From: Halanaerobiaceae bacterium | GTDB lineage: Bacteria; Bacillota; Halanaerobiia; Halanaerobiales; Halarsenatibacteraceae | Direction: 5' to 3' | NCBI GenBank assembly: GCA_003553485.1 | Contig: PWEJ01000060.1 | Coordinates: 1 to 33,868, forward strand | DNA: 33,868 nt | Shown: positions 1-33,868 of the stretch, piece after piece | Layout of the letters: each line of letters begins with the position of its first letter | Numbering within the stretch: the stretch's first letter is position 1 | Program-made: the position numbers and the translations under genes | The notes under the pieces: generated by a model | The model's input: only the letters and a program-made list of their open reading frames with translations | The model's database searches: none | Told to the model about the DNA's origin: nothing

Positions 1-279
1 CCTGAAGATATCTGTCGGTGTTTTAGCTCCCTACCAGAAAAGGGCGTTGAGACAAATTATTATCGAAATTTAACGATTAGAGACTGGGGGCAAGATATAA
101 TTGCCAGAGCTAAGTCGGGGTTGCAAAACCCAGAAAATATAGTTAGGCTTGAGCAGCTAGAAGATTATCTGATTGATAATTTACCCATTAGGAAGAATTT
201 TTCTGGTAAAGATATAAATTATAATAATTTAATTTATGCTGATATAAAGCCTAACCTAGGAAGTGATTTTAATTGTTAA
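1..279 (+). CDS. C-terminal fragment of an unrecognised protein
   Basis: Frame 1 is open from the window edge to a TAA at 277-279 and gives the last 92 residues of a protein whose start lies upstream. The fragment is charged, soluble-looking and has no membrane segment. It begins PEDICRCFSSLPEKG and ends DIKPNLGSDFNC. I do not recognise a family. Its stop overlaps the TTG start of the next gene by 7 bases, so the two are very probably translated together and may act in one pathway with the ATP-grasp enzyme. AT-rich codon use matches the neighbours, which supports a real coding region. Confidence 0.6.
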   Translation, partial: PEDICRCFSSLPEKGVETNYYRNLTIRDWGQDIIARAKSGLQNPENIVRLEQLEDYLIDNLPIRKNFSGKDINYNNLIYADIKPNLGSDFNC

Positions 280-1685
280 ATGCTAATTATCCTAAATATA
301 CTCGCCAGGTGCAGGAAAATTTCAAAAAAATTATCAGCCAGGATATCGAGGGTTATGAAAAAGAATTTCGCACCGAACTATGGTCTAAATTGAGAAAAAG
401 CAGTGCCAGTTATCAGGGTGAACCAGTACCTTTCTTATATAATCCCTTTTTAATTAGTTTAAATGACTGGTTTTATCTGCAAGAGATGATGGATAAGTTT
501 ACTAATATTTTAGAAAAGGTTATTGATAATTATCTGACAAGCAAAAAGTTTCGTAGCTACTTCCCCTTTGATTCTCAATTGGAGCAATATATTCTCATCG
601 ACCCTGGTTATGAAAGTTATTATCCAATTGCTCGTTTTGATCTGTTCTGGCAGGGCTCGGGGCAGGTAAAATTTTGTGAGATTAATACCGATGGAACCTC
701 GGCAATGAATGAAGTTAGAGTGATCCAGGAGCTTGTTAATCAGGGGAAAGCTGTCAAAAAGTTAAAGAAAAAGCTGGACTTATCTCTGGCAGGTTTTGAA
801 CTATTTAATAGTTGGTTGGATAAAATGCTAGCTATCTATCGAGAATTTATCGGCAAGAAAAAGGTTAATCCTACAGTAGCAATTATGGATTTTAAAGGGG
901 AAGGTGTTGTTAGCGAGTTTAAAGAATTTCAAAATTATCTGTCCAAAAGAGGAATAAAATCATTTATAGCTGATCCTAGAGAGCTTGATTTTAAACAGGA
1001 TAAATTATTTTATCAAGGAGAAAAAATAGATTTGATATACAGAAGAGCTACCACCCAAAGACTTTTTGCAGAGAGAGAGCAAATCAAAGATCTATTAGAG
1101 GCCTATCGAGCAGGGGCAGTATGTCTTTGTGGTAGTTTTCGCTCGCAAATTATTCATAATAAAGCTTTATTTGAGATTTTGACTGATCCTGCCAAAATTA
1201 ATTTTTTAGCTGAAGAGGAAATCACTTTTTTACAGGATCATATTCCAGAGACTAATCATTTAACAGCTGATGGACAAACTTTGAATGAGCTTGTGAAGAG
1301 ACAGGAGGAATTAATAATTAAACCCTGTGATCTTAATGCCTGTAAGGGAGTGGAGGTTGGCAGAGGAAAAAGCAGGGAAGAATGGGTGAATAAGCTAGAA
1401 GAGAATAAGGATGAAAATTATTTATATCAAAAATACTGCTCACCTCCACAACTGGAGATGTTTTTAACTTCTCTATCAGAGGACGGATTTCGATTTGCTG
1501 ATTTTAATTATATCATTGGTCTCTTTCTTTATGACGGTAAACTTCAGGGCATTTATAATAGAGCTGGCAGACGGGATATTATTGGGGCAGCTGCTGAATG
1601 TTATACTACCCCGGTTTATATTGCTGGTGCTGAAAATATATTAAAAGAAGAACTTAAAGATACAGAGGTGATATTATATGAGTGA
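273..1685 (+). CDS. ATP-grasp enzyme, glutathionylspermidine-synthase-like
   Basis: A 470-residue soluble protein. Acidic motif FCEINTDGTSAMNE (about residues 134-147) and a later LIIKPCDLNACKG segment (347-359) resemble the metal- and ATP-binding parts of the glutathionylspermidine synthase/circularly permuted ATP-grasp group, which joins an amine to a carboxylate using ATP. The substrate cannot be told from sequence. The TTG start at 273 is supported by AGGAAGTGA 7-8 bases upstream; no in-frame ATG fits better. It overlaps the preceding gene by 7 bases and the acylphosphatase gene by 8, so it sits in a translationally coupled run. Family assignment rests on motif recall, and another ATP-grasp ligase type is possible. 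Confidence 0.5.
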   Translation: MLNANYPKYTRQVQENFKKIISQDIEGYEKEFRTELWSKLRKSSASYQGEPVPFLYNPFLISLNDWFYLQEMMDKFTNILEKVIDNYLTSKKFRSYFPFDSQLEQYILIDPGYESYYPIARFDLFWQGSGQVKFCEINTDGTSAMNEVRVIQELVNQGKAVKKLKKKLDLSLAGFELFNSWLDKMLAIYREFIGKKKVNPTVAIMDFKGEGVVSEFKEFQNYLSKRGIKSFIADPRELDFKQDKLFYQGEKIDLIYRRATTQRLFAEREQIKDLLEAYRAGAVCLCGSFRSQIIHNKALFEILTDPAKINFLAEEEITFLQDHIPETNHLTADGQTLNELVKRQEELIIKPCDLNACKGVEVGRGKSREEWVNKLEENKDENYLYQKYCSPPQLEMFLTSLSEDGFRFADFNYIIGLFLYDGKLQGIYNRAGRRDIIGAAAECYTTPVYIAGAENILKEELKDTEVILYE

Positions 1686-1965
1686 TGTTGACAAGATATG
1701 CAGGCATATTTATTTATCAGGCCGAGTTCAGGGAGTGGGATTTCGGGCTTTTGTGAGAAAGAATGCCAGGCTATTAGATCTGGAAGGATGGGTTAAGAAC
1801 CTACCTGATGGTAGAGTTGAGGCAATTGTTGCTGGACCAGAGAAAAAGGTTGAGAAGCTTATTGATTTAATGAGAGATGGTCCTGACCTAGCTAGAGTTA
1901 GCGATATTGAAATCACTACTATGGAGGTCTGTAACCCCGGTAAACCCTTTGCTATAAAGTATTAA
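1678..1965 (+). CDS. acyP: acylphosphatase
   Basis: A 95-residue protein of the usual acylphosphatase size. The signature GRVQGVGFR (residues 15-23) supplies the phosphate-binding loop and catalytic Arg23, and GWVKNLPDG (37-45) supplies catalytic Asn41. Both fall at the textbook positions of the family. The enzyme hydrolyses carboxyl-phosphate bonds of small acyl phosphates such as carbamoyl or acetyl phosphate in the cytosol. The ATG at 1678 overlaps the end of the ATP-grasp gene by 8 bases. The ATP-grasp neighbour may generate acyl-phosphate intermediates, which would fit, but that link is inference. Confidence 0.95.
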   Translation: MSDVDKICRHIYLSGRVQGVGFRAFVRKNARLLDLEGWVKNLPDGRVEAIVAGPEKKVEKLIDLMRDGPDLARVSDIEITTMEVCNPGKPFAIKY

Positions 1966-1979
1966 GGAGGTTGATTTCT

Positions 1980-2585
1980 GTGAAAGAAGCCTTATTATGT
2001 GTTGATTTACAGAATGATTTTTATGAGTATGGAGCTCTGCCCGTTGAAGGAGCCAGTGAGATTAATGAAAAGATCAATCAACTGTTGAAGAATAATAGAT
2101 ATGTAACTGTGGTAGCTTCACAGGATTGGCACCCTCAAAATCATTTAAGTTTCGCTAGCAACCACAGGGAAGACCCCTTTACCCCTTATGAAGGTGAGAA
2201 AAAGGGCTTAGGCCCTTTACTCTGGCCTGATCACTGTGTGCAAAACTCCTTTGGGGCTGATTTTCATCCAGATATTTATACAGAGAAATTTGATTTGATT
2301 ATTAGAAAAGGACAGCTTACAGAAGTTGATAGTTATTCGGCCTTCCATGACAATGATGGCCGAGATTTAGGACTGGCAGAATATTTAAAGGCTTTGGCTG
2401 TAGAAAAAATTGTTGTAGTGGGGTTAGCTTTAGATGTTTGCGTTTATTACACAGTCTTAGATGCCTTAAAACATGGTTTTAGCGTGGAGCTAATTAGAGA
2501 GGCTAGCAAGGGAGTTGAAGCTCAGCCAGGTGATGTTGATAGAGCCTGTCAAGACATGAAAGACAAAGGTGCAATTATTATCTGA
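1980..2585 (+). CDS. pncA: nicotinamidase / isochorismatase-family hydrolase
   Basis: I place the start at the GTG at 1980, giving 201 residues. AAGGAGG at 1964-1970 lies 9 bases before it, whereas the upstream in-frame TTG at 1971 abuts the ribosome binding site directly. The cysteine-hydrolase triad is visible: Asp9 in CVDLQND, Lys110 in IIRKGQ and Cys154 in LALDVCVYYT. Metal ligands of the nicotinamidase type are also present: Asp49 and His51 in SQDWHP, His55, and His85 in WPDHCV. The likely reaction is nicotinamide to nicotinate for NAD salvage; a related amidase cannot be excluded. It begins 14 bases after acyP. Confidence 0.85.
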   Translation: MKEALLCVDLQNDFYEYGALPVEGASEINEKINQLLKNNRYVTVVASQDWHPQNHLSFASNHREDPFTPYEGEKKGLGPLLWPDHCVQNSFGADFHPDIYTEKFDLIIRKGQLTEVDSYSAFHDNDGRDLGLAEYLKALAVEKIVVVGLALDVCVYYTVLDALKHGFSVELIREASKGVEAQPGDVDRACQDMKDKGAIII

Positions 2586-2610
2586 TAGAAATTGATAAGG
2601 AGAGATTTGC

Positions 2611-3762
2611 TTGAGCAATTATAATATTATTATAACGACTACTTTTGGGGTGGAAGCAGTAGCCAAACATGAGCTAAGAAAGTTAAATTATGACATAAAG
2701 AATGTTGAAAATGGTAAAATTGAAATTCAAGGAACGGCTGAAGACCTGGCGCTGTGCAATTTAAAATTAAGGACAGCAGAAAGGGTTTATTTAAAATTAA
2801 AGGAGTTTACTGCGACAGATTTTGATGAACTCTATGATAAAGTGTCAGAGATAGCCTGGGGAGATATAATTCCCTATAGAGGACAGTTCCCGGTACGGGG
2901 CAAGTCAACGCGTTCTCAACTTCACAGTGTACCTGCCTGTCAGTCAATTATAAAAAAAGCAGTTGTGGACAGTCTGCAAAACAAATATGGAGCAGGCAGA
3001 TTGCCTGAAGATGGCTCTAATTACCCTATATTTTTTTCCTTCATTGATGATAAAATAACTCTCTCTTTGGATAGTAGTGGAGATGGTCTGCACAAGAGAG
3101 GTTATCGTCTGGATAGCGGCAAAGCTCCCCTGCAGGAAACAACAGCAGCGGCTATGGTGCTTTTAAGCCGGTGGGACCGAGATAGAATTCTAGTTGACCC
3201 CTTTTGTGGTTCAGGGACTATATTGATTGAAGCAGCTCTTTTAGCTCAAAAAAGGGCTCCTGGTTTGCAAAGATCTTTTGCAGGGGAAAACTGGTTTTTT
3301 CTGGATCCTCGAGCCTGGGGGAAGGCCCGGACAAAAGCTGAAGAATCTAGCTGGGAAGAAGCTGAGCCTCGCTTGATTGCTGGTTATGATATAGATGAAA
3401 GGGTTATTAGTATGGCCAGGCGTAACGCGGAAAGAGCAGGAGTAGATGATCTAATTCACTTTCAACAGCAACCCTTTGCTGAATTTTCTACCAGCCGTAA
3501 ATATGGCTATATTATTACAAATCCTCCCTATGGTGAAAGGCTCAAAAACTCTGAATTAGAGGAACTTTATAGCAAAATGGGAGCTGAATTTAACTCCTTG
3601 TCTACCTGGTCCTATTATATACTATCAGCTGATAAAGATTTTGAAGATAAGTTTGGGAATAAAGCTAGCAAAAGACGTAAACTTTATAATGGAGGTCTGG
3701 AATGTCAATTTTATCAGTATTTTGGCCCCTGGCCCCCGACGGATAGTGATAATGATGAGTAG
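2611..3762 (+). CDS. THUMP-domain class I SAM-dependent rRNA methyltransferase (RlmL/YpsC type)
   Basis: A 383-residue protein. The N-terminal part (about 1-155) has the layout of a ferredoxin-like/THUMP RNA-binding region. The C-terminal part is a Rossmann methyltransferase with the SAM loop DPFCGSG (196-202), an acidic residue for ribose binding in GYDIDERV (258-265) and catalytic motif NPPYGER (304-310), typical of N-methylation of a guanine or adenine base. RlmL-like enzymes of this length methylate 23S rRNA. The TTG at 2611 has AAGGAGAG 6 bases upstream. Its end overlaps the transporter gene by 11 bases. The exact target nucleotide cannot be read from sequence. Confidence 0.88.
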   Translation: MSNYNIIITTTFGVEAVAKHELRKLNYDIKNVENGKIEIQGTAEDLALCNLKLRTAERVYLKLKEFTATDFDELYDKVSEIAWGDIIPYRGQFPVRGKSTRSQLHSVPACQSIIKKAVVDSLQNKYGAGRLPEDGSNYPIFFSFIDDKITLSLDSSGDGLHKRGYRLDSGKAPLQETTAAAMVLLSRWDRDRILVDPFCGSGTILIEAALLAQKRAPGLQRSFAGENWFFLDPRAWGKARTKAEESSWEEAEPRLIAGYDIDERVISMARRNAERAGVDDLIHFQQQPFAEFSTSRKYGYIITNPPYGERLKNSELEELYSKMGAEFNSLSTWSYYILSADKDFEDKFGNKASKRRKLYNGGLECQFYQYFGPWPPTDSDNDE

Positions 3763-4711
3763 TAAAATCGATTTTACAGAATACTTTCCTTACCTGGCTG
3801 GAATTACATTCAGCGTAGTTTTTGGTTTTTCTTTTCTTTTTTCTCAGGAAGCATTACAATTTTTAGATCCCTTTCAATTGTTAGGATTTAGATTCTTACT
3901 GGCCGCAATTTTTATGACATCTTTAAAATGGATAGGCTTTATTGAGACTAATATCTTTAAAAAGCCACTGTTACCACTTCTTTTAGTCTCCCTATTTCAG
4001 CCAGGCATCTATTTTCCTATGGAAATTTTAGGTATTGAGCGCACCACTTCCTCTCAAGCGGGATTGATGATTTCTTTAATACCTGTGAGTGTGGCCCTTT
4101 TAGCGGCTATTTTTCTAAAGGAGAAACCAAGTAAGTTGCAATTAACTTTTATCTTACTTTCTGTTTTAGGAGTAGGTATAGTTGTATCTTTTCAGGGAGA
4201 ATTAGCTTCAGATGCCCACTATTTAGGTTTAGTTTTGCTGTTAGGCGCAGTGATTGCGGCCGGTTTTTATAATATTATTTCTCGCTATATATCCGTTGAT
4301 TTTACACCGGTGGAAATAACTTTTTCTATGTGTTACTTTGGGGCAATTCAGTTTAACTTAATAGGTTATTTTAATTATTCAGGTTCAGCTGGAGAATATC
4401 TGGCAGATATTGTTGCCCTGGAGCCACTGCTTGCAGTAGTTTATCTGGGAATATTATCATCAGTGGTAGCTTTTTTCATGATGAACTATTCCCTATCTAA
4501 ACTGCCTGCTTCCCAGGCAGCAGTTTTTGCTAACTTAACTACAGTAGTATCTATATTAGCCGGTGTCTTTTTAGCTAATGAACCTTTTTATCCCATGCAG
4601 GTGGTGGGAGCAGCTTTAATAATTTTTGGAGTCTGGGGAACAAACTATTTTGGCAGCCGGAAAAAGGTAGCGCAAAAATCAGTTGTTAATACTCAGGAAA
4701 GTGAGGTTTAA
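3752..4711 (+). CDS. EamA (DMT superfamily) membrane transporter
   Basis: A 319-residue, highly hydrophobic protein with about ten membrane segments arranged as two EamA repeats. The second repeat contains AVVYLGILSSVVAF and ends in a helix with FGVWGTNYFG, typical of the drug/metabolite transporter superfamily. I start at ATG 3752 (another ATG follows at 3755); the frame stays open further upstream inside the methyltransferase gene, but that part would not be hydrophobic and has no ribosome binding site. The site before 3752 is weak, so coupling to the upstream gene is likely. It lies 5 bases before dapB, so export of an amino acid or related metabolite is plausible but unproven. Confidence 0.85.
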   Translation: MMSSKIDFTEYFPYLAGITFSVVFGFSFLFSQEALQFLDPFQLLGFRFLLAAIFMTSLKWIGFIETNIFKKPLLPLLLVSLFQPGIYFPMEILGIERTTSSQAGLMISLIPVSVALLAAIFLKEKPSKLQLTFILLSVLGVGIVVSFQGELASDAHYLGLVLLLGAVIAAGFYNIISRYISVDFTPVEITFSMCYFGAIQFNLIGYFNYSGSAGEYLADIVALEPLLAVVYLGILSSVVAFFMMNYSLSKLPASQAAVFANLTTVVSILAGVFLANEPFYPMQVVGAALIIFGVWGTNYFGSRKKVAQKSVVNTQESEV

Positions 4712-4716
4712 TAGAT

Positions 4717-5511
4717 ATGGATAGGGTAATGATTAGAGGAATAACTGGAAAAATGGGTCAGGAAACTGCTAGAACTGTAATAAATATGCCGAATTTCAAG
4801 CTGGTTGCCGGTTTAGCCAGTGAGGAAAGGGAGGAAAGTTTAGCTGATATTTTACAGGAAGATAAAGCTCCAGATATCAGAGTTGCTACTGATATGACCA
4901 GGGTAGTTGAAGAAAAAAAGCCAGATATTATGATTGATTTTACTGGACCAGAAAAATTATTTTCAGCTTTAAAACAGGCCTTAAATCTAAATTTAGATTT
5001 AATAGTGGGCAGCACCGGGTTATCTGTACAAGAAAAAAAAGCGTTAAAAACGTTGACCAAGGAAAAAGGCTCGGCCCTCTTTATAATTCCCAACTTTGCT
5101 ATTGGAGCTGTATTAATGATGAAATTTGCTAAAGAAGCTAGCAAATATTTATCCCGGGCCGAAATAATTGAAGCTCATGGTGAGGCTAAAGCTGATGCTC
5201 CATCAGGAACTTCTTTAGCTACTGCTGAAGGCATGAAAGGTAGTGAGGGTTATTCTAAAGAAGAGGATCTCACCTTAACTTTACCAGGAGTTAGAGGAGG
5301 AAGAAAAGAAGGGGTCAATATTCATTCTATTAGACTTCCAGGCGTTGTAGCCCGCCAGGAAGTTATTTTTGGAGCTGAGGGACAGACTTTGACAATAACT
5401 CATAACTCTCTTTCCAGAAAATCTTTTATGCCCGGGGTAGAGCTAGCTTTAGAAAAAATCACAGAAAGACGAGGGTTTGTAACAAGTCTAGAAGAACTAT
5501 TAGGAGAGTGA
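4717..5511 (+). CDS. dapB: 4-hydroxy-tetrahydrodipicolinate reductase
   Basis: A 264-residue protein, close to the family norm of about 270. The N-terminal nucleotide-binding loop is GITGKMGQ (8-15). IVGSTGLS (96-103) and a C-terminal SFMPGVELAL block are conserved. It reduces hydroxy-tetrahydrodipicolinate with NAD(P)H in lysine/diaminopimelate synthesis. The active-site segment reads EAHGEAKADAPSGTS (152-166): His154 and Lys158 match the catalytic pair, but the usual second histidine of the HH motif is Gly155. Reading frame and surroundings are intact, so this looks like real variation and not decay. First gene of the dapB-asd-aspartokinase-dapA cluster. Confidence 0.93.
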   Translation: MDRVMIRGITGKMGQETARTVINMPNFKLVAGLASEEREESLADILQEDKAPDIRVATDMTRVVEEKKPDIMIDFTGPEKLFSALKQALNLNLDLIVGSTGLSVQEKKALKTLTKEKGSALFIIPNFAIGAVLMMKFAKEASKYLSRAEIIEAHGEAKADAPSGTSLATAEGMKGSEGYSKEEDLTLTLPGVRGGRKEGVNIHSIRLPGVVARQEVIFGAEGQTLTITHNSLSRKSFMPGVELALEKITERRGFVTSLEELLGE

Positions 5512-5518
5512 TCTTAGT

Positions 5519-6532
5519 ATGGGATATAAAATGGCAATATTGGGTGCTACTGGACTAGTAGGCAGAGAAATGATAAGTATTTTAGAGGAAAAAGATATTC
5601 CCATTGATAATCTCAACCTTTATGCCAGCGATAAATCTCAGGGTAAGAGTATTAATTTCAAAGGAGAAGAACTAACTGTAAATAAACTAGAACCAGGTGT
5701 TATTGCCGACTGTGATATTTATCTCTCTAGCCTCCCTGGTGGAGTAAGTGAGAGAGTCTTGCCTGAAATTGCTGCTAAGGGTAAGAGGATTATTATTGAT
5801 AATAGCAGTGCTTTTAGAATGAAGAGTAATATACCATTGATTGTACCTGAAATAAATGGAGAGTTAGCAAAGGATTATCAGGGGATTATAGCTAATCCTA
5901 ACTGTTCTACAATCCAACTGGTTATGGTGTTACATCCTTTAGTTGAAAACTTTACTCTTAAAGAAATTACAGTTACCACTTTGCAATCTGTTTCAGGAAG
6001 TGGACAACAGGCGCTCAAAGCTTTAATCACTGAAAGCAACGAGTATTTAAACAATAAGGAAAGAAAGACCGAACATTATGCTCACCCCATAGCCTTTAAC
6101 CTCTTGCCAGCTATAGATTATTTCCATGATAATAATTATAGTAACGAAGAGATGAAGATGGTAAGGGAGACAAGAAAAATTTTGGATTTACCAGGTTTGT
6201 CGATTAATCCTACCTGTATAAGGGTACCAGTGGAGTTTGGTCATGCCGAAGTTTGTCAGGTGAAGATAGACCAAGAAGTTAATCTTTCCAGGATAAAAGA
6301 GATTTTGGCAAATCAAACAAAACTAAAAATTGTTGATAACCCCCAGGAAGATATTTATCCTATGCCTATTGATATATTAGAAGATGATAGTGTTTTAATC
6401 GGTCGTTTGCGAAAGGATCTTAATAGTGATTATAAATTTAACTTTTACTGTGTAGCTAATAATATCCGCAAAGGAGCAGCTTTAAATGCAGTACAAATTG
6501 CTGAAAAAATAATGCAGGTGAAGCTTAAATGA
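5519..6532 (+). CDS. asd: aspartate-semialdehyde dehydrogenase
   Basis: A 337-residue protein of normal length. It has an N-terminal NADP-binding loop GATGLVGREM (9-18), the catalytic cysteine Cys129 in ANPNCSTIQL, and the acid/base histidine His242 in RVPVEFGHAEV. It converts aspartyl phosphate to aspartate semialdehyde, the branch compound for lysine, threonine and methionine. The ATG at 5519 follows dapB by 7 bases and uses a GGAGAG site inside the dapB end. Its own stop overlaps the aspartokinase start in an ATGA arrangement, which indicates coupled translation of consecutive enzymes. Confidence 0.96.
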   Translation: MGYKMAILGATGLVGREMISILEEKDIPIDNLNLYASDKSQGKSINFKGEELTVNKLEPGVIADCDIYLSSLPGGVSERVLPEIAAKGKRIIIDNSSAFRMKSNIPLIVPEINGELAKDYQGIIANPNCSTIQLVMVLHPLVENFTLKEITVTTLQSVSGSGQQALKALITESNEYLNNKERKTEHYAHPIAFNLLPAIDYFHDNNYSNEEMKMVRETRKILDLPGLSINPTCIRVPVEFGHAEVCQVKIDQEVNLSRIKEILANQTKLKIVDNPQEDIYPMPIDILEDDSVLIGRLRKDLNSDYKFNFYCVANNIRKGAALNAVQIAEKIMQVKLK

Positions 6533-7740
6533 GAATCAGGTTGCAAAAATTTGGTGGTACGGCCTTAGCCAATGAGGAAAAGCGCCAGCAAGCAGCTGAA
6601 AAAGTGATTACAACCAGGAAAGATGGTTATTATCCGGTGGTGGTTGTTTCAGCCATGGGAAGAAGAGGTCAGGCCTATGCTACTGATACTCTGTTAGACC
6701 TCATCAAAAACGATAAAATTTCATTGACTGCCAGAAACAAAGATTTGCTTTTATCCTGTGGGGAAATTGTTTCAGCGGTGGTTATGGCGGCAGAGTTAAC
6801 AGAAAAAGGTCAGCAAGCGATAGCCCTGACCGGAGCCCAGGCTGGTATTATAACTGATGATAATTTTGGTTCAGCTGTGGTTAAAAGGGTCGATACTAGA
6901 AAGATAATGGCTCTACTAAAAGAAGGCAAAATACCTGTTATAGCTGGATTTCAGGGTATCACTGTTGGCGGTGAAATAACTACATTAGGAAGAGGAGGCA
7001 GTGATACCACAGCAGCGGTGTTGGCCTATGCTTTGAAAGCTGAAAAAATTGAAATTTATACAGATGTGCCAGGTATCTTTACCACTGATCCAGATAAATA
7101 TGCTGAGGCCAGCAAAATCACCGAATTAACTCATCAAGAAATATGCGAATTGTCTCATCTAGGAGCAAAAATAATTGAACCTAAGGCGGCAGAGATAGCT
7201 AGAGAGGTTGAGCTCCCCATCGAAGTCAAATACAATGGAAAGGATGGGGAAGATGGAGAAGAGGGAACTTTAATAGATAATGTGGTCCAGATTGACCATG
7301 ATAGGACTATAACGGGAGTTGCCACCAGGGATAAAGTAGTCTATGTTGAAATTGATTTTCCAGAATCAAAAAATAATCAGCAGGAATTGGAAATATTTAA
7401 GTTGCTGGCAGAAAGAATGATAAGTCTGGATATGATAAATATAAGAACAGATAAAATAACTTTTTTAGTCGATAAGCCGCGCCGGGCAACTGCTGAAAAA
7501 GTGCTTAAAAACAACCATTATAATTTTAAAATTTATGATGATTTTTGTAAGGTATCAGTAGTAGGAAGTGGGATGACGGGACAACCAGGAGTTATGGCTA
7601 GAGTGGTTGCATGCTTAAAGAATCATGATATCAGAATTTATCAAACGGTGGATTCCCATACCACTATTTCCTGTTTACTTAAGCAAGAACGGCAAAGAGA
7701 AGCTATTGCTGTCTTACATGAAGAGTTTAATCTAAAATAG
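6529..7740 (+). CDS. dapG: aspartate kinase
   Basis: A 403-residue monofunctional aspartokinase. The kinase domain has KFGGTAL (7-13), a GRGGSDTTAAV substrate/ATP loop and YTDVPGIFTTDP. The C-terminal third carries two ACT domains, including VVGSGMTGQPGVMARV, where end-product amino acids normally bind. It phosphorylates aspartate, the first step of lysine, threonine and methionine synthesis. Position between asd and dapA matches B. subtilis dapG, the diaminopimelate-sensitive isozyme, so I use that symbol; inhibitor specificity is inferred from synteny only. Start ATG overlaps asd by 4 bases. Confidence 0.93.
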   Translation: MRIRLQKFGGTALANEEKRQQAAEKVITTRKDGYYPVVVVSAMGRRGQAYATDTLLDLIKNDKISLTARNKDLLLSCGEIVSAVVMAAELTEKGQQAIALTGAQAGIITDDNFGSAVVKRVDTRKIMALLKEGKIPVIAGFQGITVGGEITTLGRGGSDTTAAVLAYALKAEKIEIYTDVPGIFTTDPDKYAEASKITELTHQEICELSHLGAKIIEPKAAEIAREVELPIEVKYNGKDGEDGEEGTLIDNVVQIDHDRTITGVATRDKVVYVEIDFPESKNNQQELEIFKLLAERMISLDMINIRTDKITFLVDKPRRATAEKVLKNNHYNFKIYDDFCKVSVVGSGMTGQPGVMARVVACLKNHDIRIYQTVDSHTTISCLLKQERQREAIAVLHEEFNLK

Positions 7741-7752
7741 GAGGCATAAAAA

Positions 7753-8637
7753 ATGGCTTATTTTGGTTCTTTATTAACAGCTATGGTAACACCCTTTAAA
7801 GAAAATGGCGAAGTCAACTATCAAGAGGCTAAGAAATTAGCAGCTAAACTCATTGATGAGGGCTGCGATGGTTTAGTTATATGTGGTACTACAGGAGAAG
7901 TACCTACTCTAAAACAAGAAGAGAAGCTTAAACTTTTAGAAACTATAGTAACTGAGGTAGGTGACAGGGCTAATATTATTGCCGGAACTGGTTCATATAA
8001 CACCAGTAAAAGTATTGAATTAAGCAAAGAAGCAAGGAAAATAGGTGTAGATGGGATAATGGCTGTTGTGCCCTATTATAATAAGCCTCCCCAAAAATCA
8101 TTATTGGAGCATTTTTCTACTATTGCTGAAGAATGTAAAATGCCCTTAATGCTTTATAATGTACCCGGTCGGACTTCGAGGAACTTAGAGGTTGATACTG
8201 TAGTTAAACTGGCTCAACAGGAAAATATAGTGGCCATTAAAGAAGCCAGCGGGAATTTAGACCAGGTTACAGCTATAGCAGCTAACTGTGGTGATAAAAT
8301 AGATATTTATAGTGGTGATGATAGCCTGACCCTCCCAATTATGGCTGTTGGCGGCAAAGGAGTGGTTAGCGTTGCTGCTCATTTAGTTGCTGCAAAGATT
8401 AGAGAAATGATTGATTATGCAGAAAAAAACAATTTCACTGCAGCAGCTAAACTGAACAGAGAACTTTATCCTATATTTAAAGCTATGTTTATTACTACAA
8501 ATCCCATTCCAGTAAAAACTGCCCTTAAATTACAGGGATGGCAGGTAGGAGAGTTGCGCCAGCCTCTCTCTGGCTTGACAGATCAAAATTTACAAAAATT
8601 TGAGTTGCAATTAAAAGAGCTGGGTATATTATCTTAA
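7753..8637 (+). CDS. dapA: 4-hydroxy-tetrahydrodipicolinate synthase
   Basis: A 294-residue TIM-barrel aldolase of standard length. The Schiff-base lysine is Lys163 in IVAIKEASGN. The catalytic triad partners are Thr46/Thr47 in CGTTGE and Tyr135 in LYNVPGRTS, with Arg140 for carboxylate binding. It condenses pyruvate with aspartate semialdehyde, the committed step to diaminopimelate and lysine. ATG 7753 follows TAGGAGG by 8 bases. It closes the four-gene lysine block and is followed by a rho-independent terminator. Confidence 0.96.
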   Translation: MAYFGSLLTAMVTPFKENGEVNYQEAKKLAAKLIDEGCDGLVICGTTGEVPTLKQEEKLKLLETIVTEVGDRANIIAGTGSYNTSKSIELSKEARKIGVDGIMAVVPYYNKPPQKSLLEHFSTIAEECKMPLMLYNVPGRTSRNLEVDTVVKLAQQENIVAIKEASGNLDQVTAIAANCGDKIDIYSGDDSLTLPIMAVGGKGVVSVAAHLVAAKIREMIDYAEKNNFTAAAKLNRELYPIFKAMFITTNPIPVKTALKLQGWQVGELRQPLSGLTDQNLQKFELQLKELGILS

Positions 8638-8691
8638 CTGGTCTGATTTTGCTTAATTAATAATAATGCCCTAAAAACTTTTAACTAACCA

Positions 8692-8741
8692 CCGTCAGAG
8701 GTAAAATAAAATTCGACAATTAGGACCTCTGGCGGTTTATT
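8692..8741 (+). terminator. rho-independent terminator after dapA
   Basis: Arms CCGTCAGAGGT (8692-8702) and ACCTCTGGCGG (8725-8735) pair over 11 positions with one G-U. The loop is 22 bases and TTTATTT follows. It ends the long operon that runs through dapA. The whole 290-base stretch from 8638 to 8927 holds only this terminator and the rnj promoter and leader; no gene was seen in it. Confidence 0.8.
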
Positions 8742-8751
8742 TAATGTTCAC

Positions 8752-8780
8752 TTGTATTTTTTTCTATTAAAGGTTATAAT
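8752..8780 (+). promoter_or_regulatory. sigma-A-type promoter of the RNase J gene
   Basis: TTGTAT (8752-8757), a 17-base spacer and a perfect TATAAT (8775-8780). Transcription would start near 8787, leaving an untranslated leader of about 140 bases before the ATG at 8928. The leader can form an imperfect stem between ATTACA (8830-8835) and TGTAAT (8868-8873). Confidence 0.65.
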
Positions 8781-8927
8781 GTTTACAATGGATTGAAATG
8801 TGCGGGTAAGTACTTCTAATCTTATTATAATTACATTTGACTTGAAAGTGCAGGTGCTGTTGTTAGTTGTAATCTTTAGCTAAGAAAATATTTTTGTCAA
8901 TTATTGTGGAGGTGTTTTTTTTTATTT

Positions 8928-10604
8928 ATGTCTCAAAAAAATAATATAGAAAGTGTTAAGATGGTTCCCTTAGGTGGGGTGGGCCAAATTGGAAAAAACA
9001 TGATGGTGTTAGAATATGGCTCAGAGATGCTGATTATCGATTCAGGAGTTATGTTTCCTGAAGATGACCAATTGGGGATTGATTTAGTTATTCCAGATTT
9101 CCAATATGTTAAGGAGAATCGAGACAAGATTAAAGGTATAGTTTTAACTCATGGTCATCTTGATCATATTGGCGCTATTCCTTATCTGCTCAAAGAGATT
9201 AATGTGCCTATATACGGCACTAAATTGACCCTGGGGCTTTTGGAGGGCTCCTTAAAGGAACATCGCCTGTTAAAAAGAAGCAGACTAAAGGTTGTAAATG
9301 CTGGTGGTTCTGTACAAGTTGGTCAATTTAAAGTAGATTATATCAGAGTAAATCATAGTATAGCTGATACTTGCGCTTTAGCAATCCATACTCCTTTAGG
9401 CCCTATAGTATACGCCAGTGACTTTAAGTTCGACCAAACTCCTATAGAAGGAGGAGTGGCAGACTTTCATAAACTGGCTGAGCTAGGAAATTCTGATCCT
9501 GGAGTTTTAGCCCTTTTTTCTGATAGTACTAATGTAGAAAGAAAGGGCTTTACCATGTCAGAAAAGGTAGTAGGGGAAGCAATTGACGATATCTTTTATG
9601 GAGCTCAGGAAAGAATTATCATAGCCACTTTTGCTTCCAATATTCATAGAATACAACAAATTATTGATGCAGCTGTAAAATATGATAGAAAAATAGCAAT
9701 TACTGGTCGTTCAATGTTAAATAATGTTGATATAGCCAGGAAATTAGGTTATCTCGATGTTCCTGATGATTTAATCGTTAATATTAGAGATTGTAGTCAA
9801 TTGGCTGATAATAAAGTCACCTTATTGACTACAGGCAGTCAGGGGGAACCTATGGCAGCCCTAACAAGAATGGCTAGAGGTGATCATTACCATATCAATA
9901 TCAAAGAAGGGGATACAGTTGTTTTATCAGCTTCAGCTATTCCTGGTAATGAAAAATTTGTAGGTCAGACTATCAATCAGTTATTCCGCCGGGGAGCTAA
10001 AGTTATCTATGAAGAAGTATCAGGAGTGCATGTTTCCGGTCATGCCAGTCAGGAAGAATTAAAGTTGATGTTAAATTTAACTCGCCCTAAATTCTTTGTT
10101 CCTACGCACGGCGAATACCGGCATATGTATCAACATGCTGATTTAGCAGAAGAAGTTGGGGTACCTAAGGATAGTATTCATATTGCTGATTTAGGAGATG
10201 TGATTGAGTTTAACCAGGATGAGGTTAAAAAAATAGACAGTGTTCCTGCAGGAGATGTTTTAGTAGACGGACTTGGGATCGGTGATGTAGGCAATATTGT
10301 TCTTCGGGATAGGAAGACCTTATCTGAAGATGGAATAATTATAGTGGTGGTTACCATTGACCATAATGGCAAATTATTATCTGGGCCAGATATTATAACC
10401 AGAGGATTTGTCTATATTAGAGAATCAGAAGAATTGTTAGAAGATGCAACAGAAAGAGTAGAAGAGGCACTTAAAGAGTGTGAAGAAAAACAAATAACAG
10501 AATGGAATGTCTTAAAATCAACTGTAAAGGATTCTTTGAAAAATTATATCTATCAAAAAATCAAACGAAGTCCTATGATTTTACCGGTGATTATGCAGGT
10601 CTGA
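8928..10604 (+). CDS. rnj: ribonuclease J
   Basis: A 558-residue metallo-beta-lactamase/beta-CASP ribonuclease of family-typical length. The zinc motif THGHLDH (74-80) supplies His75, His77, Asp79 and His80. The N-terminus PLGGVGQIGKN is the RNase J signature, and VSGHASQEEL and PTHGEYRHM are the beta-CASP histidine segments. It degrades and processes mRNA as an endo- and 5'-exonuclease in the cytosol. I use ATG 8928; the GGAGGTG site is 13 bases upstream, somewhat long. An in-frame TTG at 8904 lies before that site and is unlikely. Position between dapA and ftsK matches B. subtilis rnjB, but one RNase J may serve here. Confidence 0.95.
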   Translation: MSQKNNIESVKMVPLGGVGQIGKNMMVLEYGSEMLIIDSGVMFPEDDQLGIDLVIPDFQYVKENRDKIKGIVLTHGHLDHIGAIPYLLKEINVPIYGTKLTLGLLEGSLKEHRLLKRSRLKVVNAGGSVQVGQFKVDYIRVNHSIADTCALAIHTPLGPIVYASDFKFDQTPIEGGVADFHKLAELGNSDPGVLALFSDSTNVERKGFTMSEKVVGEAIDDIFYGAQERIIIATFASNIHRIQQIIDAAVKYDRKIAITGRSMLNNVDIARKLGYLDVPDDLIVNIRDCSQLADNKVTLLTTGSQGEPMAALTRMARGDHYHINIKEGDTVVLSASAIPGNEKFVGQTINQLFRRGAKVIYEEVSGVHVSGHASQEELKLMLNLTRPKFFVPTHGEYRHMYQHADLAEEVGVPKDSIHIADLGDVIEFNQDEVKKIDSVPAGDVLVDGLGIGDVGNIVLRDRKTLSEDGIIIVVVTIDHNGKLLSGPDIITRGFVYIRESEELLEDATERVEEALKECEEKQITEWNVLKSTVKDSLKNYIYQKIKRSPMILPVIMQV

Positions 10605-10615
10605 AATATATCAAT

Positions 10616-10647
10616 GCGGGGAAGGCATCTAAAGTTGCCTTCCTCGC
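10616..10647 (+). terminator. strong hairpin after the RNase J gene (possible terminator)
   Basis: GCGGGGAAGGCA (10616-10627) pairs with TGCCTTCCTCGC (10636-10647) over 12 positions with one G-U and an 8-base loop. No clear T-tract follows, so it may be an mRNA-stabilising or processing structure and not a true terminator. Confidence 0.5.
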
Positions 10648-10733
10648 CTAATGTTTAGGAGTAAAATAATAGTAGTTAGTTCTACAAATTTGCTCGTTTG
10701 AAAGTTTTGACTGTTGTTCAGGAGTGATGTAAA

Positions 10734-12953
10734 ATGTGGAAAGATTTTTTCTCTTTTGATGCTAGAAAAAAAGAAGTTATAGGAATAATTTTAGTCGTTT
10801 GGGGTGTTTTTAGTGCTCTAGCACTTTATGGAGGAGCGGTAGGTTGGGCAGGGAAAATATTAGCCGATTTTTATCTCTTCTTTTTTGGTCAGTTGGCCTT
10901 CTTTATCCCTTTTTGTTTTGCCTATGCCGGAATTAAATTTATAATTGGGGATTTAGTTACTGGCAAAGAAAGGTTAGGTGGATTTATATTATTATTTTTC
11001 TCCCTGCTTTCTTTGTATCATATTTCTTATGAGTTCACCAGCCCTTTAGAAAAGGGGCTTTTAGGAGAGGGAGGCGGACTTATTGGCGGACTTTTTTCTT
11101 ATCTACTGCAAAATATCTTTGGGGTAACTGGGTCTCAGATTATACTCTTTGCCCTGGCTTTAATCGGTATTCTCTTCTTTTTAGATATATTATTGAAGGA
11201 AGTTTTCCTGGGTATAACAGCAAAGAGCAAAAATATTTATCATCAGAGCAAAGAATTTTTAAGTAACCTGAGAAGATTTAATCCTGTAAAGATAGTTGCT
11301 ATTTTTGCTAAAATAAAAAATATATTAGGAAAAAAATCAACAGGAGAAAAGAAAAATTCTCATCAGCCTCCAGCTGATACCTCTAATAGTTCTATAACCT
11401 TAGATAAGGACTTGCCAGCTAAGGAACTTCCCAAAATGGAACCCCAAGAAGATGAAGATGATAATTTTCAAGAAAATGTTAATTCCAGTCCAATAGATAA
11501 TTTTACCGAGGTAACGGAAGATAAGACCGAGGAGGAGATCTCTAATATCAACCCAGGCGATAGAGAATCAGATTATACCCTTCCAGGGACTGGCCTGTTA
11601 AAAAAGAATAAACAAAGAGAAGGTGCTGGCAAAAATCAAAGTAAACAGTTAGAGGATACTTTGAAAAATTTTGGAGTGAAGGCTAAGGTCGTTAATGTTA
11701 GTCAGGGGCCAACCATAACCCGTTATGAAGTAGAGCCAGAAACAGGCGTAAAGGTTAGCAAAGTGGCAAATTTATCTGATGACATTGCCCTGGCCCTTGC
11801 CGCACAGGATGTCAGGATTGAAGCTCCAGTGCCCGGGAAGCCTGTGATTGGGATTGAAATTCCAAATCAAGGTCCCTCCCTGGTTAGATTTAGGGAGATT
11901 GTTGCCAGTGAAGAGTTTAAAAATAGCAGCAAAAAGATTCCCCTGGCCTTAGGATATTCTATTGATGGAAAGCCAGTAATTGCTGATCTGGCAACTATGC
12001 CTCACCTTTTAATTGCGGGAGCAACGGGTTCAGGAAAAAGTGTATGCATAAATAGTATTATTGCTAGTTTTTTGTATCGTTTTACTCCAGAACAGATTAA
12101 ATTACTTCTGATTGACCCTAAAAAAGTGGAAATGGTTAATTTTAAAGGTTTACCTCACCTCTTTACTCCTTTAGTTACAGATAGCAAAAAGGCGGCTGGA
12201 ACTTTAAAACTCATAGTCGAAGAAATGGAAAAGAGATATGAGCTTTTTGCAGAAACTGGCACCAGAGATATTTATTCTTATAATAATAAGGCTGAAGATC
12301 CTTTGCCTTATATAGCAGTTATTATTGATGAACTTTCTGATTTAATGATGGTAGCTGCCAGTGATGTTGAAGATGCAATTTGTCGATTGGCTCAAATGTC
12401 GAGAGCAGCAGGTATACATCTAGTTATTGCTACTCAGCGGCCTTCAGTGGATGTAATTACTGGTTTGATTAAGGCCAATATTCCTAGCAGAATAGCTTTT
12501 GCAGTCTCTTCTAATACTGATTCTAGAACTATCCTCGATACTAAGGGAGCAGAAAAATTACTGGGAGATGGGGATATGCTTTTTTACCCAGTGGGTGCAA
12601 AAAAACCTCATAGAATGCAGGGAGCTTATATTGATAATAAAGAGATCAAAAATATAGTTAACTTTGTTAAAGAACAATCAGATCCTGATTTTGCTTTAGA
12701 GGAGCAGGAATTGGCTGAAATAGATCTGGAAATTGATGATGATAAAGATGAACTATTGGAAGATGCTATTAAACTGGTAGTTGAATATCGCGCTTCTATT
12801 TCTATGTTACAGCGAAAACTTCATATTGGTCACTCAAGAGCGGCTAGACTGATTGATAACATGGAAGAGATGGGGATTGTAGGCCCTTATGCTGGCAGTA
12901 AACCCCGGGAAGTATTGATTAGCGAAGATGAATTAGAGGAATATTTAGATTAA
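10734..12953 (+). CDS. ftsK: FtsK/SpoIIIE-family DNA translocase
   Basis: A 739-residue protein with about four membrane helices in the first 165 residues, a charged linker (about 190-300), then the motor. Walker A is GATGSGKS (about 429-436); a Walker B-like [10 protein letters not shown] follows. The C-terminal winged-helix gamma domain ([19 protein letters not shown]) reads oriented chromosome sites. It pumps DNA through the septum during division and, in spore formers, into the forespore. Position after RNase J matches B. subtilis spoIIIE. No sporulation gene is visible here, so FtsK is the safer name. ATG 10734 has CAGGAGTG upstream. The four-helix, short-linker form is common in Firmicutes. 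Confidence 0.95.
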
Positions 12954-13109
12954 TTTTTACTAATATAAAAAGATTAAAGGCTAGAAAAAGAGGAATTTCT
13001 CAATATTTCTAGAATTATTTAAAAAGGATAAGTAGATTTAATAGCAAGCAAAAACCTTTTTAGCTGGTGGTAGAGCAGTCAAAATAATAATTCAAAGTAG
13101 GTTTTATAA

Positions 13110-13880
13110 ATGGTAACTCTATATTTAGAGTATAAAATTATTAAGAATCGTCCCGGTCTTCTAGGGGATTTAGCTTCAATTCTGGGATTAATGCAGATTA
13201 ACATAAAAACAGTGGCCAGCATTGAAGATATTTATCGGGGCTTTTTATTGGAATTTTATTCTCCAGAAAGCAAAAAGAGGTTATTAGATGCCTTTAGTGC
13301 TGTAGAAGAACTAAAAATAACTGCTCTTCGTCCCCCTAATTTAGAAGATTTACTGGCTTTAAAACATGGTAAAAAGGTTTCTCTCCGTTTGCAAGAGGGA
13401 ATCTATGTTTTTCCCCGTCATGAGCTGGAAATGTTGATTGATTTTATGAGCAATTACCTAAAACAGAATCATAATGTACTTATTGGAATTAAAGGTGGAC
13501 CTAGAAGTGGAAAGACAGAGACTGCTATTGCTGCAGCAGTGCATGCTAATAAACAATGGCGACTTTTATCCACAACATTATTGAGAAAGACAACTGTAAT
13601 GGAGTTGTCGGAGAAGGAATTAGATAGCGATACTGTCTATATAATAGATGCTATAAGCTCCTTTCACCGAGCTCCAGCTCGTCATGTGAGATTAATGCGT
13701 GATTTTGTAACTTATAATTATCCTCGCATAATAGAACATCCAGAAATAGCAATCCAGGAAACTACTTTACAGCCAGAGGATTTTAATATTATGATAGAAC
13801 TTCGTCGTCAGAAAGAAGATGAGGACCCTAAAGATTCTAATTTAGACCAGTATATTAGTAATTTTACCAGTTTTGAATAG
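13110..13880 (+). CDS. ymfK: YmfK-like protein: ACT-like domain plus P-loop (DUF3388)
   Basis: A 256-residue cytosolic protein of unknown function. The N-terminus (about 1-75) looks like an ACT domain (IKNRPGLLGDLASILGL). The second half has a Walker A motif GGPRSGKT (129-136) followed by a possible Walker B DTVYIIDAIS. I assign it to the YmfK/DUF3388 family from its sequence and from its place immediately before the RodZ-like gene, as in B. subtilis. A ligand-sensing ATPase or kinase is possible. The ribosome binding site (AGTAGG) is weak. The 156 bases upstream hold an AT-rich inverted repeat at 12981-13012 and no obvious promoter. Confidence 0.75.
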   Translation: MVTLYLEYKIIKNRPGLLGDLASILGLMQINIKTVASIEDIYRGFLLEFYSPESKKRLLDAFSAVEELKITALRPPNLEDLLALKHGKKVSLRLQEGIYVFPRHELEMLIDFMSNYLKQNHNVLIGIKGGPRSGKTETAIAAAVHANKQWRLLSTTLLRKTTVMELSEKELDSDTVYIIDAISSFHRAPARHVRLMRDFVTYNYPRIIEHPEIAIQETTLQPEDFNIMIELRRQKEDEDPKDSNLDQYISNFTSFE

Positions 13881-13912
13881 GGCGATTTCATTTTGGGAAA
13901 GGAGGTCTTATA

Positions 13913-14887
13913 TTGTCTGCAGGAGAAAAAATTAGAGAAAAAAGAAAAGAAGAAGGTATATCTATAGAGCAGGCCCAAAAAGATACTAAGATTCGCAAAA
14001 AATATTTATTAGCCATAGAAAATGATGATTTTAGTCAAATACCTGGCCTGGTTTATGCACGTGCTTTTATAAAAACTTATTCGGCCTATCTAGGTCTTGA
14101 TCCAGAAGAGACTTTAGAAGAATTTGATAGATGGCGACAATTAGAAGATGTTAAAACTGAGGGGTTGAGCAGAAAAAGAAGAACCCATCGAACAAGAAAA
14201 AGCAAAAGCTCATTGACTAAGTTCTTATCAGCTTCCCCTAAAGTAATAGGAGTCATATTAGTATTATTGGTAATAGTTTCAATAGTAGCCTATAATTATG
14301 TCTTCTTACCTGGTGAATCTCCAGAAGAAGAACTAGGCAATGGAGAAGTTGAAGAAATGGTGATTCCTCCAGAGGAAGAGGAAGAGGAAGAGGAAGAAGT
14401 TAATGATGCAGAAGATGAAGAAAATGGTGAAGAGAGCATAACATCAGATGATTTAGAAGAAGAAAGAGATTTATTCACTGAGATTATCGATCTAGAGCAG
14501 GATGAATTACTACTGGATGATGATATAGAAGATACTGAGGGAATAACTCCTGATGCCGAGAATGATATTGAAGATACTGATGATATAGCAGAAGATGATA
14601 ACGATGTATCTTCTGAGGAACAAGAGGAGGAAGAAGAGGAAGAAGAAATTGATGAAATCATTTTTCGAGTTATAGCCAGTGGCGAAAGCTGGGTTAGGGT
14701 TACGGCTGATGGAGACACAATCTTTGAGGGAACTATGGATGATGGAGATACTTTTGAGGCTGAACCAGAAGAAAACCTTGTTTTAAGAATGGGAAATGCA
14801 GCAGCAATTACCGTTGAATATAATGATAGTGAAGAAGGTCCCTTTGGTGGTTCTGGAGATGTAGTGGAGGAAGAATTTACATTCTAG
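13913..14887 (+). CDS. rodZ: RodZ-like cytoskeletal/cell-shape protein (YmfM)
   Basis: A 324-residue bitopic membrane protein. Residues 1-75 form a Cro/C1-type helix-turn-helix of the RodZ kind (GEKIREKRKEEGISIEQAQ). A basic stretch (87-104) precedes one membrane helix (about 110-132). An extremely Asp/Glu-rich linker covers about 136-248. The C-terminus (about 249-324) is a beta-rich DUF4115-like domain with GESWVRVTADGD. RodZ couples MreB filaments to wall synthesis. TTG 13913 has AAAGGAGGT 6-7 bases upstream. The position after ymfK matches B. subtilis ymfM, but pgsA, next in B. subtilis, is displaced by about 6.7 kb. Confidence 0.88.
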   Translation: MSAGEKIREKRKEEGISIEQAQKDTKIRKKYLLAIENDDFSQIPGLVYARAFIKTYSAYLGLDPEETLEEFDRWRQLEDVKTEGLSRKRRTHRTRKSKSSLTKFLSASPKVIGVILVLLVIVSIVAYNYVFLPGESPEEELGNGEVEEMVIPPEEEEEEEEEVNDAEDEENGEESITSDDLEEERDLFTEIIDLEQDELLLDDDIEDTEGITPDAENDIEDTDDIAEDDNDVSSEEQEEEEEEEEIDEIIFRVIASGESWVRVTADGDTIFEGTMDDGDTFEAEPEENLVLRMGNAAAITVEYNDSEEGPFGGSGDVVEEEFTF

Positions 14888-14946
14888 TTGCAAATCAGCT
14901 AAAAGAAAATATTTAAATTTGAATCATAAAATTGAATCAAAAATAA

Positions 14947-14977
14947 AAAATTCCCGGTATTACCGGGAATTTTATTT
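14947..14977. terminator. bidirectional rho-independent terminator
   Basis: AAAATTCCCGG (14947-14957) and CCGGGAATTTT (14963-14973) form an 11-bp stem with a 5-base loop. T-rich DNA follows on both strands. It separates the rightward rodZ operon from the leftward tRNA cluster and can stop both. Confidence 0.85.
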
Positions 14978-14981
14978 CTAA

Positions 14982-15068
14982 TGGTGGAGGGGAAAGGATT
15001 TGAACCTTTGAAGGCATCGCCGGCAGATTTACAGTCTGCTCCCTTTAGCCAGACTCGGGCACCCCTCC
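14982..15068 (-). tRNA. tRNA-Tyr (GTA)
   Basis: Acceptor arms GGAGGGG/CCCCTCC, anticodon stem-loop GCAGA-CTGTAAA-TCTGC with anticodon GTA, a long variable arm as expected for class II bacterial tRNA-Tyr, T-arm with GGTTCAAATCC, and an encoded CCA. Third gene of the leftward Pro-Glu-Tyr cluster. Confidence 0.97.
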
Positions 15069-15076
15069 ATATAAAA

Positions 15077-15152
15077 TGGCACCCTCAAGGGGATTCGAAC
15101 CCCTGTCGCCAGGATGAAAACCTGGTATCCTAGACCACTAGACGATGAGGGC
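15077..15152 (-). tRNA. tRNA-Glu (TTC)
   Basis: Seven-base acceptor GCCCTCA pairs with TGAGGGT (first pair G-U). The anticodon stem-loop is CCAGG-TTTTCAT-CCTGG with anticodon TTC. The T-arm contains GGTTCGAATCC and CCA is encoded. It lies 6 bases from tRNA-Pro and 8 bases from tRNA-Tyr. Confidence 0.97.
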
Positions 15153-15158
15153 GCTAAA

Positions 15159-15235
15159 TGGTCGGGCTGCTCGGATTTGAACCGAGGACCCCCTGCTCCC
15201 AAAGCAGGTGCGCTACCAAACTGCGCCACAGCCCG
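15159..15235 (-). tRNA. tRNA-Pro (TGG)
   Basis: Acceptor CGGGCTG/CAGCCCG, anticodon stem-loop CCTGC-TTTGGGA-GCAGG with anticodon TGG, T-arm with GGTTCAAATCC and encoded CCA. First gene of the leftward cluster, directly behind a near-consensus promoter. Confidence 0.97.
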
Positions 15236-15248
15236 TCGCACAAATAAT

Positions 15249-15277
15249 AGTATAATAGAAAATGGCAATTAGGTCAA
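15249..15277 (-). promoter_or_regulatory. promoter of the tRNA Pro-Glu-Tyr cluster
   Basis: On the minus strand: TTGACC (15277-15272), a 17-base spacer, then TATACT (15254-15249). The predicted start lies a few bases before tRNA-Pro. Confidence 0.85.
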
Positions 15278-15336
15278 GGGTTTTTTTGAATTTTTTAGCT
15301 AAATTTTTATTTTTACAGAGAGAAAGGGGAGCTACT

Positions 15337-16101
15337 ATGAAAATATTGTTATCCAATGATGACGGTATCTATGCAGAAGGTCTACGAGCACTTGCTAATA
15401 GCTTAAAAGCAGCTGGTCATGATATAATAACTGTGGCACCAGCTCAAGAACAGAGTGCAAATGGTCATGCTATCACAATCAGAACACCCCTGAGAGTAAC
15501 AAAAATCAATAATAATGCTGAACTAGGTCAGGAAGCATATAAAGTTAATGGGACTCCGGCTGATTGTATTAAACTAGCTTTGCAACTATTTGCGGATTTC
15601 TCTCCTGATTTAGTTATAACTGGGATAAATCATGGTCAAAATTTAGGTTATGATGTTTTTTATTCAGGGACTGTAGCGGCAGCAACAGAGGGTTATCTAC
15701 AGGGTTATAACTCTATAGCCTTATCCCTTGCCAAAGGGAAAATGAGAAATTTTTCTTTAGCAGCCAGTCTGGCAGTAAAAATTATAGAGGAAAAAGATAA
15801 ATTATTTGATGAAAAGACAAAGGGTTCTCTGAATATAAATTTTCCTGATATTGCAAGAGAAGATATTCAAGGTTTAAAAGTTACCCGACTGGCAGAACAG
15901 ATATATGAAAGATTTATAGAGGAAAGAGTTGATCCAGCTGGTAGAAGTTATTTTTGGTTTGTGGGGAAAAAAAATTCGGGCTTTCCTCTAAATACTGATA
16001 TAGGCGCTATACAGAATAATTATATTTCTCTTACTCCTTTGAATTGTGATTTAAATGATGATAAAAAAATTAAGGAATTAAACCCCCAGGATCTAATTTA
16101 A
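15337..16101 (+). CDS. surE: 5'-nucleotidase SurE
   Basis: A 254-residue protein of normal SurE length. ILLSNDDGIYAEGL (3-16) gives the metal-binding Asp8 and Asp9. GTPADCIKLA and ITGINHGQNLG are the other conserved blocks. It removes phosphate from nucleoside 5'-monophosphates and short polyphosphates in the cytosol. I choose ATG 15337, which follows AAAGGGGA by 6 bases. The frame is open back to 15262, but that stretch contains the divergent tRNA promoter and would add a non-homologous tail. It converges with the DOMON gene. Confidence 0.95.
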   Translation: MKILLSNDDGIYAEGLRALANSLKAAGHDIITVAPAQEQSANGHAITIRTPLRVTKINNNAELGQEAYKVNGTPADCIKLALQLFADFSPDLVITGINHGQNLGYDVFYSGTVAAATEGYLQGYNSIALSLAKGKMRNFSLAASLAVKIIEEKDKLFDEKTKGSLNINFPDIAREDIQGLKVTRLAEQIYERFIEERVDPAGRSYFWFVGKKNSGFPLNTDIGAIQNNYISLTPLNCDLNDDKKIKELNPQDLI

Positions 16102-16122
16102 CTTATACTTTTTTAAATTAGA
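16092..16122. terminator. weak AT-rich inverted repeat between convergent genes
   Basis: TCTAATTTAA (16092-16101) is complementary to TTAAATTAGA (16113-16122) with an 11-base loop containing a T-run. It spans the ends of surE and the opposing DOMON gene. Having no G-C core, it would be a weak terminator at best. Confidence 0.3.
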
Positions 16123-16675
16123 GTTCAATTTCAATGGTGGTTCTAGCACTATGACGGGTGGAAAAACTTGTAGATGAATTATGATAGGCTAAAATAATAC
16201 TATAGCTTTCCTGAGATTTTAATTCAATACCAGGAAAATCCTCACTGCTGAGAGGTATTTTAGTTTCGAAAACTAATTCATCATTTTCATAATTGGCGGC
16301 TGCTTTTTCAGTGTAATCTTCTTCAGTGATTGAGTGTCCTGTAGGTGAGGTCCCGAGATGAGTTTCAAATTTTAGCTCTTCTTCTGTCAAAGCTGCTATA
16401 TAAATTTTTGCATCTTCCATTCTTAAAGTCGGCTCTAAACCAAAGGCTAGCCAGCCAGAGCCAGGGCTTACCAGACCAATATATAAATATTCATCATCTA
16501 ATTCCCAATAAAGGCTCATGCCGATATCGGTTTCTTTATAATTACTATACTCTTCAGCAGAGATTATCCCATCTATTTCAGGAGAAGATACTTCTTCAGC
16601 CATTAGAGGATAAGCAGCCATAACAAAAACTGTAACAGCACAAATAACTACCAAAATTAAGATTTTTTTATTCAT
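16118..16675 (-). CDS. exported DOMON-like domain protein
   Basis: A 185-residue protein on the minus strand. The start is ATG 16675, with GGAGG 8 bases upstream; an earlier ATG at 16690 overlaps that site. Residues 1-26 form a signal peptide ending near PLMA-EEV. The rest resembles a DOMON domain: YWELDDEYLYIGL, then GWLAFGLEPTLRMEDAKIYI, and a C-terminal AYHNSSTSFSTRHS. DOMON domains bind heme or sugars outside the membrane; Met86 and His165 or His175 could be axial heme ligands, but I cannot confirm this. It stands alone, opposite in direction to its neighbours, with its own promoter. Confidence 0.7.
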   Translation of the reverse strand: MNKKILILVVICAVTVFVMAAYPLMAEEVSSPEIDGIISAEEYSNYKETDIGMSLYWELDDEYLYIGLVSPGSGWLAFGLEPTLRMEDAKIYIAALTEEELKFETHLGTSPTGHSITEEDYTEKAAANYENDELVFETKIPLSSEDFPGIELKSQESYSIILAYHNSSTSFSTRHSARTTIEIEL

Positions 16676-16692
16676 TTTGCCAGCCTCCATAT

Positions 16693-16721
16693 ATTATATT
16701 TAAAATTCAAAAGCTTTACAA
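16693..16721 (-). promoter_or_regulatory. promoter of the DOMON-like gene
   Basis: On the minus strand TTGTAA (16721-16716), a 17-base spacer, then a perfect TATAAT (16698-16693). The predicted start falls at about the GGAGG site, giving a leader of only about 15 bases. Confidence 0.75.
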
Positions 16722-16771
16722 TAATAATTCGGGATTAAAGATTAAAATCCTGCTTAAAGGGAGATGAAATT

Positions 16772-17479
16772 TTGTCAATCAAATTGCCAGAACCTTTATA
16801 TTTAGCCGAATTGATATCTCGCCCCAATCGCTTTGTGCTTGAATGTTTCTGTGAAGTGACAGAAAAAAAAAGAAGAATATACCTTGCCGATCCAGGCCGG
16901 ATGCCTAATATTATGGTTGAAGGGCGAAAAATTTTATATCAGCCTGATTTCTCTAATGCTTCTCGTAAAACTGAGGGCAGTGCTGTGTTAGCAAAAATGG
17001 GAAATAAGGTATTAGTTTCTCTTAATTCTCATTTAGCTAACAAGGTGGCTGCTTCTGCACTGGAAAGAGGCCTTATTAAGGAGTTGAAGGGCTTTGAAAT
17101 CAAAAAGAGTGAATACAGCTGGGGTAATTCACGCCTTGATTTTCTTCTTCAGGGAGGTAAAAAGTACTTATTAGAAGTTAAAAGTGTTACTTTAGTTGAA
17201 AAAGGACAGGCCTGCTTTCCAGATGCTGTAACCCGGCGGGGAAAAAGACATCTAGAAGAATTAATGGAGTGGCAAAAGAAGAAAGATAATTTAGCCGGTG
17301 TTCTATTTTTGATAACTAGAAATGATGCAGAAAAGTTTCGTCCCTGTGAAAATATTGATCCTGAATTTTCTAAAACACTTGCTGAAGCTAGAGAACAGGG
17401 AGTAGAAATTATGGTATATGATTGTAAGGTAGACAAAAAGACAATTGAATTAAATAGAGCTATCACCCAAAATTGGTAA
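16772..17479 (+). CDS. sfsA: SfsA family protein (sugar fermentation stimulation protein homologue)
   Basis: A 235-residue cytosolic protein of normal SfsA length. It has an N-terminal OB-like part with DPGRMPNIM and a nuclease-like fold with SWGNSRLDFLL, LLEVKSVTLV and FPDAVTRRGKRHLEEL. The order of the Asp and Glu-x-Lys residues matches the PD-(D/E)xK arrangement described for the family. Its role is poorly defined; E. coli SfsA binds DNA and was named for an effect on maltose use. TTG 16772 has AAAGGGAGA about 7 bases upstream, and the nearby ATG at 16764 is out of frame. Confidence 0.92.
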   Translation: MSIKLPEPLYLAELISRPNRFVLECFCEVTEKKRRIYLADPGRMPNIMVEGRKILYQPDFSNASRKTEGSAVLAKMGNKVLVSLNSHLANKVAASALERGLIKELKGFEIKKSEYSWGNSRLDFLLQGGKKYLLEVKSVTLVEKGQACFPDAVTRRGKRHLEELMEWQKKKDNLAGVLFLITRNDAEKFRPCENIDPEFSKTLAEAREQGVEIMVYDCKVDKKTIELNRAITQNW

Positions 17480-17499
17480 AAGAAAATGCGAAAACCTGT

Positions 17500-17527
17500 T
17501 TGCCTTCAGGTGAATGTATGTTATAAT
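17500..17527 (+). promoter_or_regulatory. extended -10 promoter of the radical-SAM pair
   Basis: TTGCCT (17500-17505), a 16-base spacer ending in TGT, then TATAAT (17522-17527). The TGn before the -10 box marks an extended -10 element. AAGGAGGTG of the next gene follows. Confidence 0.6.
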
Positions 17528-17549
17528 AAATTGAAGGAGGTGAACAGGG

Positions 17550-18806
17550 ATGGACATAGAAGAAAAGCTGGCTATTCTGGCAGATTCAGCTAAATACGAT
17601 GTTTCCTGTTCTTCCAGTGGTAGTAACAGAAAAAATAAAGGAGGAATTGGTAATTCTGCTCCCAGCGGTATATGTCATAGCTGGTCTGATGATGGTAGAT
17701 GTATTTCATTATTAAAGATTTTGTTTACCAATGAATGTATATATGATTGCGCCTATTGTGTAAATAGGGCCAGTAACGACCGTCCTAGAGCCACTTTCAC
17801 TCCAGATGAAGTTGCTCGCCTTACCCTTGGTTTCTATAAACGGAATTATATCGAAGGCCTATTTTTAAGTTCAGGAATAAAAAACAGTCCAGATTATACT
17901 ATGGAGTTGATTTATAAGACGCTTTATTTATTGAGAGAGGAATATAATTTTAATGGTTATATTCATGCTAAGGCTATTCCAGGATCGACTTTACAGTTGG
18001 TTAATAAAGTTGGGCTTTTAGCCGATAGAATAAGTGTAAACATTGAATTGCCTTCTCGTACCAGTTTAGATAAACTAGCCCCCCAGAAAAAAGCTGAGGA
18101 TATTTTAAAGCCTATGAAAAATATTGGCGATAAAATAGTAGCCAGAAAGGAAAATAAGCAGAAGTTTAGAAACACTCCTAAATATGTTCCCGCTGGTCAT
18201 AGTACTCAGCTAATTGTTGGGGCTACTCCTGAGAATGATAATAAAATAGTCAATTTAGCTGCCAGTTTGTATAATAATTTTAATTTGAAGAGAGTATATT
18301 ATTCTGCCTTCATGCCAGTAAAAAGTGATGCCAGGCTGCCAGCCTTAAATAAACCTCCTTTGCTGAGAGAGCACCGACTATATCAAGCAGACTGGCTTTT
18401 GCGTTTTTATGATTTTTCAGCTCAGGAATTATTTACAGAGGATCAGCCTAATTTAGATTATCGCCTGGATCCTAAATTGAACTGGGCTTTAAATAATTTA
18501 CATAAATTCCCTATAGAAATCAATAAAGCAAGTTATGAAGAGTTATTACGGGTGCCTGGGATTGGTCCCAGGTCAGCTGGAAGAATTGTTGCGGCTAGAA
18601 GAGAAGGAAGTTTAAGCTACTTAAACCTACCAAAAATTGGAATGGTATTAAAAAGGGCTAAATATTTTATTACCTGTCAGGGTAAATATCAAGCTGGTAT
18701 TCCCTTTCAAGAGGAAATAATAGAAGATAGGGTTATTAAGGAAATGGGCAAAAAGGATTTACATCAAACTTCTTTGTTTTCTTTAGGAGAGTTAGATGAT
18801 GGATAA
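17550..18806 (+). CDS. radical SAM protein, putative DNA modification/repair (TIGR03916-like)
   Basis: A 418-residue protein. The SAM-binding cluster motif is Cys63-x3-Cys67-x2-Cys70 (CIYDCAYC). Further N-terminal cysteines Cys20, Cys42 and Cys51 are, as I recall the family, conserved and might bind a second cluster or metal. A helix-hairpin-helix, LLRVPGIGPRSAGRIVAA (332-349), is a typical non-specific DNA-binding element. This architecture and the adjacent partner gene match the radical-SAM family whose members are linked to uracil-DNA-glycosylase-like genes. Substrate and product are unknown. ATG 17550 follows AAGGAGGTG. Its end overlaps the next gene by 11 bases. Confidence 0.85.
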   Translation: MDIEEKLAILADSAKYDVSCSSSGSNRKNKGGIGNSAPSGICHSWSDDGRCISLLKILFTNECIYDCAYCVNRASNDRPRATFTPDEVARLTLGFYKRNYIEGLFLSSGIKNSPDYTMELIYKTLYLLREEYNFNGYIHAKAIPGSTLQLVNKVGLLADRISVNIELPSRTSLDKLAPQKKAEDILKPMKNIGDKIVARKENKQKFRNTPKYVPAGHSTQLIVGATPENDNKIVNLAASLYNNFNLKRVYYSAFMPVKSDARLPALNKPPLLREHRLYQADWLLRFYDFSAQELFTEDQPNLDYRLDPKLNWALNNLHKFPIEINKASYEELLRVPGIGPRSAGRIVAARREGSLSYLNLPKIGMVLKRAKYFITCQGKYQAGIPFQEEIIEDRVIKEMGKKDLHQTSLFSLGELDDG

Positions 18807-19536
18807 TTTTATATATGATGGCAGTTTTACTGGTTTTTTAACCCTAATATATCAGGTATTTAAAAAGAAAAATATACCTGCTCAGATTATTAGAGGTAAA
18901 GAAGCTCAACTTAATCTAATTTATAATAATATAACTATAAAAAGCGATGAAGAAAAAGCTGATCAAGTAACTGAAGCAATTATTGCAGAAATTTCTCATA
19001 AGGCCTATAGAACTTTATATAGGGCTTTTCTTTCTGAAATTGAGGGGGTTGAAAGAGCAGCAATATTTTATCTGCAAAAAGGTTTTAAAAGGGGAAGTAG
19101 CTATTTAAATAGTTGGGCAGATGAAGAGGTGGTCTTTATTAATCAGGCTGCCAAAAAGGTTAATCGAGAAGTCCATCGTTTCAAAGGTTTATTGCGTTTT
19201 AGAATGCTCCAGGAGAAAATACTTTATGCTCCCTTTAAACCAGATTATAATATCTCTTTCCCAGTTGCTCAGCATTTTAAAAACAGATTGGCAGGAGAAC
19301 GGTGGGGAATTCATGATAAGAAGAGAAATACTGCTGTAATCTATCAGGAAGATGAGTTATTAATAGTTCCTGGAGAGGAGTTAGCAGAAATTAAGTTTGC
19401 TGAAGAAGAAGAGTTATATCAAAGCTTATGGCAGGAATTTTTCAATAATATAAGTATAGAAAAAAGAAAGAACCTAAAATTGCAGAAAAGTTTTATGCCC
19501 CAAAAATATTGGGAATATTTAGTAGAGAAAAAATAA
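18796..19536 (+). CDS. radical-SAM partner, probable DNA metabolism protein (TIGR03915-like)
   Basis: A 246-residue basic protein, no membrane segment. It starts MMDNFIYDGSFTGFLTLIYQ and contains ERWGIHDKKRNTA, features I associate with the TIGR03915/DUF4130 family, which nearly always sits beside the radical-SAM protein encoded just upstream. In some bacteria this domain is fused to a uracil-DNA-glycosylase-like domain; none is attached here. The function is unknown. AGGAG at 18785-18789 serves ATG 18796 or the adjacent ATG 18799 about equally. Overlap with the upstream gene implies coupled synthesis. It converges with tRNA-Thr. Confidence 0.78.
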   Translation: MMDNFIYDGSFTGFLTLIYQVFKKKNIPAQIIRGKEAQLNLIYNNITIKSDEEKADQVTEAIIAEISHKAYRTLYRAFLSEIEGVERAAIFYLQKGFKRGSSYLNSWADEEVVFINQAAKKVNREVHRFKGLLRFRMLQEKILYAPFKPDYNISFPVAQHFKNRLAGERWGIHDKKRNTAVIYQEDELLIVPGEELAEIKFAEEEELYQSLWQEFFNNISIEKRKNLKLQKSFMPQKYWEYLVEKK

Positions 19537-19539
19537 AAA

Positions 19540-19615
19540 TGGAGCTGACGACCGGACTTGAACCGGTAACCTGCTCATTACAAGTGAGCTGCTCTACCAA
19601 TTGAGCTACGTCAGC
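19540..19615 (-). tRNA. tRNA-Thr (TGT)
   Basis: Acceptor GCTGACG/CGTCAGC, anticodon stem-loop GCTCA-CTTGTAA-TGAGC with anticodon TGT, T-arm with GGTTCAAGTCC and encoded CCA. The minus-strand DNA just after CCA is T-rich (ATTTTTATTTTTTC), which may help termination. It lies 3 bases from the stop of the opposing gene. Confidence 0.97.
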
Positions 19616-19653
19616 TTATTTATTGGATATGCGCTTTTAATTCAGCACTTAAT

Positions 19654-19682
19654 ATTATAACTGAAATTACTCTTTTGGTCAA
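19654..19682 (-). promoter_or_regulatory. promoter of tRNA-Thr
   Basis: On the minus strand TTGACC (19682-19677), a 17-base spacer and TATAAT (19659-19654). One mismatch to the sigma-A consensus. Confidence 0.85.
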
Positions 19683-19700
19683 GGGGAATAGGCAAATTAT

Positions 19701-19728
19701 TTGCAATTGTTCTAAGCTGTGATATAAT
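19701..19728 (+). promoter_or_regulatory. promoter of the small DUF2103-like gene
   Basis: TTGCAA (19701-19706), a 16-base spacer and TATAAT (19723-19728). It faces away from the tRNA-Thr promoter; the two -35 boxes are about 18 bases apart. Confidence 0.6.
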
Positions 19729-19745
19729 TGGAACAGGTGATTAAT

Positions 19746-20039
19746 ATGGGTGGTAAATACAAGATCGATAAAATTAAGCAGGAACACACTATTATTGAAG
19801 ATATTCTGCCTTTACTGGAAGGGGTGGCTTTACATCCTACAGTTAAAAGCATTATTCCTGGTAGAATTAATAGAAGAGGTGGTAGTGGAGTCGAACCACA
19901 TTTGCAACTTAAATATAACACTTCCAGTGGATTTAAGGTGCTGGCCAAAAACAGCTCTTCAGTACAAGAGGTTTTTATTGTAACTGATAATCCAGGAAAA
20001 TTAACTGACTGGCTTAAAAGCAAAGATATGGTAAATTGA
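19746..20039 (+). CDS. small conserved protein, possibly DUF2103
   Basis: A 97-residue basic protein. ATG 19746 has AGGTGA 5 bases upstream; an in-frame GTG at 19728 lies inside the -10 box and is rejected. Recognisable features are an EHTIIEDILPLLE helix, a VKSIIPGRINRRGG glycine/arginine loop and a C-terminal SSVQEVFIVTDNP strand. I associate these with the DUF2103 family, sometimes described as metal-binding; function is unknown and I see no clear metal-ligand cluster. The basic loop could bind nucleic acid. It is a single-gene unit with its own promoter between two tRNA genes. Confidence 0.6.
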   Translation: MGGKYKIDKIKQEHTIIEDILPLLEGVALHPTVKSIIPGRINRRGGSGVEPHLQLKYNTSSGFKVLAKNSSSVQEVFIVTDNPGKLTDWLKSKDMVN

Positions 20040-20040
20040 T

Positions 20041-20069
20041 TTGACAGTTAACAGTTATTGTATTATAAT
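20041..20069 (+). promoter_or_regulatory. perfect-consensus promoter of tRNA-Pro (GGG)
   Basis: TTGACA (20041-20046), a 17-base spacer and TATAAT (20064-20069): an exact sigma-A consensus, starting 2 bases after the upstream stop codon. Confidence 0.9.
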
Positions 20070-20102
20070 ATTTTTGGTATAAATGTTATTATTAATAAAG
20101 AA

Positions 20103-20179
20103 CGGGTTGTGGCGCAGCTTGGTAGCGCGCACGCCTGGGGGGCGTGAGGTCCCGGGTTCAAATCCCGGCAACCCGACCA
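20103..20179 (+). tRNA. tRNA-Pro (GGG)
   Basis: Acceptor CGGGTTG/CAACCCG, anticodon stem-loop CACGC-CTGGGGG-GCGTG with anticodon GGG, T-arm with GGTTCAAATCC and encoded CCA. It complements the TGG tRNA-Pro at 15159-15235 for reading proline codons. Confidence 0.97.
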
Positions 20180-20204
20180 TTTTATTTGAATTTTTCATTA
20201 CCTG

Positions 20205-20231
20205 GATCGGTTATCCGCCGATCTTTTTTTT
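20205..20231 (+). terminator. rho-independent terminator after tRNA-Pro
   Basis: GATCGG (20205-20210) and CCGATC (20218-20223) with a 7-base loop are followed by eight T residues. Confidence 0.85.
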
Positions 20232-20279
20232 AATTTTGTAGCTTTTTAATCAATATGTATTCAATTAAAGGTGATATAA

Positions 20280-21623
20280 TTGCTAATTAAAACTTTTCTT
20301 TTAAATTTGGGCTGCCCTAAAAATCAGGTGGATGGTGAGTATTTTGCTGGTTATTTAGAGCAGCTGGATAATATACTGTTAATTAATGAATACCAAAATG
20401 CAGATTTAATAATAATAAATACCTGTGGATTTATTGATTCAGCTAAAGAAGAATCTCTTGAGGCAATTTTAGAAGCGGCTGAGCACAAAAAAACTAATAC
20501 TACAAAAAAGCTAATTGTCACCGGTTGTTTAGCACAGCGTTATCATCAAGAATTAGAAAAAGAGATACCGGAGATTGATGGTATCTTTGGGATTGGAGAA
20601 CATGAAAAAATCATTGATCTTATTGAAGAGGTCAATAAAGGGAAAAGAAAAATAAACATAACTGAACCAGGTCATTTTTTGAATAAATCTATTCCTAGAA
20701 AAGAAAATGATAGCCATTATGCCTATTTAAAAATTGCTGATGGTTGTGATAAAGGATGTACTTATTGCACAATTCCAGCAATTAAAGGAGGATATAGCAG
20801 TAGGAGAATAGAATATATTATTGAAGAAGCAAAGGCTCTGGTGGCAGCAGGAGTTAAGGAACTAATTTTAGTTGCCCAGGATACCTCTTTATATGGTCAG
20901 GATATATATGGTGAAAGAAAATTAATAAATTTACTGACAGAATTAGTTGAGATTGAGGACTTAAAATGGATTAGAATTATGTATTATTATCCGGAAGAAG
21001 TCACCAGAGATTTATTGGAAATGATGGCTGAAGAAGATAAGATTTGTAATTATCTTGATATTCCAATTCAACACGTTGCCAGAGATGTAAGAAAGAAGAT
21101 GGGCAGGCCAGGAGACCGTGAGTCTCTTAAAAAGAAAATTACATTAATGCGGTCGATAGTACCGGATTTAGCTTTGCGGACAACGGTAATGGTGGGTTTT
21201 CCTGGAGAAACAGAGGCCGACTTTGCAGAGTTAGTTGAGTTTATTGAGGAGATCAAATTTGATAAATTAGGAGTATTTACTTATTCCCGGGAAACAGGTA
21301 CTCCTGCTGCAAAAATGGAAAATCAAGTCTCTGAAAAACTTAAGAATATAAGGTATAATAAAATAAAAGATGTTCAGCAGAAAATTTCTCATGATCTTAA
21401 TAAAAGATATTTGCATAGAACTTTGCCAGCAATTATTGAGGAAATAAATGACAACAAATTTATTGCTCGTCCCCAATATGATGCTCCAGAGATAGACAAT
21501 TATATTTCTGGCAATTTTAATAGGGAGAAACACGACTTAAAGCCGGGAAATTTTATTTCCTGCAAAATAATAGATGCCTATGAATATGATTTGATTGGAG
21601 AGGTAATTGATGAATATCCCTAA
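20280..21623 (+). CDS. rimO: ribosomal protein uS12 methylthiotransferase
   Basis: A 447-residue protein with the methylthiotransferase layout. The N-terminal cluster cysteines are Cys12 (LGCPKN), Cys49 (NTCGF) and Cys83 (TGCLAQ). The radical SAM motif is Cys156-x3-Cys160-x2-Cys163 (CDKGCTYC), and a C-terminal TRAM domain follows. The LGCPKNQVD and NTCGFIDSAKEES signatures favour RimO over MiaB, so it adds a methylthio group to the conserved aspartate of ribosomal protein S12. TTG 20280 has AAGGTGA 5 bases upstream. No strong promoter was found between the tRNA terminator and this start. It overlaps pgsA by 14 bases. Confidence 0.95.
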   Translation: MLIKTFLLNLGCPKNQVDGEYFAGYLEQLDNILLINEYQNADLIIINTCGFIDSAKEESLEAILEAAEHKKTNTTKKLIVTGCLAQRYHQELEKEIPEIDGIFGIGEHEKIIDLIEEVNKGKRKINITEPGHFLNKSIPRKENDSHYAYLKIADGCDKGCTYCTIPAIKGGYSSRRIEYIIEEAKALVAAGVKELILVAQDTSLYGQDIYGERKLINLLTELVEIEDLKWIRIMYYYPEEVTRDLLEMMAEEDKICNYLDIPIQHVARDVRKKMGRPGDRESLKKKITLMRSIVPDLALRTTVMVGFPGETEADFAELVEFIEEIKFDKLGVFTYSRETGTPAAKMENQVSEKLKNIRYNKIKDVQQKISHDLNKRYLHRTLPAIIEEINDNKFIARPQYDAPEIDNYISGNFNREKHDLKPGNFISCKIIDAYEYDLIGEVIDEYP

Positions 21624-22158
21624 TAAATTGACTTTAAGTAGAATAATAATGATCCCTTTATTTATGTTTGTATTATTGCAGCGAGAAAATATGGCCGCTA
21701 CAGCAGATATAATTGCTTTAATAATTTTCAGTCTGGCTGCTTTAACTGATGCTTTAGATGGGTATTTGGCTAGAAAACATGAATTGGTGACTAAATTTGG
21801 CAAGATAGCAGATCCTTTAGCTGATAAATTATTGATTATTGCAGCATTAATCTCCTTTGTAGCCCTAGGAGAGATAACCGTCTGGCCAACTATTTTAATT
21901 ATTGGTCGCGAAATGGCTGTAACAGGTTTAAGGGTAGTAGCTGCAAGTGAAGGTATTATTATTTCTGCCAGTTATTGGGGTAAAGCTAAAACCATAACTC
22001 AAATTGCGGCTATATTGAGTTTGATTATTCACCCAAATATAATAGCTATAGGAGATTTTTGGCCTCAACTCCTATTATGGTTGGCTGTAATAATCACTTT
22101 ATATTCAGGTTATCTTTATTTTAAGTCTGCAGATATAGTGCTGCTATCTGAAGAATAG
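21610..22158 (+). CDS. pgsA: CDP-diacylglycerol-glycerol-3-phosphate 3-phosphatidyltransferase
   Basis: A 182-residue membrane protein with several hydrophobic helices. The CDP-alcohol phosphotransferase motif is complete: Asp47, Asp50, Gly51, Ala54, Arg55, Gly64, Asp68 and Asp72 in the segment DALDGYLAR ... GKIADPLAD. It makes phosphatidylglycerol phosphate at the inner membrane. ATG 21610 has GGAGAGGT just upstream; the adjacent TTG 21607 is too close to that site. The next gene encodes the enzyme for the following step. Position before cinA matches B. subtilis. Confidence 0.95.
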   Translation: MNIPNKLTLSRIIMIPLFMFVLLQRENMAATADIIALIIFSLAALTDALDGYLARKHELVTKFGKIADPLADKLLIIAALISFVALGEITVWPTILIIGREMAVTGLRVVAASEGIIISASYWGKAKTITQIAAILSLIIHPNIIAIGDFWPQLLLWLAVIITLYSGYLYFKSADIVLLSEE

Positions 22159-22166
22159 GTGGTTTA

Positions 22167-22619
22167 ATGAAATATCTTGTTAAAATAAATAGATTTTTTG
22201 CTACCGGTTTTGGGGTAGGAGAGTTAAATATAATTCCTGGAACTATGGGTTCTCTTTTAGCCCTTATTTTGTATGTTTTATTTCCAGCAGTGGTTACCAA
22301 CCCTGGATTTATTTTTCTGATGATTATTTTAGGGGTAGTTTCAGCTAATTTAGAAGAACAAAGAACAGGCATTAAAGATGAACCCAGGATAATAATTGAT
22401 GAAATAGCTGGTATGTGGTTAGCTTTAATATTAAAGCCAGGATTGTCTATGGGGCAGGTACTAATAGCTTTTGCTTTATTTAGATTTTTTGATATTAAAA
22501 AGCCTGGCCTAATAAACAGCAGTCAAAAACTAGCAGGTGGATTGGGAGTGATGGTTGATGATATACTCTCTGGGTTGGTGGTAGCTTTTTTACTGCGAAT
22601 ATTTTTTCTGTTAAGTTAG
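22167..22619 (+). CDS. pgpA: phosphatidylglycerophosphatase A
   Basis: A 150-residue membrane protein of PgpA/YutG type. Conserved blocks are FFATGFGVGELNIIPGTMGS near the N-terminus, RIIIDEIAGMW in the middle, and FFDIKKPG followed by GVMVDDILSG near the end; the acidic residues form the Mg-dependent phosphatase site. It removes the phosphate from phosphatidylglycerol phosphate, the product of PgsA encoded 8 bases upstream. ATG 22167 follows TAGGTGG. Confidence 0.92.
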   Translation: MKYLVKINRFFATGFGVGELNIIPGTMGSLLALILYVLFPAVVTNPGFIFLMIILGVVSANLEEQRTGIKDEPRIIIDEIAGMWLALILKPGLSMGQVLIAFALFRFFDIKKPGLINSSQKLAGGLGVMVDDILSGLVVAFLLRIFFLLS

Positions 22620-22626
22620 AGTTTTT

Positions 22627-22644
22627 AGAGGAGGTTTTATTATT
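22627..22644 (+). promoter_or_regulatory. ribosome binding site that defines an ATT start for cinA
   Basis: AGAGGAGG (22627-22634) is followed by 7 bases and then ATT (22642-22644). The preceding ATT at 22639 would leave only 4 bases. No in-frame ATG, GTG or TTG is near. Confidence 0.7.
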
Positions 22645-23871
22645 AAAGCTGCCGTATTAACAATAGGTGATGAGATTGTTTCTGGTGAAGTTATAGATAC
22701 TAATTCAACCCAAATTTCTCGTAAATTACAAAGTTCAGGTGTAAGGGTAAAAAAAGTTGTAGCAATCGGTGATGATGTAGAATTAATAGCTAGTAACCTG
22801 AAATTTTGTCTCAATAGATTTGAGCTAGTTATAATTACTGGTGGTTTAGGACCGACTAAAGATGATAAAACCAGGAAAGCAGTAGCTAATGCTTTTAATA
22901 TTAAACTTATTTATAACCAGGAGATTGCAAATAAGATTAAAAACTTTTTTTCACATAGAGATATAAATTTTACTGAAAACAATTTTCGACAGGCATATTT
23001 TCCTGAAGGGGCTAAAATAATAAAAAACAACCAGGGGACTGCTCCTGGTTTTAAGTTGAATCATGATAAGACTGATATCTTTGTTTTACCTGGTGTGCCA
23101 GGGGAAATGAAGGCTATGTTAGATAAGGCTGTTATTCCGGCGATTAAAGGTCAGAGTAAAACTTTAAAACCTGATCTTAAAAAACAATTTAAAATTATCG
23201 GATTGGGAGAGGCAGAATTAGAAGATAAAGTTAAAAATTTACTGGATAGTTATCCAGCAGTTTCCAGTAGTTTTTTGGCTAAAGCAGGAATAATAAAGAT
23301 TACTTTACAAACTAGGCCAGGTAATAAACAAGAATTTATTAAACTCACTCAAAAACTGAAAGACCAGCTTTCGGATTTTATATTTACCACCGGTAAAGAA
23401 TCTATTTCTGAAGTTACTGCTAACCTTTTAGCTAAAAATTCCCAGACTATTGCCAGCATTGAATCAATCACCGGAGGATTAATAGGAAAACAATTGACGG
23501 ATATTGCTGGTTCTTCCTCATATTATTCAGGAGGATTAATATCCTATAGCCCTGAAAGCAAAATTGAGTTGCTCCAGGTTCCTCGCTCATTAATAGCAGA
23601 AGAAGGAACAGTATCCAAAAGAGTCGCTAAAATTATGGCTGTAAAGGGGCAAGAACTATTTAAGACAGATATTGGCCTGGCTGTAACTGGTTATGCCGGT
23701 CCCACTGCTGATAAAGGAGAAGTCGGAAGAGTTTATGCTCATCTAACTGCTGGAGAATTAGACCATGGAGTGAGCTGGAAGTTTACTGGTAATAGAATGA
23801 ATATTAGATGGCTAACTGCTCAATATGCTATAAATTTAGTGAGAAAATATTTATTGGGGGAGTTAAAATGA
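22642..23871 (+). CDS. cinA: CinA: competence/damage-inducible protein, NMN deamidase family
   Basis: A 409-residue protein read from an ATT codon. The N-terminal half is the MoCF-like domain: KAAVLTIGDEIVSGEVIDTN at the start, IITGGLGPTKDD, and FVLPGVPGEM. The C-terminal half is the PncC-type amidohydrolase with SIESITGGLIGK and AGSSSYYSGGLISYS. The family recycles nicotinamide mononucleotide and removes damaged pyridine nucleotides. The first in-frame ATG (23056) would delete 138 residues of conserved domain, so the ATT start behind AGAGGAGG is strongly preferred. The stop overlaps the next start in an ATGA. Position before recA matches B. subtilis. Confidence 0.9.
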   Translation: MKAAVLTIGDEIVSGEVIDTNSTQISRKLQSSGVRVKKVVAIGDDVELIASNLKFCLNRFELVIITGGLGPTKDDKTRKAVANAFNIKLIYNQEIANKIKNFFSHRDINFTENNFRQAYFPEGAKIIKNNQGTAPGFKLNHDKTDIFVLPGVPGEMKAMLDKAVIPAIKGQSKTLKPDLKKQFKIIGLGEAELEDKVKNLLDSYPAVSSSFLAKAGIIKITLQTRPGNKQEFIKLTQKLKDQLSDFIFTTGKESISEVTANLLAKNSQTIASIESITGGLIGKQLTDIAGSSSYYSGGLISYSPESKIELLQVPRSLIAEEGTVSKRVAKIMAVKGQELFKTDIGLAVTGYAGPTADKGEVGRVYAHLTAGELDHGVSWKFTGNRMNIRWLTAQYAINLVRKYLLGELK

Positions 23872-25136
23872 AATTAATAAGGATAATTATTTTGTTTTTA
23901 TCTGTAAGTTCCCTATTTTTAGTGAGTTTTTTCCCTCAGTCAATTAATGCTCAGGAAAATAACTTTGCCGAAGCTATTTACAGCTATTATAATCAGGAGT
24001 ATGATAGAGCTAGGGAGATTTTGACCGATAAAGCATTAGCAGATGAAATATCCGAAGAAGTTATTGAACTACAAGATTATGAAGTTTATTATTATCTTAT
24101 CAGAACAGAAATAGCTTTAAACAATTATCGAGCTGCTAGAGATTTATTGGATAACCTGGCTGAAGCAGGTTATCAACCTGGTGAACTTTATTGGAAGTTA
24201 GGAGAAAAATATCTTAACAGAGAGGGACATTTTGATAGTGCGCAATTTGATCTTGCTCAAGACCTTATTTTCAAAGGGGTTGAACTGGGTCACGCTGGAG
24301 ATATACAGAGAAGAGATCTAGCTCATGCCGAGTATGGTCTTGATAATTATCAAGAAGCAATTGATTTACTAAGAGAAGTAAGCGATGATATTTTAACGGC
24401 CAGTGATCTTTCAATTTTAGCTCGGTCTAATAAAAAACTAGGCAATGAAAGTGAGGCCATCAATTATTTTGAAAGATTGATTGTAAGAAAACCTGAAGAT
24501 GCTGGTGCTCATTTAGATTTAGCTAAAATTTATTATGATTCAGATGAATACGAAGAGGCGATAGATGTATTGGAAAGAGGTTTAGAGCGCAGTCCTGGCT
24601 TGAATAGTTTAAAAAGTCTTTTAGCTAAATCTTATTATCAGAATGAAGAATACTCATTAGCTATGGACTATTTTTCGAAAGTGTTAGAAAGGCATAACCA
24701 TAATTATGAAGCCCATTTTTATCAAGGTTTAATTTATAAAGAGTGGGAAGAATATGATCAGGCTGGTGCTAGCTGGGAAAATGCTACAAGATATAACCCT
24801 GGTTATGTCAATGCTTATTTAGAGCTTGGAAAATTGGCCTTAACTCAGGATAATCATTATCGAGCCATTTCCCACTTTAGTCGAGCTCTTGAAGAAAATC
24901 CTGACCATGGATTGTCTTATTATTATCTAGGAAAAGCCTTCTATAAGATAGAAATGTTTAAGTCTGCTGAGGAAGAGCTACAAAAAGCTCTTAGAAGAAA
25001 TCCAGATATAGAAAAGGCCAGGGAACTTTTAGCTGACATAGAAGAAATCATGGCAGATATGGATGGAGAAGAATTAGAAGAGACAGAGTTACAAGAAGCA
25101 GATATAGAAGAAATAGAAGAAGAAGCAGAAAATTAA
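23868..25136 (+). CDS. exported TPR-repeat protein
   Basis: A 422-residue protein. Residues 1-28 form a signal peptide (hydrophobic core LIRIIILFLSVSSLFLVSF, cleavage likely after NA-QE). The mature part is a chain of tetratricopeptide repeats, clearest from about residue 170 to 390, with the alternating Ala/Gly/Tyr pattern and phrases such as AHLDLAKIYYDSDEYEEAI. The C-terminal 35 residues are almost entirely acidic. ATG 23868 overlaps the cinA stop by 4 bases and follows GGGGGAG. TPR proteins are scaffolds; the partner is unknown, and the operon context does not define it. Confidence 0.85.
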   Translation: MKLIRIIILFLSVSSLFLVSFFPQSINAQENNFAEAIYSYYNQEYDRAREILTDKALADEISEEVIELQDYEVYYYLIRTEIALNNYRAARDLLDNLAEAGYQPGELYWKLGEKYLNREGHFDSAQFDLAQDLIFKGVELGHAGDIQRRDLAHAEYGLDNYQEAIDLLREVSDDILTASDLSILARSNKKLGNESEAINYFERLIVRKPEDAGAHLDLAKIYYDSDEYEEAIDVLERGLERSPGLNSLKSLLAKSYYQNEEYSLAMDYFSKVLERHNHNYEAHFYQGLIYKEWEEYDQAGASWENATRYNPGYVNAYLELGKLALTQDNHYRAISHFSRALEENPDHGLSYYYLGKAFYKIEMFKSAEEELQKALRRNPDIEKARELLADIEEIMADMDGEELEETELQEADIEEIEEEAEN

Positions 25137-25159
25137 TATTACTTTCGAGGTGTTGTTTT

Positions 25160-25720
25160 ATGAGACTATTTTTGGCCTGCAATCTTTCTCAAGAGGTAAA
25201 GGATTATTTTGCCCGGCAAGTAAAAGACTTAGAAAAGACTTTGCCCCCAGGGATCAAATGGGTTGATTCAGATAATTATCATATTACTTTAAAGTTTTTA
25301 GGCGATACCTCAGAAAATAAAGCTGAAGAAATTATTACCAGTCTGTCTCAAATAGAAACTCAGGGAGAGTTCACCTGTAAATTTGAAGATTTATCTGCCT
25401 TTCCTGCTGAAAATTATCCTCGAGTGTTAATTTCTAAGGTAACTTCAGGCAGATCTCCCCTGCTTACCCTGCAGGAAAAAATTGAAGAAATAGCCTTAAA
25501 TTATGGATTTGCTCCGGAAAAACATGATTTTACTCCTCATGTCACTTTAGGTAGGGTTAAAGACAAATCTGCTATAAAAAGAACGGCCAGACATTTTAAT
25601 CAAGACTCAATTGGTGAAAATATTGAAATTAAAGAAATAATAAGTAAATTTTCGCTAATTAAAAGTATCCTGCGCTCGCAGGGGCCAATTTACAAGCCAA
25701 TATTTACCAGAAAAATATAA
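25160..25720 (+). CDS. thpR: RNA 2',3'-cyclic phosphodiesterase (2'-5' RNA ligase family)
   Basis: A 186-residue protein of the 2H phosphoesterase superfamily. The two catalytic His-x-Thr motifs are His41-Ile-Thr43 (YHITLKFLGDT) and His127-Val-Thr129 (PHVTLGR). Such enzymes open 2',3'-cyclic phosphates on RNA ends and can join RNA halves through a 2'-5' bond in vitro. ATG 25160 has GAGGTG 8 bases upstream. It follows the TPR gene by 23 bases and is the last gene before the recA promoter. Confidence 0.93.
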   Translation: MRLFLACNLSQEVKDYFARQVKDLEKTLPPGIKWVDSDNYHITLKFLGDTSENKAEEIITSLSQIETQGEFTCKFEDLSAFPAENYPRVLISKVTSGRSPLLTLQEKIEEIALNYGFAPEKHDFTPHVTLGRVKDKSAIKRTARHFNQDSIGENIEIKEIISKFSLIKSILRSQGPIYKPIFTRKI

Positions 25721-25726
25721 AATAGC

Positions 25727-25755
25727 TTGCAAAATAATTAAAAATAGCTTATAAT
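25727..25755 (+). promoter_or_regulatory. promoter of recA
   Basis: TTGCAA (25727-25732), a 17-base spacer and TATAAT (25750-25755). I see no LexA-type palindrome (GAAC-N4-GTTC) in or beside it. Confidence 0.75.
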
Positions 25756-25810
25756 TAGTAATATATATATGAGATGGAAAATTATTCAAAAAAAGAGAGG
25801 GGGGATTAAT

Positions 25811-26842
25811 TTGGCTCAAAGTGATAAAGAAAAAGCTTTAGATAAAGCTGTTGATCGCATTCAAAAACAATTTGGTGAAGGGGCAATAATGCGTCTGGGG
25901 GATTCTAATACTCTAGATGTAGAGGTTATTCCAACAGGTTGTTTACCTTTGGATTTAGCCTTAGGAGTGGGAGGAATACCCCGGGGAAGAATTGTAGAAC
26001 TATATGGCAATGAATCATCAGGGAAAACTACTCTGGGATTGCATATTATAGCCGAAGCTCAAAAAATGGGAGGTATAGCTGCTTTTATTGATGCTGAGCA
26101 TGCCTTAGACCCCCGTTATGCTCAAAATTTAGGGGTAAAGATTGAGGATTTATTAATTTCCCAGCCTAATAATGGAGAAGAGGCTCTGGAAATTACAGAG
26201 TCTTTAATAAGAAGCAATGCTATTGATCTGGTTGTTTTAGATTCAGTGGCGGCTTTGGTTCCTAAAGCTGAGCTTGAAGGTGAAATGGGAGATTCTCATG
26301 TTGGCCTGCAGGCTAGGTTAATGTCCCAGGCAATGAGAAAACTCTCAGGAGCAATAAGCAGTTCTAAAACCTCTGCTGTTTTTATTAATCAGATAAGAGA
26401 AAAAATTGGAGTTATGTTTGGTAATCCTGAGACCACCCCCGGGGGTAGAGCATTAAAATTTTACTCCTCTATTAGAATAGAAATACGCCGGTCACAGACT
26501 ATTAAAGATGGTTCTGAGGTTATAGGCTCTCATGCTAGAGCTAAAATTGTCAAAAACAAAGTTGCTCCACCTTTTAAGCAGGCTGAATTTGATATTATGT
26601 ATGGCACAGGTATTTCTCGCTCTGGAGCCCTATTGGATTTAGGTGAAGAAACAGGCGTTATTGATAGAGCTGGGGCCTGGTACTCCTATGGTGAAGAAAG
26701 GCTTGGCCAGGGAAGAGAAAACTCTAAAGAATATATGGAGGAAAATCCTGAACTAATGGAGGAAATTGAAAATAAGATCAGAGCTGCTGTAGGTTTGCAG
26801 GAGGAAGAAGATAAAGGTGATGAAGACTCCAACGATGAGTAA
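25811..26842 (+). CDS. recA: recombinase RecA
   Basis: A 343-residue RecA. Walker A is GNESSGKT (66-73), Walker B is VVLDSVAAL (141-149), and the L2 loop [17 protein letters not shown] (204-220) is present; the C-terminus is acidic. It forms filaments on single-stranded DNA for recombination and repair. I start at TTG 25811, which has AGAGGGGGGA 6 bases upstream and gives the standard N-terminus [12 protein letters not shown]. The in-frame ATG at 25769 lies only a few bases from the predicted transcription start, has no ribosome binding site, and would add a non-homologous 14-residue tail. recX overlaps its end. Confidence 0.97.
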
Positions 26843-27317
26843 CTCAGATAATAAAGGTGAAATCAGAAACAAAGTTTTTAAATATCTTGCCAGAAGAGAA
26901 CACTCAAAAAAAGAGTTGTATGATAAACTCAAGAGAAAAAAATATGATTTAAATGCCATCAACGAAGTTTTAGAAGATATGTCTGCTAAGGATTATATCA
27001 ATGACGAAAGATTTGCCCGTATTTGGATTGAACAGCGCCTCAATAACAAGCCTCGCGGGCCTTATCTAATAAAAAAAGAATTAAATAAAAAAGGGGTTTC
27101 TACTGAAACCCAGGAAAAACTTTTAGCTGAACTCCTGCCTTTAGCTGAAGAAAAAAGATTAGCTAAAAAGCTAGCCAGAGAGTGGTTAAATAAAAAAAAC
27201 TTGGCTAAATTTGAAGAAGAGGTAAAAATAAAAGAGAAACTCTTTAGATATCTAGTACAAAAAGGATTCCACCGCTCTATTAGTAAAGAAGTTGCTCTGG
27301 ATATAAAGCTGCCTTAA
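26817..27317 (+). CDS. recX: regulatory protein RecX
   Basis: A protein of about 160-166 residues, made almost entirely of helices, with the RecX pattern: [37 protein letters not shown], then [14 protein letters not shown]. RecX binds RecA filaments and limits their activity. The gene overlaps recA by up to 26 bases, so the two are made together. The start is uncertain: GTG 26817, ATG 26820 and ATG 26835 are all in frame. AGGAGG at 26799-26804 suits the first two and AAGGTGA at 26814 the last. A terminator hairpin overlaps its stop codon. Confidence 0.92.
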
Positions 27318-27336
27318 ATAATAGGGCAGCTTTTTT
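27305..27336 (+). terminator. rho-independent terminator overlapping the end of recX
   Basis: AAAGCTGCC (27305-27313) pairs with GGCAGCTTT (27325-27333), followed by more T residues. The recX stop codon lies in the loop. Confidence 0.85.
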
Positions 27337-27413
27337 GATTAGCTAATGGTGAAGTATAAGATATTATTATATTTATTTGAAAAATTAAATTATATTTTGG
27401 GGGATAAGCTTTC

Positions 27414-27442
27414 TTGACACTTAAATAAAAAAAGGTTAAAAT
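27414..27442 (+). promoter_or_regulatory. promoter of the RNase Y gene
   Basis: TTGACA (27414-27419), a 17-base spacer and TAAAAT (27437-27442). It leaves a leader of about 65 bases. Confidence 0.75.
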
Positions 27443-27500
27443 ATTAACAGATGCCATAAAATCAAGGGTTTTTCATTGTTTAAATAAATATTAAAATAAT

Positions 27501-27517
27501 TGGAGGTGTAAAAAATT
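27501..27517 (+). promoter_or_regulatory. ribosome binding site that defines an ATT start for rny
   Basis: TGGAGGTG (27501-27508) is followed by 6 bases and ATT (27515-27517). The overlapping ATG at 27519 is out of frame and runs straight into TAA. Confidence 0.7.
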
Positions 27518-29047
27518 AATGTAATTATAATTGCAGGTGTTACTTTAATAGCTGGTTTACTACTGGGCTATTTAATCAGAAAATATATTGCTGAAGCTAG
27601 AATTCAATCGGCGGAAGAAGAAGCAAAAAAAATTCGGACTGAAGCTAAGCGGGAAGCTGAATCAACCAAAAAAGAGATGATTTTAGAAGCAAAAGAAGAA
27701 GTTCATAAAATGAAGGATGAAATGAACAAGGAGAATCAAGAAAGAAGGAATGAACTGCAAAAATTAGAAAATCGTCTTGTGCATAGAGAAGAAAACCTGG
27801 ATAGAAAAGCAGAAAACCTGGAGAAAAAAGAAGAGCAACTAAAACAAAAGGAAAATGAACTTGTTGAGGAAGAAAAGGAATTGCAAAATTTGAAGGAAGA
27901 ACAGCAAGAAAAATTAGAGAAAATTGCTGGTATGAACCAAGAGGAAGCACAAACTTATCTCTTGAATAAAATGGAAGAAGAATTAGAGCATGAGTATTCT
28001 CGTAGAATAAAAGAAAAAGAAGCTGAATTGCGGGAAACTGCTGATAAAAAGGCCCGAGAGATTGTTTCTTTGGCTATTCAACGTTGTGCTGCTGACCATG
28101 TGGCTGAAACTACCGTTTCTGTAGTTTCTCTGCCAAATGACGAGATGAAAGGAAGAATAATTGGTAGGGAAGGCAGGAATATTAGAACAATAGAAAGTTT
28201 GACCGGAATTGATCTGATAATTGATGATACTCCTGAAGCTGTTGTAATTTCTGGTTTTGATCCGATGAGGAGGGAAGTTGCCAGAATTGCACTGGAGAAG
28301 TTGATTGAAGATGGGAGAATCCATCCTGCCCGAATTGAAGAGATGGTAGAAAAAGCTAAAACAGAGCTAGATGAGCATATCAGAGAAATTGGGGAAGAAG
28401 CTACCTTCGATACTGGTGTGCATGGACTTGATAAGGAAATTGTCAAGTATCTAGGAAGACTGAAATTTAGAACTAGTTTTGGGCAAAATGTTTTGCAGCA
28501 TTCTTTAGAGGTTTCTTATCTGGCTGGAATTATGGCATCAGAATTAGGAGCAGACGTGAATTTGGCTAAAAGGGCCGGGTTATTGCATGATTTAGGTAAA
28601 GCAATTGACCATGAAGTTGAAGGGCCCCATATTGACATTGGGGTGGATTTAGCGAAAAAACATGGGGAAAGCGAAAAAGTTTTGCATGCTATTGAAGCTC
28701 ATCATGGAGATGTTGAATTTCAGTCTGTGGAAGCGGTGTTGGTAGCAGCAGGTGATGCTATTTCAGCTGCCAGACCTGGAGCTCGAAAGGAAACATTAGA
28801 ATCATATATAAAACGCCTAGAAGAATTGGAGGATTTAGGTCAATCCTTTAAAGGTGTTAATAATGCTTATGCTATTCAGGCTGGTAGAGAGATAAGGGTT
28901 ATTGTAGAGTCAGATAAGGTTAATGACACGCAGGCCAGTAAATTAAGTAGAGATATATCTAAAAAAATAGAGGATAATATGGATTATCCAGGACAAATTA
29001 AAGTGGTTGTAATAAGAGAAACAAGAAATGTAGAATATGCAAAATAA
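27515..29047 (+). CDS. rny: ribonuclease Y
   Basis: A 510-residue protein, close to the family norm of about 520, when read from ATT 27515. It has an N-terminal membrane anchor ([20 protein letters not shown]), a long charged coiled coil (about 30-180), a KH domain with [15 protein letters not shown], and an HD domain with His329 and His358-Asp359 ([12 protein letters not shown]). It is the membrane-bound endonuclease that starts mRNA decay. The first in-frame ATG, 27677, would remove the anchor and 54 residues. The ATT start has an ideal ribosome binding site. It is flanked by its own promoter and terminator. Confidence 0.93.
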
Positions 29048-29066
29048 ATATAATTAGTCAAAAACA

Positions 29067-29107
29067 AAGGGGGGGCAGGTTCTTTTATAAGCCTCCTCTT
29101 AAGTTTT
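29067..29107 (+). terminator. rho-independent terminator after rny
   Basis: AAGGGGGGGC (29067-29076) pairs with GCCTCCTCTT (29091-29100) over 10 positions including two G-U pairs. AAG and a run of six T follow. Confidence 0.7.
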
Positions 29108-29149
29108 TTATCTTTATAATTAAATATTAAATAGAAAGAGGATAGAGGA

Positions 29150-29926
29150 ATGAAATTTTTGCTAATTGGTGATATTGTTGGGCGGGCTGGCAGAAGAGCT
29201 GTAAGGGAACTATTACCAGACCTTGTAGAAGAACATGAAATTGATTTTGTCATTGCCAATGCTGAAAATTCGGCAGGAGGTTTTGGAATCACGAAAAAAA
29301 TTGCAGAAGAATTATTTGAATATGGAATTGATTGCTTGACCATGGGAAATCATACCTGGAAAAATAAAAACATTTATAAATTTATTGATGCTGAACCCAG
29401 ACTGGTTAGACCATTGAATTTTGCTCCTGGAATACCTGGTAGAGGTTATTCTACTTTTAGAAAAAATGGAAGAAGGATAATCGTAGCCAATTTAATTGGC
29501 CAGATATATATCGGCCCCCATGATTCTCCCTTTCGCACCATAGATAAACATTTAGATTCTATGGAATTGGAATCTGATATATTGTTATTGGATTTTCATG
29601 CTGAAGCAACAGGAGAAAAAGGAGCAATGGGTAGATATCTAGATGGGAGAGTGGATTGTGTTTTTGGCACCCATACTCATGTCCAGACTAATGATGCAAA
29701 AATTTTGCCTGAAGGAACAGCTTTTATTTCTGATATAGGTATGACTGGAGCAATTGATTCTATTTTAGGTATGAAACCTGATTCTATTATAAAAAAACAT
29801 TTAACTGGCTTGCCGACAAAATTTTCGGTAGGAACAGGTAGTGTAAAACTTTCTGGTGCTGTCTTTGATTACAAAAATAATAAAATTTTTCCTGTAAATA
29901 AAGTTTATAACCAGGGGGGAAATTAA
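29150..29926 (+). CDS. ymdB: YmdB-family metallophosphoesterase
   Basis: A 258-residue protein of the TIGR00282 family. Metal-binding blocks are LIGDIVGRAGRR (Asp8), NAENSAGGFG (Glu39, Asn40), MGNHTWKN (Asn67, His68), LLDFHAEATGEK and FGTHTHVQTND. B. subtilis YmdB is a 2',3'-cyclic nucleotide phosphodiesterase that affects biofilm and motility decisions and lies directly after rny, as here. ATG 29150 has AGAGGA upstream. In B. subtilis spoVS follows; here the rnf operon does. A terminator separates it from rny, although no strong promoter of its own was seen. Confidence 0.93.
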   Translation: MKFLLIGDIVGRAGRRAVRELLPDLVEEHEIDFVIANAENSAGGFGITKKIAEELFEYGIDCLTMGNHTWKNKNIYKFIDAEPRLVRPLNFAPGIPGRGYSTFRKNGRRIIVANLIGQIYIGPHDSPFRTIDKHLDSMELESDILLLDFHAEATGEKGAMGRYLDGRVDCVFGTHTHVQTNDAKILPEGTAFISDIGMTGAIDSILGMKPDSIIKKHLTGLPTKFSVGTGSVKLSGAVFDYKNNKIFPVNKVYNQGGN

Positions 29927-29943
29927 TTTACAAGTAATCTTTC

Positions 29944-29972
29944 TTGACATGAAAATTACTATCTGTTAAACT
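29944..29972 (+). promoter_or_regulatory. promoter of the rnf operon
   Basis: TTGACA (29944-29949), a 17-base spacer and TAAACT (29967-29972). The leader before rnfC would be about 130 bases and contains the short frame and hairpin listed next. Confidence 0.75.
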
Positions 29973-30009
29973 AATCTCAGGACTTTTATTTTATCAGAGG
30001 GGTATTAAA

Positions 30010-30087
30010 ATGCTAAGATGTGTTACAAAAATAACAATATTTTTTTGGTTAAATATACCATTCAAAACTGCTCTTAAGGGGCAGTAA
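30010..30087 (+). CDS. possible 25-residue leader peptide upstream of rnfC
   Basis: ATG 30010 follows AGAGGGG (29996-30002) with 7-base spacing and opens a 25-codon frame, MLRCVTKITIFFWLNIPF and so on, ending with TAA at 30085-30087. It lies wholly inside the predicted rnf leader. Its last codons form the 3' arm of a hairpin just before the rnfC ribosome binding site, so translation could control the fold. No run of one codon stands out. It may be a chance frame; the good ribosome binding site and placement are the only evidence. Confidence 0.35.
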   Translation: MLRCVTKITIFFWLNIPFKTALKGQ

Positions 30088-30091
30088 TTTT
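30067..30091 (+). promoter_or_regulatory. leader hairpin before rnfC (possible attenuator)
   Basis: ACTGCTC (30067-30073) pairs with GGGCAGT (30079-30085), including one G-U, with a 5-base loop. AATTTTAT follows and then the rnfC GGAGGTG at 30093-30099. It could be a weak terminator/attenuator or set access to the ribosome binding site. Confidence 0.4.
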
Positions 30092-30110
30092 ATGGAGGTG
30101 TAAAATAATA

Positions 30111-31418
30111 GTGGAAGAACTAAAAAAGTTTCCCATTGGAGGAGTCCATTTGCCTGAGGAAAAACATTTAACTACTGATGTTCCAATAGAAAGAATGGAT
30201 TTTCCTACCAAGGTGACAATTCCTTTACAAATGCATATTGGAGCCCCCTGCAAACCAATAATAGATGAAGGGACAGAAGTGAAAAGAGGACAGAAAATTG
30301 CAGAAAATAAAGAAGAACTTTCTGCAGCTATCCATGCCAGTATTTCTGGGGTTTATAAGGGCATTGTTACCCGACCTGGTGCTGATGGTACTGAAATTGA
30401 TTGTTTATTGATCGAAAATACTGGTCAAAAAAATGAAGAAGTTTTAATGGAAAAGGATTACGATACAGAAAACCCACAACATAAAGATATTGTAGATATG
30501 GTTAGAAAAGCAGGGGTAGTTGGTTTAGGGGGAGCCTGTTTTCCCACTCATATTAAACTTTCACCACCTGATGATAAGCCAATTGATACCATAATAATAA
30601 ATGGGGCAGAATGTGAACCCTATCTTACAGTAGATGACAGATTAATGCAGGAAAAAACAAATACCTTATTTAAAGGCCTGGAATTGATAAGACAGGCTGT
30701 AGATGCTGAAAAAGGTATAGTAGCCAGTGAAATCAATAAACCTGAAGCTATCAAAGCTATTAGAGAAGAAGCAAATAATTGGGAAAATCTTGAAGGGGTT
30801 CCTCTGGATACTCGCTATCCTCATGGAGCTGAAAAACACCTGATAAAAGCTGTTTTAAATAGAGAAGTTCCTCGGCGTGGATTGCCGATGGATGTAGGTA
30901 TAATTGTTAATAATGTACAGACTGCAATTAAAATAGCCGAGGCTTATTTTGAAGGTAGAGCTCTAACTGATAGAGTTTTAACAGTTAGTGGTAGAGGCCT
31001 GGAGAAACAATTAAATCTATTGGTTCCTATTGGAGCATCTTTGCAGGATGTCATTGATTATGCTGGAGGAATTGTTGTTGATGATTATTACACTATTGTT
31101 GGAGGCCCTATGACTGGTAAAAGAGTGTTAAGTCATGATGTCCCTGTTGCTAAAGGTACATCAGGAATTGTTGTTCTTTCTCAGGAAGAATATGGTGACA
31201 CTGAAAAAAGAGTCTGCATAAGGTGTGGCAAATGTGTTGATGTCTGTCCAATGTATTTACCACCAAATCGTATTACGGCTTTTGTAAATAATGAAATGTT
31301 TAAAGAAGCGGAAATAGCTGGCCTTAATGATTGTATAGAATGTGGTGCCTGTGCCTTTGTCTGCCCGGCTAAAAGACCTTTATTACGCTGGATACAAAGA
31401 GGAAAAGCTGCTAATTAA
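30111..31418 (+). CDS. rnfC: Rnf complex subunit C
   Basis: A 435-residue peripheral subunit. It has a lipoyl-like N-terminal region (HASISGVYKGIVTRPG), the flavin/NADH site VVGLGGACFPTHIKL (about 136-150) with NGAECEP (164-170), a soluble ligand-binding beta-grasp segment, and two [4Fe-4S] motifs: Cys369, 372, 375, 379 and Cys408, 411, 414, 418. RnfC exchanges electrons with NADH in the ferredoxin:NAD oxidoreductase that pumps Na+ or H+. The GTG start at 30111 has GGAGGTG about 11 bases upstream. The RnfD-type gene follows after 19 bases. Confidence 0.95.
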   Translation: MEELKKFPIGGVHLPEEKHLTTDVPIERMDFPTKVTIPLQMHIGAPCKPIIDEGTEVKRGQKIAENKEELSAAIHASISGVYKGIVTRPGADGTEIDCLLIENTGQKNEEVLMEKDYDTENPQHKDIVDMVRKAGVVGLGGACFPTHIKLSPPDDKPIDTIIINGAECEPYLTVDDRLMQEKTNTLFKGLELIRQAVDAEKGIVASEINKPEAIKAIREEANNWENLEGVPLDTRYPHGAEKHLIKAVLNREVPRRGLPMDVGIIVNNVQTAIKIAEAYFEGRALTDRVLTVSGRGLEKQLNLLVPIGASLQDVIDYAGGIVVDDYYTIVGGPMTGKRVLSHDVPVAKGTSGIVVLSQEEYGDTEKRVCIRCGKCVDVCPMYLPPNRITAFVNNEMFKEAEIAGLNDCIECGACAFVCPAKRPLLRWIQRGKAAN

Positions 31419-31437
31419 TAATTGGAGGTGACAGATT

Positions 31438-33868
31438 TTGGCTAATTCATATGAAATGTCAGGACCACACATTCAGGATTTAGATTCCATTGAAAAGACG
31501 ATGTGGAATGTGGTTCTGGCGTTGATTCCGGCAATGCTTGCTGCCGTATATTTATTTGGGACTTATGCTCTATATTTAATTTTCGCTACAGTTTTAGCCT
31601 GTGTGGTAGTAGAATTGCCTTATCACAGAAACAAAAAAGGTTTTAATAAAATTTTAGGAGACGGAAGTGCTGTTGTCACTGGAGTTATTTTAGGCTTGTC
31701 CCTCCCACCAACAGCACCCTGGTGGATCCCTTTAATTGGTGGGGTTGTTGCAATTGTTATTGGTAAACAACTTTTCGGAGGTTTAGGCAACAATATTTTT
31801 AACCCTGCTTTAGTGGGGCGGGCTATTTTGGCTATCTCATGGCCAGTTTTTATGACGCAATGGGTGACTCCCTTAGATGGAGTTTCAACAGTAACACCCT
31901 TATCTTCACCGGCTGCTTCCGCTTCTTATTGGGATCTTTTTATTGGAAATGTTCCTGGTAGTTTAGGAGAAACATCTGTAATTATGCTGCTAATAGGAGC
32001 TGCATACTTATATTATAAGGGATATCTTGATTTGAGGATTTCTCTTTCTTATTTAATTTCTGCAGGTGCTGTGGCCATAGTTTTAGGCACTGATCCTTTA
32101 TTTACAATTTTAGCCGGTTCTCTTGTATTTGGTGCTTTCTTTATTGCTACTGATATGGTAAGTTCTCCTGCCACTAGAAGCGGAAGGATAGCTTATGGTA
32201 TTGGTTGTGGTGTTTTAACTGTTGTTATCAGGGAATTTACTGCTTACCCTGAAGGGGTAACATTTGCAGTATTAATTATGAATGGTTTTGCCCATTTATT
32301 TGATACTTTATTAGAAGGATATAAGTTTGGGCAGATTGGTTTAAAGAAAAAAAGAATAACTCAGGTAGGAGTGGTTGTTTTAGCAACTGTTATTTTTTCC
32401 TTAATCGCCTACGGTGGAACTCAGATAACTGATACAGATTTTTTGCAACAGCATCATCGGGTCTTTGATGAATATAAAAATAGTTTTTTCCCCCAGGCTG
32501 ATAGTTTTAACATGTTAGAAGATCTTCATAGAGATAGATTATTGGCAGAGGTTACCCATGGCCATGAAAGATTGGGCTTTTTAGCATATGTTCACCGTAT
32601 AGGATATAGTGGCAGTATTGAAAATATGATTGCTCTAGATCCTGAAGGAGAAGTAATTGGTAGCAAGATAATTGAACATGAAGAAAGCTCTACTCTTGGA
32701 GCTCAAATTGAAAAGGATGAATTTAGAGATCAATTTATAGGTTTAAGATATGGTGATTTAAATCCTACTTTAGAAGGTGGCGACTTTGAACTTGACACAA
32801 TAACTAACGCTACATTATCCTCAATTGCTACAGCTCAAACCTTTGAATCAGCTTTAGAATTAGTAAACCGGCAATTAGAAGGTAATGAATATGATTATTT
32901 TGACATGCCGACAGGCAGATATGTAGGTACTGGCTCAGGTATGTGGGGGGAAATGGAAGTTGAAGTTATTATTGAAGATGGTTTCTTAATTGATGTCAAC
33001 ATTCTTAGACATAAAGATACTCCACATGTTGCTAGAAGTGCCTTTGAAAGAATGAAACCTAGAGTAATAAGTGCTCAAAGTACCGATGTAGATACAATAT
33101 CAGGATCTACTATGAGTAGCCGGGGAATGCTTTCAGCAATTGATGACGCTTTAGCTGGTGAAAGAGTAGATGTAGCTGAAGCAAGATTTGATATAGAAGA
33201 TGGAACTTATACAGGCTCAGCTTCAGGTATGATTGGAGATATAGTAGTTGAAGTTGAAATTCTTGACGGTGAAGTTGTCGACATTAAAATATTAGAAGAA
33301 GAAGAGACAACTTATCTGGCAGATCCAGCCTTTGAACTTTTAAAAGAAAGAGTATTAACAGAGCAGAGCACAGAAGTAGATCTAGTCTCAGGAGCTACTA
33401 TGACTAGTCGAGGTTTTCTTGCTGCTGTAGCTGATGCTGTTACTGTAGATGAAGATTTTGTGATTCCAGTAGATGACGGCACCTACGAAGGTGTTGGAGC
33501 TGGATATATGGGAGATATTGTTTTAGAAGTTACTGTTGAAAATGGTGAGATAGTTAGTGTTGATGTTTTGGATCATCAAGAGACTGAGGATATTTCACTG
33601 CCTGCCTTTGATGAACTAGAAGAAGAAGTTATTAGAGCTCAAACCACCAGTATAGATACCGTATCAGGAGCTACTGGTAGTAGTGAAGGATTCTTACGAG
33701 CTATTGAAAACGCTCTTGGTGTTGATGAAGAAGTTGAGGTGAGCTATGAAGATGGCACTTATACGGCCACAGGTACAGGCTATAATGATGATATAGAGAT
33801 AGAGGTAGAGGTAGAAGATGGTGAGATAACATCCATCGAGGTATTAAGCCATGAAGAAACAGAAGATA
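31438..33868 (+). CDS. rnfD: RnfD-RnfG fusion with tandem FMN-binding modules (3' end beyond window)
   Basis: One uninterrupted frame of 810 codons that is still open at the window end. TTG 31438 has GGAGGTG 7 bases upstream. Residues 1 to about 300 are a polytopic RnfD (GDGSAVVTGVILGLSLPP, NIFNPALVGRA), with DGVSTVTPL (147-155) at the place where RnfD carries covalent FMN, probably on Thr153. A membrane helix (about 310-325) leads into an RnfG-like domain (about 342-480) with DTITNATLSS (Thr459). Then come FMN_bind-like modules at 491-575, 585-668 and 677-760, with SGST (Thr558), SGAT (Thr654) and SGAT (Thr746), and a fourth from 770 onward. The external part is strongly acidic. Usual Rnf operons encode D and G separately. 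Domain identities are firm by motif; actual flavinylation is inference. Confidence 0.9.
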   Translation, partial: MANSYEMSGPHIQDLDSIEKTMWNVVLALIPAMLAAVYLFGTYALYLIFATVLACVVVELPYHRNKKGFNKILGDGSAVVTGVILGLSLPPTAPWWIPLIGGVVAIVIGKQLFGGLGNNIFNPALVGRAILAISWPVFMTQWVTPLDGVSTVTPLSSPAASASYWDLFIGNVPGSLGETSVIMLLIGAAYLYYKGYLDLRISLSYLISAGAVAIVLGTDPLFTILAGSLVFGAFFIATDMVSSPATRSGRIAYGIGCGVLTVVIREFTAYPEGVTFAVLIMNGFAHLFDTLLEGYKFGQIGLKKKRITQVGVVVLATVIFSLIAYGGTQITDTDFLQQHHRVFDEYKNSFFPQADSFNMLEDLHRDRLLAEVTHGHERLGFLAYVHRIGYSGSIENMIALDPEGEVIGSKIIEHEESSTLGAQIEKDEFRDQFIGLRYGDLNPTLEGGDFELDTITNATLSSIATAQTFESALELVNRQLEGNEYDYFDMPTGRYVGTGSGMWGEMEVEVIIEDGFLIDVNILRHKDTPHVARSAFERMKPRVISAQSTDVDTISGSTMSSRGMLSAIDDALAGERVDVAEARFDIEDGTYTGSASGMIGDIVVEVEILDGEVVDIKILEEEETTYLADPAFELLKERVLTEQSTEVDLVSGATMTSRGFLAAVADAVTVDEDFVIPVDDGTYEGVGAGYMGDIVLEVTVENGEIVSVDVLDHQETEDISLPAFDELEEEVIRAQTTSIDTVSGATGSSEGFLRAIENALGVDEEVEVSYEDGTYTATGTGYNDDIEIEVEVEDGEITSIEVLSHEETED
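32908..33868 (+). repeat. tandem FMN-binding module repeats within the rnfD-G frame
   Basis: Protein-level repeats of about 92-96 residues begin at 32908, 33190, 33466 and 33745 (the last is cut by the window end). Each has the pattern [D]GTY-x-G-x-[GS]-x-G ... [DE]GE[IV]-x-[DS]-[IV] ..., and each complete unit then has AF-x3-[KE]-x-R/E-V and an ISG[AS]T-type motif. The copies are diverged at DNA level, so this is an old expansion and not a recent tandem duplication. Confidence 0.85.

Follow-up and report, generated by a model that had tools for sequence, protein, structure and literature searches.

A truncated, RnfB-less Rnf derivative with a fused array of FMN-binding modules in a salt-loving Halanaerobiaceae bacterium, proposed to export electrons

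An rnfD-rnfG fusion gene extended by FMN_bind modules

The window analysed here is the whole of contig C168 (PWEJ01000060.1, 33,868 nt) from a draft assembly of a Halanaerobiaceae bacterium (GCA_003553485.1) that comprises 172 contigs. At its end, an rnfC-type gene is followed by a reading frame that begins with a TTG start and runs through 810 codons without a stop until the contig ends (Table 1). A Pfam search of the encoded protein matched residues 8–297 to NQR2_RnfD_RnfE (PF03116; E 3.6e-104) and gave five passing stretches of FMN_bind (PF04205; E 1.2e-62); no further Pfam domain was found in the chain, the NqrF-type NAD domain (PF00175) included. Among the NCBIfam models, TIGR01946 (rnfD) scored above its cut-off, the rnfG models matched residues ~365–480 with scores below cut-off, and the NqrB model reached 145.8 bits, under its cut-off of 349.9. 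With phmmer, residues 5–188 of the RnfG solved in 7zc6 covered residues 306–483 of the fusion. The structure model of the fusion (pTM 0.29) gave no more than a tentative indication of where its helices lie. A preliminary description, made from the letters alone, had read a single chain passing from RnfD into an RnfG-type domain and then into FMN_bind modules, and the Pfam matches, the NCBIfam matches, and the open frame all agree with it; the Pfam profiles also confirm its count of at least three complete tail modules and one partial module.

The five threonines that the same description had named as flavin attachment sites proved correct in a position check. They lie in the motifs STVTP (T153), TNAT (T459), SGST (T558), and SGAT (T654 and T746), and the chain qualifies as a multi-FMN_bind protein because more than one of its domains carries a flavinylation motif (459, 558, 654, and 746). 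The sequence of tail module 1 matches 8p2b, the crystallised module of the multi-flavin protein CbFMN4, for which covalent FMN uptake has been shown (PMC10339131). In the alignment, the RnfD part keeps T153, the asparagine of an FNPA motif, and the aspartate of an ATDM motif, and we would equate the latter two with the riboflavin-site residues N123 and D249 (PMC11889175). The product of the upstream rnfC gene was also matched by PF01512, PF13375, and Fer4, and retains all eight Fe-S cluster cysteines (8/8) in the alignment. Because RnfG has one membrane helix and its gene usually follows rnfD, joining D to G would be topologically simple.

Table 1. Features of the alternative rnf locus and of candidate acceptor genes. 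Plain coordinates refer to the window; those with an L prefix refer to other loci (L013, contig C51).
Feature	Position	Strand	Evidence or remark
rnfC-type gene, NADH-side subunit with Nuo51 FMN fold, RnfC_N, and two 4Fe-4S sites	30111..31418	+	TIGR01945, E 8e-145, above cut-off
rnfD-rnfG-FMN_bind(n) fusion gene, open to contig end	31438..33868	+	Frame, Pfam, NCBIfam
RnfD membrane part, residues 8–297; FMN threonine T153 at 31894–31896	31459..32328	+	PF03116, TIGR01946, position check
Hydrophobic helix, residues 302–329, matching the single RnfG membrane anchor	32341..32424	+	phmmer; low-confidence model
RnfG-type FMN_bind domain; threonine T459 at 32812–32814	32602..32859	+	FMN_bind units, rnfG models
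Tail FMN_bind module 1; threonine T558 at 33109–33111	32938..33153	+	FMN_bind unit; 8p2b match
Tail FMN_bind module 2; threonine T654 at 33397–33399	33226..33441	+	FMN_bind unit
Tail FMN_bind module 3; threonine T746 at 33673–33675	33502..33717	+	FMN_bind unit
Partial tail module 4, cut by contig end	33778..33868 (FMN_bind stretch to 33864)	+	FMN_bind unit
End of similar tail module on C51	L013:3-242		FMN_bind-type module
rnfE'	L013:263-856		Weak Rnf-Nqr gene
rnfA'	L013:849-1403		Weak Rnf-Nqr gene
PhsA/PsrA-like enzymes	L189:4407-7360 and L190:4779-7700		Rhodanese genes follow the first

Probable continuation of the operon on a second contig

Contig C51 opens within the same type of module. 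A fusion-type gene stops there after 79 codons, and the order from this point is module end, rnfE', rnfA', mobA, tatC, exbB, exbD, and tonB, the names of the last three being taken from sequence and synteny. The end of the window and the start of C51 are alike at 96 of 108 bases, and an exact overlap joining C168 directly to C51 was not found. Because the alignment of these 108 bases has 12 differences and no gap, the two ends are probably neighbouring but different repeats, in which case the array of this genome would have at least five tail modules; were both ends versions of a single module, the count would be four. We infer the link between the two contigs from synteny with relatives, since rnfC, the fusion gene, rnfE', and rnfA' are read on one contig, with no rnfB, in five other genomes (G005, G016, G026, G030, and G037). 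A Spirochaeta MAG (L092) likewise has the order C-DGn-E'-A' and no B. The best reading of these sequences is an operon of four genes, rnfC, rnfD-G-FMN(n), rnfE', and rnfA', of which the window would hold the first half.

The preliminary description had left open whether a separate rnfG, rnfE, rnfA, and rnfB, or apbE would follow past position 33868. The counterparts of rnfE and rnfA are there, on C51; a separate rnfG, an rnfB, and an adjoining apbE are not, and the sole apbE found in this genome lies on a different contig.

Loss of RnfB and of the membrane [2Fe-2S] cluster ligands

rnfB was found neither on C51 nor in any complete alternative operon, the Spirochaeta locus L092 included. The draft genome is 97.7% complete, and a second rnfB-like partner was not found in it; the only RnfB found lies in the canonical operon. 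Two matches to PF04060 were considered as RnfB candidates and rejected: that on C163 reads as another Fe-S protein, and that at the start of C110 is a 57-residue contig-end fragment.

The membrane-embedded [2Fe-2S] cluster of Acetobacterium Rnf is bound by two cysteines of RnfA and two of RnfE; mutants of these four residues showed no growth and no NAD reduction, and the cluster is proposed to be the gate of sodium pumping (PMC11889175). In a table of about 60 loci, both cluster cysteines were present in 61 of 62 RnfE and 61 of 61 RnfA proteins from canonical loci, whereas none of the four ligand cysteines (0/4) was present in any intact alternative E'/A' pair examined. Because the complete canonical rnfCDGEAB operon in the same genome keeps all of its cysteines, their loss is a trait of the alternative paralog and not of the organism. 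Profile searches matched E' to the solved RnfE and A' to the solved RnfA, each at 4e-13 (hhalign 98.6% and 97.8%, respectively), and on these alignments the assignment of E' and A' as true RnfE and RnfA relatives is secure. The structure model of E' (pTM 0.54) had no PDB match, which counts neither for nor against this assignment. The E' proteins of G030 and G037 are near-identical.

The alternative complex thus has an RnfC with two 4Fe-4S sites, an RnfD with its FMN threonine, and an RnfG domain with a motif threonine, but neither an RnfB in the operon nor the four RnfA/RnfE cluster cysteines. Because these two defining features are missing, it is not an Rnf in the strict sense, and it would work like a one-way half of Rnf. 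With RnfB and the four ligands absent, the usual ferredoxin-to-NAD loop cannot run, so the preliminary description was mistaken in seeing an Rnf complex to which a wire had been added.

Conservation, distribution, and tail length

The preliminary description had pointed to relatives as the place to look for the same fusion, and the same frame indeed runs uninterrupted in nine more genomes of the order, which makes ten with our own; five of the nine carry the complete gene. Complete fusion genes span five genomes in two families, as well as one Spirochaeta MAG. Between the congeners G001 and G002, dN/dS was 0.05 for the RnfD part, 0.07 for the junction, 0.04 for the RnfG part, and 0.07 for the tail, and values were 0.02–0.07 wherever they could be estimated. 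Every part of the fusion is under purifying selection. Together, the open frame in relatives and these ratios rule out a frameshift or a missed stop between the RnfD and RnfG parts.

A profile of E' found members in exactly the ten fusion genomes, in G006, and in two Halanaerobium genomes, where the member belongs to a second, tail-less set. Scanning named genomes added two soda-lake Spirochaetales MAGs and one Clostridia MAG. One of the two Spirochaetales loci is cut inside the RnfD part, and the fusion is visible in the other only. Across 199 genomes sampled evenly from the phylum, RnfC scored 862 bits in our genome compared with at most ~510 bits in the others, and no RnfC of the alternative type was found within the score range of our genome in any other member of the sample. 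In a phylogenetic tree of this one gene (39 sequences), the alternative RnfC members clustered with support of 93/83 (core 100/100), and their clade joined the two other B-less sets of our genome at 97/89, which suggests that the B-less complexes share a single origin.

The number of tail modules beyond RnfG varied from one in Spirochaeta to two or three in Halanaerobium (G026, Halanaerobium saccharolyticum, and G030), three in G016, four in the congener G001, and eight in G005. The tail of G004 (L060 and L201) has ~15 modules over two contigs if these join directly, and under that proviso the count exceeds the maximum of 13 sites per protein in a 2021 survey (PMC8238504). Many contigs break within the repeats, so short-read genomes will undercount modules.

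The tail-less paralog of the two Halanaerobium genomes (L202:2774-6453 and L203:7718-11251) comprises RnfC, RnfD, E', and A', with no RnfB, and its RnfD has an extra C-terminal helix and no FMN domain. In both Spirochaetales loci, rnfC is immediately preceded by a lipoprotein-like gene that has no Pfam match, and these two genes (L092:8920-9987 and L094:153-1262) are related. Eubacterium ruminantium (L133:11297-13015) has an RnfD-RnfG fusion in an operon that is canonical in all other respects, RnfB and every cysteine being present, so the fusion alone does not imply a new function.

Neighbouring genes and other flavin-protein genes of the genome

On C31 and C25, our genome encodes two PhsA/PsrA-like molybdenum enzymes that carry Tat signals and are accompanied by Fe-S partners; an NrfD-type membrane anchor was not found in the genome. 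An anchor-less, Tat-exported molybdenum reductase of this PhsA/PsrA type is one candidate acceptor. Close PhsA-type relatives occurred in 5 of 10 fusion genomes versus 0 of the 28 other genomes of the order that were searched (Fisher p 0.0005), a count confounded by kinship in that all five positive genomes belong to one family. The lack of this candidate in the other half of the fusion genomes counts against it. Genes for an Na+/H+ antiporter in Mrp/Mbh order, named from sequence, lie at L061, L084, L085, L086, and L087, in four genomes of two families. In the genus of our genome, mobA and tatC come after rnfA'; the mrp set of G005 occupies this place, between rnfA' and exbB. Both the PhsA-type enzyme and the Mrp set may be regarded as leads.

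Further Rnf-like genes occur elsewhere in the genome. Contig C60 carries a second RnfB-less set in the order D-G-E-A-C (L019:4917-8932), with a single-FMN RnfG and with E and A that have none of the four cluster cysteines; a 290-aa gene without a Pfam match precedes it. A lone RnfC-RnfD pair without G, E, A, or B lies on C93 (L070:4311-6640), and its RnfC clusters with the other B-less sets. On C66, there is a solitary RnfD-like gene (281 aa; L069:6286-7131) with no adjoining rnf gene. A membrane-anchored protein with six FMN_bind modules is encoded on C158 (L014:4222-6105), among NADH/formate dehydrogenase-like and carbon monoxide dehydrogenase-like genes.

Proposed electron path and alternative explanations

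In the known Rnf path, electrons pass from ferredoxin through RnfB, the RnfA/RnfE cluster, the RnfG FMN, the RnfD flavins, and RnfC to NAD (PMC11889175). Once RnfB and the cluster are taken away, NADH, RnfC, RnfD, and RnfG are left, and the flavin array is the obvious endpoint. We consider it probable that this truncated Rnf derivative acts as an exporter that moves electrons from NADH via RnfC, RnfD, and RnfG to the flavin array. RnfC would be reduced by NADH or a similar donor in the cytoplasm, RnfD would pass the electrons across the membrane via riboflavin and FMN, and the RnfG domain, followed by the tandem row of FMN_bind modules, would conduct them outward across the periplasm, with an ApbE transferase presumably flavinylating each module at its motif threonine. 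The arm through which ferredoxin electrons enter (RnfB and the RnfA/RnfE [2Fe-2S] cluster) and the ion-pump gate have been lost, with the NADH arm and the outward flavins staying, and the complex would serve as an electron exporter instead of a ferredoxin:NAD loop. RnfE' and RnfA' may persist as cluster-less scaffold or ion-handling subunits. Gene order, the fusion, module count, the loss of RnfB from the locus, the loss of the cluster cysteines, the retention of cofactor residues, selection, and distribution were computed here; the covalent flavins, the NADH donor, the direction, and the acceptor are the parts of the half-Rnf reading that we infer.

The potential of NADH is −320 mV. A multi-flavin protein has been measured at −184 mV (PMC10339131), so that transfer to such an array would be downhill from NADH. 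The exbB, exbD, and tonB genes next to the operon are consistent with a cell that has an outer membrane. The outward-pointing flavin chain is another part of the preliminary description that we accept as right. The conserved retention of E' and A' counts against a pure electron exporter, which would not obviously need them. The most plausible of the alternatives is itself unlikely: NADH oxidation via the half-Rnf might drive, or be driven by, an Mrp/Mbh-type Na+/H+ antiporter, with E' and A' as the coupling piece. An Mbh-ordered mrp set stands directly after rnfA' in G005, G007, and G006, of the same family as our genome, and in G016, of another family. However, no such set is present at the loci of our genome, its congeners, G004, Halanaerobium, or Spirochaeta, and adjacency does not amount to physical coupling.

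The path might also run inward, extracytoplasmic electrons reducing NAD+ via the array, given that a flavin chain is not directional in itself when it lacks a potential gradient (PMC10339131). We give this little credence, because NAD would have to be reduced uphill from a multi-FMN potential near −184 mV, and the known gate of the Na+ pump is missing. Slightly less credible still is a full Rnf with a side branch, in which ferredoxin would enter as usual and the array would be a second extracellular exit. Such a "bifurcated" arrangement has a precedent in the multi-flavinylated RnfG reported from rnfB-containing clusters (PMC8238504), and RnfC, RnfD, and RnfG are all retained here; it is already contradicted by the sequences, however, as every complete alternative operon is without rnfB and the four cluster cysteines are gone in every intact member, so that even an RnfB borrowed from the canonical operon would be of no use. 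That paralog erosion or an assembly chimera produced both the fusion and the absences is hardly credible at all: contigs do stop within the repeats in five genomes, but the complete genes in two families and in the Spirochaeta MAG, together with the low dN/dS, lead us to regard a decaying or artefactual gene as already refuted by conservation. Returning to the exporter reading, its extension to a whole class is tentative and, in our judgement, somewhat doubtful: a single-origin class of NADH-driven exporters without RnfB and the membrane cluster, with arrays of up to ~15 modules, some of them coupled to Mrp or feeding anchor-less, Tat-exported molybdenum reductases.

The Rnf loop is usually viewed as one machine. 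Here, one limb is kept, and the other has been dropped, as has the cluster to which the A. woodii model assigns the gating of sodium pumping. A half-Rnf with a longer outward flavin part would be a natural test of the electron-transfer parts against the ion-pumping parts of Rnf, and it suggests a haem-free way out of a diderm cell. The span of 1 to ~15 tail modules among relatives makes the length of the wire testable. In its salt-loving host, the enzyme probably sends NADH electrons outward instead of running the usual Rnf loop.

Comparison with known systems

An RnfB-less Rnf, an RnfD-RnfG fusion, and a Halanaerobium Rnf were not found described in the open literature searched. With no description found, an RnfB-less, cluster-less Rnf with a flavin array seems previously undescribed, whereas multi-flavinylated RnfG and two-subunit exporters are already known. 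A close likeness is to the Rnf complex RnfABCDGE of Acetobacterium woodii (9eri) and Clostridium tetanomorphum (7zc6), in the homology of RnfC, RnfD, and RnfG, the cofactor residues, and the order C-D-G-E-A, and the RnfE and RnfA of these structures are the best matches of E' and A'. Unlike that complex, the one described here has no RnfB and no [2Fe-2S] ligands, its D and G are fused, and an FMN_bind array is added. The multi-flavinylated RnfG clusters of Meheust et al. (2021; PMC8238504) likewise combine RnfG with several FMN_bind domains and a proposed extracytosolic exit; however, their RNF class is defined by RnfB and read as a bifurcated full Rnf, whereas the present complex has lost both RnfB and the membrane cluster, and its RnfD is part of the RnfG chain.

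A single path from NAD(P)H to an extracytosolic flavin, through an RnfD/NqrB-type and an RnfG/NqrC-type part, is also shared with the NQR/RNF-like two-subunit systems (PMC8238504 and PMC11334425). In those systems, an NqrF-type NAD domain is fused to the RnfD part and the FMN threonine is absent, whereas the present complex has RnfC, keeps the threonine, and retains E' and A'. Na+-NQR is related through NqrB, NqrD, and NqrE, the homologues of RnfD and E'/A', but no NqrF is present here, RnfC keeps Fe-S sites that NqrA does not, and the NqrB model scored below its cut-off. CbFMN4 and SaFMN3 (PMC10339131; 8p2b) consist of tandem FMN_bind modules of the same family, with covalent FMN shown for theirs; they are free proteins that were studied alone, whereas the modules described here are fused to a membrane redox subunit.
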